Shown here: in pieces, positions 1 to 44,257 of the stretch
How the letters are laid out: every line of letters begins with the position of its first letter
Position numbering within the stretch: the first letter of the stretch is position 1
IMG/VR virus record: IMGVR_UViG_3300006163_000007
Span: 1-44,257 of that record
Reading direction: 5' to 3' (one strand)
DNA from: a virus
DNA length: 44,257 nucleotides
Program-made: the position numbers and the translations under genes
The notes under the pieces: generated by a model
Database searches by the model: none
Told to the model about the DNA's origin: nothing
Seen by the model: the letters and a program-made list of their open reading frames with translations, nothing else

Positions 1-24
1 TGCACACTTCTATCATTCTGTGCC
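1..24. promoter_or_regulatory. 24-bp dyad element, copy 1 (putative operator)
   Basis: The element reads nearly GGCACA, 12 bases, TGTGCC, with the first G replaced by T. It matches the element at 6411-6434 at 20 of 24 positions. It lies 8 bases upstream of the -35 box of the promoter at 33-61, where an activator or repressor would bind. Being a binding site is an inference from dyad symmetry, repetition and position. Confidence 0.45.
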
Positions 25-32
25 AATTCTGC

Positions 33-61
33 TTGACAACGGTACTGTTGGTTTGTACAAT
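33..61 (+). promoter_or_regulatory. Sigma70-type promoter for the left plus-strand block
   Basis: A perfect -35 box (TTGACA, 33-38) is separated by 17 bases from a near-perfect -10 box (TACAAT, 56-61). A GGAGGA ribosome site follows at 77-82, before the ATG at 88. It is one of the best consensus promoters in the window and should drive the accessory genes from 88 onward. Confidence 0.8.
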
Positions 62-87
62 TTGGGTAGATTGATCGGAGGACAGGC

Positions 88-669
88 ATGAACAAGGCGG
101 CGAAGCTGAACCGGGAGGCGTGGCTGCGGGCGGCCTACGCGCTCCTCCGGCGGAAACTCCTCAAGGAGGCGCCCGAGCACGTCGCGATCTCCTGGAGCTT
201 TCCCGCGAAGGGCGGCACGTCGGCGACCCGGCGCCGGATCGGCGAGTGCCACTACAAGGGCGCCTCGGCCGACGGCGCGATCGAGGGCGATAGGGTCCTC
301 CTGGTCTCCCCGACGCTCAAGACTCCCTTCGACCTGATCGACACCCTGCTCCACGAGATGGTCCACGCGGCGCTGCCGATGGGCTGCGGTCACCGGGCGC
401 AGTTCTCCCGGCTGGCGGCCCGCGTCGGCCTCGTGAAGCCCTGGACGTCGACGAACCCCTCGCCCGAGCTGGCGAAGCGGATCAAGTCGGAGTTCCTCCC
501 GGCCCTCCCGAAGTGGCCCGGCGGCTTCCTGCAGATCCACGCGACCCAGAAGAACCGCCAGCTCAAGGCGACCTGCGACTGCGGCCGGATCATCCGCGGC
601 TCGGCGAAGCTCTTCGCCGCGGGATCGATCATCTGCGGCCTCTGCGACAGCGAGTTCACCCAGGAGTAG
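88..669 (+). CDS. SprT-like zinc metallopeptidase with C-terminal zinc ribbon
   Basis: The 193-aa product has the HExxH zinc-protease signature at residues 89-93 (HEMVH) and a likely third ligand at His102, inside a GHRAQF segment typical of SprT-like proteins. A C-terminal ribbon pairs Cys163/Cys165 with Cys183/Cys186, as in SprT/Spartan relatives. Bacterial and phage members are usually unproven enzymes; eukaryotic Spartan cleaves DNA-protein crosslinks, so a role in clearing proteins from DNA is an inference. The ATG at 88 has a GGAGGA site six bases upstream. It is the first gene after the strong promoter, so probably expressed early. A second, unrelated HExxH protein lies at 8369-8770. 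Confidence 0.85.
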   Translation: MNKAAKLNREAWLRAAYALLRRKLLKEAPEHVAISWSFPAKGGTSATRRRIGECHYKGASADGAIEGDRVLLVSPTLKTPFDLIDTLLHEMVHAALPMGCGHRAQFSRLAARVGLVKPWTSTNPSPELAKRIKSEFLPALPKWPGGFLQIHATQKNRQLKATCDCGRIIRGSAKLFAAGSIICGLCDSEFTQE

Positions 670-708
670 CCCGTGTACACGACGACTTCGAGGAAGAAGG
701 AGGATACG

Positions 709-1173
709 ATGATGGTCACGGAACCCCGGACTGACCGGCCGGTCGTGAAGCTGTTCAACGGCCGGTACACGATCGAGTCGACCCAGACGGGCGAGCACCG
801 CACGTTCTGGGTCCGGCGCCAGGACGACAAGGCGGATTTCGCCCCCGGCAAGCGCATCGTCTACCTGCTCACCGGCTCCCAGAACGACGACCTGGACTGC
901 TACACGCCCTTCGCCTTCGTCGACGACGGCGGCATCCGCGTCTGGGCCTCGAAGGCCAAGCCCGGCGCCCGCCCCGGCTCCGACGGCAGCCGCTGGATCC
1001 AGTTCGCGGACCTGCTCTGGACGCTCGCCCTGGACGGCGCCTTCTCGCCATGGGCCGACAAGGGATTCCGGATCCTCATGGAGGGCGCCTGCGTGCGGTG
1101 CAACCGGCCTCTGACCACGCCTGAGTCGATCCGGCTGGGGATCGGACCCATCTGCCTTGAGCTGGGGTTCTAA
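709..1173 (+). CDS. Zinc-finger protein, DUF6011-like C-terminus
   Basis: The 154-aa protein ends in a compact zinc-binding segment of the form CxRCxRPLT, then PESIRLGIGPIC, which is the DUF6011 pattern found in many phage and plasmid proteins of unknown role. The N-terminal 120 residues look soluble and beta-rich, with no recognised catalytic motif. ATG 709 was chosen because an AAGGAGGA site sits just upstream; the frame is open to a GTG at 673 without such a site. A second ATG follows immediately at 712. The gene lies 39 bases after the metallopeptidase, in the same presumed operon. Confidence 0.7.
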   Translation: MMVTEPRTDRPVVKLFNGRYTIESTQTGEHRTFWVRRQDDKADFAPGKRIVYLLTGSQNDDLDCYTPFAFVDDGGIRVWASKAKPGARPGSDGSRWIQFADLLWTLALDGAFSPWADKGFRILMEGACVRCNRPLTTPESIRLGIGPICLELGF

Positions 1174-1175
1174 CG

Positions 1176-1646
1176 ATGACTCCGAAGCAGGCGCTCGCAG
1201 TCCTCCAGGAGGACAACGTCGTCACCGTCCGGCCGGACGGCTGGTTCTACATCCACCAGCGTCCGGCCGTCCGAGATCTCGCCCGGTTCGTCCTGGCGAT
1301 CAAGTCTCTCGGCGCGTGGAGCGTCGAGACGACGCTCGGCAAGGCCAAGGTTCGCGTCACGACCGGAGGTATCGACGCGAGGGACGGCATCATGTTCAAG
1401 ATCGAAGAGGATGCTGTGAGCCGCGTTCCCGCCCCTCCGTTCCCGTACAAGTACACCCCGCTGTACCGGCCCCCTGGCTTCGCGACCGTTCCGGATGGCT
1501 GGGTCCTGGTGGAGCGTCCGCGGATGTCCTGCGGCTTTGACCGCCGGACGGAACTCCCGCTTTCCGAGCACACGTTCGGCGTGATCGCGTACTCGAAGCC
1601 CCTGACCGAGGACGAGATCCGTCAGTACCAGTTGATGCCCGTCTGA
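1176..1646 (+). CDS. Hypothetical protein
   Basis: The 156-aa protein begins two bases after the preceding stop, so the two genes are probably translationally coupled; no strong ribosome site is visible. The sequence is mixed alpha/beta with a proline-rich middle (residues about 88-105) and no transmembrane segment or zinc motif. The C-terminal part (PLTEDEIRQYQLMPV) looks like an ordered domain end. I do not recognise the family. Codon use matches its neighbours and the operon position supports a real gene. Confidence 0.7.
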   Translation: MTPKQALAVLQEDNVVTVRPDGWFYIHQRPAVRDLARFVLAIKSLGAWSVETTLGKAKVRVTTGGIDARDGIMFKIEEDAVSRVPAPPFPYKYTPLYRPPGFATVPDGWVLVERPRMSCGFDRRTELPLSEHTFGVIAYSKPLTEDEIRQYQLMPV

Positions 1647-1657
1647 AAGGAGGAACC

Positions 1658-1864
1658 ATGTTCTGCAGCACCTGCATCGCGCAGCCCGGTCACAAGAGCT
1701 TCAAGGCCGAGGTGATCGCCGACAACTCCGGCGAGTGGGTCGCCAACGGCCTGCGCTTCGCCACCCACGAGGAGGCCGAGGCGTACGCCAAGGACCTCTT
1801 CTCCAGGTGGATAGCGGTCCGGGAGTGGCGCGTCGTCCCGTCCCAGGATCCCGTGAACAGATAG
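1658..1864 (+). CDS. Conserved small phage protein, 68 aa
   Basis: The product starts with a CxxC pair (CSTC) and carries a core of the type KAEVIADNSGEWVANGLRF followed by EEAEAYAKDL and REWRVVPSQDPVN. I recognise this arrangement as a small protein recurrent in phage and plasmid genomes; its function is unknown. A strong AAGGAGGA site precedes ATG 1658. It sits in a run of closely spaced small genes, consistent with early accessory functions. Confidence 0.75.
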   Translation: MFCSTCIAQPGHKSFKAEVIADNSGEWVANGLRFATHEEAEAYAKDLFSRWIAVREWRVVPSQDPVNR

Positions 1865-1876
1865 AAGGAGGAGACC

Positions 1877-2212
1877 ATGGCTCTACATCCCGTCGTCCGT
1901 CATGCGATCGCGGACCGGCAGCCTCCGCGCATCCGCGGTATGAAGTCCGGAACCGTCACTGTCGCGATCGTTGTCCGACTGAATATCGATCCGGATCGGA
2001 TCACGAGGTGCTGGCCCAGCAAGGAGTACAAGCTCATCCTGACCGCCAGGGAGCGGACCTGCCTGGACCCATTCCAGATGACGCTCTTCGGAAACAAGGA
2101 TACGCGCCGGACCGCCAGTCTGGTCATCAACAGGCGTCGCGCGTGGCTGCTGTCGGTCACGAACTCCGGGATCATTGTCTTCACGTACTCGAAGATTCAG
2201 AACGCACGGTGA
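1877..2212 (+). CDS. Hypothetical basic protein, 111 aa
   Basis: ATG 1877 follows a strong AAGGAGGAG site 12 bases after the previous stop. The protein is rich in Arg and in beta-forming residues (VTVAIVVRLNI, ASLVINRRRAWLLSV). No family, signal peptide or membrane segment is evident. Its high basic content could suit nucleic-acid binding, but that is only a composition argument. It is the last gene before a double hairpin at 2220-2253. Confidence 0.65.
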   Translation: MALHPVVRHAIADRQPPRIRGMKSGTVTVAIVVRLNIDPDRITRCWPSKEYKLILTARERTCLDPFQMTLFGNKDTRRTASLVINRRRAWLLSVTNSGIIVFTYSKIQNAR

Positions 2213-2219
2213 ACGGTAG

Positions 2220-2253
2220 GCCCCTTCGGGGGCTCTCCGCCCGCTGAAGCGGG
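2220..2253 (+). terminator. Double hairpin between genes
   Basis: Two stems follow the stop at 2212: GCCCC-TTCG-GGGGC (2220-2233, with a stable TTCG tetraloop) and CCCGCT-GA-AGCGGG (2240-2253). There is no T-run, so they could be a weak terminator, an RNA-stability element or a processing site. Confidence 0.5.
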
Positions 2254-2273
2254 AGAAAGAGACAGGGTGGGTA

Positions 2274-2471
2274 ATGAGGCGATTCGGAATGCTGGCGGCC
2301 CTGGCGCTCATGGTTTTCTCTGGAATCGGCTGCGCGTGCGCCGATGGCAACAACCGTGGCTGGTTCGGATCCACGTCGTACGCGGCCTGCAACTTCTCTT
2401 GCTGCCAGAAGGGGCGCGAGCAGGATTGCCGGTGCTCGACGGCGTGCCCGTGCTGGAGGCGGCATCAGTAA
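2274..2471 (+). CDS. Small cysteine-rich exported protein or lipoprotein
   Basis: The 65-aa product has a basic N-terminus, a hydrophobic stretch (residues 6-19) and Cys20 in a lipobox-like context (SGIGC), so it is probably exported and possibly lipidated. Nine cysteines lie between residues 20 and 60 (20, 22, 39, 43, 44, 52, 54, 58, 60), a density seen in disulfide-stabilised or metal-binding peptides. Position -3 of the lipobox is Gly rather than Leu, so lipidation is uncertain. Surface exclusion or host-envelope modification would be typical for a phage lipoprotein of this size, but nothing here proves it. The ribosome site (GGGTGGG) is weak. Confidence 0.65.
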   Translation: MRRFGMLAALALMVFSGIGCACADGNNRGWFGSTSYAACNFSCCQKGREQDCRCSTACPCWRRHQ

Positions 2472-2499
2472 TCCAGGAAAGCGAGGAAAGGAGGTCACG

Positions 2500-2820
2500 A
2501 TGCGATCGAAGGACGTAGATCCCGTGAAGGCGCCGAGGTTGCACGCCGCGCTCGTGCGCCAGGAGGAGCGCCAGCTGGCGGAGTGGAAGCGCGTGGAGGA
2601 GCTCAAGCGGAGGGGCAAGGACGGCTCGGCGAAGCGACTCGTCCGGAAGATCCTGGGCGTCAAGAAGGGCCCGCCGATGGACCAGGACACGAAGGAGTAC
2701 CTCGCCCAGCACAAGGCGGAGCACTCCCAGGAGATCGCCGAACGCAAGCAGCAGGAAAAAGAGGTCCGCGAGCGGACCATCGCGTTGCTCACGACCGGGA
2801 AGAAGAAGGGACGTAAGTAG
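2500..2820 (+). CDS. Charged, helical hypothetical protein
   Basis: ATG 2500 follows a strong AAAGGAGG site; the frame is open further upstream, but that part overlaps the previous gene in another frame. The 106-aa product is very rich in Lys, Arg and Glu and largely helical (residues about 13-45 and 65-95), ending in GKKKGRK. No membrane segment or known domain is visible. The basic tail suggests nucleic-acid contact, by composition only. A strong hairpin follows the stop. Confidence 0.6.
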   Translation: MRSKDVDPVKAPRLHAALVRQEERQLAEWKRVEELKRRGKDGSAKRLVRKILGVKKGPPMDQDTKEYLAQHKAEHSQEIAERKQQEKEVRERTIALLTTGKKKGRK

Positions 2821-2837
2821 CAGCGCACGCTCGACGT

Positions 2838-2862
2838 GGCGGCCTCCCGCGTGGAGGCCGCC
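2838..2862 (+). terminator. Strong GC hairpin after the 106-aa gene
   Basis: GGCGGCCTCC and GGAGGCCGCC form a perfect 10-bp stem with a 5-base loop, 17 bases after the stop at 2820. No T-run follows, so efficiency as an intrinsic terminator is uncertain. Confidence 0.5.
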
Positions 2863-2895
2863 TAGCGATGAGCGAGTGCTCTGAACGGAGGGATC

Positions 2896-3234
2896 ATGAA
2901 CGATGTGACGAAGCTGCCGAAGTGGGTGCAGGACAAGATCCAGGTCCTGGAGATGCGGCTCCAGGAGATGACGAAGCGTGCCAGGGCGTACGAAGAGAAG
3001 ACGCAGACGCCCATCTACATCCGGAACCTTTCGCCGCTTCCGGACGAGAAGCCTCTCTACCTCCCGGCCGACAAGGCGATCAGGTTCATGACCGGCAAGG
3101 GTGATTGGGAGTACGTCGACGTCCGAATCCGGAAGACGGCCGAGTACCCCGAGTGCTTCATCGAGCTGATGTCCGGAGGCGACATCCACATCGCCCCCGA
3201 GGTCCGGAACGTCTCTAGGGTCTTCGTGAGGTAG
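2896..3234 (+). CDS. Conserved phage hypothetical with N-terminal helix
   Basis: The 112-aa product opens with LPKWVQDKIQVLEMRL, an amphipathic helix resembling the start of small actinophage proteins often labelled DUF7239; the match is from memory and moderate. The second half is beta-rich (WEYVDVRIRKT, CFIELMSGGDIHI) and could be a small barrel. The ATG has a GGAGGG site seven bases upstream. The following gene starts three bases after its stop. Confidence 0.65.
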   Translation: MNDVTKLPKWVQDKIQVLEMRLQEMTKRARAYEEKTQTPIYIRNLSPLPDEKPLYLPADKAIRFMTGKGDWEYVDVRIRKTAEYPECFIELMSGGDIHIAPEVRNVSRVFVR

Positions 3235-3237
3235 ACC

Positions 3238-3954
3238 ATGAAAGCCTGCGTGACCTGCTCAAAGCCCGCGAACCTGGGGATCTGCATCGCCTGCGCCGAG
3301 CGGGCCGAGTCGCTGCTCTTCGCTGTTACGCCCTGGACGCCGTTCGAGAGAGGGACGATCCATCCCGACATCGCGAAGGAGGGGTTTGACCAGTGCTGGA
3401 AGAACTCCCGCTACACGGTCCTGGTTCGCTACATGAAGGATGCCTACGGGGACGACCTCGTCCACCTGTCCGTCAAGCGGAACGACAAGAACCCGATGCA
3501 CGACTGGCGCGACATGCAGCGGATCAAGAACGAGATCCTGGGCGACGAAGAGGAGGCGATGGAGCTCTACCCGGCCGAGAGCCGACTGATCGACACGGCG
3601 AACCAGTACCATCTCTGGTCTTTCCCTGAACGTCGGGCGCCGTTCGGATATCAATCCATGCGCTGCGTCATGGAGGAGGTTGGAACCGCCGCAGGCGGAG
3701 GAGGAAAGCAGCGACCCTTCGAGAAGAAGCCGGACGATCTCATCACCGACGCGGAGTGGACGAAGCTCTTCACCGAGAAGAGCCGTCAGCGCCAGCTGGC
3801 GAACGCGGCCGGAGATCTCCTGGAGGCGCTCAAGGACTGCATGAGTCAGATCGAGTCGTACGATCCCGGCGGCTGCAAGCCCGGCCTGCCGTACGACCGG
3901 CTGAAGCAGGCTCGCGCGGCAATCGAGAAGGCGACTGGTGAGCAGAAAGTTTAG
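3238..3954 (+). CDS. DUF7694-like protein with N-terminal zinc ribbon
   Basis: The 238-aa product begins with a CxxC...CxxC zinc ribbon (CVTC, CIAC, residues 4-19). The middle (about 58-130) has YTVLVRY, VHLSVKRNDKNPMHDWRDMQRIKNEI, ELYPAESRLIDTANQYHLW. That last block is the hallmark of a conserved phage domain I recall as DUF7694, of unknown function. The C-terminal 70 residues are helical. ATG 3238 follows a GAGGT site and is three bases from the preceding stop, implying coupling. Confidence 0.75.
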   Translation: MKACVTCSKPANLGICIACAERAESLLFAVTPWTPFERGTIHPDIAKEGFDQCWKNSRYTVLVRYMKDAYGDDLVHLSVKRNDKNPMHDWRDMQRIKNEILGDEEEAMELYPAESRLIDTANQYHLWSFPERRAPFGYQSMRCVMEEVGTAAGGGGKQRPFEKKPDDLITDAEWTKLFTEKSRQRQLANAAGDLLEALKDCMSQIESYDPGGCKPGLPYDRLKQARAAIEKATGEQKV

Positions 3955-3965
3955 CGTGCCTGGGG

Positions 3966-4070
3966 TCTCCGGCTTGTGCCGGACCTGGGGCGTAATACCC
4001 CTCTCCATCTGGGCCGGGCGCCATCAGCCCCGGCCCAGCCTTGCGGGCGGCCCTGCGTGGACCGTCCACG
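3966..4070 (+). promoter_or_regulatory. Structured untranslated leader with four hairpins
   Basis: The 137-base gap before GTG 4092 holds TCCGGC-TTGT-GCCGGA (3968-3983), GGGG-7-CCCC (3987-4001), a perfect 10-bp stem CTGGGCCGGG/CCCGGCCCAG (4009-4038) and CGTGGA-CCG-TCCACG (4056-4070). The AAGGAGGA ribosome site lies just after the last stem. This is more structure than a simple terminator needs. Confidence 0.55.
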
Positions 4071-4091
4071 AGGTTTTAAGGAGGAGCGATA

Positions 4092-4442
4092 GTGATCAAG
4101 AAAGAGACCTGCCGGAGTTGTGGGAAGGAACTGAAGATGTCGACGCGGTCGATGGAGGTTCTGAAGGGCTCGACGCCAAGCATCTACCAGAACGACAAGG
4201 ACTGGCCGAAGCTGTTCGGCCAGAAGGTCCTGAAGGTCACGAAGCGAAGCCAAGTCTATCACGGCGACGAGCAGCATCGCGAGAAGCACGAGCTGGCGGT
4301 CTGCTGGCTTGGTGACTACGAGGGCTACGGCAGCTCGCCGGACCGGATCGCGCCGCTCTTCTGCACGCTCCGGTGCTCCCTGTCCTTCGCCGAGAAGGCG
4401 TACCGAGCTGGCTGGAGAATGTCTAAAATAGGCCTTTTCTAA
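4092..4442 (+). CDS. Hypothetical zinc-binding protein, 116 aa
   Basis: It starts at GTG 4092, preceded by an AAGGAGGA site. CRSC at residues 7-10 and CTLRC near residue 91 could form one zinc site bracketing a basic central region. No catalytic motif or membrane segment is visible. The stop codon lies inside the terminator hairpin at 4426-4452, so the gene closes its transcription unit. Confidence 0.65.
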   Translation: MIKKETCRSCGKELKMSTRSMEVLKGSTPSIYQNDKDWPKLFGQKVLKVTKRSQVYHGDEQHREKHELAVCWLGDYEGYGSSPDRIAPLFCTLRCSLSFAEKAYRAGWRMSKIGLF

Positions 4443-4452
4443 GGGCCTATTT
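4426..4452 (+). terminator. Hairpin terminator overlapping a stop codon
   Basis: AAATAGGCCTTT and AAGGGCCTATTT pair as a 12-bp stem (one G-T pair) with a TCT loop. The TAA stop of the preceding gene (4440-4442) is in the loop and descending arm, and the stem ends in TATTT. It is the most terminator-like structure on the plus strand of the left block. Confidence 0.65.
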
Positions 4453-4520
4453 CTCACCGGCAACCAGGGGTATTTTGACGGAAAAACAGTGTGGAAAAGC
4501 GGTGGAGAGACGGTGGAAGT

Positions 4521-5111
4521 ATGGGGAAGGGTGAACTGATCAATCCGGCGGAGCGGCTCCGCCTTTTCTTCGGGAAGATCTGGGTCGGGCCGTTCACGGG
4601 GTGCTGGCACTGGACCGGCGCGATTCGGCGCTGGTCCCGCGAGCCCTGGGACGGCGGCTACGGCGCCTTCTGGGACGGCCAGCGCGTCGTCCGGGCGCAC
4701 GTCTGGCTCTGGCGTCAGTACTTCGGGGCGCTGCCGCCAGGGAAGGTGCTCCTGCACGACTGCGACAACCGGAAGTGCGTGAACATCTTCCGGCACATCC
4801 GGCCCGGTACCCAGCTCGAGAACGTCCAGGACATGCTTGTCAAGGGAAGAGCGATTCACCAGCGGAAAAACGGTACAATCAACCAGGGAGGCGTTCATGG
4901 CGAAACGGAACAACGGGGCCCAGCCGCGTCCGAGAGTGGTCCGGACCGGCCTGTCCCGGTCGATCCTGCTGACGCTGGAGAGCGGCGAGGCGACGATCGA
5001 GGAAGTGCTCCAGCGCCTGGGGCCGCGGCAGAAGCCGATCACGGCCGGGGCGGTCTGGGTGATCCTGGAACGCGCGATCCGGAACGGACTCGTCCGCTCG
5101 AACCGGCGTGA
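4521..5111 (+). CDS. HNH homing endonuclease (HNH_3 type)
   Basis: Residues 28-110 match the HNH_3 layout: CWHW, YGAFWDGQRVVRAHVWLWR with His60, LLHDCDNRKCVN with His79/Asp80 and Cys81/Cys86, then GTQLENVQDMLVKGR. Free-standing enzymes of this type are selfish DNA elements that cut genomes lacking them. ATG 4521 has a GGTGGA site; a GTG at 4491 is possible. The HNH domain is complete by about base 4850, but the frame stays open to 5111 and overlaps the next gene by 215 bases. The overlapping tail (Gly/Ala/Arg/Asp rich) looks like unselected read-through. Confidence 0.8.
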   Translation: MGKGELINPAERLRLFFGKIWVGPFTGCWHWTGAIRRWSREPWDGGYGAFWDGQRVVRAHVWLWRQYFGALPPGKVLLHDCDNRKCVNIFRHIRPGTQLENVQDMLVKGRAIHQRKNGTINQGGVHGETEQRGPAASESGPDRPVPVDPADAGERRGDDRGSAPAPGAAAEADHGRGGLGDPGTRDPERTRPLEPA

Positions 5112-5253
5112 GGAGCCGAAGCCGTACAAGTATAAGCTGACTGACGGCGGTATCCGTCGGGTCACCTGGATCAAGGGAGCCTTCAAGCGGCAGGCGAAGC
5201 CCGCGCTGCGGGCGGTCGCGAACCCGCCGGTCGAGGCTGAAGAGGAGGAATAG
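4897..5253 (+). CDS. Winged-helix DNA-binding protein (putative)
   Basis: The 118-aa product has the helix-helix-strand pattern of a winged helix: SILLTLESGEATIEEVLQRL, ITAGAVWVILERAIRNGLVRS, then KPYKYKLTDGGIRRVTW as the wing. The start is basic and the end acidic (VEAEEEE). It may regulate this block; the dyads at 1-24 and 6411-6434 are candidate sites, but nothing links them directly. ATG 4897 has a GGGAGG site. A TACAAT box lies at 4873-4878 without a clear -35 partner. It overlaps the HNH frame and ends four bases before the next ATG. Confidence 0.6.
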   Translation: MAKRNNGAQPRPRVVRTGLSRSILLTLESGEATIEEVLQRLGPRQKPITAGAVWVILERAIRNGLVRSNRREEPKPYKYKLTDGGIRRVTWIKGAFKRQAKPALRAVANPPVEAEEEE

Positions 5254-5257
5254 TCCG

Positions 5258-6406
5258 ATGGTCCGCGAACTGCAGATCCCGACCCAGATGACTGCGGCGC
5301 TCAAGCGGATCGCCGACATGTTTGTCGAGTCGTTCGCCCAGGTCGGCGACAAGATCCACAAGGACATCAGGGATCAGTACCGCGACTGGGCCCGTCAACA
5401 GTTCGACTCGTTCGTTGAAGCGGTGAAGACCAGGACCGGACCGTTCGAGACGATCGACTACAGGGGTCGCCGCCACGCTCCGTACGAGCACCGGGACGAC
5501 TGGCTGATCGTAGACAAAGAAGCCAAGAAACGCTGGGGCTACAAGCGCATCGAGACCTGGGAGGATTGGAAGCAGCTTCGCCCGTTCGAGCTTACGTACA
5601 AGATCGTCGATCAGAAGGCGGACGAAGCGTACGAGCGGGCAAGGGACTCCTTCGTCTTCAAGAACCTGGATAAGATGAAGGAGATCCTCGGGAAACGCAC
5701 GGACCTAAAGAACGCCGTCACGAAGTTCGACCTGAGGCGAAACGCTCTGGCCGGGAACGTCCAGCTCTACCTCGAAAACGTCTACATCCGGGCGGACGTC
5801 GGTCTCAAGTACGTCGTTCGGACGATCCCGAACCTGACGCCGTACCTGCAGTACCCCCTCGTCTTCGTCGAAGCCGACATCAACGGCAAGCACTACGCCA
5901 GACCGAGCGAGCAGGAGCTCCGGAACCTGCTCAGCGGAAAGACGGACGAGCAGCACGCAGCCGAGAAGGCGGCGGAGCAGATCGCTGCGGGATTCTGCCC
6001 TGGCAGCGGCAAGCATGTCTCCGACAAAGTCTGGAGGCAGATCTACAACAGAATGAGCAAGTACACGACGTGTCCCGACTGCGGCCAGGGGGCGAGCGTT
6101 TCCAGCGGTGGGAATTTCCTGAAGCACAAGACCAAGACCGCCGTCAAACTGTCGGCCGCGCAGAAGCTCACCGAGTCGGGCTACTGTTCGATGTCGAAGG
6201 AGAAGGTTCCGAACGAGATCATCGCCCAGGTCGGACCGGTCGACGGTTACAAGGACCCAAAGGTGCTGTGCCCGAGCTGCAAGCAGCAGGTCCGGGCGTC
6301 GGCCGAGAGGGAGTGGATCCGGGACAAGTTTCTCACTCCCGGAGGCTATCCGACCAAGGCGATGGTGACGTCGGCCCGCTACCTGAAGCATAAGCTCGCG
6401 CCGTAG
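5258..6406 (+). CDS. Hypothetical protein with paired zinc-ribbon repeats
   Basis: The 382-aa protein follows a strong GAGGAGGAA site. Residues 1-240 are mostly helical and charged, with no recognised fold. The C-terminal part contains CPGSGKHV followed about 25 residues later by CPDC (272-275), then a second Cys (about 310) and CPSC (338-341). This resembles the small CxGSG...CPxCG modules common in phage proteins and looks like an internal repeat. A nucleic-acid or protein contact role is plausible but unproven. It is the last large gene of the left block. Confidence 0.65.
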   Translation: MVRELQIPTQMTAALKRIADMFVESFAQVGDKIHKDIRDQYRDWARQQFDSFVEAVKTRTGPFETIDYRGRRHAPYEHRDDWLIVDKEAKKRWGYKRIETWEDWKQLRPFELTYKIVDQKADEAYERARDSFVFKNLDKMKEILGKRTDLKNAVTKFDLRRNALAGNVQLYLENVYIRADVGLKYVVRTIPNLTPYLQYPLVFVEADINGKHYARPSEQELRNLLSGKTDEQHAAEKAAEQIAAGFCPGSGKHVSDKVWRQIYNRMSKYTTCPDCGQGASVSSGGNFLKHKTKTAVKLSAAQKLTESGYCSMSKEKVPNEIIAQVGPVDGYKDPKVLCPSCKQQVRASAEREWIRDKFLTPGGYPTKAMVTSARYLKHKLAP

Positions 6407-6410
6407 GGTT

Positions 6411-6434
6411 GGCACACTTCCACCCTTCTGTGCC
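6411..6434. promoter_or_regulatory. 24-bp dyad element, copy 2 (putative operator)
   Basis: Arms GGCACA (6411-6416) and TGTGCC (6429-6434) are separated by 12 bases. It shares 20 of 24 positions with the element at 1-24. It is in the gap just after the 5258-6406 gene and 27 bases before the next ATG. Confidence 0.5.
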
Positions 6435-6460
6435 CATGTGCGACCGGGGGCGGAGGGTTA

Positions 6461-6673
6461 ATGAGGGTCTACGCAATACAAAAGTCGAACTGCCCTCTTC
6501 GTGTCCAGATGTCGGACAATGAAGTTGCGGCAGCGATTCAGTGTAGAGGCGAGGACGGAGTGCCGTTCTACTGGCTTCCGGTCTCGACAGAGCTCGCCAA
6601 GATGTTGATCATCGAGCACCAGATGAAGATGATCTTCGAGCTGCCGGACACGCCGCAGAGTCAGATCACCTGA
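6461..6673 (+). CDS. Hypothetical protein, 70 aa
   Basis: A small product with no recognised family, starting at an ATG preceded by CGGAGGG. It has two cysteines (11 and 28) and a helical C-terminal half (ELAKMLIIEHQMKMIFEL). It converges with the minus-strand gene ending at 6666, overlapping it by eight bases. Its own upstream dyad (6411-6434) suggests independent control. Confidence 0.6.
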   Translation: MRVYAIQKSNCPLRVQMSDNEVAAAIQCRGEDGVPFYWLPVSTELAKMLIIEHQMKMIFELPDTPQSQIT

Positions 6674-7031
6674 GATCGACGAAGTCGAGCAGCTTCGTCG
6701 GCATCGAGTGGAAGCCGCACCGCTCCGCGGGAGGATCGCCGTAGGGCCAGTTGTGAAGCACGCTCGGGTGGACGTTGCCCTGGCCGTCGATGTCGTGGCC
6801 GTGGACCTCCGTCCCCAGGCGGCGCCAGAGGGTGCAGAGCGTCTTGCAGTCTGGATCGCGGAGGTAGATGAGAAGCCAGAGCTTCTCGAGATCGACGCCA
6901 TCCTGGGTCCACTTGATCGGCCGACGGATCCAGGCCCACTCGCCGACGCCGATGTCGTTCTCGTTCTCGATGACGCCAGTCGAGTCGGCCTTCGCCGCGC
7001 GACGGAAGCTGTATGATCCGGTCGTTGGCAT
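6666..7031 (-). CDS. Hypothetical protein, 121 aa
   Basis: The ATG at 7031 overlaps the previous stop (TGATG), giving translational coupling. The sequence is Trp-rich (GEWAWIRRPIKW, LEKLWLLIYL, LWRRLG) with a TEVHGHDIDGQGNVHPSVLHN stretch holding several His and Asp residues. No known family comes to mind and there is no membrane segment. It is the last gene of the minus-strand region. Confidence 0.6.
   Translation of the reverse strand: MPTTGSYSFRRAAKADSTGVIENENDIGVGEWAWIRRPIKWTQDGVDLEKLWLLIYLRDPDCKTLCTLWRRLGTEVHGHDIDGQGNVHPSVLHNWPYGDPPAERCGFHSMPTKLLDFVDLR
6677..6700. terminator. Hairpin at the convergent gene junction
   Basis: CGACGAAG and CTTCGTCG form a perfect 8-bp stem with an 8-base loop, four bases after the plus-strand stop at 6673 and inside the 3' end of the minus-strand gene. 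Position suggests a bidirectional terminator; there is no T-run. Confidence 0.4.
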
Positions 7032-7414
7032 CAAGACTCCTGCAGCGGCACCGGGAAGACGATGATGTGCCCAGGCTGAATCTTCACGCCTTCAATCTTG
7101 CGCCAGCTGTAGCCGCCGCCGGACTCGTACACGTTCGGCGGGATATCGACGCCGTACGCCTCTCCTCCCAGCTGTGCGATCGTCCAGGCGTGGTCGTCTC
7201 CGTCTTGACCGCCATCGAAGAGCTCGACGTCGGAGACGTTCGTGGAGATCACGTCGGCCAGAGCCTGTGAGACCTGATCGCAGATACCGCCGCCTCCGAA
7301 CTCCTCGTCCATGCCTTCTTCGTCCTGGTTCCATTCGTCGTAGACCTTCTGAGCGGCCTCTGCGAGTAGAGGTTTTAGCTCTTCCAGTTCCCTTCGAAAT
7401 GAAGACATCGGCAT
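7031..7414 (-). CDS. Conserved phage hypothetical (GGGICDQ/HAW type)
   Basis: The 127-aa product contains GGGGICDQVSQALADVI, then DDHAWTIAQLGGEAYGVDIPPNVYE. An invariant-looking Cys followed by His-Ala-Trp and Val-Asp-Ile-Pro recalls a phage-borne family with a papain-like Cys...His arrangement, but I cannot name it and catalytic activity is not shown. Starts at 7414 and 7408 are both possible and neither has a strong ribosome site. It is followed by the coupled 121-aa gene. Confidence 0.6.
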   Translation of the reverse strand: MPMSSFRRELEELKPLLAEAAQKVYDEWNQDEEGMDEEFGGGGICDQVSQALADVISTNVSDVELFDGGQDGDDHAWTIAQLGGEAYGVDIPPNVYESGGGYSWRKIEGVKIQPGHIIVFPVPLQES

Positions 7415-7427
7415 TGCACACCGCAGA

Positions 7428-7664
7428 TTACTCAAGGGAAAGGCTATCGGCATATGCCTTTGCGTCGGATACTCTACGCCAAATAGCGCACTTGTCCGGA
7501 CCTCCGACTTGGGCTCCATTGATTCGCATTCTCCAGGCGTAGATCTGCTTCACCATCGCGCGGCTTCGTGCTGGCGGCTCGTATGCGACTACCCTGGAAA
7601 TCTCGTAGCGATTCTTACCGTCGGAGGCAACCCAAGCACCGCGAGGTGATTTGCGCCAAGTCAT
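7428..7664 (-). CDS. Hypothetical protein, 78 aa
   Basis: A small basic protein (MTWRKSPRGAW onward) with an AAAGGTG site before its ATG. The end, DKCAIWRRVSDAKAYADSL, resembles the EAEAYA segment of the small phage proteins at 1658-1864 and 38750-39055, suggesting a related alpha/beta fold. Function unknown. Confidence 0.6.
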   Translation of the reverse strand: MTWRKSPRGAWVASDGKNRYEISRVVAYEPPARSRAMVKQIYAWRMRINGAQVGGPDKCAIWRRVSDAKAYADSLSLE

Positions 7665-7684
7665 CCGAACACCTTTAAGGAGGA

Positions 7685-8116
7685 TTATCTAGGAACCACC
7701 GTAAAGACTCTGCGCCCACGCCCGATCGCCGACGGGAGAAAGTCGTAGGACACCGTTACGAGTCTCATGCGCTCGAGAGCCCTGATCGGCTTTTCCATTA
7801 AGCCGTTGTACCTCTGCGGGCCGTTTGTGGTGACGTCCTCGAGAATCTCTCTCATGGCTCTGGTCATTCTGACCTGCGGGTTTTGTATGGGACGGATTCT
7901 GTATGGCGCATAGATCTCCGCCTTGATCCGTCGAAGCTTGTTGGCCGCTCGCTGAGATGCCTTGAAGGCGCTGGCCTGGATCCTATTAATCTCGGCGCTG
8001 AACGCAGCTTCAGCCCTCTCGACGGCGGCGTTGATAGCCAGCTTTTGTTCCATAGTCAAGTGCTCGATTGACCATGCGAATCCTTCCTGGCTGTCATACA
8101 TGCTTCTGTCGACCAT
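7685..8116 (-). CDS. Helical hypothetical, possible DNA-binding C-terminus
   Basis: In this 143-aa product, residues 20-70 form a long Ala/Glu/Arg-rich helix (likely coiled coil). Residues 85-143 (REILEDVTTNGPQRYNGLMEKPIRALERMRLVTVSYDF) have the spacing of a winged helix. The ATG has a GGTGGAAGG site. A 6-bp stem (8138-8159) separates it from the upstream gene. It could be a transcription regulator; no family was identified. Confidence 0.6.
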   Translation of the reverse strand: MVDRSMYDSQEGFAWSIEHLTMEQKLAINAAVERAEAAFSAEINRIQASAFKASQRAANKLRRIKAEIYAPYRIRPIQNPQVRMTRAMREILEDVTTNGPQRYNGLMEKPIRALERMRLVTVSYDFLPSAIGRGRRVFTVVPR

Positions 8117-8159
8117 CTTTACCTTCCACCGAGAATTGCACTCATGCTAACAAGAGTGC

Positions 8160-8372
8160 CTAGAGCAGCACTCCGTAGCTGACCTTTCCCTTCAGAACAA
8201 TGAAGCTGTGTACACGGCCACATTTGTTACAGCCCGCTTTGCCGTCAACGATGACGCCGAGATGGCCGTCGTGGCAACTCCGGCAGGGCCGCGGCTCGAT
8301 CGGCGCCGGGACTGGATCCTGGATCACGCCGCCGTGTTCGGACATCCAGTGCTCCCGGCGCAGCTCGGTCAC
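8160..8372 (-). CDS. Small zinc-ribbon protein, 70 aa
   Basis: The product has CRSC and CNKC about 20 residues apart, a classic rubredoxin-like zinc knuckle pair, followed by a short beta tail. The chosen GTG at 8372 overlaps the stop of the metallopeptidase gene (GTGA), with AGGAG upstream. An ATG at 8345 with CGGGAG before it is an alternative. Function unknown. Confidence 0.6.
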   Translation of the reverse strand: MTELRREHWMSEHGGVIQDPVPAPIEPRPCRSCHDGHLGVIVDGKAGCNKCGRVHSFIVLKGKVSYGVLL

Positions 8373-8770
8373 GCCCGGAGCTCCTGGAGCGTCCGTCGGT
8401 TGTACCGGAGACTCTCGAAGCCGAAGACCTCGCGAGCGATACGGTCGGCTTCCTCCTGGACGGCTTTCGGTGTGCCGCGAGACCTCGGCCTGGACTTCAT
8501 GTGCTCCGGGTAGCGGAGCCGGGTCCCGACGATGTGTCCGAGCTCGTGGGCCGACATCCCCAGGATCTCCTCGTCGGTCAGCTCGTCCTCGGCCGCCCGC
8601 GCGAAGCAGACGACGTGGGACTCGTGGCCGGTGTGGGCGAACTGGCGCCACTTGAGCCGGTGGTCACGGTCGGCCAGCTCGCAGAAGCGAACCTCAACCT
8701 TCGCTATCCAGGGGAACCGGAGCGACGCGTGCGCCCGGATGAGGTTAAAGAGGCAATTGATGCGGCCCAC
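8369..8770 (-). CDS. HExxH putative zinc metallopeptidase
   Basis: The 133-aa product carries SAHELGHIVGTRLRY at 73-87; His75, Glu76 and His79 form the HExxH zinc and catalytic signature, with His90 or a later Glu as possible third ligand. It lacks the ribbon found in the 88-669 enzyme and has a different surrounding sequence, so the two are not simple duplicates. It starts right after the stop of the membrane protein at 8772 and is coupled to the downstream zinc-ribbon gene. The substrate is unknown. Confidence 0.7.
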   Translation of the reverse strand: MGRINCLFNLIRAHASLRFPWIAKVEVRFCELADRDHRLKWRQFAHTGHESHVVCFARAAEDELTDEEILGMSAHELGHIVGTRLRYPEHMKSRPRSRGTPKAVQEEADRIAREVFGFESLRYNRRTLQELRA

Positions 8771-8771
8771 G

Positions 8772-9191
8772 TCAATCCTCCACCCCAGGCCGTCGGCTGC
8801 TGGGCAGCGGCTTGAGCTCCCGGTCGACCCGCTCGGCGATCTTCTTCAGCGACGAGACGGTGTCGCGGTTCTGGCTCAAGCCGAAGTAGCCCATCTTGAA
8901 GGCGATCTCGAGACGCTTGAGCGAGACGAGGCCGACCGGGATCGCGTAGCCGATCGCGAAGGTCGCGATCCCGACGCCCATGACGATCGGCACAATGAAG
9001 GCGAGCGTCTGAAGTTGCACGCCGCGACTGATCGCGGCGCCGACCGCCAGGAGCGCCAGGACCGCCAGGATTGAAGCGACGGCGCCGCAGGACACGAAGA
9101 TCCGGCGGACGTCCCGCGCGTGCTCCTCCGGGGTCGGGATGTCCTCGAAGGCGATCGGCTGGAGCTCGTGGGCCTTGTTCAGCTCTTCCAT
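8772..9191 (-). CDS. Two-span membrane protein
   Basis: The 139-aa product has a polar N-terminus, hydrophobic segments at about 31-54 and 62-90, and a helical charged C-terminus. This fits two transmembrane passes with both ends on the same side. No known family. It is in the cluster of membrane proteins at 8772-16500 and may be a virion-membrane or envelope-modifying component. Confidence 0.65.
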   Translation of the reverse strand: MEELNKAHELQPIAFEDIPTPEEHARDVRRIFVSCGAVASILAVLALLAVGAAISRGVQLQTLAFIVPIVMGVGIATFAIGYAIPVGLVSLKRLEIAFKMGYFGLSQNRDTVSSLKKIAERVDRELKPLPSSRRPGVED

Positions 9192-9193
9192 GG

Positions 9194-9514
9194 CTAGACC
9201 CGGGTCGACCTCTGGTCCTCGTAGATCGCGTAGGCGTCCTCGAAGCCCTGCTCCATGAGCGGCGTCGCCCGGCCGGGCGGCTGGAAGGGGTTCTCGCGGG
9301 TCTTGAGCGGCATCGCCATCTGGACGCCGGGGACGTTCGGGTCGATGAAGATGATCCGGAGCCGGTCCTCGGCAGCGACGTACTGAACGTTCACGACCTG
9401 GACGACGGTCCCGGTCTCCTTGTGCTTCCAGTAGCGGGCGATCCGGATGTCCTTCCGGAAGGTCCCTACGCCGGGACGGCTCTTGCGAACGAAGACATAC
9501 GGCGCGTCACCCAT
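9194..9514 (-). CDS. Hypothetical protein, 106 aa
   Basis: A soluble, beta-rich product (YVFVRKSRPG, TGTVVQVVNVQYV, DRLRIIFIDPNVPG) that could form a small barrel. It ends two bases before the start of the membrane protein and begins two bases after the gene upstream, so it belongs to the same transcript. No family recognised. Confidence 0.6.
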   Translation of the reverse strand: MGDAPYVFVRKSRPGVGTFRKDIRIARYWKHKETGTVVQVVNVQYVAAEDRLRIIFIDPNVPGVQMAMPLKTRENPFQPPGRATPLMEQGFEDAYAIYEDQRSTRV

Positions 9515-9516
9515 CT

Positions 9517-9819
9517 CTAGTTCTCCTTCTTCTTCTCATATCCGAACTCGTGGTCCGGGAACTCCAGGTACCCGGGCGCACCAGGGAAACCGTACGGTGG
9601 ATCGTGCCGGACCATCGGGTATGCGGAGACGACGGCGGTCCGGCACATGATGCAGTAGTTGAGGCCCATGTACTCGACGACGGCGATCTCGGCGCAGCGG
9701 TAGCAGGGCTTCGGCAGCGGGCGCGTCGAGCGTGCCGCGCGAGCGAGGAGCAGGATGCCGACCGACGCCAGGATCAGCAGGCCCAGGATGATCGCGACGA
9801 TTCCGAGTACGGTGTTCAC
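9517..9819 (-). CDS. Membrane-anchored zinc-ribbon protein
   Basis: The 100-aa product starts at GTG 9819, which overlaps the stop of the previous gene (GTGA) and follows a GGGAGGGG site. Residues 3-27 are a single hydrophobic segment, followed by a basic stop-transfer (RAARSTR) and a ribbon (CYRC...CIMC). The C-terminus is lysine-rich (KKKEN). The topology suggests a bitopic virion or host-membrane protein. Confidence 0.65.
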   Translation of the reverse strand: MNTVLGIVAIILGLLILASVGILLLARAARSTRPLPKPCYRCAEIAVVEYMGLNYCIMCRTAVVSAYPMVRHDPPYGFPGAPGYLEFPDHEFGYEKKKEN

Positions 9820-10514
9820 CGGCCCCTCCCGACGACCGCGGAGGATGCCGGGGTCTTCCACTCGGCGACCTTCCGTTTGGCGCTCATGAGCAGCCCGAAG
9901 ACCGGGATCACGAACGACCACTTCGAGACGATGTTCCGCGCCGCCGTTACGCTCGGGTCGTCCCCGGCGGCAGCGATGTTCGCCATGATGGACGGCGGCG
10001 TCTGGTTCGAGACGGTCTCGCCGGTCCGGATCGCGACCGGAGCGGTCGGGACGATGGTCGCGCTGACCCCGGCGTTCAGGACCTGGGGCTGCGACTCCAT
10101 AGGGACCCGTCCTGGCGGACAGGCCCAGTAGACCTGAACGCTCGGGAAGCCGTGCGTCCGCGAGACCTCCATCACGTTCCAGCCGCGGTTCCGGTAGTCG
10201 GCGAGGCGCGAGTAGATCGCCGTCTCGTTGCCGGGCGTCTCCTGGATCCGGACGCACTGCTCGCCCGCGATGACCGGCCGGGGCTTGATCGACGGGTCGA
10301 GGTCCCGACGGAGCGAGCGCATCTGCAGGCGCCCCAGGCCGCTGTCCGGGGAGCAGCAGATCTTCCCGTCGCGGCACGAGTCGCAGCAGGTGCTGGCGCG
10401 GCCGAGGGCCCGGCGGACGACCGCTCCGGCCCGGGCCGGATGGAAGCCCCTCTGGACGAGGGATCGCTGCGTGTCGAGCGCGATCCGGTACTGATCGGCG
10501 GTTAGAGCTTTCAT
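9816..10514 (-). CDS. Putative virion protein with shared N- and C-terminal motifs
   Basis: This 232-aa protein has residues 17-39 (RSLVQRGFHPARAG onward) matching the protein at 14166-14843 at 16 of 23 positions. The last residues, PASSAVVGRGR, closely resemble the end of the protein at 29963-30232 (PASSVIVGRRRRRR). Between them is a Cys cluster (about 43-54) and a moderately hydrophobic stretch (SFVIPVFGLLMSA) near the C-terminus. The shared pieces suggest common docking or sorting signals in the particle. No catalytic motif seen. Confidence 0.65.
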   Translation of the reverse strand: MKALTADQYRIALDTQRSLVQRGFHPARAGAVVRRALGRASTCCDSCRDGKICCSPDSGLGRLQMRSLRRDLDPSIKPRPVIAGEQCVRIQETPGNETAIYSRLADYRNRGWNVMEVSRTHGFPSVQVYWACPPGRVPMESQPQVLNAGVSATIVPTAPVAIRTGETVSNQTPPSIMANIAAAGDDPSVTAARNIVSKWSFVIPVFGLLMSAKRKVAEWKTPASSAVVGRGR

Positions 10515-10518
10515 CTGT

Positions 10519-11010
10519 CTACTCTCCGTTCTCCTCGACCTCTTCCTCTTCTTCGGCTTCCTCGTCCTCGCCGTCTTCGCCCTCTTCTTCTTCCTCTTCC
10601 CCTTCTTCTTCTTCCTCTCCCTCTTCCTCCTCCTCTTCGTTCTCCCACTCCTCCATGAAGTCTCCCCAGGAGCCGACGAAGAACTCGCCCTCCTCGGTGT
10701 CGTAGCAGAGGGTCGTCTCGTAGGTTTCGCCCTGGTTCACGTAGAGCAGGATCGTCTCGCGCCAGTAGCCGTCGACGACCGTCCCGTCCTCGGCCTGGAT
10801 CGCCTCGACGCCGTGAGCGTCGAGGATCTCGCTGGCCTGCTCCATCAGCCGGTCGACCAGCTCGCCGTACTTGGCCTGATCGTCGGCGTCAGCGCGTTCG
10901 ACCTCCTGGATCTTCTGCGCCAGCTCCTTCGCCCGCGCCTCGCCGATCTCCGGGAAGGCCTCCAGGAGATTCTCCGAGGTCGGTGCTGAGTCGTCCTTCT
11001 CGTCGCCCAT
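10519..11010 (-). CDS. Protein with a poly-glutamate C-terminal tail
   Basis: In this 163-aa product, residues 1-120 are an ordinary acidic domain with a helix-hairpin-helix-like start (LLEAFPEIGEARAKELAQKI) and a beta-rich middle. From about 120 onward it is almost entirely Glu, Asp and Gly. The GAA/GAG tract (10525-10640) is strongly purine-biased. Such tails mimic nucleic acid and bind basic proteins; the arginine-rich protein at 25877-26989 is an obvious potential partner, which is an inference. Function unknown. Confidence 0.65.
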   Translation of the reverse strand: MGDEKDDSAPTSENLLEAFPEIGEARAKELAQKIQEVERADADDQAKYGELVDRLMEQASEILDAHGVEAIQAEDGTVVDGYWRETILLYVNQGETYETTLCYDTEEGEFFVGSWGDFMEEWENEEEEEEGEEEEEGEEEEEEGEDGEDEEAEEEEEVEENGE

Positions 11011-11015
11011 CGTCC

Positions 11016-11276
11016 CTAGCCTCCCGTCACCAGTCGCTTGATGAAGCCGACCGCCGATACCAGCGATCCGACCCCCATGATCGTCTCACCGGAGATCCCG
11101 ACCCCGGCGTCCTTCACACGGCAATCGGTCAGACGCCCCGGCGCTCCGGACCGCGCCGCCCGGACGACCGCCGCGGCGCCGATCGAGATCGCGCGGCGCT
11201 TCGGGACGCCGTCCTCCTTGTAGAGGTGGTAGGCGTACTCCGCCGCCACGTCGATCGCCGCCGAGAGTCTGCTCAT
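11016..11276 (-). CDS. Small amphipathic hypothetical, 86 aa
   Basis: The N-terminal 45 residues are an Ala-rich helix (AAIDVAAEYAYHLYKEDG, RAISIGAAAVVRAA). The C-terminus (ISGETIMGVGSLVSAVGFIKRLVTGG) is hydrophobic enough for membrane contact. It lies between the glycosyltransferase and the poly-glutamate gene with spacings of a few bases. A small structural protein is plausible. Confidence 0.55.
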   Translation of the reverse strand: MSRLSAAIDVAAEYAYHLYKEDGVPKRRAISIGAAAVVRAARSGAPGRLTDCRVKDAGVGISGETIMGVGSLVSAVGFIKRLVTGG

Positions 11277-11277
11277 G

Positions 11278-12603
11278 TCAGACGAGCCTCAGGACCTTGT
11301 TCTCGGGGTTCTTCTTCACGAGGTCGACGACGACGTCGGCCCACTGCGCTGCGTGGTTCGTGCCCATGCAGCGATTCTTGATCACCCAGTCCAGGCAGGC
11401 CTTTCCGGCCTCCACCCTGACCGCGTTCGGCAGGGCGACCCAGGCCCGGAGAGTCTGCAGCCACTCATCGTCGCGGACGATCTCTGCCGGGAACCCCTTC
11501 TCGACCATGGCGGGATACTCCGCGACCGGCGAGCAGAGGACCGGATATCCGGCACTCGCGTACTCGAGGCCCTTCAGGCCGGACTTCGAGGCGTTGAACT
11601 CGTTCGCTTCCAGCGGCACGATGCCGATGTCGGCGGCGATCTCTGCCAGCTCGTCGTGGTACTCTTCGTAGTCAACCGGCTTCTTCAGGTCGACGAACCG
11701 GTAGCAGTCGGCCAGGACTTCCGGCAGCCGTTCGCCGAAGAGCGTGAACCGGACCTTCCCGTTGTTCTCGAGAAGCAGCTCGCGCATGGCCGGAGCGATG
11801 ATCGCGAGGTCTCGCTTGTGGGTCGCCGATCCCGCCCAGAGGATCCTGACGAAGTCCGGATTCGGCGGGTGCCGACGCGGAGCGACGTTCGCCGTCACCA
11901 TGTTCGGCAGGATCTTGGTCGGAACGCCGTACTTCTCGGAGATGTATTTCGCGAGTGGCGGCGTCGAGACCGTGACGAGGTCGGCGGTCCGGATCATGTC
12001 GTCGATCTCGGCCTGCTTCTCGGGAGTCCCGTAGACGGCCTTCGCCTGATTCTCGTCCGGGATGGAGTCCAGACGATCGTCGATGTCATAGACGATCTTG
12101 ACGCCCTCGGCCTTCACCTGCCGGGCAATCTCGGTCAGCATCGGGGACGTGAGCAGCTGGATCCAGAGGACGTTGTAGCGGAGCGCCTTCGCCGGGTCGA
12201 TCTTCGAGGTCCAGTTCGCGGCCACTCGCCCGTTCTCGTTCACGACGTCGGCCGGGATCATCGCCCGCAGGTAGCCGGAGGCCGTCACGCCCGCCGGGAC
12301 GAAGAGGACGCTCGGGACGTCCTGACGCTTGAAGAGCATCTCCAGGAAGATGTCCTCGGCGGCGTGCCGGAGTTCGAGAACGTCGATGATTCCGCGGAGC
12401 ATCCGGCCGCCCCAGCGGATCGCGATCACCCGAGCGACCTTCTCCGCCCAGGTGTAGATCTCCGGCGCGACGGTGATCTCGCGATTCTCGAAGAGGACCC
12501 GGACACCGTCATCGTGCGGGAAGCACTGACCGCCCGACCAGAGTCGGACGGCGACCTCCGGAACGGTCCGGATCATGTCGATGAGCTGCGGTTTCGGCGG
12601 CAT
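11278..12603 (-). CDS. GT-B fold glycosyltransferase, GT4-like
   Basis: The 441-aa protein has a C-terminal Rossmann half with FVRILWAGSATHKRDLAII (about 253-271) and SKSGLKGLEYASAGYPVLCSPV, the nucleotide-sugar binding signature of GT4-type enzymes. The acceptor-side half includes KIVYDIDDRLDSIP. The first 90 residues are an extra domain I do not recognise. A role in glycosylating virion or host-surface molecules fits the presence of another glycosyltransferase and two methyltransferases at 32559-34352. A promoter with an internal palindrome (12663-12691) lies just upstream, so it may be controlled separately from the structural genes. Confidence 0.8.
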   Translation of the reverse strand: MPPKPQLIDMIRTVPEVAVRLWSGGQCFPHDDGVRVLFENREITVAPEIYTWAEKVARVIAIRWGGRMLRGIIDVLELRHAAEDIFLEMLFKRQDVPSVLFVPAGVTASGYLRAMIPADVVNENGRVAANWTSKIDPAKALRYNVLWIQLLTSPMLTEIARQVKAEGVKIVYDIDDRLDSIPDENQAKAVYGTPEKQAEIDDMIRTADLVTVSTPPLAKYISEKYGVPTKILPNMVTANVAPRRHPPNPDFVRILWAGSATHKRDLAIIAPAMRELLLENNGKVRFTLFGERLPEVLADCYRFVDLKKPVDYEEYHDELAEIAADIGIVPLEANEFNASKSGLKGLEYASAGYPVLCSPVAEYPAMVEKGFPAEIVRDDEWLQTLRAWVALPNAVRVEAGKACLDWVIKNRCMGTNHAAQWADVVVDLVKKNPENKVLRLV

Positions 12604-12662
12604 GTACCTCTCTCCTTCTTCTTCCCTACCTGGACCGGCACCTCGCCGGTCGCGTTCAAATA

Positions 12663-12691
12663 AGTCTACAATCCGCCGTCCGGATTGTCAC
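12663..12691 (-). promoter_or_regulatory. Putative promoter with embedded operator palindrome
   Basis: On the minus strand, GTGACA (12691-12686), 17 bases, then TAGACT (12668-12663) matches the sigma70 layout with a moderate -10. The spacer contains ACAATCCG-5-CGGATTGT (12668-12688), a perfect 8-bp inverted repeat that could be an operator, or a hairpin ending the upstream transcript. It directs transcription into the glycosyltransferase gene. Confidence 0.45.
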
Positions 12692-12706
12692 TTCTCGTTG
12701 ATCGAT

Positions 12707-12955
12707 CTAGAACTGCATACCGCGGGGTTTCTGGTCGTCCCAGAAGCCGCCGCCGCGGGAAGCGATCTTCTCGGAGGCCCAGGCGGCAGCCTGCTCCGGC
12801 GTCGCGCCCTGGGCCATCCGGCTCCGGGCAAGCCCCGCTGCGGCCCGGACGGCAGCCGGGTCCGGCGCGGCGGTCGGCGTGGCAGACTTGCCGGTGGCCT
12901 TCGCCAGGACGACCGCTCCAGCGGCCAGTGTTCCGATCAGCGCGAGTGGGTGCAT
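12707..12955 (-). CDS. Small single-span membrane protein, 82 aa
   Basis: An N-terminal hydrophobic segment (residues 5-19) is followed by a Pro/Ala linker and a helical region (ARSRMAQGATPEQAAAWASEKIASRGGGFWDD). The topology resembles small minor membrane proteins of icosahedral membrane phages, but no family is recognised. It follows the 397-aa gene by seven bases. Confidence 0.6.
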   Translation of the reverse strand: MHPLALIGTLAAGAVVLAKATGKSATPTAAPDPAAVRAAAGLARSRMAQGATPEQAAAWASEKIASRGGGFWDDQKPRGMQF

Positions 12956-12962
12956 GGCTCCC

Positions 12963-14156
12963 TCACTTTTTATGCTTCATCATGGCCCCGGCGGCGAGCG
13001 CTCCGGCGCCCAGGAGGAGCAGCGTCCCGCCGCCCCCGCCGGAGGCGTTCGGCGTCGGGTCGACGCTGCCGCCGGGCTGCATGAACTGCGAGTTCGCGAT
13101 CGTCGAGTCGACCGGAGTGTCCGGCGGCAGCGTCGCGGGCGGCGTTCCGCCCTGGGCGTCCGCCGCCGCGGCGACGTTCTCCGCCGTCGACGGCATCTGG
13201 CCGGAGTTGATCTTGTCGACGACCGCCAGCTTCTGGTCGACGCTCATGGCGTTCCACTTCGAGGAGCTGATCCCGGCCGCCGTGAAGATTTCCGGATGCT
13301 GCTTGTAGAGGTCGTCCAGCTGCGTGTTTAGCTGCTGGGTCTGCGCCTTGACCTCCTTGTCGATCTGCTTGGCGGCGTTCCGGTTCTCACGCTTGACCTT
13401 GTTACCCTGGATCCGCTTCTGGTTGATCTGGTAACCGGCGCTGAGCACCGCCGCGGCGGCGAGCGACGCGCCGCCCGTGAACGGCGCCAGGACGGCACCG
13501 GCCACGCCGATGATGATCGGGACGAACGGCTTCAGCGTCCGGCCGACCTTCGAGAAGAAGTTTCCGCTTTCCTGATTCTTGACGCGAATCGCGGCAAGCT
13601 CGCCCGTCATGTTGTCGCGTTTGTAGATCCAGTGGTAGCCCTGACCGGCCCTGCCGATCTCCGCGACGATCTCCTTGCGCTCCGCCTTCGTGGTCTTCAC
13701 CTTGTCGAAGACGTTGTAAGCCTCCTTGTAGGCGGCCTTGTCAGCGGAGATCTCATCCTTCCGGGCCTGCGCGGCGGCGTGAACCGCCGACTTCGCGGAC
13801 TCGATCGCGCTCGCATCGTGGCTGCGCTTTGCCGCCTGGAGCGCCGCCCTCGCGGCGACGATCGAGCTCTTGTCCCTCTTGGCCGCCTTGAGGGCGGCGA
13901 GCTCGTCGGCCGCGGAAGCCTTCCTCACCTTCTGGGCCTGACCGTACGTGAAGGTCTCGACGCCCATGCCGGTCGACGGCCGGACCGCGAGGCGACGCCA
14001 GACGAGATCGGCCAGCGCCCGTTCCGGGAACGGCGAGCAGAGTGCGCTGACGATGGCCTCGCGTCCGGACGCGCTCGCAAACTCGGCGGAGACGATCTGT
14101 CTCTCTGTCGGTGACAGGCGCCTGAGGACGTGCTGAACGTAGACCGCGCTTCTCAT
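12963..14156 (-). CDS. Ala/Lys-rich coiled-coil membrane protein
   Basis: In this 397-aa protein, residues about 80-165 are a long Ala/Lys/Glu coiled coil and about 205-240 hold hydrophobic segments (FVPIIIGVAGAVLAPF, ASLAAAAVLSAGY). A charged helical region follows (NKVKRENRNAAKQIDKEVK), then a Pro-rich linker. The C-terminus is a last hydrophobic helix ending in MKHKK. The layout suits a membrane-anchored virion or DNA-delivery component. It is not a typical tape measure: it is short and lacks repeated hydrophobic blocks. Confidence 0.65.
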   Translation of the reverse strand: MRSAVYVQHVLRRLSPTERQIVSAEFASASGREAIVSALCSPFPERALADLVWRRLAVRPSTGMGVETFTYGQAQKVRKASAADELAALKAAKRDKSSIVAARAALQAAKRSHDASAIESAKSAVHAAAQARKDEISADKAAYKEAYNVFDKVKTTKAERKEIVAEIGRAGQGYHWIYKRDNMTGELAAIRVKNQESGNFFSKVGRTLKPFVPIIIGVAGAVLAPFTGGASLAAAAVLSAGYQINQKRIQGNKVKRENRNAAKQIDKEVKAQTQQLNTQLDDLYKQHPEIFTAAGISSSKWNAMSVDQKLAVVDKINSGQMPSTAENVAAAADAQGGTPPATLPPDTPVDSTIANSQFMQPGGSVDPTPNASGGGGGTLLLLGAGALAAGAMMKHKK

Positions 14157-14165
14157 CGTCGCACC

Positions 14166-14843
14166 TTACCAGAGACGCAGGCTCTTGCCAATGACGGCGA
14201 CCCCGACGACGGCGCCACCCGCCCAGACGTACCAGGGGACTACGCTCACCACCTCGCTGACCGCATTCTTTGCGGCGCCGAGCACCGACCGGGTGCCGAC
14301 GATCACCTCGCCGCGGACCGCGTTGCCGAGTTCGTCGAAGAACGCTCCGGCGACGGAGTCGTAGCGGATCTGGCCGGAGGCGATCCGGGTCAGCTTGTCG
14401 GTTGTCTCGTCGAGTGCGTCGAGCGTCTCGGAGGATGCGGCCTCGAGCTCCGGACCGCGATTCCCGAGGAAGGTGTTGATATTCTGCGCGGCCTTGAGGG
14501 CCTCGGCACCGACGTTCCCGGTCTTCGACCGGTTGATGATTTCGTTCCCGTAGGTCACCCAGGTCATCGCATCGGCGACGACGTCGCCCAGGCCGCTCAT
14601 CGTTCCGCCCTTGATCCGACCGGCCGCCCGGTTGACAATCGCCCTGGCGCGGTCCGGGTGGATCCCCCTGGCGACAAGTGACCGGAGCGTCGAGGCGAAC
14701 GCGAGCGAGCCATCGACCTGCGGGGCGCCGTGCATCCCGTCGGGGATCACGATCGCCTGACTGACCAGGAGCGTCGGGTCCTGGATGAAGCGGATCTGGG
14801 GCTCCGCCGGACGGCGGGTGCGGGCGCGGACGTAGGTCGTCAT
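14166..14843 (-). CDS. C-terminally anchored virion-type protein
   Basis: The 225-aa protein contains residues 54-76 (RSLVARGIHPDRARAIVNR onward), which match the protein at 9816-10514. The centre is helical (about 95-190). The C-terminus is a hydrophobic segment (WYVWAGGAVVGVAVIG) with a short basic end. Tail-anchored topology recurs in its neighbours, pointing to a shared membrane. No enzymatic motif is seen. Confidence 0.65.
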   Translation of the reverse strand: MTTYVRARTRRPAEPQIRFIQDPTLLVSQAIVIPDGMHGAPQVDGSLAFASTLRSLVARGIHPDRARAIVNRAAGRIKGGTMSGLGDVVADAMTWVTYGNEIINRSKTGNVGAEALKAAQNINTFLGNRGPELEAASSETLDALDETTDKLTRIASGQIRYDSVAGAFFDELGNAVRGEVIVGTRSVLGAAKNAVSEVVSVVPWYVWAGGAVVGVAVIGKSLRLW

Positions 14844-14847
14844 CTGA

Positions 14848-15459
14848 TCACCTTCTCCTCAGTGCAAAGTAGGCGCCGACCGCGAGCGCAACCGCGGCGG
14901 CCATGGCTCCGGCGGCGGGCCAGCCGCCGACCGCCTGGATGAGCTGTCCGATCGGGGAGCTGGACGTGATGCCGGTGGCGGCGACGTTCGCCGCGGCGAG
15001 CTGGGCCTGAGCCGTCTTCGCCTGCAGGTCGGCGATCGAGGACGCCGCCTTCACCTGCTTCTGCTGGAGGGCCAGCGCCTGCTGCTGCATGTCGATATTG
15101 GTCTTGGCCGAGTAAATGCTCGTGGCGGCCCCGGCGGCGGCGCCGACGAGGCTGGCGATCGCATCCCACTGGCCCATGCCAGCTCCGTGGACCGGCCGGG
15201 CCTCCTGGGCCAGGAACTCCGCCGCGACGGCGCGGAGGTTCGGGAAGAGCGGGGGGCCCCCGCGGGTTCCGCGAAGGCCGCCGTCGATGTCGCGCAGGAT
15301 GATCCTGGTCAGGCCGCCGCGCGTCAGGCGTCCGCGAACCAGCTGCTCCTGGAGAAACGGCGCCGCCTCGACGTCGGCGATGAAAGAAGCCGCGAACGCT
15401 CGCGCCGCCGCGGGCACGTCGTTTGGGGCCCCCAGACCGTCTTCGTACAGAGCTCTCAT
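14848..15459 (-). CDS. Membrane protein with Gln-rich helix and poly-Arg end
   Basis: This 203-aa protein has an N-terminal third that is soluble and helical. Residues about 97-115 are hydrophobic (WDAIASLVGAAAGAATSIYSA), followed by a Gln/Ala coiled region (QQQALALQQKQVKAAS). A final hydrophobic helix ends in FALRRR. Two membrane contacts and a basic tail fit a virion membrane protein facing DNA, or an injection-related protein. Confidence 0.65.
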   Translation of the reverse strand: MRALYEDGLGAPNDVPAAARAFAASFIADVEAAPFLQEQLVRGRLTRGGLTRIILRDIDGGLRGTRGGPPLFPNLRAVAAEFLAQEARPVHGAGMGQWDAIASLVGAAAGAATSIYSAKTNIDMQQQALALQQKQVKAASSIADLQAKTAQAQLAAANVAATGITSSSPIGQLIQAVGGWPAAGAMAAAVALAVGAYFALRRR

Positions 15460-15469
15460 GTCCGGATCT

Positions 15470-15817
15470 CTAGAGTGCCGCCGCGATCAGCTTCGGCGCA
15501 TTCTTGAGCAGGAAGAGTCCGATCGTCTCGACAGCCTTGACGAAGGCGCCTTTCAGCTCCTTCGACCCGACAATCACGGCGTCGGCAGCGTCGATGATGA
15601 CGTGCGCCTTGAGCGATCGGAGGTTCCTCGGCGCCTGATCCTTCTCGGCGTCGTTCCCGTTGACCAGCAGGTAGGTCTGCCGGGCACCCTGCTCGGCCAC
15701 CTCGCCGAGCAGCGCCTTGACCTCGTCCTTCTCGACGTCGACGAGATCCTTGACCGAGTCCTTCAGAACGTCCAGGACGTCGTCCTTCAGGGACGACCAG
15801 GGATTGGCGTCGGGCAT
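15470..15817 (-). CDS. Amphipathic helical protein, 115 aa
   Basis: The product starts MPDANPW, one of several structural-region proteins with Asn-Pro near the N-terminus. It then has Lys/Asp/Leu amphipathic helices (VLDVLKDSVKDLVDVEKDEVKALL) and a hydrophobic C-terminal helix (AVETIGLFLLKNAPKLIAAAL). A peripheral membrane role is possible. It follows the lipoprotein gene by ten bases. Confidence 0.55.
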   Translation of the reverse strand: MPDANPWSSLKDDVLDVLKDSVKDLVDVEKDEVKALLGEVAEQGARQTYLLVNGNDAEKDQAPRNLRSLKAHVIIDAADAVIVGSKELKGAFVKAVETIGLFLLKNAPKLIAAAL

Positions 15818-15827
15818 GGCGTCCTCC

Positions 15828-16109
15828 TCAGTTCTTGGCGTCGGCGATCAGCTTCCGGAGCTTCGCCGTCGTCGCCTTCTCGATCTTTTTCGTGTCGGCC
15901 GTCAGCTTCGGGTCGGCGTCGATGTAGGCGTCGTACTTGTTCAAGATGTCGGCGCCGGACGGATTCAGGCCCGCGTCGACGCCCGCCACGAAGGCGGAGC
16001 TCGGGCTCTGGAAGAGCGCACAGCCGCTGAGTGCGATCGGCATCACGACGATCAGGAAGAACAGCGAGATCGCGATGAGCGGCGAGAACTGCACCAACCT
16101 CTTAACCAT
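15828..16109 (-). CDS. Lipoprotein, possible outer spanin
   Basis: The 93-aa product begins with a basic tip and a long hydrophobic signal (residues about 6-27) ending in a canonical lipobox (LSGC). The mature part is short, charged and helical. ATG 16109 has a GGAGGC site; the upstream frame is discounted because it overlaps the holin-like gene. A lipoprotein beside a holin-like gene and a bitopic coiled-coil gene is the layout of holin/spanin cassettes, which suggests a Gram-negative host. Spanin identity is inferred from context. Confidence 0.6.
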   Translation of the reverse strand: MVKRLVQFSPLIAISLFFLIVVMPIALSGCALFQSPSSAFVAGVDAGLNPSGADILNKYDAYIDADPKLTADTKKIEKATTAKLRKLIADAKN

Positions 16110-16503
16110 TTTTGCCTCCATCACCGCCGGAAGTCGGCGGCTCTTTCTTCGGAAACAGGGACGTCAACACCGACAGGAACTTGTCGTGGAAGGCCGCCGC
16201 CCCGACCGCGACGAAGGTCAGGATCAGCAGGTGCAGGCCCCAGCCGGTAGCGGTCTTCGCCCCGAAGACGTCCGGCGAGAGGGCCTTCGCGGCGGCGCCC
16301 AGGCCGTAGCTCAGCACGATCACGAGCAGCGGCTCGCGACCGTCGACGACCCCCTTGAACATCGCCTTCAGGCCCTCGACCAGGAATGAGACGCCCGCGG
16401 CGATCCCGCCGTACGAGAGCAGGAACCGGAGCACAAGCTCCTTGACCGGATCCGCTTTCTCGTCGGCCAGGAACGTCACCATCGCCGTCAACATCGTCAA
16501 CAT
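16102..16503 (-). CDS. Holin-like small membrane protein
   Basis: The 133-aa product has about three hydrophobic segments (VLRFLLSYGGIAAGVSFLV, LLVIVLSYGLGAAAKAL, LHLLILTFVAVGAAAF) and a charged Lys/Pro/Gly tail. Size and topology match phage holins, which open the inner membrane at lysis. Position between a bitopic coiled-coil protein and a lipoprotein supports this. No endolysin gene is recognisable nearby. ATG 16503 has a GAGGAGG site. Confidence 0.6.
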   Translation of the reverse strand: MLTMLTAMVTFLADEKADPVKELVLRFLLSYGGIAAGVSFLVEGLKAMFKGVVDGREPLLVIVLSYGLGAAAKALSPDVFGAKTATGWGLHLLILTFVAVGAAAFHDKFLSVLTSLFPKKEPPTSGGDGGKNG

Positions 16504-16584
16504 ATCGCCTCCTCTATTTTTCCCGCCCGTCCCCCCGGGCTTTCGGATAGATACTCGCCCGATCGCCGGATCAGAACCGACCAG

Positions 16585-16845
16585 CTAGGAGACGGACGGT
16601 TCCGGACCGGCGCCATCGGACGCCGTCTGACGCTTTGCTTCCCGGAGTCTCCGGGTCGTGACGCGCTCTTCGAGGACGCGGATCGCTTCCTCGATCTTCT
16701 TCTTCACCTGCGCCTTCGTCTCGGGGTCCGTGTTCGGATCGTTGTAGAGATCGAGGAGCTTTTGCGCTTCTTCCGAGATCTCCTTCCGGGCGATTCCGGA
16801 TCGGACGCAAAGCATCTTGACGGTGCTCCTTGTCAGATTCGTCAT
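16585..16845 (-). CDS. Hypothetical helical protein, 86 aa
   Basis: The ATG at 16845 overlaps the previous stop by one base (TGATG), with GGGAGG upstream. The product is helical and charged (EEAQKLLDLYNDPNTDPETKAQVKKKIEEAIRVLEERV) with a polar C-terminus. It has no membrane segment. It lies inside the lysis-like group and could regulate it or be an unrelated small protein. Confidence 0.55.
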   Translation of the reverse strand: MTNLTRSTVKMLCVRSGIARKEISEEAQKLLDLYNDPNTDPETKAQVKKKIEEAIRVLEERVTTRRLREAKRQTASDGAGPEPSVS

Positions 16846-17138
16846 CACTTGCCTCCCTTCGACTTTGGCTGCTCCATCATGAGCCGGAGGAGTTTCATGA
16901 GATCGAGCATCTCGTCCTCTGACTCCACCCGCTTCTTGTTGCACTCTCTCAGGTCCTTGTACAGCTCGTCCCGGACCTGATCGGCCCGGTCACGTTCCTT
17001 GTTCCCGCGATGCCAGAGCGCCGGAACCACGGTCACACAGACTGCCGCCAGGGCGCCGATGATCGTCCAGGCGAGAGGACTGATTCCTCCCGCCGGAGGA
17101 TCCGCCGCAAAGATCATGCAGGGGAGGGAAAGCCACAT
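16845..17138 (-). CDS. Bitopic membrane protein with coiled coil, possible inner spanin
   Basis: This 97-aa protein has a signal-like start (residues 1-12), a transmembrane segment (about 21-42), then a basic hinge and an Arg/Asp/Glu-rich coiled coil (NKERDRADQVRDELYKDLREC onward) ending in lysines. An N-terminal membrane span with a periplasmic coiled coil is the form of an inner-membrane spanin; the lipoprotein at 15828-16109 would be its partner. This is context-based inference. Confidence 0.55.
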   Translation of the reverse strand: MWLSLPCMIFAADPPAGGISPLAWTIIGALAAVCVTVVPALWHRGNKERDRADQVRDELYKDLRECNKKRVESEDEMLDLMKLLRLMMEQPKSKGGK

Positions 17139-17181
17139 CGCCTCTTCACCAACCTTTCCTTGTCCCCGGTCGCGTCGACTA

Positions 17182-17187
17182 ATTCTA
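17182..17187 (-). promoter_or_regulatory. Possible -10 box before the lysis-like group
   Basis: The minus strand reads TAGAAT in the 75-base gap upstream of the 17138 start. No good -35 box is visible at 16-18 bases, so this is a weak candidate promoter for the lysis-like genes. Confidence 0.2.
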
Positions 17188-17213
17188 CTCCAGTTTGAAC
17201 GCTCGATCTACGG

Positions 17214-17723
17214 TTACCCTGAAACGTCCTTCACGAGGCCGTCGATGCTCCGGCTGTTCCTGGCGATCTCTGCGAGCTTTTTCTCGCACTCCATGCAAGA
17301 GCCAATATTTGTCAGATCGTTCGGCTCCAGGCCTTCTGGCGTGTCGTCCCAGGCCTGCTGCTTTCCGCAGCCTCCGCAGCACATGACCGGACGGCGGGTC
17401 ATACACTCCGGATCACCGATGTCATTGGCAATCCTCTTCGCGGAACAGTCGTGGCAGAAGTACTGTCTCGGAGGAGGCCCCTTGTAGACCAGCTTTCCGT
17501 CCACGAAGATGTCTGCCCTCCTGGAGGCTATTCCCATCGTCTTCCCGCAGGTGCAGGCAACCTTATCGAGAATGTCGGTGGGATCAGGCTTGAAGGTCAG
17601 GCATTTCTTGCACAAGAGGCCGGAGAGCTTCTCCTTGGCGAAGCCCTCCACTCTCGCGAGCCCTCCGCGGCGGCGGCACACGGCGCATATCTGGAAGTTC
17701 AGTTTGGACGCTGCGTTGGACAT
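17214..17723 (-). CDS. Multi-zinc-ribbon protein
   Basis: The 169-aa product has at least six Cys pairs: CAVC, CKKC, CTCG, CHDC, CCGGC and CMEC, enough for about three zinc sites. No catalytic residues or membrane segment are apparent. It sits between the fibre gene and the lysis-like group. Phages often carry such ribbon proteins, which may contact DNA, RNA or proteins; nothing narrows it further. Confidence 0.65.
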   Translation of the reverse strand: MSNAASKLNFQICAVCRRRGGLARVEGFAKEKLSGLLCKKCLTFKPDPTDILDKVACTCGKTMGIASRRADIFVDGKLVYKGPPPRQYFCHDCSAKRIANDIGDPECMTRRPVMCCGGCGKQQAWDDTPEGLEPNDLTNIGSCMECEKKLAEIARNSRSIDGLVKDVSG

Positions 17724-17731
17724 CGTTCTAC

Positions 17732-19669
17732 CTAGTTCATGTTGTAGACGAGACCGGCCGTGCCCGGATTTCCGTTGCTGCTGGCTCCACCGTTGCCTGC
17801 GCTGGTTCCCTTTGTTCCTCCGGCTCCGGCAGCCGCCGTTATCGTCGGGCCGGACGGGCCTGAGTAGACTGCGATCCCACCAGCGCCGCCGCCTCCGCCA
17901 CCACCACCGCTTCCGTCAGTGAAGGCGTTTCCGCCGTTTGCGCCAGCTCCACCGTCTGCTTTGATGGTGAGCGCCCCGCTCTGGGACGTCGTTACGACGA
18001 CGACCAGGGAGCCGGAACTTCCGGCACCGCCGCCGCCGCCGCCCTTACCGCCCAGGACGCCGCCAGCGGGCGAGGTGCCGCTGTCGCCTCCGGCGCCGCC
18101 CGGGGTCGAAAGCAACCACGACGCACCGCCGCCGCCGCCCGAGCCGCCAGGGCCACCCTTGTTGGTGGTTGCGTTTCCGCCGCCCGCGCCGCCGCCTGCA
18201 CCGTTCTCCGATACGAACTTGCGCTTGCTGGTGGCGTTCATGGCGAACGGGAAGATGCTCCCCTGGATGAGCGTTATCGCATCGGCCAGGGAGAGGCGAT
18301 AGTCGTTGGCTCCGGCAGCCGTCGGGGAGACGCCGCCTGCTCCGCCGGTCGCGCCGACCGTGTTACTTCCACCGACGCCGCCAGCTCCGGCTCCAGGCGC
18401 AGTTCCCAGGGTAATGGTTGTTCCGAACACGGCGGATGCGTTGTTGGTCCCAGCTGTTCCGCCCGCGCCGTTCACCTGACCTGCGGGAGTACTCACGGCG
18501 TCGGAGCCAGCCACGCCAGCGCGTCCGGATGCGCTGATGGTGCCCGTTCCGCTGATGGCCCTGGCGTAGACGAAGACCGCGCCCTGCGAGCCGCCGCCTG
18601 CGCCGCCGCCGCCGCCGTTCGCAGCCGCGACGCCGCCCGCGCCGCCCGCCGTTCCGATGAAGGCAGACGTGATCGTGCCGCTCGCCATCGTCAGCGTGCC
18701 GTTGATGAAGAGCGCGATGTACGAGTCCGCGGAGTTCTGGGTCAGCGTGAAGCCAGCCAGATTGACGTTCGTGTAGTTTTTGAGCGGCGTGCCCGACGCT
18801 AGCGCGGTGTCCGCGACCAGCGTTAGCGAAGAGTCCGCGCCGTTTCCGAACCAGTACGGGTTCATCACGCCCAGGCCGAGGGATGTCCCGAGAGTCCCGT
18901 CGATGGTGGTGACGTTCGTGAGGTTGTGGCTGTTGAAGTTGACGTCGCCCTGCATCGTTCCGCCCGTGAGCGGAAGAAACGTGCTGTCCGTCACCTTGAG
19001 GCCGGACCCGGACTTCGTGAGCGTTACTCCGTCCAGCTTCACAGTGACGGAGTCGGCGTCGACCTGGATACCGTCGCCCGCGCCGACGTTCAACGTGTTC
19101 CCGGTCTTTGTCAGTCCGGCGCCCGCCGTGACCTCACCCAGGCCGGAGAACTGGGTCCAGGTGATCGCGGTCGTCCCGACCGTGACGGTGCCGGTATTCG
19201 TGCAGACGAATCCGGCGCCCGTGTTGACCGTGCCGCTCTGGGTGAAGGTGTAGGCTCCCTGAAACTCCGTCCCCTGGTTGTTGTCGAGAGCTCGCGTCAG
19301 GACGAATAGACTTCCGCCGCTCCCGGCCGCCGTCACCGTGTAGATGCCGTTGTACGGCGCGTTCGCGGCGGTCTCGTCCTTGACCAGGATCCGGTCGCCG
19401 ACCGAGAAGCCGGTGACACCATCGACTGTGAGCGCCCCGAACGCGTTTGCCGTGATCGTCGCGCCGACCCCAGACGAGCCGTTCGCGTAGGTGTACGCGG
19501 GCAGCGCCGCGGCGGTCGCCACCTTCACGCTGTTCTTCGGAGAGAGGCCCTGGGCGACGGAATCGACGTACGCCTTGTTGGCGATGTCGGTGTCGGCCGA
19601 CGGCGTGTTGCCGTTCTTCTCGGCGAACTCCGCCGAGATGCCGGTCCCGTTCCTCTGTACCGTACTCAT
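17732..19669 (-). CDS. Tail-fibre-like protein with glycine-rich C-terminus
   Basis: The 645-aa protein starts with a region typical of phage fibre/tail proteins: DIANKAYVDSVAQGLSPKNSVK, with the NKAYVDS motif, followed by beta-repeat segments to about residue 250. From about 330 to the end it is dominated by Gly-rich blocks such as GGGGGAGGGSQG separated by short hydrophobic strands. This resembles the polyglycine sandwich of phage receptor-binding adhesins. It is probably trimeric and binds host surfaces. It is eight bases from the zinc-ribbon gene and abuts the beta-helix spike gene. Confidence 0.75.
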   Translation of the reverse strand: MSTVQRNGTGISAEFAEKNGNTPSADTDIANKAYVDSVAQGLSPKNSVKVATAAALPAYTYANGSSGVGATITANAFGALTVDGVTGFSVGDRILVKDETAANAPYNGIYTVTAAGSGGSLFVLTRALDNNQGTEFQGAYTFTQSGTVNTGAGFVCTNTGTVTVGTTAITWTQFSGLGEVTAGAGLTKTGNTLNVGAGDGIQVDADSVTVKLDGVTLTKSGSGLKVTDSTFLPLTGGTMQGDVNFNSHNLTNVTTIDGTLGTSLGLGVMNPYWFGNGADSSLTLVADTALASGTPLKNYTNVNLAGFTLTQNSADSYIALFINGTLTMASGTITSAFIGTAGGAGGVAAANGGGGGAGGGSQGAVFVYARAISGTGTISASGRAGVAGSDAVSTPAGQVNGAGGTAGTNNASAVFGTTITLGTAPGAGAGGVGGSNTVGATGGAGGVSPTAAGANDYRLSLADAITLIQGSIFPFAMNATSKRKFVSENGAGGGAGGGNATTNKGGPGGSGGGGGASWLLSTPGGAGGDSGTSPAGGVLGGKGGGGGGAGSSGSLVVVVTTSQSGALTIKADGGAGANGGNAFTDGSGGGGGGGGAGGIAVYSGPSGPTITAAAGAGGTKGTSAGNGGASSNGNPGTAGLVYNMN

Positions 19670-21070
19670 TTAGAGAGCCCCCTGGCTGGTGAAGAAGAGC
19701 TCAGGAAGCCCATGACTTCCGTTCACGGTATCCTTCACCTGGACCTCGTAGGTGACGTATGGCGGCTGGCACAGGCCGGAGGTGATGTCGAGACGCAGCA
19801 GCATTCGATCTCCGGCCGGAACGCTCGTCGTTGCGGTGACCGACGTGCCGGAGGCGTCCGTGAACAGCTCCTTGACGTCGATCGAATTGGCGCCTTTGTT
19901 CTCGACCGTGCCGTCTCCCTGGAGACCTTTCGGATTCGCGATGGACATCATCGAGACAAAGGCATTCGTCGTGACGGCGGAATACTGACTGAGGGTCGCG
20001 CCGAGAACCTTGCTATTCACCCCCAGGATGGTCGACCCGGTCATCCCGCTGTTGCCGGTGTACGTGTTCGAGTCGGCGGCTCCGGTCTCGGTGACCTTGC
20101 AGTTCTTGTTCCCGGAGACGACGATTCCAGATCCGGCGATGCGGATAGCCTCGGAGGTGTACGTGAAGTCGCATCCGGAAATCGACCCGCCGGTCATGTC
20201 GGCGGAGACATCGATCGCACGGGTGGGACTCGCCCTGAAGGTGCATCCCGTCACCGCGAACGGTCCGACGGTGACGAACTTGATGATGCTCAGGTAGGCG
20301 CCGCCACGGAATTCCGTAGTCGAGATGACCACCCCTCTTGAGTCTCCGACCTGGACGGTCCCGTTCGGTGCGCCGTCGGACGCGAATCGACAGGCAGATA
20401 TGTTGACCTGCCCGAGATTCATGACCGTTCCGCAATCGAATCGGCTCGTGGTGGCGTAGACGAACGCTCCACCGTCGATTCCGCCAGCCTTGATCAGGCC
20501 GTTCACCCCAAGCCAGGAGCAGTTTGCGATGAAGAGGAACGGCGCGAGATTCGCGGTATCGCACTTGTAGTGGACGGCGCCGACCAGATCGGCCACGAAG
20601 ATGTAGGTTTCTACGAACAGCCAGCTCGCGCCGCTGAAGTCGTAGACGCCGTATTTGAGATTGTAAAGGGATAGGCTGAACGAGTTGAAATTTGCCCAGA
20701 AGTTTGGATCGTTCACCGAGAAGCCGATCTGTCCGTCCACCCCCTGTCCGTTGATGTCGAAGTACGAGAAGGACAGGGACTTCGAGCTCGAGGACGTGTG
20801 GCTGTACGTGAACGCCGCAATGACGTTCGACGACAGGTCGAATATGGCAAGCCCGTTTCCGCATCCGACGATCGAGACGCTCTTGTCGGGAAGGGTGATG
20901 GTTGCCGACAGATAGTGCGTTGCCTGGAGAAGGTAGATGGAACCGCCGATGTCCGGGAGATTGTTGACCGCCTCCTGGACGTCGACGAAATCCGACTCGA
21001 TGAGATCGGTGCCGACAACGAATGTTGCGGCAACGATGTCCTGGAACTCGATGGCACTTCTGGATCTCAT
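19670..21070 (-). CDS. Beta-helix spike protein A
   Basis: The 466-aa protein shows the repetitive strand-turn pattern of a right-handed beta-helix (VVISTTEFRGGAYLS, FAVTGCTFRASPT, GGSISGCDFTYTS, GIVVSGNKNCKV), as in pectate-lyase-like phage spikes. Its first 85 residues, starting AIEFQDIVAATFVVG at 6-20, are homologous to those of spike B (21246-22460) while the rest diverges. The shared head is probably the particle anchor and the divergent body the receptor-recognition or glycan-cleaving part. The C-terminal about 100 residues look like a beta-sandwich cap. No catalytic residues can be assigned by eye. Confidence 0.75.
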   Translation of the reverse strand: MRSRSAIEFQDIVAATFVVGTDLIESDFVDVQEAVNNLPDIGGSIYLLQATHYLSATITLPDKSVSIVGCGNGLAIFDLSSNVIAAFTYSHTSSSSKSLSFSYFDINGQGVDGQIGFSVNDPNFWANFNSFSLSLYNLKYGVYDFSGASWLFVETYIFVADLVGAVHYKCDTANLAPFLFIANCSWLGVNGLIKAGGIDGGAFVYATTSRFDCGTVMNLGQVNISACRFASDGAPNGTVQVGDSRGVVISTTEFRGGAYLSIIKFVTVGPFAVTGCTFRASPTRAIDVSADMTGGSISGCDFTYTSEAIRIAGSGIVVSGNKNCKVTETGAADSNTYTGNSGMTGSTILGVNSKVLGATLSQYSAVTTNAFVSMMSIANPKGLQGDGTVENKGANSIDVKELFTDASGTSVTATTSVPAGDRMLLRLDITSGLCQPPYVTYEVQVKDTVNGSHGLPELFFTSQGAL

Positions 21071-21235
21071 CTAGTTTTTGACCTTTTGGAGACCGGTGCG
21101 CGTCTTCTCGTACTCTGCACGACAGCTGTCGCAGCGCGGCTTGGGGTGGATCAGCCTGCCCACGGCCTTGATGTTGTACATCGGCCTGGGCGTCCCGTCC
21201 GGGATCTGCTTTCCGCACTGACAGCAAACGGTCAT
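21071..21235 (-). CDS. Tiny zinc-ribbon protein, 54 aa
   Basis: The gene reads from the ATG at 21235 to the TAG at 21071, exactly filling the gap between the two spike genes. The product has CQCGKQ near the start (CCxC, residues 4-7) and CDSCRAEY in the middle (CxxC), a complete zinc-ribbon pair, and ends TGLQKVKN. Its stop abuts the next ATG at 21070. It resembles the other small ribbon proteins of this genome; function unknown. Confidence 0.65.
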   Translation of the reverse strand: MTVCCQCGKQIPDGTPRPMYNIKAVGRLIHPKPRCDSCRAEYEKTRTGLQKVKN

Positions 21236-21245
21236 AGTCAGTCCT

Positions 21246-22460
21246 CTAGGCCACGTTCGCGATCGTGGTGTCGTAGAGAGAATTCGCGCCGACCTTCGTC
21301 ACTCCGCCGCCGGTACTGATGCCGGTGCATCCGGCGGCGATGTTGAAGTTCGCTCCCGCCAGCTCGAGGATAGTCTTGTGGGCACCGGTCGAAGCGAAGC
21401 AGCCTCGGAACGAACCGTACGTCGCGGCGGTCCGGATCGCCGCGGTCGTTGAGTCGAGGAACTCCCCGGTCACCATGCAGTAGTTCGCTCCCGCCAGGAT
21501 GTCGACCTGGACGGCGGCGGGCGTGAAGAACGTGTTGACGGTGATCTGGACCTGGATCGCATTCACGACGATCGAGCAACTGAACGGCTTGATGTAGTAG
21601 TTCGACCACGAGCCGCTGATCTTGTAGGTCCCGCCGCCGCCGAAGAGCTTGCCGGTGCAGACGCCCCAGTAGCTCTGACCCATGATCTCGAAGGTGCAGG
21701 CGCCCTGGCATTCGAGCTCCAGGCCGTCGGAGCACATGAGGCCGTCGCAGGCCGAATTGCTCGAACAGGTCAGGTGCGGCGTGCCGCTCAAGATCAGGTC
21801 GCCGTCGAAGTCGATCTTCCAGCCGAGATCCAGGATCGGCGCGACGCCCTGCTCGTTCGAGAGCATACACTGGTCGAACCAGACCACCATCCCGAAGTCG
21901 AACGACCCGGCCGACATCGGGCTCGTCACCAGGGGCGAGTCCGCCGCCGGGGAGAAGATCGTGCAGAAGGCGAACCGGACCTCGACGGGCTCCGTGTAGT
22001 CCTGGTCGCCGTCGGTGATGTCGAGGGCAATCTGCCAGCCCGTCAGCTGGACGAACTGGATGTACGGCTTCCCGTATGAGTTCGCGTCGCTGACCTCCAG
22101 GAAGGCGTCGCCCGCGACGTTGCCGCCTACCGACGAGAGGTCGCGGATCATGTAGCGATGGAATCCGGTCAGTCCGTCCGGGATCCTGAAGAGCGGCCCG
22201 CCGCTGAACGTCGGGACCAGAACCGTCGCGCCCGGCCCGCAGCCGACGATCTCAACCTCCATGTTCGGAAGATCGATCGTGGCGGGAATTCTGTGGGATC
22301 CGTCCAGGCAGACGATCTTCCCTCCGGGGGACTGAAGACTGGCGATCGCCTCGGAAAGCGTCGTGAAGTCGGCGCTCTGGAGATCGCCCCCGACGACGAA
22401 CGTCGCCGCGACGATGTCCTGGAACTCGATGGCATTCCTGGATCTTGGAGCTGCGTTCAT
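21246..22460 (-). CDS. Beta-helix spike protein B
   Basis: This 404-aa protein is a paralogue of spike A. Residues 10-24 (AIEFQDIVAATFVVG) and the following region up to IVGCGPG (about 85) align, including the EAI...GG pattern and ATIDLP. The rest has beta-helix-like strands but little similarity to spike A. Two spikes with one anchor suggest two receptor specificities or a branched spike. The start overlaps the previous stop by four bases. Confidence 0.75.
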   Translation of the reverse strand: MNAAPRSRNAIEFQDIVAATFVVGGDLQSADFTTLSEAIASLQSPGGKIVCLDGSHRIPATIDLPNMEVEIVGCGPGATVLVPTFSGGPLFRIPDGLTGFHRYMIRDLSSVGGNVAGDAFLEVSDANSYGKPYIQFVQLTGWQIALDITDGDQDYTEPVEVRFAFCTIFSPAADSPLVTSPMSAGSFDFGMVVWFDQCMLSNEQGVAPILDLGWKIDFDGDLILSGTPHLTCSSNSACDGLMCSDGLELECQGACTFEIMGQSYWGVCTGKLFGGGGTYKISGSWSNYYIKPFSCSIVVNAIQVQITVNTFFTPAAVQVDILAGANYCMVTGEFLDSTTAAIRTAATYGSFRGCFASTGAHKTILELAGANFNIAAGCTGISTGGGVTKVGANSLYDTTIANVA

Positions 22461-22747
22461 ACGATCCTTTTCTGCGAGCTCGCGATCCTGGCGGCCTTCG
22501 TCCGCCTGCGCTGTTCGAGCCCGCGTGATCTCGCCGACGCCGGGGACATGAACTTCCGGACGTCCTCGTCCGTCGCGGGCCGGAGCGTGCTTGCGTACTT
22601 CTCAGCGCAGGCGTCGTGCCTTCGAAGCGTGATGACCGCTCCGGTGGAGACCACGACGAATCGCTTCTCGGCAGCCTCTCGTGGATCCGTGATCGGCTTG
22701 CGACAGTCAGGACGTTGACAGATGCATGTCTGTTCCGTCACCGTCAC
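22457..22747 (-). CDS. Small Cys-containing basic protein, 96 aa
   Basis: The ATG at 22747 overlaps the preceding stop (ATGA). The N-terminus has CICQRPDCRKPI, a knuckle-like Cys cluster, and the middle another Cys (HDAC). The C-terminal third is very basic (RSRGLEQRRRTKAARIASSQKR). It may be a small DNA-binding or assembly protein. No family recognised. Confidence 0.6.
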   Translation of the reverse strand: MTVTEQTCICQRPDCRKPITDPREAAEKRFVVVSTGAVITLRRHDACAEKYASTLRPATDEDVRKFMSPASARSRGLEQRRRTKAARIASSQKRIV

Positions 22748-23232
22748 ACCGGCTTCTGCATCGAGTTGACTTCGCTCACGGTGAGATCGTTCGTGACGTC
22801 GTCGTTCGTGACGGAGACGCGGTAGTAGCGGCGGGTCACGGAGTAGACGCGGTTCACCTGGGCGGCAGCGTCCGCGGCGGCGCCGTTCAGCGAGAAGGAG
22901 TCGACCTGCCTCCAGGTCACGCCGTCGGAGCTGTTCTCGACGAGCACGGTCGCGTCGACGGTCTGGCCCGCGTCCGGCTCCAGGTAGACCGAGATCCCGA
23001 AGGACTCGTACTGCAGGCAGTCGCGGGCTGCTCCGACGAACGTGTCGGTGTGGTTGATGGGAGTCGTCGTCTCGATGTTCTGGACCTGGGTGACCTGGGT
23101 CAGGACGACGTTGACGTTCCCGCCGCCTCCGCCGCCGACCGAGACCGGCAGGGGATTGGACGAGGAGATCGGAACGCCGTCCTCGTCGTGCAGGACCGAC
23201 GGCCAGAGGTTTGGATTCAGTGGCGCGGGCAT
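22744..23232 (-). CDS. Beta-sandwich structural protein
   Basis: This 162-aa protein starts MPAPLNPNLW (Asn-Pro at residues 6-7) and ISSSNPLPVSVGGGGGG, then repeated beta segments: YESFGISVYLEPDAGQTVDATVLVENSSDGVTW and RYYRVSVTNDDVTN. The pattern is that of a carbohydrate-binding or virion-decorating beta-sandwich seen in phage structural regions. It is followed by the spike genes, so it may be part of the vertex or spike base. Confidence 0.6.
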   Translation of the reverse strand: MPAPLNPNLWPSVLHDEDGVPISSSNPLPVSVGGGGGGNVNVVLTQVTQVQNIETTTPINHTDTFVGAARDCLQYESFGISVYLEPDAGQTVDATVLVENSSDGVTWRQVDSFSLNGAAADAAAQVNRVYSVTRRYYRVSVTNDDVTNDLTVSEVNSMQKPV

Positions 23233-23244
23233 CTCATCTCCTCG

Positions 23245-23970
23245 TCACGACTGGAAGTCACCGGCCTCGAACTCGGAGGCTCCGCCAGGACCGCTCGACC
23301 AGTAGTAGTAGTAGCCCAGGATTCCGCGGACCGTGATGTCGACGCCGGACTTGTTCTCGATCAGGCCCTGGAGCTGGGCGCGGCCACGGACGCCGAACTG
23401 CAGGCCGTCCCGCATGAACTCCTGGGGGGTCGCGACGCCCGGCCAGACCGTCGTCCGGCCGGACTGGATCGGCGTCGAGCCGCCGTAGCCGGTCGGGTTC
23501 TGGTCGTCCCAGACCGGGATGATCTGCTTCGAAGGCGCCGCGACGCCTTCCTTGCCGAGCTGGAACCAGAACTCGAGCTGCGAGTTCAGGAGCGGCGCGA
23601 TCGGAGCGACGTCCATGCCGACCATGGAGACGATCGCACGCTGGCGGTCGGCGATCAGCTTGTCGAAGATGAGCGCGGTCCCGCCCGCCGGGATCACGAG
23701 CGACGAACGTGCCTTGATCAGCGGCTTCGCGAAGAACGGCGGCTCGTTGAAGGCCGGACGCTTGACCCAGTTGAGCTTGACCTTCCCGCACTGCCGCTTC
23801 TCCTTCGGAGGCGGGCAGTGAGGATCGTGGACGATGTCCACCGGCCTGGGCTCGCCCTGGCCTGCGTCTCGCCAGCCCTCGTAGTAGTACTGCTCGTCGC
23901 CCATGCCGCCGCTGCCGGGAGGACCCGGCGGCCGACGACGCGGGGGACGAGGGGGGTTCTTAGCTGACAT
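23245..23970 (-). CDS. Candidate capsid or vertex protein 3
   Basis: The 241-aa product begins MSAKNPPRPPRRR, a basic Pro-rich arm with Asn-Pro, then a beta-rich body (SSLVIPAGGTALIFDKL, LNSQLEFWFQLGKEG, AQLQGLIENKSGVDITVRGILGYYYYW). The body looks like a single beta-barrel with a flexible N-terminal arm, as in jelly-roll capsid and penton proteins. It overlaps the upstream gene by 11 bases and is adjacent to the other two capsid candidates, implying coordinated expression. A structural role is likely; the precise role is inferred. Confidence 0.55.
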   Translation of the reverse strand: MSAKNPPRPPRRRPPGPPGSGGMGDEQYYYEGWRDAGQGEPRPVDIVHDPHCPPPKEKRQCGKVKLNWVKRPAFNEPPFFAKPLIKARSSLVIPAGGTALIFDKLIADRQRAIVSMVGMDVAPIAPLLNSQLEFWFQLGKEGVAAPSKQIIPVWDDQNPTGYGGSTPIQSGRTTVWPGVATPQEFMRDGLQFGVRGRAQLQGLIENKSGVDITVRGILGYYYYWSSGPGGASEFEAGDFQS

Positions 23971-24946
23971 AGCTGATCTTTCTCCCCGCGAAGACGACTT
24001 TGACCAGATTGTCGTTCTGGGTGTCGAGGTTCAGGAGGTCGACCTGGACCTTCACCGAACGCCGGATGAGCCACGAGGTCGCCCAGCGTGCGGGCCAGAT
24101 GCCGCCGGAGCCGCCGATGCCGCCTGCCGCCGCCGTCGGCGAGTGACCGCCGAAGAGCAGCGAGCAGTGGAGCAGGCCGCCGGTCAGCGCCCGGTCGTTC
24201 TGGCCGTCACGGATCAGACAGCGGAACTCCGAGTCGGACTGGGCGGTGAGCTTGAAGCACTCGAAGTCGGAGTTGTCCGGGATCGTCATGAAGAACGGCG
24301 TCGGCTGATCGGTCGTCGCCGGATCGAGCAGAGCTTCCTCGTCGGTCGTCTGGAAGTAGGCGTACGTCCGCTCTCGGCGCTCGACGTACTTCCAGGTCTC
24401 ATCGCGGAGCTCGACGGGCGCCATGTTCGGGTAGAACTTGATCCCGCCCATGACGAACTCGACGTGCCGGGCATTGACGAGGTCGTTGTTCTTGAGCGTC
24501 AGGTTCAGGCACTGGACCGGCGGGATGAAGATCGTCTCCGGCAGCACGTACGGCCGACCGGCGTCGCCCGCGCAGGCGATCAGCGGAACGAAGCGGTTCG
24601 AGAACTGGATCCGCTTGCCGGGGTGCTCCAGGAGGAAGTCGATGTCGTATGTCGTGACGGGCGTGCCGGGGTTACCCTCGCCGTCGTCGTCGTAGACCGT
24701 GACCTTGATGTAGAAGGTCTCGATCGGGCCGTCGAAGCGGGCCGTCAGCGGGAAGGGGCCGCGCTGCTCGCCCGCCGCGAGGCGGATGATCTGGTTCGGC
24801 TTGTCGACCGTGAGCTCGAAGGGCTGAACCCAGTCCTTCGCCGGGTTCATGTAGACGAGGCCGACCTTCTTCGGGTCGTTGGGGCGGCCTGTGTTCGGAT
24901 CGGCCTTCGGGACGCGCAGGAACGTCGGAACCTGGGACCAGCTCAT
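23960..24946 (-). CDS. Candidate capsid protein 2 (beta-rich)
   Basis: The 328-aa protein is strongly beta-rich: QPFELTVDKPNQIIRLAAGE, IETFYIKVTVYDDDGEG, CLNLTLKNNDLVNARHVEFVM, and the final VKVQVDLLNLDTQNDNLVKVVFAGRK. A Gly-rich loop (GGHSPTAAAGGIGGSGG) precedes the last strands. It could hold one or two beta-barrels. It follows the candidate major capsid gene across a hairpin, and ATG 24946 has an AAGGAG site. Identity rests on fold impression and position. Confidence 0.5.
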   Translation of the reverse strand: MSWSQVPTFLRVPKADPNTGRPNDPKKVGLVYMNPAKDWVQPFELTVDKPNQIIRLAAGEQRGPFPLTARFDGPIETFYIKVTVYDDDGEGNPGTPVTTYDIDFLLEHPGKRIQFSNRFVPLIACAGDAGRPYVLPETIFIPPVQCLNLTLKNNDLVNARHVEFVMGGIKFYPNMAPVELRDETWKYVERRERTYAYFQTTDEEALLDPATTDQPTPFFMTIPDNSDFECFKLTAQSDSEFRCLIRDGQNDRALTGGLLHCSLLFGGHSPTAAAGGIGGSGGIWPARWATSWLIRRSVKVQVDLLNLDTQNDNLVKVVFAGRKISYVS

Positions 24947-25026
24947 CGTCGTCTCCTTCCGAGCTAACTCAGCAGGGAAGCGTGGCCGCCTACAGTGCGG
25001 GCGCTTATCTTCTGGGGCTCATCAAG

Positions 25027-25050
25027 GGATGCTCCCTTGCGGGAGCATCC
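25027..25050 (-). terminator. Hairpin after the candidate major capsid gene
   Basis: GGATGCTCCC and GGGAGCATCC form a perfect 10-bp stem with a 4-base loop, 24 bases after the stop at 25074. No T-run follows on the minus strand. It may stabilise the 3' end of an abundant capsid message or attenuate downstream genes. Confidence 0.5.
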
Positions 25051-25073
25051 GAAGTTGTGCCCGGGAAGAGCGA

Positions 25074-25715
25074 TTAGACGCCCTTGTACCGGATCCCGCG
25101 GATGAACCAGCGGAACAGCAGGTTCCCCGTGGTGCCCGACAGGCTGCTCGGGAAGCTGATCTTCACCGAGTAGGGCTCCGTCGAGTTGATGTGGAGCGCC
25201 CGTCCACCGATGTCGAACCGGTAGATGTTGTCGCTCACGCCCCAACCGATGTGCGGCGCGTCGGTCGCACCGAGACCCTCGGTGTCGACGCCGCTCGGCA
25301 CGTCTTCGATCGGGATCGTCAGGAACTTGGTGTCCTGACCGAAGATCACCTCGGCGACGCCCGCGGCCTCGACGAGCGTGAAGTTGCCGATCGAGAGGAT
25401 CTTGGACGACGGGGTCGCCCAGATCCGCTTGTTGAACCCGTACACGTCGAACGACAGCGGCGTGCCCAGGGAGCCCGCCTGGGTCTGGTTGGTGTACAGG
25501 AAGGTCTTGGTCGTCGCGTTGTCGTTCATCTGCTGACCGACGGGCTTCTGGTACAGCGTGAACTCGCGCGACGGCGCGGCCTGCGTCATGATTTCCGAAT
25601 CGTACAGGGGCTCTTTGTACGACCGGACGATCGCCGCAGGAACGCCCTGCGTGATCTTGTAGTAGGGCTGGACCACCGTGACGCCCTGGTCCTGGGCCAC
25701 TCCGGGAGGAGGCAT
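25074..25715 (-). CDS. Candidate major capsid protein (beta-rich)
   Basis: The 213-aa product starts at ATG 25715 (AAAGGTGGG upstream). Its core has FLYTNQTQAGSLGTPLSFDV, YGFNKRIWATPSSKILSIGNFTLV, TKFLTIPIEDVPSG, NIYRFDIGGRALHINSTEP and YSVKISFPSS, a continuous series of beta-strands. I associate this pattern with a capsid-type family from uncultured phages, but cannot name it. Strong hairpins stand on both sides (25802-25863 upstream and 25027-25050 downstream), which is usual for a highly expressed gene. It is not HK97-like. Assignment is inferential. Confidence 0.55.
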   Translation of the reverse strand: MPPPGVAQDQGVTVVQPYYKITQGVPAAIVRSYKEPLYDSEIMTQAAPSREFTLYQKPVGQQMNDNATTKTFLYTNQTQAGSLGTPLSFDVYGFNKRIWATPSSKILSIGNFTLVEAAGVAEVIFGQDTKFLTIPIEDVPSGVDTEGLGATDAPHIGWGVSDNIYRFDIGGRALHINSTEPYSVKISFPSSLSGTTGNLLFRWFIRGIRYKGV

Positions 25716-25801
25716 GGTTCCCACCTTTCGAACTGCGTCACTTTCGGCCGGGACTTTCGTCCACAAGACTGCCGCGGGGCGGGCTGACGCTTCTGGCCCG
25801 A

Positions 25802-25863
25802 CTCCCCTGGGCAGGTCCCTCGGGACCGGCCCAGGGGAGGCACCGGAGGTTTCCCTCCGGTGC
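25802..25863 (-). promoter_or_regulatory. Tandem back-to-back hairpins before the capsid gene
   Basis: One stem pairs CTCCCCTGGGC with GCCCAGGGGAG (25802-25839) and continues inward as GGTCC/GGACC. The next pairs GCACCGGAGG with CCTCCGGTGC (25840-25863). They touch with no spacer and could stack. They lie between the arginine-rich gene and the capsid candidate. A small GGAC-GAAA-GTCC hairpin (minus strand, 25762-25751) is also in the capsid leader. No T-run. Confidence 0.55.
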
Positions 25864-25876
25864 AACCCTGGATTGC

Positions 25877-26989
25877 TTAGAACCGCTCGGGCATCGCCCG
25901 GCGGGAGAACTCGTCGGCGATGTCGTCGCCGCGTCCCATCCCGACCTGCGCCTTCTCGGCGCCGGTCTCGGTCAGGTAGGCACCCATGCCGTTCTCGGCT
26001 TTCACGAGGCCCTGGTTGGTCAGGTACGCCTCGGAGCCCGCCGGACGGAGGTACTCGATCCCGGCCGGACGGAGGTACGTCTCGTAGCCCTCCGCGCCCG
26101 CCGCGGGCAGGTAGCCGTTCACGCCGCCGCGGAGCTCACGCAGCACCTCGGACTCGATCGCCCGCCGGAACTCGTCGCTCTCGGCCGAGCCCAGGGTCGG
26201 GACGTACTGCTGGAACTGCGTGCCGGACACGGCCTGGGACAGCGCCTGCCACAGCGTGGCGAAGAGGCCGCCGGTCAGGATCCGCGCCGTCATCGCGGGC
26301 TTCTTGAGCAGCGAGCTCAGCCCGGTCAGGGCCAGCGTCGCGCCGAAGTTGCTGGCGATCTTCCAGTAGGGCATCGACTCCGGAGTGGTCGGCACCCAGG
26401 ACTGGTTCACGAACAGCTTGCCCAGCCAGAGCGAGCCGCCGAAGCCCGCGCCCATGTGGGCCAGGGTTTCGAGCGTGTCGACCGAGAAGGCCGACATGAT
26501 CGCGTTCTTGATGGCGCCGATCGGATCGGACGCCAGCCGGTAGGACGGATTCCGCCGGACGCGCCGGTAGTGGCGACGGCTGGACGGATTCCGACGGACC
26601 CGACGCCGCCGACGGCTCGGGTTGGCGACGACGACCGGGTTCGACCGGACGCGCCGACGGCTCCGGCTCCGGCGATACCGGCGCGGGAACTTGAACGCGC
26701 GGATCTGGCCCTTCCGGGAGCCCCGGCGGCGCCGACGCGCGTACTTGGTGATCTTCTTCCAGCGACGGCCGACCTTGATGAAGCCGCTGGGATTCCGACG
26801 GCGCGAACGGCGCCGACGCGTGACGAAATGCCCCTTGGCATTCCGCGCGATGCGCCGCCTGCTCCGACGGCGCGTACGGGAGCGTGCCATGACTGTCTCC
26901 TTGCCCGTCGTGCGGGCGGTTCTGGAACGACGACTCCGCCGGGCGACGACAGGCCGCCCGGGGTTTGCGAACACGAGTGCTCCGATCAT
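25877..26989 (-). CDS. Arginine-rich, membrane-embedded DNA-condensing protein (putative)
   Basis: The 370-aa frame starts at ATG 26989 (GAGGTG site) with VFANPGRP; an internal ATG at 26890 has a stronger AAGGAGA site and would give 337 aa. Residues about 34-155 are packed with Arg and contain repeated RRNPS-type motifs. Then come hydrophobic segments (LETLAHMGAGFGGSLWLGKL, FGATLALTGLSSLL, GGLFATLWQALSQAV). The C-terminus has YLRPAG-type repeats. A basic head that neutralises DNA with a membrane-bound body would suit a membrane-containing virion; this is inference. It is directly upstream of the capsid candidate. Confidence 0.65.
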   Translation of the reverse strand: MIGALVFANPGRPVVARRSRRSRTARTTGKETVMARSRTRRRSRRRIARNAKGHFVTRRRRSRRRNPSGFIKVGRRWKKITKYARRRRRGSRKGQIRAFKFPRRYRRSRSRRRVRSNPVVVANPSRRRRRVRRNPSSRRHYRRVRRNPSYRLASDPIGAIKNAIMSAFSVDTLETLAHMGAGFGGSLWLGKLFVNQSWVPTTPESMPYWKIASNFGATLALTGLSSLLKKPAMTARILTGGLFATLWQALSQAVSGTQFQQYVPTLGSAESDEFRRAIESEVLRELRGGVNGYLPAAGAEGYETYLRPAGIEYLRPAGSEAYLTNQGLVKAENGMGAYLTETGAEKAQVGMGRGDDIADEFSRRAMPERF

Positions 26990-27002
26990 CCGTTCACCTC
27001 GA

Positions 27003-29966
27003 TCAGTGTCTCAGCCAGTCGGAGGCGATCTTCTTGCCGTCGAGCGGCATGAGAAGCGCCTTGCCGTCGGCGGACGCGAGCAGCGGAACGGTCTTCTTCG
27101 CGCCGCCACCCTCGCCCCACTTGTGCCGGTACATGTGCGGGCCCTTCTTCGAGCCCTTCGGCGGCCGGTACATCGTCTCCGGCGAATCGCCGTAGTGCGT
27201 GAGCGCGACGACGGTGTCGATCTTGTTCGGTGAGCCGATCGCCAGCGTCTTCCAGATCACGCACTTCGCGCCCTTGTTGGCCTTCTTCTGGAGCTTCATC
27301 GCCTGATGGCACTGAGCGATCAGCGACTTGTCGCCGATCCGCCGCGCGAGTTCGAGGGCCTGGGCGACGGTCATCTTCGTGCCGGGCTTCGGGAGGCGGA
27401 GCGTGCCGGGATTCGTCCGAACGCCGTGCGTCAGCTCAACGGCACGATTCTCGACTTTCAGAGCAGCCTTCCTGGCGGCACGAGGACCGAACTGCTCGAC
27501 GGTCCGGGCTCTGCCATACGCCATGCCTGCCGATCTCGAGCGAGTGTGTCCCGGAGCGAAGGCTGACCCGTACTTCAAGTCAAAGCGAGCGCTCTTTATG
27601 ACGCTGGCAGACTCCTTCCGCGTCAGCGGATTCACCGCGACCGCGCGACGGCGCCGCGTCGTTCCGCCGCGAGACGACGTGTCGAGCCAGAGCTGCTCGA
27701 TGTTGCGCCGCATCGACGGATCGAGCGTCGCCCAGGAGCGGTTGACCGCGTAGCTGCCCTCGTATCCGGCGACCTCCATGACGGCGAGACGCTGGCGACG
27801 CGTCATCGTGTCCCACTGCGCCGAGATCGGCGGATTCGCAGCCGCGAAGACGGTCTGGAGGAGCGGGTTCGGGAGAGGATCGCCCTTCTTCCAGTCGTCG
27901 GCCATGTAGTGCGGCTCGGCGTGAGCGTGACGAACGTCGAGCTTCCCGGCCTTCGTGACGTGGAACGCGTGCTCGCGGAGCCACTGCGCGTCGGTGATGA
28001 GCGGGATCCTCGGCTTCTCGAGGTTCCGCCACGCGTGCTCGCGCTGCGTGTTGTCCGTCGTCCAGCGGTAGATGAACGTCCGGAGGACCTCCTCCTGGAG
28101 GTGCCGCGGAAGTTTGTCGCCGCGGATGACCGGGTTCGAGCAGACCGGATTGCTCCGGGAGCTCTCCCTGGGGTCGATGCGGTTGAACCGGCTGAGCATC
28201 TTCCGGACGCCCTTCCTGGCGCCGTCCACGGCGTACGTGTGCGCGGTGTCGAGCGTCCCCCGGCCGTACGCGATGTGCGCCCTCATCCTGGCGGGCTCTC
28301 CGAGGTCCCTCATGCTTGTTGCCGTCCTGGCGACGTCTTTCGCACGAGTGACGATCTGGGAGACCTCGCGCCGCGTCAGCGGGTTCTTCTTACTCTTGCC
28401 CATCCCGAACGCCTTGATGAAGTTCATGGCGTCGGCGCGACCGAGCGCGGTGTAGATGCCGGATCCGTCGTTGTAGTCGGCCGGGCCCCTGTGAAAGCGG
28501 TAGCGCGTCACGCCGTCGCCGGGCGCCCAGGTCGTGACATAGAGGCCGACTTCAGCAGCGGCCTGCTCAATCTGGTTCAGCTTGCGGGGGTTGCTTCCGG
28601 CGACGCGAACGACGCCGACGTTGATGCTTCCGACGGAAATCCTGCCGCCGCCGTATCTCCTCTGGGAGATCGGCTTACCAACGTCGTCCGCGTGCTCGTA
28701 CGTTCTGGAGCTGTTCTTGATCCACGGTCCCTTCGCCATCCCGCTCGTCAGGAACCTGGGGTCATGCTCCGACGCGAACACGAACTTCTCTCCGATGGAG
28801 AGGTCGCTGAACTTCAGCTTCGGGTTGTTGAAGGTGAAGATGTTCTTCCGCACGCCGCGACGAGGGTTCTCTTCCCACTTCGACGGATCCTTCAGACGCT
28901 GGCCGAAGGCGTTGTACCACTGGCCGCACTTCGGGCACTCCATGTCGCCAGCTTCGTTGACGACGTCACTCTCTCTAGAAATCGTCCGTCCACAGACGCA
29001 TCGAATCAGTCTGTTGTGGGACGGATTCGAGACCGGCCCGATCAGACGGTCGTAGTTGCCGAGCTCGGCCTCGGTCTCGAAGGAGTCGCGGAAGGCGCGA
29101 GCCGCCTGGAGCCGCGTGTTCCGGTTGAACATCGAGTCGATCTTCTGGCCGCGCGTCCCGAACTCGGCGACGTACTTCTTCGCGCCCGCGTCCATCAGGT
29201 ACATGAAGAGCTTCACCGCGAGCTCGCGGTTGTAGACGCCATTCCGACGCTTGAGCATCAGGTTCTTCACGATCGGGATGAACTGCGAGTGGTATAGCTG
29301 CGAGTCGTTGTCGATGTACAGCTCAAGCTCACGCGCCGCGGTCGGGTCGGCCGGACCGGACGGCGGATTGTTGAAGGTGAAGATGTTCCGGCGGACGCGG
29401 CCGGGATTGTTCAGCCTGTACTCCCAGCCACCGTACCGCTTGATAAAGCGGGCGCCTCTCGCGATGAGCTTCATGATGTCTGCGCCGCGACCTTCGTACT
29501 GGTGAGCGATCTCCGCCTGCTCGACGTCGGAGAGCTGCTCCCAGGGAAGCGCGTCCGGACGGCCGACGATCGGCTTCGTTCTTTTGCGGCCCCTGGGATT
29601 CTTGAGGTAGTTGTCCGACTCCCACCGCTGGCAGTTGAAGCAGCGCATCCCCTGGCCGGAAGGCCGAACGTCCGGTGCTGAGCAGCACTTGTGACCGGAC
29701 GGCATCGCGCTTCCCTGGGGGCCAACCTCCTCGGTGATCCCGAGCGAGTACGCCATCGGGACGGAGATCTTCATGCCGACCCGGACGCCCATGATGTCGA
29801 GGTAGACGAAGTACGTCTTGCCGGTCTTCGCGGCCAGGGCCCGGCCGCGCTCGACGCACTTCGTGATCGCCTCGGAGCCGACGCCGGTCGCGCGTTTCGT
29901 GTAGACGACCTCGCCGGTCGACTTGTCGACCAGGATGAAGGACGGAGGGTTCTTACGAACGCTCAT
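27003..29966 (-). CDS. Polyprotein-like modular protein punctuated by Asn-Pro
   Basis: The 987-aa frame starts at ATG 29966 (GGAGGC site, ATGA overlap with the previous stop). Asn-Pro occurs 15 times, at 6, 123, 187, 200, 314, 367, 381, 459, 528, 606, 611, 700, 711, 779 and 852, mostly at apparent module boundaries. Two boundaries share IFTFNNP (195-201, 376-382). Two modules starting NPLTR (528-590 and 779-838) are internal duplicates with a common AYGRxxT segment. Zinc ribbons appear near 94-112 and 323-347. No enzyme motif is visible. It may be cut into small structural proteins, or be one long beaded protein; no known family. Confidence 0.65.
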   Translation of the reverse strand: MSVRKNPPSFILVDKSTGEVVYTKRATGVGSEAITKCVERGRALAAKTGKTYFVYLDIMGVRVGMKISVPMAYSLGITEEVGPQGSAMPSGHKCCSAPDVRPSGQGMRCFNCQRWESDNYLKNPRGRKRTKPIVGRPDALPWEQLSDVEQAEIAHQYEGRGADIMKLIARGARFIKRYGGWEYRLNNPGRVRRNIFTFNNPPSGPADPTAARELELYIDNDSQLYHSQFIPIVKNLMLKRRNGVYNRELAVKLFMYLMDAGAKKYVAEFGTRGQKIDSMFNRNTRLQAARAFRDSFETEAELGNYDRLIGPVSNPSHNRLIRCVCGRTISRESDVVNEAGDMECPKCGQWYNAFGQRLKDPSKWEENPRRGVRKNIFTFNNPKLKFSDLSIGEKFVFASEHDPRFLTSGMAKGPWIKNSSRTYEHADDVGKPISQRRYGGGRISVGSINVGVVRVAGSNPRKLNQIEQAAAEVGLYVTTWAPGDGVTRYRFHRGPADYNDGSGIYTALGRADAMNFIKAFGMGKSKKNPLTRREVSQIVTRAKDVARTATSMRDLGEPARMRAHIAYGRGTLDTAHTYAVDGARKGVRKMLSRFNRIDPRESSRSNPVCSNPVIRGDKLPRHLQEEVLRTFIYRWTTDNTQREHAWRNLEKPRIPLITDAQWLREHAFHVTKAGKLDVRHAHAEPHYMADDWKKGDPLPNPLLQTVFAAANPPISAQWDTMTRRQRLAVMEVAGYEGSYAVNRSWATLDPSMRRNIEQLWLDTSSRGGTTRRRRAVAVNPLTRKESASVIKSARFDLKYGSAFAPGHTRSRSAGMAYGRARTVEQFGPRAARKAALKVENRAVELTHGVRTNPGTLRLPKPGTKMTVAQALELARRIGDKSLIAQCHQAMKLQKKANKGAKCVIWKTLAIGSPNKIDTVVALTHYGDSPETMYRPPKGSKKGPHMYRHKWGEGGGAKKTVPLLASADGKALLMPLDGKKIASDWLRH

Positions 29967-30232
29967 CTGCGCCTCCGACGTCGGCCGACGATGACGCTCG
30001 AGGCAGGATTCTGGCGGATCCCGCCGCGGGACCGGGCTGCGCGGACTCCGAACCACGTTCCGATGAAGGCCGCGCCGACGGCGCCCGTGATCATGAAGAC
30101 GCCGAGCATCGGCAGGACGTCGTTCACGACGACCTCGCGGATAGCGGGCTTCATGGAATTGACCGCCGCGTCGGTGATCACCGACGTGACGTCGCCCATG
30201 CCGGGGTTCTGGACGTAGAGGAAGCGGCTCAC
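29963..30232 (-). CDS. Single-span membrane protein with poly-Arg tail
   Basis: This 89-aa protein starts MSRFLYVQNPGMG and has one hydrophobic segment (LPMLGVFMITGAVGAAFIGTWFG, residues about 41-63). A basic region follows, and the end is QNPASSVIVGRRRRRR. Asn-Pro appears on both sides of the span. The end resembles that of the 9816-10514 protein. The poly-Arg tail probably faces nucleic acid. Coupled to the polyprotein-like gene by a 4-base overlap. Confidence 0.65.
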   Translation of the reverse strand: MSRFLYVQNPGMGDVTSVITDAAVNSMKPAIREVVVNDVLPMLGVFMITGAVGAAFIGTWFGVRAARSRGGIRQNPASSVIVGRRRRRR

Positions 30233-30235
30233 GAA

Positions 30236-31747
30236 CTAGCGACGACGCCTCCGGGTGCCCGAGCCGGGACGGTTCGCGAAGGCGAGGTAGGCGCCGCCGC
30301 CGAGGATCAGAGCGCCCGCGCCCAGGACGAACGGATTGGCGTACCAGGGCGACGGCTGCTGGAGGCCCATGACGTTCCGACCGGCCAGCTTGTTCGTCGC
30401 GTTGACGACGGCCTGGGCCGCCTGCGACTGCATGACCGCCGGAGCGACCGCGCCCGCCGCCTTGAAGATCGAGCTGATCGAGTCCCAGACCGATCCGCCT
30501 GCGGAGGCGGCGGCCTGGGTCGTCGGCGTCGCGCCCGCGGCGGCGGTCGGCGTCGGAGTGTCGAACGTCGTGATTCCCGTCACGGGATCGGTGTAATCCA
30601 TGCCTTCCATGGTCCCGAACGGCATCCGGCGCGGCTGGACCATGACGGTCCGGCGGCGAACGAGCAGCGGCTGGTTCATGTCGACCCTCACTTTTCTCTC
30701 GGGAGACTCGGCGCTCTTGACCTTCACATGGGCGCCGGTCTTGACGTAGCGGACGTTGTCGTGGCCGATGGCGTCGTTCCACCGCGAGCCGGGCGGGTAG
30801 AACTGCCGGACGACCTTGATGTGGGGCGCCGGACCGCCGGTCGTGTAGTAGGGGTTCCCGTGGTCGTCGGGCTGACCGACGATCGACTGGATCCGTTCCG
30901 ACGGGTCCAGGCGCGGCGCCGCCTTCAGCATGTGCATGTCCGGCTCCAGGTCCGCCGACGGGATCTGCGTGTCGTGCGGCGGCAGGAGCTGGAGATTGTC
31001 GAAGTTGCCGGGAGGGATCACGCCGGGCCCGGCGCCGAAGCTCTTCGGGACGCCGTAGCTGATGTAGTCGCGCGGGTAGGCGACGTCGACCCCGGCCAGC
31101 GGGTCGTGCGGGAACTCGTCGTCGCCGCCGAACTCACCGAGACCTTCGTTGAATGAGTTCATCTCGGATTTCCCCACGACGTTCTCGATCGGACGCTCCG
31201 GCCAGCGAGCGAAGAGCTTCGCGTCGACCGGCGGGCGCCAGCCCGGATACGCGCCACCCGTCGAGGCGTCGAGCGCACGCCAGTCGTTGCCGACCAGGAG
31301 CGACGTCCAGACGTGCGAGAACTCGTCCGGCCGGGACCGGTCGACCTTCGCGGTCTCGAAGGCGTACTGGTAGCCCAGGACGCCGCCGAGCGTGGCGGTC
31401 ACGATCGCGAAGGTGTCGCAGTCACCGACGAAGAGTCCGGGGCCGGTGTAGGTCCCGTTCTGACGCGCCTCGATGATCGGCCGCATCGCCTCGATCGGAT
31501 GCTCGATCTTCTCGATCTGGAAGGGATCGCGCTGGAAGATGCCGTGCTTCGCGACCCAGTCGAAGATCGCGTCGGCCGTCTCCGCGCTCGAACCGCGCCG
31601 GTCGCCCGGCACCGACGCGCGGATCCAGGTCGCGATCTTCTGGAAGGTCGGGTCGAGCTTCCCGAGCGCGACCAGCTTGTGCATCTTCTGGATGGTGGCC
31701 TCGGTGCCGACCACGCCGCGATCGAGACCCTCGACGGTCGAGCTCAT
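30236..31747 (-). CDS. Transglutaminase-like cysteine enzyme with C-terminal anchor
   Basis: The 503-aa product (ATG 31747) has a transglutaminase-like papain-type triad: Cys110 in VGDCDTFA, His145 in FSHVWTSLLV, Asp160 in WRALDAST, with normal spacing. Members of this fold are proteases, amidases or crosslinkers. Residues 200-430 are Pro-rich with no known domain. The C-terminus has a hydrophobic helix (ANPFVLGAGALILGGGAYLAF) and ends RRRRR, the same anchor style as its neighbours. It may process or crosslink virion proteins; this is inference. The upstream terminator at 31761-31795 is 13 bases from its start codon. Confidence 0.75.
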   Translation of the reverse strand: MSSTVEGLDRGVVGTEATIQKMHKLVALGKLDPTFQKIATWIRASVPGDRRGSSAETADAIFDWVAKHGIFQRDPFQIEKIEHPIEAMRPIIEARQNGTYTGPGLFVGDCDTFAIVTATLGGVLGYQYAFETAKVDRSRPDEFSHVWTSLLVGNDWRALDASTGGAYPGWRPPVDAKLFARWPERPIENVVGKSEMNSFNEGLGEFGGDDEFPHDPLAGVDVAYPRDYISYGVPKSFGAGPGVIPPGNFDNLQLLPPHDTQIPSADLEPDMHMLKAAPRLDPSERIQSIVGQPDDHGNPYYTTGGPAPHIKVVRQFYPPGSRWNDAIGHDNVRYVKTGAHVKVKSAESPERKVRVDMNQPLLVRRRTVMVQPRRMPFGTMEGMDYTDPVTGITTFDTPTPTAAAGATPTTQAAASAGGSVWDSISSIFKAAGAVAPAVMQSQAAQAVVNATNKLAGRNVMGLQQPSPWYANPFVLGAGALILGGGAYLAFANRPGSGTRRRRR

Positions 31748-31760
31748 GCGCGACCTCGAG

Positions 31761-31795
31761 AAAAAACGGAGGCCCCCGCGCCGTAACGCGGGGCC
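31761..31795 (-). terminator. Intrinsic terminator just upstream of the transglutaminase-like gene
   Basis: On the minus strand a 9-bp GC stem (one bulged base) with a 6-base loop is followed by TCCG and a run of six T (31766-31761). The start codon is only 13 bases further on. A terminator this close to a start suggests attenuation or antitermination rather than an operon end. Confidence 0.65.
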
Positions 31796-31854
31796 CCCGG
31801 GAAGAAGAAAGACGTGAGAAGAGGAGCGCGGAGGTGGACGCCGCGGTGCGACGA

Positions 31855-31900
31855 ACGGACCATCGAAGGTCAACTCCGCGTTGCGCGGCCTTCGGTCCGT
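31855..31900 (-). ncRNA. Structured leader RNA between two terminators
   Basis: The right arm CGCGG-CCTTC-GGTCCGT is continuous (31884-31900). The left arm ACGGACC-GAAGG-CCGCG (31855-31880) is interrupted by bulges of 3 and 6 bases, and the loop is 3 bases. The resulting 17-bp stem could act as an antiterminator or protein-binding site in the late transcript. Which strand's RNA folds is inferred from the flanking genes. Confidence 0.45.
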
Positions 31901-31916
31901 CTACTTCTAGTGGACC

Positions 31917-32105
31917 CTATGCCTTGACAGCCTGTCGGGGCAGGATTCGGATCGTCGTCGATCCGTCACCCAGGACCTCTACAACGAAGTTCGCACGACA
32001 GTTGCGATCGTTGCAGATGGTCTCGACCACATGGAACCGGCCCTTCAGTGCGAAACGTCCGCACTTCGGGCAGATCACCGTGATCTCTTTCCCCATCTCC
32101 GGCAT
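31917..32105 (-). CDS. Small zinc-ribbon protein, 62 aa
   Basis: The product has CPKCGRFALKGRF near residues 12-24 and CNDRNC about residues 31-36, giving a zinc knuckle pair, then a beta tail. Its ATG directly follows the T-run of a terminator, with no ribosome site; a second ATG at 32096 lies right after GGAG, too close to be ideal. It is the first gene of the late transcript from the 32177-32205 promoter. Small zinc proteins in this position can be antitermination or regulatory factors, but no family link is seen. Confidence 0.55.
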   Translation of the reverse strand: MPEMGKEITVICPKCGRFALKGRFHVVETICNDRNCRANFVVEVLGDGSTTIRILPRQAVKA

Positions 32106-32133
32106 AAAAAAAAGACCGCGACGAGAGTCGCGG
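32106..32133 (-). terminator. Strong intrinsic terminator at the head of the late transcript
   Basis: CCGCGAC and GTCGCGG form a perfect 7-bp stem with a 4-base loop (32133-32116, minus strand), then TC and eight T (32113-32106). It is the most canonical rho-independent terminator in the window and lies about 40 bases downstream of the predicted transcription start. Confidence 0.8.
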
Positions 32134-32170
32134 CCTATCTCGCTCCTAAGAGCTCCTGTGCCGATCTACA
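32106..32170 (-). ncRNA. Candidate 65-nt terminated leader RNA
   Basis: It is bounded by the promoter at 32177-32205 and the terminator at 32106-32133. It contains two AGGAG motifs within AGGAGCTCTTAGGAGC but no good start codon or open frame. It could be an attenuated leader, comparable in layout to the short RNA between a phage late promoter and its first terminator, or an independent small RNA. Confidence 0.45.
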
Positions 32171-32176
32171 AGTAAC

Positions 32177-32205
32177 ATTCTGCGACCTTGTGGCTCTTAT
32201 GTCAA
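32177..32205 (-). promoter_or_regulatory. Putative late promoter
   Basis: On the minus strand a perfect TTGACA (32205-32200) is followed by 17 bases and CAGAAT (32182-32177, four of six matches to the -10 consensus). It points toward the transglutaminase and capsid genes. The imperfect -10 may mean that an activator is needed. Confidence 0.65.
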
Positions 32206-32222
32206 GCGGAAATCGAATTTGA

Positions 32223-32534
32223 CTAGCGCGGCTTCCCGCGTCCCAGGAGCGCACGGAGCATCAACGGGAATCCTCCCTGGTCGGCGACGACACGAATGTC
32301 CTCGCGGAGCCCGCGGATCTCGTCGAGCACTTCGTCCAGTACGTCGCGCATTCCGTCCTTCGGCATCATCAGCGACTCGATCAGGCCGTTCATGACCTCG
32401 ATCTGCTTGTTCGTCAGCTCGATCTGCTTCTTCGAGACGGAGGCGAAGTTCGTCGTCGCCTCCGCCAGCTCCTCGAAGGCTCGGATGAACCGCTCGCGCT
32501 GCTTGCGAACCTGCTCGTCAGCGGGATCCGCCAT
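32223..32534 (-). CDS. Coiled-coil hypothetical, 103 aa
   Basis: This protein is almost entirely helical: RFIRAFEELAEATTNFASVSKKQIELTNKQ, MNGLIESLMMPKDGM, DVLDEVLDEIRGLREDIRVVAD, with a basic end. Heptad spacing suggests oligomers. It is the last gene of the sugar-modification group and stops 18 bases before the late promoter. Function unknown. Confidence 0.6.
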   Translation of the reverse strand: MADPADEQVRKQRERFIRAFEELAEATTNFASVSKKQIELTNKQIEVMNGLIESLMMPKDGMRDVLDEVLDEIRGLREDIRVVADQGGFPLMLRALLGRGKPR

Positions 32535-32558
32535 CTCAAAGTCCCCGTGTACACGCGA

Positions 32559-33104
32559 TCATCGAATGGAAGCGACCTCGATCGAAGCGAGGTCGACGGT
32601 GCCGGTGCCGCCGGTCTTCTGCGCCTTCAGAAGAACACCTGGAAATGCAGGATCAGGATCCGGCGTCAGGAGTCGGACCCACATGTCGGCGAAGATCTTC
32701 CGGAAGTCCTCCACGGTGAAGCGCCAGTAGTCGTGTGGATAGCCGTGGTACGGGAAGCCAGGACCCCTGGTCGTCATGATGAGAAGGCCGCCGGTCCGCA
32801 GGACCTGCTTCATCTGGTCAACCGCGGTCCGCCAGTCCTTCGCGTGCTCCAGCATCTCCGTCGAGACGACGACGTCGAACTGCTCGACGCCGAAGTGCTT
32901 GACGATGTCCTTCACGTCGAGGACGACGTCGACACCCTTCTCGCGGCAGAAGTCGACACCGACGTACTTCCTCGGCCCGTGGTTCAGGAACGCCTCGCGC
33001 GGCGAGCCGTTCACATCCTGCGAGCCGACCTCGAGCAGCTCCTTGCCGCGGATCTCGTCCGCGTCGATCTGCTCACGGAGAAACCGCATGACGCTCGGAT
33101 GCAT
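32559..33104 (-). CDS. SAM-dependent methyltransferase
   Basis: The 181-aa class I Rossmann methyltransferase shows motif I LLEVGSQDVNGS, the acidic ribose-binding strand YVGVDF, motif IV FDVVVSTEMLEHAKDW and post-motif VLRTGGLLIMTTRGPG, as in the Methyltransf_11/25 group. ATG 33104 has an AGAGGGGG site; an upstream start at 33119 is possible. It overlaps the end of the GT2 gene. In this cluster the acceptor is probably a sugar, but DNA, protein or small-molecule acceptors cannot be excluded. Confidence 0.8.
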   Translation of the reverse strand: MHPSVMRFLREQIDADEIRGKELLEVGSQDVNGSPREAFLNHGPRKYVGVDFCREKGVDVVLDVKDIVKHFGVEQFDVVVSTEMLEHAKDWRTAVDQMKQVLRTGGLLIMTTRGPGFPYHGYPHDYWRFTVEDFRKIFADMWVRLLTPDPDPAFPGVLLKAQKTGGTGTVDLASIEVASIR

Positions 33105-33741
33105 GATTCCCCCTCTCATGATTTCGGATACAGTCCGGTGCGTGCGGCGCGAGCGCACCGTTGTGACCGTGGACGGCGATCACCGGCTCGTTCCAGACGA
33201 TCGACGCCTCTCCCGCGGCGTAGAGCGCGGCGGTCGAGCGGATGAACTCGAAGTCTCCCTGGTACGTGTCGGCCCAGTAGCCGAGCCGGTCCCGACGGTT
33301 CGGGAAGGCGATCATCTGTGTGCTGACATTTCCACAGACGACAGCGGGTCTCTTCCAGATGGTCCCCTCGCGATAGAAGAGCCGGAAGAGATGCGGACGG
33401 TCGGGCTCACGCTTGAGCGCCGTGCAGACCTTCTCGATGGCGCCGATCACGACGCGGTCGTCGTCGTCGAAGGACATGATGTGCGTGCCGCGGGCACGCT
33501 GGAAGGCGGCCCGACGCTGAGCGTTCCCCCAGGTCTTCGTCGGCGCCGTCTCAAAGTATCGGATCGCCGCTTTTGAGGTCGGAGCGACCTCGTCGACGAT
33601 CGCCGCGGCGGACGGCTGTGGCCCGTCACCGACGACCAGGACCTCGTCGACGTCCCGGAGCTCCGCCGCGAGGTCCAGAAGAACGTTCCGGAGCACCGGG
33701 CGACTGACGGTCGGGACGGCGACGGTCAGTGAGACGGTCAC
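33073..33741 (-). CDS. GT2 family glycosyltransferase
   Basis: The 222-aa GT-A fold enzyme begins with LTVAVPTVSRPVLRNVLLDL, has VDEVLVVGDGPQP, then GNAQRRAAFQRARG at 72-85 and the metal-binding acidic motif SFDDDD at 90-95. The order and spacing are those of GT2 transferases, which move a sugar from a nucleotide donor. Its start overlaps the stop of the upstream methyltransferase gene by four bases. The likely role is modifying virion or host-surface glycans. Confidence 0.8.
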   Translation of the reverse strand: MTVSLTVAVPTVSRPVLRNVLLDLAAELRDVDEVLVVGDGPQPSAAAIVDEVAPTSKAAIRYFETAPTKTWGNAQRRAAFQRARGTHIMSFDDDDRVVIGAIEKVCTALKREPDRPHLFRLFYREGTIWKRPAVVCGNVSTQMIAFPNRRDRLGYWADTYQGDFEFIRSTAALYAAGEASIVWNEPVIAVHGHNGALAPHAPDCIRNHERGNHASERHAVSP

Positions 33742-34352
33742 ACCTTCCTCTTCGTCACGAATAGACTGTTCTCCCGGCCTGGGGTCGCACAGGACATGAA
33801 CGGTTCGAGGACGCCGTCGGCGATCAGCCCTTCGACGACCGCCTTCACGCCGGGGAAGTCCGGATTCCAGTAGTCGTGGAAAGCGACGAAGCGTCCCGGC
33901 GCGACGGTCGGCGCGTAGTTGATCCAGTCGTGCAGGACCGAGACGCGATCATGCGCCCCGTCGATGAAGAGGAGCGACAGAGACCCAAGGTCTGCGTGAA
34001 CGCCGGAACGCGAGCGGATCGGGACGACGGGGCCATCCGGCGAGAGAAGTCCGGGTCCGCGGACGTTCTCCAGGAAGATGTCCCAGGTCGGCGGCACCGG
34101 TTGACCTGGGATCTGACCCTCGTGCGGATCGATCGCGAAGACAGAGACTCCGGACCCCTTGGCGGCCCCGCCGAGCACGATCGTCGAGCGCCCCTTGTAA
34201 CTGCCGATCTCGACGATGCTCTCCTTCGGAAACATGTTGACCGCCGCGACGGCGACGGCGTAGAGGAGCGAGATATCCTGATCGGAGAACCAGCCGTCTA
34301 CACGCCGGGCGTGCTTCATGGTCTCCAGGAGATCCAGGTTCTTTTCCGTCAT
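33738..34352 (-). CDS. Class I methyltransferase, Methyltransf_24/CmcI-like
   Basis: This 204-aa protein has SIVEIGSYKGRSTIVLG (SAM-binding glycine motif), VFAIDPHEG (acidic strand end) and LLFIDGAHDRVSVLHDWINY, the metal- and substrate-binding block typical of this family, plus PGRFVAFHDYW. Members often methylate sugars or small natural products. It forms a coupled set with the GT2 gene and second methyltransferase. ATG 34352 is four bases after the previous stop. Confidence 0.75.
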   Translation of the reverse strand: MTEKNLDLLETMKHARRVDGWFSDQDISLLYAVAVAAVNMFPKESIVEIGSYKGRSTIVLGGAAKGSGVSVFAIDPHEGQIPGQPVPPTWDIFLENVRGPGLLSPDGPVVPIRSRSGVHADLGSLSLLFIDGAHDRVSVLHDWINYAPTVAPGRFVAFHDYWNPDFPGVKAVVEGLIADGVLEPFMSCATPGRENSLFVTKRKV

Positions 34353-34356
34353 CGGA

Positions 34357-36450
34357 TCACTTCGTCTTTTTCACGCCCTGCCACTCGCGCTGGATCGAGA
34401 GGAAGAGCCTACGAAGGTAGCTGGCGACGTTCTCGTCCTCGCCCGCCTTCTTGATCTCGGAGATCTTGTCGGCGTCACCCCAGGGCGAGAGCAGCGTCTC
34501 CAGCTTCTCGCCGGAGTCGACGCCGTCGAGCTGATCCAGCATCTCGTCGTCCAGGAAGTCGAGCGCATCCTCGACCACGTAGGTCTCGATCTTCGACTGG
34601 GTCAACGCCTTCTGCGGATTCCCCTGGCGGAGCTCCGAGCGGATGCCGTCCAGGACGAAGTTGACGGAGTACTTGCGATCGTACTTCATCTCGCCGGGCC
34701 GGATCGGGAACGGGATCTTGACGGTCTCGCCGTTCGCGCCGAGCATCGGGAACACGCCGTTCTTCACGTCCTCTTCCTCCTTCTGGGGTTCGGGTTCCGG
34801 TGCGGGAGGCGGCTGGGCGGCGACCTTCGGCTTCTGCCGGAGGTCGTGCGGTTCGAGGGCGACCTTCTTGACGACGCCCTCGGAGGTCTTCGTCGTCGAG
34901 ACGACGCGCGAGGCGAGCTGGCGCGGCGGAACCACGGGCGGCTTCACACCCGGCGTGAGCGGGAGCGCGACCAGCTTTCCGGTTCTCGGGTCCTGGGCGA
35001 GCTGGTAGCCCTGGGCGGCGAGGTCCTCCTGGACCTTCCGAGCCGCCGCGTTCGAGGCCTCGGCGTAGACCCGCTGGAGCTGCTCCTTCGACAGCGGTGC
35101 GCCGCCGCTCGCAGCGGTCTCCTGGTCCATCTTCTTCTCGACGTAGGTCTTCGCGATCGGCGCGAACTGCTTGATGGCGAGCTTGAGGGCGCCCTCCAGG
35201 TCCTCGACGTTGTCCTCGTCGGTCGCCTCCTCGCCTCCGCCGCCTCCGCTCATCAGGCGGTCCATCGACATGTCGATCAGCTTGTTCTCGATCTCGGAGA
35301 GTCGGCCGACGCCCTTGTTCGGCGCGGTGCCGGTGATCGTCTGGAACTTCTGGAACCGGTCCAGCATCTTGTCCATCGGGTCGCCGGTCTCGGCGGGTAT
35401 GGCCGGAGCCTTCTGCTTCTCCGTCAGCGCCTTCATCATCTCGGCGAAACGCGCGTCGTCGGACTTCATCTTCTCTAGCATGAATTTCATGGTCGGATCT
35501 TCACCGGGCTGGCGGGCCGGGGCGCGTAACAGCTCGGAGACGACCTTGGTCAGGTCCGCGATCGAGCCCTGCATCGCGGCGAACCGGTCGTCGGTCTTCT
35601 TCGCCTCCATGTCGCGCCGGAGCCGCTCGTTCTCCTCGCGCATCTTGCGGAGCTCGTCGCTCTCGGCGGTCTGCGTGGACCTGTTCGGCTGCTCGATCTC
35701 GTCTTCGAGTCGCTTCGCCTCGCGCTCCAGCTCGCGCGTCTCCTTCAGGATCCTGGCCCGCTCGACGCGCCGCTCGGCGTCCTGGCGCAGTTTCGCCAGA
35801 CCGTCGGTCTCGCGCATGGTCGGGTCGCCGGTCGGGATGTCGATCTCGCGCTCCGGCTCCGGAACGTTGATCGTCACGCCCTCGATGTACGGGGGCTCGT
35901 GCGGATCCGGATGCTCGATCGTGAAGTGACCGAGGATCTTGTTCTCGCCCTCGGTCGTGTCGGGATGGATCGTGCATTTGTACTTCGAGCCGCCCTCCTT
36001 CTCGAAGACGAGCTCCTCGATCTCCGCCTTCGTCGTCGGGCAGGTGAATCGGCCGCGGATCCGCAGGTTGGTCGCGACGTCCTTGCCGTCGGGGCCCTGA
36101 ACCACGCGCGGCTTCTGTCGCGTGACGATCACCATGTTCTTCCCGTCGGAAAGAAGGTCGGAGATCGGGTCGTCAGGTATACCGGGTTCGTTCGACGGCG
36201 TCGAGACCGGCAGGTGCTTCGCCATCTCCCCGCCGAATCGCTTCGCCGCGGCACGCGCCGACTTGTCGGAACCCTTGATCGTCAGCTGGACTTGCGCGGG
36301 CTCCTCCTCGGTCGCGACGACGGTTTCCGTCTCGGTCTCCTCGGCGACGCCTCCGTTGGAGGACGCGACGTCCTGCTCGTCGGGCTCACGGTTTTCGTTT
36401 TGGGAGGACGGGTCTGAAGAAGGAGTGCTTTTCCGCGGCTTGCGCGACAT
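34357..36450 (-). CDS. Large coiled-coil protein of unknown role
   Basis: The 697-aa protein (ATG 36450, TTTGGAGG upstream; frame open to 36468) opens with a disordered acidic region (about 1-60). A central domain follows (about 65-210) that includes FTCPTTKAEIEELVF and YKCTIHPD, a possible metal site. A long coiled coil (about 220-300), helical segments, a Pro-rich linker near 520-545 and a conserved-looking C-terminus (KYSVNFVLDGIRSELRQG, ALDFLDDEML) complete it. It may be structural or scaffolding. No terminase, portal or tape-measure feature is evident. Confidence 0.65.
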   Translation of the reverse strand: MSRKPRKSTPSSDPSSQNENREPDEQDVASSNGGVAEETETETVVATEEEPAQVQLTIKGSDKSARAAAKRFGGEMAKHLPVSTPSNEPGIPDDPISDLLSDGKNMVIVTRQKPRVVQGPDGKDVATNLRIRGRFTCPTTKAEIEELVFEKEGGSKYKCTIHPDTTEGENKILGHFTIEHPDPHEPPYIEGVTINVPEPEREIDIPTGDPTMRETDGLAKLRQDAERRVERARILKETRELEREAKRLEDEIEQPNRSTQTAESDELRKMREENERLRRDMEAKKTDDRFAAMQGSIADLTKVVSELLRAPARQPGEDPTMKFMLEKMKSDDARFAEMMKALTEKQKAPAIPAETGDPMDKMLDRFQKFQTITGTAPNKGVGRLSEIENKLIDMSMDRLMSGGGGGEEATDEDNVEDLEGALKLAIKQFAPIAKTYVEKKMDQETAASGGAPLSKEQLQRVYAEASNAAARKVQEDLAAQGYQLAQDPRTGKLVALPLTPGVKPPVVPPRQLASRVVSTTKTSEGVVKKVALEPHDLRQKPKVAAQPPPAPEPEPQKEEEDVKNGVFPMLGANGETVKIPFPIRPGEMKYDRKYSVNFVLDGIRSELRQGNPQKALTQSKIETYVVEDALDFLDDEMLDQLDGVDSGEKLETLLSPWGDADKISEIKKAGEDENVASYLRRLFLSIQREWQGVKKTK

Positions 36451-36646
36451 TCCAGGCCTCCAAAGCATGAGGTGAAGAGATGAAACCCTTGAACAAATGG
36501 ATCAGGCAGTATATATGGACCGAACCGTTCTTACAGAGACGTGCGAAACAGTAGTGGGGCTCCACTTGTTTCGAGCCGAACATGACGTTCGAGAGGGGGC
36601 AGAAAGCCTTGACCTGCGGAAGATCGGCGCCTCTCTCCTTCCCCAT
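36386..36646 (-). CDS. Possible small Cys-rich protein, perhaps leaderless
   Basis: The 86-aa frame begins at ATG 36646, only about three bases from the start predicted for the leftward promoter, with no ribosome site. The product has five Cys (FCPLSN, HYCFARLC, IYCLIH) and overlaps the 697-aa gene by 65 bases. Local GC content is lower than around it. Either it is a real leaderless early gene or this is simply the 5' leader of the 697-aa gene. Confidence 0.35.
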   Translation of the reverse strand: MGKERGADLPQVKAFCPLSNVMFGSKQVEPHYCFARLCKNGSVHIYCLIHLFKGFISSPHALEAWNVAQAAEKHSFFRPVLPKRKP

Positions 36647-36655
36647 GGGCTATTT

Positions 36656-36683
36656 ATACTATAGACACCCCCTCCCAGGTCAA
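36656..36683 (-). promoter_or_regulatory. Leftward promoter of the divergent switch
   Basis: Minus-strand TTGACC (36683-36678) is followed by 16 bases and TAGTAT (36661-36656), within an AT-rich TATAGTATAAATA tract. An alternative -10 (TATAAA) would have a 19-base spacer. It faces the 36450 gene and is back-to-back with the rightward promoter at 36709-36736. Confidence 0.5.
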
Positions 36684-36708
36684 CAAAATTCCGAGTAACA
36701 TTTTGCAC

Positions 36709-36736
36709 TTGACTGGTTCAAGAATCAGGGTATACT
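36709..36736 (+). promoter_or_regulatory. Rightward promoter of the replication module
   Basis: TTGACT (36709-36714), 16 bases, then TATACT (36731-36736) gives five of six matches in both boxes. The predicted transcript starts near 36743, exactly at the beginning of the pseudoknot-forming RNA. It is the only good promoter before the helicase gene. Confidence 0.7.
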
Positions 36737-36743
36737 CCTGTTC

Positions 36744-36872
36744 GTGGGCACCAATGCAGAGCATCCGATCCTTCGCGGCCGGGGTAAGGGTTCGTCCGTC
36801 GTCGGTGGCGGTGCCCACACACTTCTGACCGACAGCACGGGCGAACGGGCCGCGAAGGATCAGGCGCTCTGC
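36744..36872 (+). ncRNA. Pseudoknot-forming leader RNA
   Basis: The sequence can form a long hairpin. Stem B pairs GCAGAGC (36756-36762) with GCTCTGC (36866-36872). Stem C has 14 perfect pairs (36767-36780 with 36848-36861). Stem D has 10 pairs plus 5 more after an internal loop (36790-36806 with 36828-36846). The 21-base apical loop carries GGTGCCCAC (36810-36818), perfectly complementary to GTGGGCACC (36744-36752) at the 5' end, giving a pseudoknot. The gap before the helicase GTG is non-coding. No known riboswitch or ribozyme class was recognised. Confidence 0.7.
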
Positions 36873-36882
36873 TAGGGATACC

Positions 36883-36916
36883 CCGGACGTCGCGGAGAGG
36901 AACCGCGGACGGCCGG
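36883..36916 (+). promoter_or_regulatory. Hairpin just before the helicase ribosome site
   Basis: CCGG-A-C-GTC-GCGG pairs with CCGC-G-GAC-G-G-CCGG, with one mismatch and one bulge. The 7-base loop AGAGGAA carries a Shine-Dalgarno-like GAGGA. The true site AAGGAGGA (36927-36934) lies 10 bases further. It may act with the upstream pseudoknot to control helicase translation. Confidence 0.5.
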
Positions 36917-36938
36917 TAGGAAGAAGAAGGAGGAACCC

Positions 36939-38753
36939 GTGGTCACGAGAGCGCCGTCGCCCGCCGTAGGAAAAAAAGAACTGGCACCCTGGCTCTTCAC
37001 CGCCGAGCAGCTCCTCGCGCAGTTCACCCCCGGAAAGACGCCCCGCCCCCAGCAGAAGTACTTCCTGGAGCGGGCCGCCGCCGCCTTCGCCGCCGGGAAG
37101 CGCGTCGTGGTCGGCGAGCTGCCCACGGGCGCGGGCAAGACCGACGCCTGCAAGACGCTGGCGAACGCGCTCCGGTCCGCGGGCAAGTCGTCCTTCATGC
37201 TGACCTCCCAGAAGATCCTTCAGGATCAGTACTCGGCCGACTACCCCTCGCCGGACATCGAGACCATCAAGGGCCGCGCGAACTACCCCTGCACGCACCG
37301 GGACGCGCACCCGGACGGTCAGAACGCCGCCGACGGCGTCTGCCGTTCGCAGAACAAGGGCATCCTGAAGGAGTGCGTCGACGAGGTCGAGGCGGGCCCG
37401 ATCGCCCGCACGGCCGACGTCTCGATCCTCCAGGCCGCGGTCGGTCTGGGCCTGACGCCATCCTGCCACCACTGCCCGTACTGGGCTCAGCTTCAGCGCG
37501 TCCACGACGCCTCGATCTCGCTCTTCAACTTCTCCAGCTTCCTCTTCCAGCAGCGGATCGGCCGCTTCGCGCCCCGCGCCCTCATGATCGTCGACGAGGC
37601 GCACAACACCGAGAGCCAGCTGATGAACTTCGTCACGCTGGAGCTCTCCGAGTGGGCGCTCTCCCTGGTCAACGTCAAGATCGATCGCGAGATCCGCACG
37701 AAGCAGGAGTTGCTCAACTGGCTGGCCGACACCGATCTCGTCCAGCTGATCCTCCGGCGCATCAAGCAGGCCGAGAGCGACACCCGCGACGCCGACGAGG
37801 ATTCCGACAGCCTGGGCGAGGCCCTCTCCGGCGCCGAGCTCGACGCGCTCAAGGAGCTCGACGCCAAGATCGCGAACTTCATGGCCTTCCTGGAGAAGAC
37901 GGAGTGGCTCCTGGAGGTCCAGCGGTACAACGACAAGCGGACCGGCGACGAGCGGAAGAAGATCGTCGCGCGGCCCCTCTACGCGAAGGACTTCGCCCAG
38001 GACCTGCTTTTCCGGCACGCCGAGCGGCTCGTCTTCATGTCTGCCACGATCCTCGACGTCGAGGTCTGGGCTCGGAACCTCGGCCTCTCGATGGACGAGG
38101 TCGAGCTGGTCCGCACGCCCTGCGACTTCCCGGTCGAGAACCGGCTGATCTTCAAGGAGTACTGCGGGAACTTCGGCTTCAAGTACTTCACCCGCGAGCA
38201 GAACCCGAAAGACCCGACCGAGCCGAAGTTCGTCCGCAAGGTCGCGGAGCTCCTGGAGCGCCACAAGGGCCAGCGCGGGATCATCCACTGCCACTCGTTC
38301 AACCTCGCCAAGATCCTGTACAACGGCATCGACGGCCCGAACGCCGACCGCCTGCTCTTCCAGGAGCACTTCGAGAACAAGGACGAGATGCTCCAGGAGC
38401 ACGCCCGCCGGACCGACTCCGTCATCGTCGCTCCCGCCATGCACGAGGGCCTGGACCTGAAGGGCGACCTCTCCCGCTTCCAGATCATTGCCAAGATGCC
38501 CTGGCCGAACATGCAGGACCGGGTCATCAAGATGCGGATGGACCGGGACGCCGCGTGGTACTCCTGGCTCTGCGCCCTCAAGATCGTCCAGTCCTACGGC
38601 CGGTCGATCCGCTCGAAGGACGACTGGGCGACGACCTACCTGCTCGACGCTGGCTTCGAGTCCTTCATGTGGCGCTCCGCGAAGATGCTCCCGGACTGGT
38701 TCCACGAGGCGCTCCGGCGCGGCGCCCCGACGCAGGCCCAGGTGCGGCGATGA
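36939..38753 (+). CDS. XPD/DinG-type superfamily 2 DNA helicase
   Basis: The 604-aa protein starts at GTG 36939 (AAGGAGGA). It has Walker A LPTGAGKTD (61-69), a cluster of cysteines at 118, 135, 146, 176 and 179 placed like the iron-sulfur domain of XPD/DinG helicases, a DEAH box at 219-222, the motif VFMSATI (about 370) and motif VI QSYGRSIRSKDD near 545. Such enzymes unwind DNA 5' to 3', often at repair or replication intermediates. It begins the replication module and overlaps the next gene by four bases. Which four of the five cysteines bind iron is not certain. Confidence 0.85.
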   Translation: MVTRAPSPAVGKKELAPWLFTAEQLLAQFTPGKTPRPQQKYFLERAAAAFAAGKRVVVGELPTGAGKTDACKTLANALRSAGKSSFMLTSQKILQDQYSADYPSPDIETIKGRANYPCTHRDAHPDGQNAADGVCRSQNKGILKECVDEVEAGPIARTADVSILQAAVGLGLTPSCHHCPYWAQLQRVHDASISLFNFSSFLFQQRIGRFAPRALMIVDEAHNTESQLMNFVTLELSEWALSLVNVKIDREIRTKQELLNWLADTDLVQLILRRIKQAESDTRDADEDSDSLGEALSGAELDALKELDAKIANFMAFLEKTEWLLEVQRYNDKRTGDERKKIVARPLYAKDFAQDLLFRHAERLVFMSATILDVEVWARNLGLSMDEVELVRTPCDFPVENRLIFKEYCGNFGFKYFTREQNPKDPTEPKFVRKVAELLERHKGQRGIIHCHSFNLAKILYNGIDGPNADRLLFQEHFENKDEMLQEHARRTDSVIVAPAMHEGLDLKGDLSRFQIIAKMPWPNMQDRVIKMRMDRDAAWYSWLCALKIVQSYGRSIRSKDDWATTYLLDAGFESFMWRSAKMLPDWFHEALRRGAPTQAQVRR

Positions 38754-39055
38754 GCCGCATCGAGGTCCGCGAGGAGCGGAAGGATCGCTACTGCGTTCTC
38801 CGGATCGACACCATGTTCGATCCGGAGAATCTGAGGCGAGGCTTCCAGGCAAGAGTGACCACCTACGCCGAGCAGGACTTCTCGTTCGAGAGCAACGACT
38901 ACCACTGGAAGCGGGCGACGATCTCCTGGTACTCCGTCGGCTCGGCGAGCCCGGAAGAGGCCGAGGCCTACGCGAAGGCCATTACGCTCGCGATCGAGTA
39001 CGCCAGGAAGATGGACGTCGAGCACGGCTTCACGGTCGTGACCACGAAGGTCTGA
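38750..39055 (+). CDS. Hypothetical protein, 101 aa
   Basis: The ATG at 38750 overlaps the helicase stop (ATGA). The product is a small alpha/beta protein (EVREERKDRYCVLRIDTMFD, ATISWYSVG, PEEAEAYAKAITLAIEYARK, FTVVTTKV). The EEAEAYAK helix resembles the 68-aa protein at 1658-1864. Coupled to the helicase and to the next zinc protein, it is probably an accessory of the replication module. Function unknown. Confidence 0.65.
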   Translation: MSRIEVREERKDRYCVLRIDTMFDPENLRRGFQARVTTYAEQDFSFESNDYHWKRATISWYSVGSASPEEAEAYAKAITLAIEYARKMDVEHGFTVVTTKV

Positions 39056-39270
39056 TGCTGACCTTGACGATCGTCCTGTGCGGCCACTGCCGGAGTCCCC
39101 GGCCGACCGAGGTGCGCGGCGCCGAAGACCTGGAGCCCGGCCTCTACGAAGCGAAGATGGAGCTCCTGCACGGGATCTGTATCCCCTGCAGCACGAAGAC
39201 CAGCCCGAAAGGAGGTGTGACCCAAGGCGACACGGGCAAGCGAAACAATCCCGACAAAGAGGAGAGGTAG
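39055..39270 (+). CDS. Small zinc-ribbon protein, 71 aa
   Basis: The ATG at 39055 shares its A with the previous TGA stop (TGATG). The product has CGHC (9-12) and CIPC (42-45), a typical ribbon pair, and a polar basic C-terminus. A strong internal AAAGGAGGTG and GTG at 39218 could start a 17-residue peptide in the same frame, but this is probably coincidental. Function unknown. Confidence 0.65.
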   Translation: MLTLTIVLCGHCRSPRPTEVRGAEDLEPGLYEAKMELLHGICIPCSTKTSPKGGVTQGDTGKRNNPDKEER

Positions 39271-39307
39271 TTTTCGAAGGTTAGTGGGGAAGGGAAGAAG
39301 GAGGAAC

Positions 39308-40570
39308 ATGTTCGTCAAAGCGCAGCCGGTCCGCCGGAGATTCAAGGTCGCCCTCTCCGGCATTTGGAAGACCGGGAAGACACGGGCGGCGCTCAGCTTT
39401 CCGAAGCCCGCGGTCATCGACACGCATCGCGGGACGGACCTCTACGACGAGAAGTACGACTTCTACGTCACGCACGTCTCGACGTACAAGGAGACCTGCT
39501 CCGAGATCGACTGGCTCCGGGTCAACGCTGTGAAGGAAGGCATCGAGACGCTGGTCATCGACGACATCTCGACGATCTACGACGACGTGATCGGGGTGAC
39601 AGCGGCGTGGCGGAGCAACAAGTCTGGCACGAACGCTCCGCTCAACCAGGGGGACTGGGGCATCATCAAGCGGACCTGGAAGAGCTTTCTCCAGATGCTC
39701 CTCCGGCTCGACCTGAACGTCGTCCTGGTGACGCGCGAGAAGGACGAGTACGAGGAGACCCAGAACGCCCGCGGCGAGGAAGTCCGGAAGAAGACCGGGA
39801 ACGTCGTCATGGACGTCGACCGTCAGACGGCGTACCTCTTCGACTTCATCCTGCACCTCTACACCGAGGACAATAAGAAGGCGAAGACCTCGTCGCACTT
39901 CGTCCGGATCGAGGGCACGCGGCATCACTCGCTCCCGAAGTACTCCATCCACGACATCACCGGCAAGCGCATGTACGACGATCTCTTCGAGCCGATGAAA
40001 GCCGATGTCGAGAAGGGCCTGCGGGTCACCGACGAGCCCGCGCCGGAGAAGCCGGAAGAGCCGATCGCCCAGGATCTGGCGACGGAGCCCGGCGCCCCGG
40101 AGGATCCGCCCGCGAAGCCACCGGCCAAGCCGGTCAAGGCGACCCCGCTCTCGAAGCAGGAGCAGGAGAGCGTCAACGAGATCAAAGAGGCGTTCGGCAT
40201 CGTGAAGCCGTCTCCGGACCAGCCGGAGGCGTCTCTCGAAGAGATCAAGGTCCTGATGACCAGGGCGGGCGACATGTTCTGGCCGGATGACGCGGCGAAG
40301 TGCCGCCGCCAGAGCTGCTCGCTCAAGGGGCATAACCACGTCCCGTTCAAGTCCGCGGACGCCAAGAACATGATCAAAGGGATGTACGGCGTCGACTCGT
40401 CGAAGGAGCTCCGCAAGCCGCAGATCGACTTCCTGTACGAGGAGTTCGGGAAGGTCCTTTCCGGCCGGGCTTTCCTCGATCGCGACGGGCAGGGGAGCGT
40501 CTACGTGGCGACTCCGATCGGGGTTACGGAAGAGGAGGTGAAGCGGAACGTTCTCGCGTACGCGAAGTAG
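39308..40570 (+). CDS. Sak4-like RecA-fold ATPase (AAA_24 type)
   Basis: The 420-aa protein starts at ATG 39308 (AAGGAGGA); the frame is open to a GTG at 39284 that lacks a site. Walker A is GIWKTGKT (18-25), Walker B is LVIDD (82-86) and LDLNVVLVTRE follows. The order resembles the phage Sak4 single-strand annealing/recombination ATPases, commonly coded beside a single-strand DNA-binding protein, as here. Residues 225-290 are a Pro/Glu-rich linker. The C-terminal domain has CRRQSCSLKGHNHVPF, a possible Cys/His metal site not expected in the standard family. Confidence 0.75.
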   Translation: MFVKAQPVRRRFKVALSGIWKTGKTRAALSFPKPAVIDTHRGTDLYDEKYDFYVTHVSTYKETCSEIDWLRVNAVKEGIETLVIDDISTIYDDVIGVTAAWRSNKSGTNAPLNQGDWGIIKRTWKSFLQMLLRLDLNVVLVTREKDEYEETQNARGEEVRKKTGNVVMDVDRQTAYLFDFILHLYTEDNKKAKTSSHFVRIEGTRHHSLPKYSIHDITGKRMYDDLFEPMKADVEKGLRVTDEPAPEKPEEPIAQDLATEPGAPEDPPAKPPAKPVKATPLSKQEQESVNEIKEAFGIVKPSPDQPEASLEEIKVLMTRAGDMFWPDDAAKCRRQSCSLKGHNHVPFKSADAKNMIKGMYGVDSSKELRKPQIDFLYEEFGKVLSGRAFLDRDGQGSVYVATPIGVTEEEVKRNVLAYAK

Positions 40571-40657
40571 TTCGTGGAGTCCAGTCGTGCGGCCGGGGTA
40601 GCTGATGACTGGCTCTGGAAGAGGGAAGGTAGTTTCGAAGGAATGAAGGAGAGACTC

Positions 40658-41287
40658 ATGGTCCACGATCCCAACAATCCGTTCAACGATTTCGAGGACG
40701 ATTTCAAGAAGGCCGACAAGGCGGATCCGGCCTCGACGCCGGGTCGCGTCCCGCCCGAGACGTACAAGTTCATCCTGACGGCCCAGGAGCTGCGCGAGGG
40801 CGACGGCACCATGGCCGATCACGAGACCTTCGTCGCGAACTCCGGCACGAAGGGCTTCAAGCTCTTCTGCGAGATCGTCGAGCCCGAGTCGGTGCCGAAT
40901 CCGAAGACCAACGAGCCGCACCGGACGAAGGGTGTCGTTCTCGAGCACGTCTTCTGGATCACCCAGAAGAACCTCCCGTTCGTCAAGCGGGACATCGCGA
41001 CGATCCTCGGCCGCGAGATCGAGTCGCTCGGCGAGCTCGTCAAGATCACCTGGGCGGGCCGAACCTTCGAGGGCGTCGTCAAGGATGAGACGCGCGACGG
41101 CTACACGAAGTCCAAGATCGGCTTCATCAATCCCTGGGCGCCGAAGGCCGAGGAAGGGGCCAACAAGCACGGCGTCGCGACCTCTTCCAAGGACGAGACG
41201 AAGAAGGTCGACAACAAGGCCGACCAGAAGGCCGCCAAGGGCGCCGCGCAGGCCGCGGGCGCGAAGGGCGGCAAGCTCGACTTCTAG
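40658..41287 (+). CDS. DUF669-like putative single-strand DNA-binding protein
   Basis: The 209-aa protein starts at ATG 40658, with AAGGAGAG upstream. The pattern PPETYKFILTAQELREGDG, TKGFKLFCEIVEPE, VLEHVFWITQKNL, IATILGREIESLGEL and GYTKSKIGFINPW matches the beta-barrel layout of phage DUF669-type proteins, which often accompany Sak4-like ATPases and bind single-stranded DNA. The C-terminal tail is Lys/Ala-rich and ends GGKLDF. Function is inferred from gene context and fold impression. Confidence 0.6.
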   Translation: MVHDPNNPFNDFEDDFKKADKADPASTPGRVPPETYKFILTAQELREGDGTMADHETFVANSGTKGFKLFCEIVEPESVPNPKTNEPHRTKGVVLEHVFWITQKNLPFVKRDIATILGREIESLGELVKITWAGRTFEGVVKDETRDGYTKSKIGFINPWAPKAEEGANKHGVATSSKDETKKVDNKADQKAAKGAAQAAGAKGGKLDF

Positions 41288-41329
41288 AGTTATCTGCGGG
41301 GCGGCGGCTCGTGACCCCGTCGCCCCTTC

Positions 41330-41377
41330 TCTCTCTGCTGTCCAGGGGATTCCTCCCCCTGGACAGCGCTAGAGAGA
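41330..41377 (+). promoter_or_regulatory. Long hairpin before the primase gene
   Basis: GCTGTCCAGGGG pairs with CCCCTGGACAGC (12 bp, 41337-41348 and 41356-41367), then TCTCTCT (41330-41336) pairs with AGAGAGA (41371-41377) across a small bulge. No T-run follows. It could be a terminator after the preceding gene, an RNase III site or a translation control. Confidence 0.5.
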
Positions 41378-41430
41378 ACCATAGATGGGCAAGGGGACGG
41401 GGAACGGTAGCAAGGGTTGAGAGGGGTCCG

Positions 41431-43842
41431 ATGGCGGACACGACGTCGGGGCGAATCGCTCCGACTCAGTTTGTAAAAGAGCTTTGGGGAATCGCGCCGC
41501 ACGACTGGATCGTCGAGTTCAACCTGCTTCAGTACAGACCGACGCAGGATGATCCTGGCGCCCAGAGGATGCGGGCGCTTTTCTACACCGTCGAGCAGGT
41601 CTTGAACGACTGGGGGCCGATCGACGCGGCTCTCCTCCACCAGAACAAATCCCAGGTGGAGAACGTCCATCACGGCGTCAACCCGCGCTTCCGGCGACCC
41701 CGGAAGCACGGGACAAACGCCGACGTTTCGCACTACGTCGCGATCTGGGTCGACGCCGACTTTCACGGCCAGGAGGAGGCGGTCCGGAAGCATTTCTTCG
41801 ACACCGTGAAGGAGCTCGAGTCGAGCCACGGTCTCTTCCCGTCCGTGATCATCGAGTCCGGCCGCGGGCTGCACGCCTACTGGCTCTTCGACAAGCCGTA
41901 CACGGTCGCCCAGGCCCGGCCGGTCTGCGCGGGAATCCAGAAGCACTTCAACAGCGACACCGTCCACGACCCGCGCCGGATCCTGCGGCTGCCCGGCTTC
42001 GCGAACCTGAAGGATCCGAAGGATCCGCGCTGGTGCCAGATCGCTGACGCGACCTGGACCCGCTACCCGATCGAGCGGTTCAAGGACTTCACGATCGTCG
42101 ATCTCAAGAAGTCGAAGGAGGATCTGGAGACTGAGGAGGAGGAACGCGCTGTCCGGGAGCTCGACACCTCGAAGTCCCGGGATCCGAAGCTCCAGGAAGT
42201 CCTCACGAAGGGCGTCGACGAGTCCGGTGGTCCTCACGGCGGACGACATCTCTCCGCCACCGCTGTCGTCGGCTACTTCTGCCGCTTCTCAAAGACCAAG
42301 AGAATCGCCGAGACGAACTCCGAGAACTGGAACAAGAACCTCTGTCGTCCGCCTCTTCCGGATGAAGAAGTTCAGCGGATGGTCGACGACTTCTGGGCGA
42401 AGGAGGAGGTCCGCCGGGCAGAGCGCAAGGAGGAGAAGCGCCTCCTCAAGGAGAAGGAGAAGGAGCTCCGGAAGTCCAGCGAGGACGACGGACCGCCCTG
42501 GTGGAAGGACGGCGAGTTTCTCCCGGAGGCGCTGGCCCGGCACGTTTGCGCCCGGGACCGGATCATCGCGACGCCGATCGGCGACGACTACAAGGGCGTC
42601 ACTCTCTACGTATACAAAGACGGCGCCTACCGCTCCAGGCTCGGGACCGTCGTCGAAACGGAGGTCCGGAACGCGCTCGCCCGGGACGCGAAGCCGGAAC
42701 GGATCAATCAGGTCCTGGATCTTATCCACCGCTCCCAGAAGATCGACTACGACGAGATTAACCACCGGGCCTGCGAGCTCATCAATGTCCAGAACGGGAT
42801 GCTCGATTGGAGGACCGGCGAGCTCCACCCGCACGATCCGAAGTACCTCTCAACGATCCAGATCGCCGCGGACTACGAGCCAAACACAAAGTGTGAGGCG
42901 CTCAACAAGTTCTTCGCCGAGGTCTTCCCGGCCGACTGCGTCGCGTTGGCGGAAGAGTTTATCGGCTACCTGCTCATCCCGGACACCCGGCTCCAGAAAG
43001 CCTTCATCGCTGTCGGCTCCGGCGGCAACGGGAAGGGAACCTTCCTGAAGCTGCTGACCTCGCTGCTCGGGAAAGAGAACGTCTCGACGCTCGACATTCA
43101 CACGCTCGAGGACGACAAGTTCGCGACGGCGGCCCTGGTCGGGAAGCTGGCGAACATCCATCACGATTTAAGCCGGAAGCAGCTGGAATCGACCAGCCGC
43201 TTTAAGACGTTGGTCTCCGGAGATCCGATCTCCGGCGAGAAGAAGTTCAAGGATGGCTTCACCTTCCGCCCCTTCGCCCGACTCGTCTTCTCCGCCAACG
43301 AGTTTCCGCGCTCCGAGGATAAGACGAACGCCTACTTCCGGAGACTCATCTTCGTCGAGTTCCCGAACTCATTCTCCGGCGCCGCGGGTGAGGTGCTCGA
43401 CTACGACCGGGTCCTCGCGCGGACCCCAGGCTTCATGTCGGCACTCCTGAACCGCGGGATCGCCGGACTCCGTAGGCTCATGGAGGTCAACCGCTTCTCG
43501 ATCTCCGAGACCAGCACACGGACGATCGAGCAGTACAAGCGGGAGTGTAACTCCGCCTACGACTTCGTCCAGGAGTTCTGTCACATGGAGGAGTGGGGCT
43601 GGATCCCACGGAACGAGATGTACCAGAAGTACGACGGCTGGTGCCGAGACAACGGCTTAAAGCCAATGAGTTCAAAGAACTTCGTGAACGGGATCCGGGA
43701 CACAAAGGGTATCAAGGAGGTCAAGCGAGAGGGGGTCCGGGGTTGGCTTGGGATCTCCTGGGCGAACGGCGCACCTCGTACCAGCGCCGACGAGATTGCG
43801 GCCTTCGGGAAGGATGAGAAGGGGGCCGCGAATGCCTTCTAG
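41431..43842 (+). CDS. Primase-polymerase/SF3 helicase fusion (P4-type)
   Basis: The 803-aa protein starts at ATG 41431; the longer frame to 41311 reads through the hairpin and was rejected. The N-terminal archaeo-eukaryotic primase has the metal motif VDAD (107-110), SGRGLHAYW (143-151) and PRRILRLPGFANLK (181-194). A charged coiled linker lies near 320-350, then a D5-like region. The SF3 helicase has GSGGNGKGT (529-537), SGDPISGEKKFKD (596-608) and VFSANEFP (619-626). The last 130 residues look like a winged helix (MYQKYDGWCRDNGL). This one protein could prime and unwind at an origin; the repeat region at 43857-44089 lies immediately downstream. Confidence 0.9.
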   Translation: MADTTSGRIAPTQFVKELWGIAPHDWIVEFNLLQYRPTQDDPGAQRMRALFYTVEQVLNDWGPIDAALLHQNKSQVENVHHGVNPRFRRPRKHGTNADVSHYVAIWVDADFHGQEEAVRKHFFDTVKELESSHGLFPSVIIESGRGLHAYWLFDKPYTVAQARPVCAGIQKHFNSDTVHDPRRILRLPGFANLKDPKDPRWCQIADATWTRYPIERFKDFTIVDLKKSKEDLETEEEERAVRELDTSKSRDPKLQEVLTKGVDESGGPHGGRHLSATAVVGYFCRFSKTKRIAETNSENWNKNLCRPPLPDEEVQRMVDDFWAKEEVRRAERKEEKRLLKEKEKELRKSSEDDGPPWWKDGEFLPEALARHVCARDRIIATPIGDDYKGVTLYVYKDGAYRSRLGTVVETEVRNALARDAKPERINQVLDLIHRSQKIDYDEINHRACELINVQNGMLDWRTGELHPHDPKYLSTIQIAADYEPNTKCEALNKFFAEVFPADCVALAEEFIGYLLIPDTRLQKAFIAVGSGGNGKGTFLKLLTSLLGKENVSTLDIHTLEDDKFATAALVGKLANIHHDLSRKQLESTSRFKTLVSGDPISGEKKFKDGFTFRPFARLVFSANEFPRSEDKTNAYFRRLIFVEFPNSFSGAAGEVLDYDRVLARTPGFMSALLNRGIAGLRRLMEVNRFSISETSTRTIEQYKRECNSAYDFVQEFCHMEEWGWIPRNEMYQKYDGWCRDNGLKPMSSKNFVNGIRDTKGIKEVKREGVRGWLGISWANGAPRTSADEIAAFGKDEKGAANAF

Positions 43843-43856
43843 GTCACCCATAATGG

Positions 43857-44089
43857 CGGGGCACTTCGGAGTGGCAGCTGGTGCCCCGGACACGGCCTTA
43901 TATCAGCTTGATTACAGGCACTTTGCAGGCGGAACGCAGTCCGGGGCACGACGGGGCACGAGAATGCTTTATATTACGGCAGGTTCCTATCGCTAACGGT
44001 TTAAATGGTTTCCATATGGAAACAGGTAGAAAAGAGTATATGGAAATCCTGGGAGTTTATAAGGCGACTAAGTGCCCCGTCGTGCCCCG
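43857..44089. other. Iteron-like repeats and palindrome (candidate replication origin)
   Basis: The 8-mer CGGGGCAC occurs six times: plus strand at 43857, 43942 and 43952; inverted at 43881, 44072 and 44082. Two pairs have starts 10 bases apart, about one helical turn. The paired blocks 43942-43959 and 44072-44089 are perfect 18-base inverted repeats. Between them lies AT-rich DNA with the perfect 16-bp palindrome GTTTCCATATGGAAAC (44008-44023) and a second ATATGGAAA at 44038. The gap has no credible gene. A replication origin for the primase-helicase is the leading inference; an operator array is the alternative. Confidence 0.6.
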
Positions 44090-44107
44090 AACTAACCCAT
44101 AAATTCT

Positions 44108-44257
44108 ATGAGCGCATTACTTGTTCGCCTCAAAGACCTCGGTGGCATGTACCTCCAATCTGAGGTCATCGTCGATTTCTGGAAGAGAGTTGAGATCGTT
44201 CCAGACAAAGAAGTCTGCTGGCGTTGGAGGGGTGATATCGATAAGCAGGGGTACGGA
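44108..44257 (+). CDS. HNH endonuclease, 5' part only (runs off the window)
   Basis: The 50 visible codons from ATG 44108 include VDFWKRVEIVPDKEVCWRWRG followed by DKQGYG, the entry segment of HNH_3 homing endonucleases (F-W/S-K-V...C-W-x-W-x-G...G-Y-G), before the catalytic His. Its DNA is less GC-rich than its neighbours, suggesting recent acquisition. It is next to the origin-like repeats. The rest lies beyond the end of the window. Confidence 0.65.
   Translation, partial: MSALLVRLKDLGGMYLQSEVIVDFWKRVEIVPDKEVCWRWRGDIDKQGYG

Follow-up and report, generated by a model that had tools for sequence, protein, structure and literature searches.

In mycobacteria, leaderless translation requires no more than an ATG or GTG as the first codon of a transcript, and leaderless short open reading frames (ORFs) that run from the first base lie upstream of operons (Shell 2015, PMC4633059). 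Some of these ORFs reportedly act as attenuators (Canestrari 2020), and those described in this role sense cysteine via polycysteine codons. The 5' stem-loops of E. coli ompA and M. tuberculosis DrrS pair the first base and leave no free 5' bases; in DrrS RNA, unpaired 5' bases are destabilising, and the 5' stem increases the expression of a reporter roughly three-fold (PMC5360333). In type I toxin mRNAs, with their metastable 5' structures, and in timP, the fold competes with translation and the states are mutually exclusive; timP contains a pseudoknot, which switches on translation from a Shine-Dalgarno and is counteracted by an sRNA (PMC11228461). The put RNA of phage HK022 is a structured, noncoding RNA that opens an early transcript and contacts RNA polymerase (PMC9378689).

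The virus sequence analysed here (44,257 bases, 64% GC; hereafter the window, meaning this whole stretch) carries a leader ahead of a helicase gene that combines traits of these systems. It shares with the mycobacterial ORFs a frame that opens at the predicted first base upstream of an operon, with ompA and DrrS a paired 5' base, with the toxin mRNAs and timP a fold that would compete with translation in putative mutually exclusive states, with timP also a pseudoknot, and with put a place at the head of an early phage transcript. Unlike in the mycobacterial ORFs, however, the start codon doubles as the 5' strand of the predicted pseudoknot, and no codon signal comparable to the polycysteine codons was seen. 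The ompA and DrrS structures are ordinary local hairpins, whereas here the 5' end pairs over a long range with another hairpin's loop, and the structure overlaps a frame. In contrast to timP, a leaderless start would be masked and no antisense RNA is evident, and in contrast to put, the sequence is not conserved and the 5' end is paired. Leaderless upstream ORFs (uORFs), 5' stabilising stems and mRNA pseudoknots are each known singly, but their union on one start codon without sequence conservation appears to be new. A literature search found no equivalent element, and the Rfam covariance models gave no match at E values up to 5, in agreement with the first-pass annotation of this DNA, which had recognised no known RNA class.

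Promoter and fold of the leader RNA

The leader and the helicase gene precede Sak4-like and primase genes (Table 1). The promoter TTGACT-N16-TATACT is the single such match in the window and was absent from 100 shuffles. Its -10 element is followed after 7 nt by GTG (6–7 nt across all eight relatives), which places the predicted +1 at 36744. The first-pass annotation had let transcription start at the 5' pairing strand; the predicted +1 is indeed the first base of P1, but lies one base beyond the 36743 given there. With the start predicted from the -10 spacing, GTG occupies +1 in all eight aligned leaders, and ATG or GTG in 11 of the 12 members. An actinobacterial host is a guess based on the GC content and on proteins with weak resemblance, and mycobacterial leaderless rules may not apply.

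Additional features were observed in the window. A divergent promoter (TTGACC-N17-TATAGT) lies on the minus strand at about 36638–36690, with ATGGGGAAG within about 12 nt; this leftward transcript also looks nearly leaderless, and several relatives have a similar layout. An inverted repeat with 22-nt arms (43938–43959 and 44072–44093; 95% complementary, 112 nt apart) is located 3' of the primase gene, and the protein encoded at 1176–1646 matches the domain DarA_C (C-terminal part of defence against restriction A).

Table 1. Positions of the leader features, the neighbouring elements and a second leader copy in another genome.
Feature	Position	Strand	Support
Sigma-70-type promoter, TTGACT-N16-TATACT	36709–36736	+	Sequence match
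P1 5' strand, GTGGGCACC; predicted +1 and uORF GUG start codon	36744–36752	+	Pairing and co-variation
Predicted leaderless uORF, 43 codons + TAG, VGTNAEHPILRGRGKGSSVVGGGAHTLLTDSTGERAAKDQALC	36744–36875	+	Frame open in 8/8; length changes are multiples of three
P2 5' strand	36756–36780	+	25-nt inverted repeat, 88% complementary; co-variation
P3/P4 5' strand	36790–36806	+	Constrained fold; P3 co-varies inside subtype A
Apical loop, 21 nt, holding the P1 3' strand	36807–36827	+	Fold
P1 3' strand, GGTGCCCAC, within the apical loop	36810–36818	+	Exact reverse complement of 36744–36752; co-variation
P3/P4 3' strand	36828–36846	+	Constrained fold; P3 co-variation
P2 3' strand; uORF stop directly at helix base	36848–36872	+	Inverted repeat; co-variation
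Second small hairpin, loop AGAGGAA	36890–36908	+	GAGGAA loop invariant in 8 leaders; stem co-varies modestly
DinG/Rad3-like helicase, opening the rightward replication operon	36939–38753	+	PHROG 2488 (E 5e-99); Helicase_C_2, DEAD_2
L113 copy	about 9297–9425 of its reverse complement	−	Promoter-plus-lock scan

The nested stems and the 21-base loop with nine bases complementary to the RNA start, as described in the first-pass annotation, were recovered as P1, P2 and P3/P4, and the 25 positions of P2 consist of 7 pairs, a short imperfect stretch and 14 pairs. The pairing exceeds chance, as had been argued: the minimum free energy of 36730–36890 was −89 kcal/mol versus −62.9 (sd 4.3) in dinucleotide shuffles (z −6.0; 0/200 as low), and an exact partner for the nine leading bases arose in none of 3000 shuffles for the window and at a frequency of ≤0.003 for each relative. 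The P1 helix ends exactly at +1, with base −1 (C) opposite A in all eight leaders; the predicted first transcribed base is thereby paired and no free 5' bases are left in any of them. These analyses confirm the first-pass observation, which proves to be part of something larger than described there.

As the loop of the P2 hairpin pairs outside, with co-variation, P1 together with P2 is classified from sequence comparison as a predicted H-type pseudoknot. With an assumed pseudoknot penalty, P1 plus the remaining helices is about equal in energy to the best unknotted structure, which is compatible with a switch. The linker between P1 and P2 is only 3 nt long in the window, and P1 plus all of P2–P4 would therefore need a sharp bend or partial opening. 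An HDV-like ribozyme topology was considered and rejected: P3 here encloses the P1 3' strand, and cleavage would hit the start site.

Co-variation among relatives

A query with the helicase retrieved ten close relatives in IMG/VR, seven of which had a recognisable leader. The eight aligned leaders fall into subtype A (the window, L002, L004, L005 and L010) and subtype B (L001, L003 and L006). P1 pairs in 72 of 72 cells; positions 4–8 co-vary (5/9), and the GUG and base 9 are invariant. For P2, 178 of 200 cells pair and 13 positions have changed on both sides. Within subtype A alone, 8 pairs have changes on both sides versus 2.4 in shuffles, and shifting the partner by one to three columns lowered pairing from 97% to 33–43%. 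Since the shuffle controls ignore the relatedness of the phages, we place weight on how many different compensations occur and on the divergent members described below. Compensatory changes, named beforehand as the decisive test, were thus found in P1 and P2 across the eight phages, and a search for homologues that lose pairing without compensation found none for P1. This supports the view that a genuine pseudoknot-type RNA under selection lies at the 5' end of the transcript.

In a covariance-model search of relatives, which had also been proposed, R1 picked up a single copy in each genome; the leader in the genome of L009 and a second copy in the genome of L004 escaped it. R1 also scores on the minus strand, as expected of an inverted repeat. 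Such a repeat could also form in single-stranded DNA and, given its location before helicase, Sak4-like and primase genes, might be a DNA-level element, e.g. a replication origin hairpin. We consider this very improbable, as the pairing is phased to the promoter, a reading frame is kept and P3 includes G-U pairs. Ligand sensing, which the first-pass annotation had raised, is not suggested by the data: no conserved unpaired pocket is evident between the subtypes, and the divergent members keep the architecture only.

The upstream reading frame and the second hairpin

Frame 0 from the GTG forms an ORF that was absent from the first-pass annotation and stops with TAG at 36873–36875 in the window. 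This uORF has 42–47 codons across the 12 members (43–47 in the aligned eight) and ends near the P2 end; in the aligned eight, the stop is a TAG or TGA at the P2 base. An open frame is weak evidence taken alone, with a frequency per sequence of 0.27–0.71 in shuffles. However, among the eight leaders the P1–P2 linker measures 3, 6, 9, 15 or 18 nt, values of 61, 64, 67, 70, 73 or 76 nt occur for the P2-inner distance, and every one of at least nine length changes in this alignment is a multiple of three. By our estimate, nine such changes would arise by chance with a probability of about (1/3)^9, or about 5e-5. The outer P2 pair changed from T-A to C-G, yet the stop was retained, as TGA in L002 and as TAG one codon later in the window. 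These patterns point to a reading frame under selection. The expectation of a plain untranslated leader was not supported: the structure overlaps a conserved 42–47-codon frame starting at the predicted +1, and the RNA therefore resembles part of an mRNA more than a simple noncoding RNA.

The encoded peptide, in contrast, drifts. Its sequence is not conserved and had no Pfam or phage protein match, codon positions in subtype A diverged equally (127/126/122 changes, i.e. no third-position excess), and the third-position GC of 0.61–0.76, compared with mostly 0.8–0.95 in the genes of this phage, is not coding-like. A functional small basic protein that binds its own structured mRNA and thereby autoregulates it might be reflected in the Arg-rich stretches RGRG and DRRRSVRGRG and in the AxxIQRL ends that recur in several helicase-linked members; these motifs are absent in L003, L111, L161 and L113, and together with the even divergence and the lack of Pfam or phage matches this makes such a protein highly unlikely. 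Since frame and stop persist across a drifting peptide, translation as such seems to be more important than its product, although the equal divergence and the non-coding-like GC mean that an ORF kept only for its frame must be assumed. The element looks like a leaderless uORF selected for translation and folded into its own 5' lock, as judged from these comparative patterns.

The loop of the second hairpin is a near-copy of the Shine-Dalgarno stretch of the helicase gene and lies 5' of the real Shine-Dalgarno; every helicase-linked leader retains this hairpin. In 9 of the 12 members (the window, L001–L006, L010 and L266) this loop is located 23–25 nt past the uORF stop, and we speculate that the hairpin could be a ribosome standby site or an operator. 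The spacing, the stop position kept near the P2 end and a GGAGGA loop that may help recapture a ribosome would also suit a translational or transcriptional attenuator, in which uORF transit rather than 5' protection sets expression of the next gene through termination-reinitiation or by shielding the nascent RNA from Rho. Precedent exists in M. tuberculosis ppe2, whose expression depends on a uORF by termination-reinitiation (PMC11260477), and in L113 the uORF stop overlaps the start of the next gene as ATGA, a classic coupling arrangement. Against this reading, neither P2 nor the second hairpin is followed in the leaders inspected by a T-run, as a terminator would require, the uORF contains no run of regulatory codons, inspection revealed no shared anti-Shine-Dalgarno pairing, and the phasing of P1 to +1 would be left unexplained. 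We therefore regard an attenuator as unlikely.

Divergent members and proposed mechanism

Architecture-based searches added at least four members (the copy in the genome of L009, L113, L266 and L161). The leader in the genome of L009, missed by sequence and by R1, was recovered by a scan for a promoter plus 5' lock; it comprises in order CCCTAC, GTGCTGATCGACC, a 13-bp P1, P2, a 43-codon frame, TGA, the GGGAGGAA hairpin and the helicase gene, whose product has a longer N-terminus. L113, the second copy in the genome of L004, has a CTG start, a 13-bp P1 and 42 codons. Pattern scans added, among the matches listed, L266 (subtype A) and L161, which has a 12-bp P1 and 43 codons and by inspection precedes another operon with a small gene and RuvC-like and DnaB-like genes. 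The element is not strictly tied to the helicase gene before which the first-pass annotation described it: the L161 copy precedes this replication operon and the L113 copy a gene of unassigned function. In these uncultured phages, L111, L161 and L113 share the architecture while their sequence similarity is unrecognisable.

Among the matches listed, a 9-mer lock was present at 15 of 165 distinct promoters versus 0.28 expected, a count to be read with the caveats that the patterns required CGTG, that several promoters are related and that a few locks stem from nested hairpins; all 15 begin 5–7 nt 3' of the −10 element. L193, L210, L259, L260 and L267, from other uncultured phages, were set apart, since the GTG-initial RNAs that their strong promoters would yield, with an 11–12 bp lock at +1, have nested folds; in L210, L259, L260 and L267 no conserved ORF was found behind the lock. 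Beyond the helicase relatives, scans with leader-sequence patterns hit nothing but coding sequence by chance. Within the searches made, isolate phages contained no leader match (best helicase 29% identical), and bacterial genomes gave no hit to either the helicase or the subtype A leader. No cultured relatives were found of the first genes of the other members or of L210, and those of the L161 DnaB-like helicase are only about 30% identical.

A strong fold at the start of an early transcript with a non-conserved peptide could also indicate a purely structural RNA, such as a put-like processive antiterminator or a protein-binding or nuclease-resistant element, with an incidental frame. L003 and L010 keep the fold while the frame shifts around the P1 3' strand and then returns. 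Conversely, GTG, stop and frame survive the length changes noted above, the three divergent members also carry frames of 42–43 codons, and put-like RNAs work via specific sequence, which is not kept in these leaders. This alternative thus seems decidedly improbable.

We propose instead a translated, self-locking 5' leader, to which we assign an about even probability; P1/P2 co-variation, the phasing to +1, the invariant GUG, the kept frame and the divergent members all argue for it. Transcription from G36744 would yield an mRNA beginning with GUG, on which 70S ribosomes would start without a Shine-Dalgarno. They would translate the conserved frame and terminate at or just past the P2 base, and P2–P4 could not form while a ribosome occupies the uORF stretch. 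Once no ribosome is loaded, the hairpin would fold and its loop would engage the first 9–13 bases in the pairing seen in the alignments. P1 would then mask the GUG and end uORF initiation, and a 5' end without unpaired bases would be expected to resist 5'-end-dependent decay, with the helicase and later replication genes presumably translated from their own Shine-Dalgarno. The net result would be a brief translated phase on the nascent early transcript, followed by a stable message whose 5' end is buried. One counterpoint is L113, which begins with CTG, a codon that did not support leaderless initiation in mycobacteria (PMC4633059).

More tentatively, and at somewhat less than an even chance, these leaders may represent a distinct class of 5' elements in phages with architecture as its sole defining feature, in which a leaderless uORF of ~43 codons has a start codon that is also the pseudoknot 5' strand, so that folding competes with ribosome loading; translation would thereby be gated a single time and the 5' end protected. 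If this is true, leaderless start codons would be regulated by RNA structure, a subject that the literature consulted hardly touches on, and a phage message would pass through a short phase of translation at its 5' end before becoming protected. Since the marks of such elements are their phasing to the promoter, pairing and frame, and not their sequence, they are missed by ordinary homology searches and Rfam, and further ones may exist.
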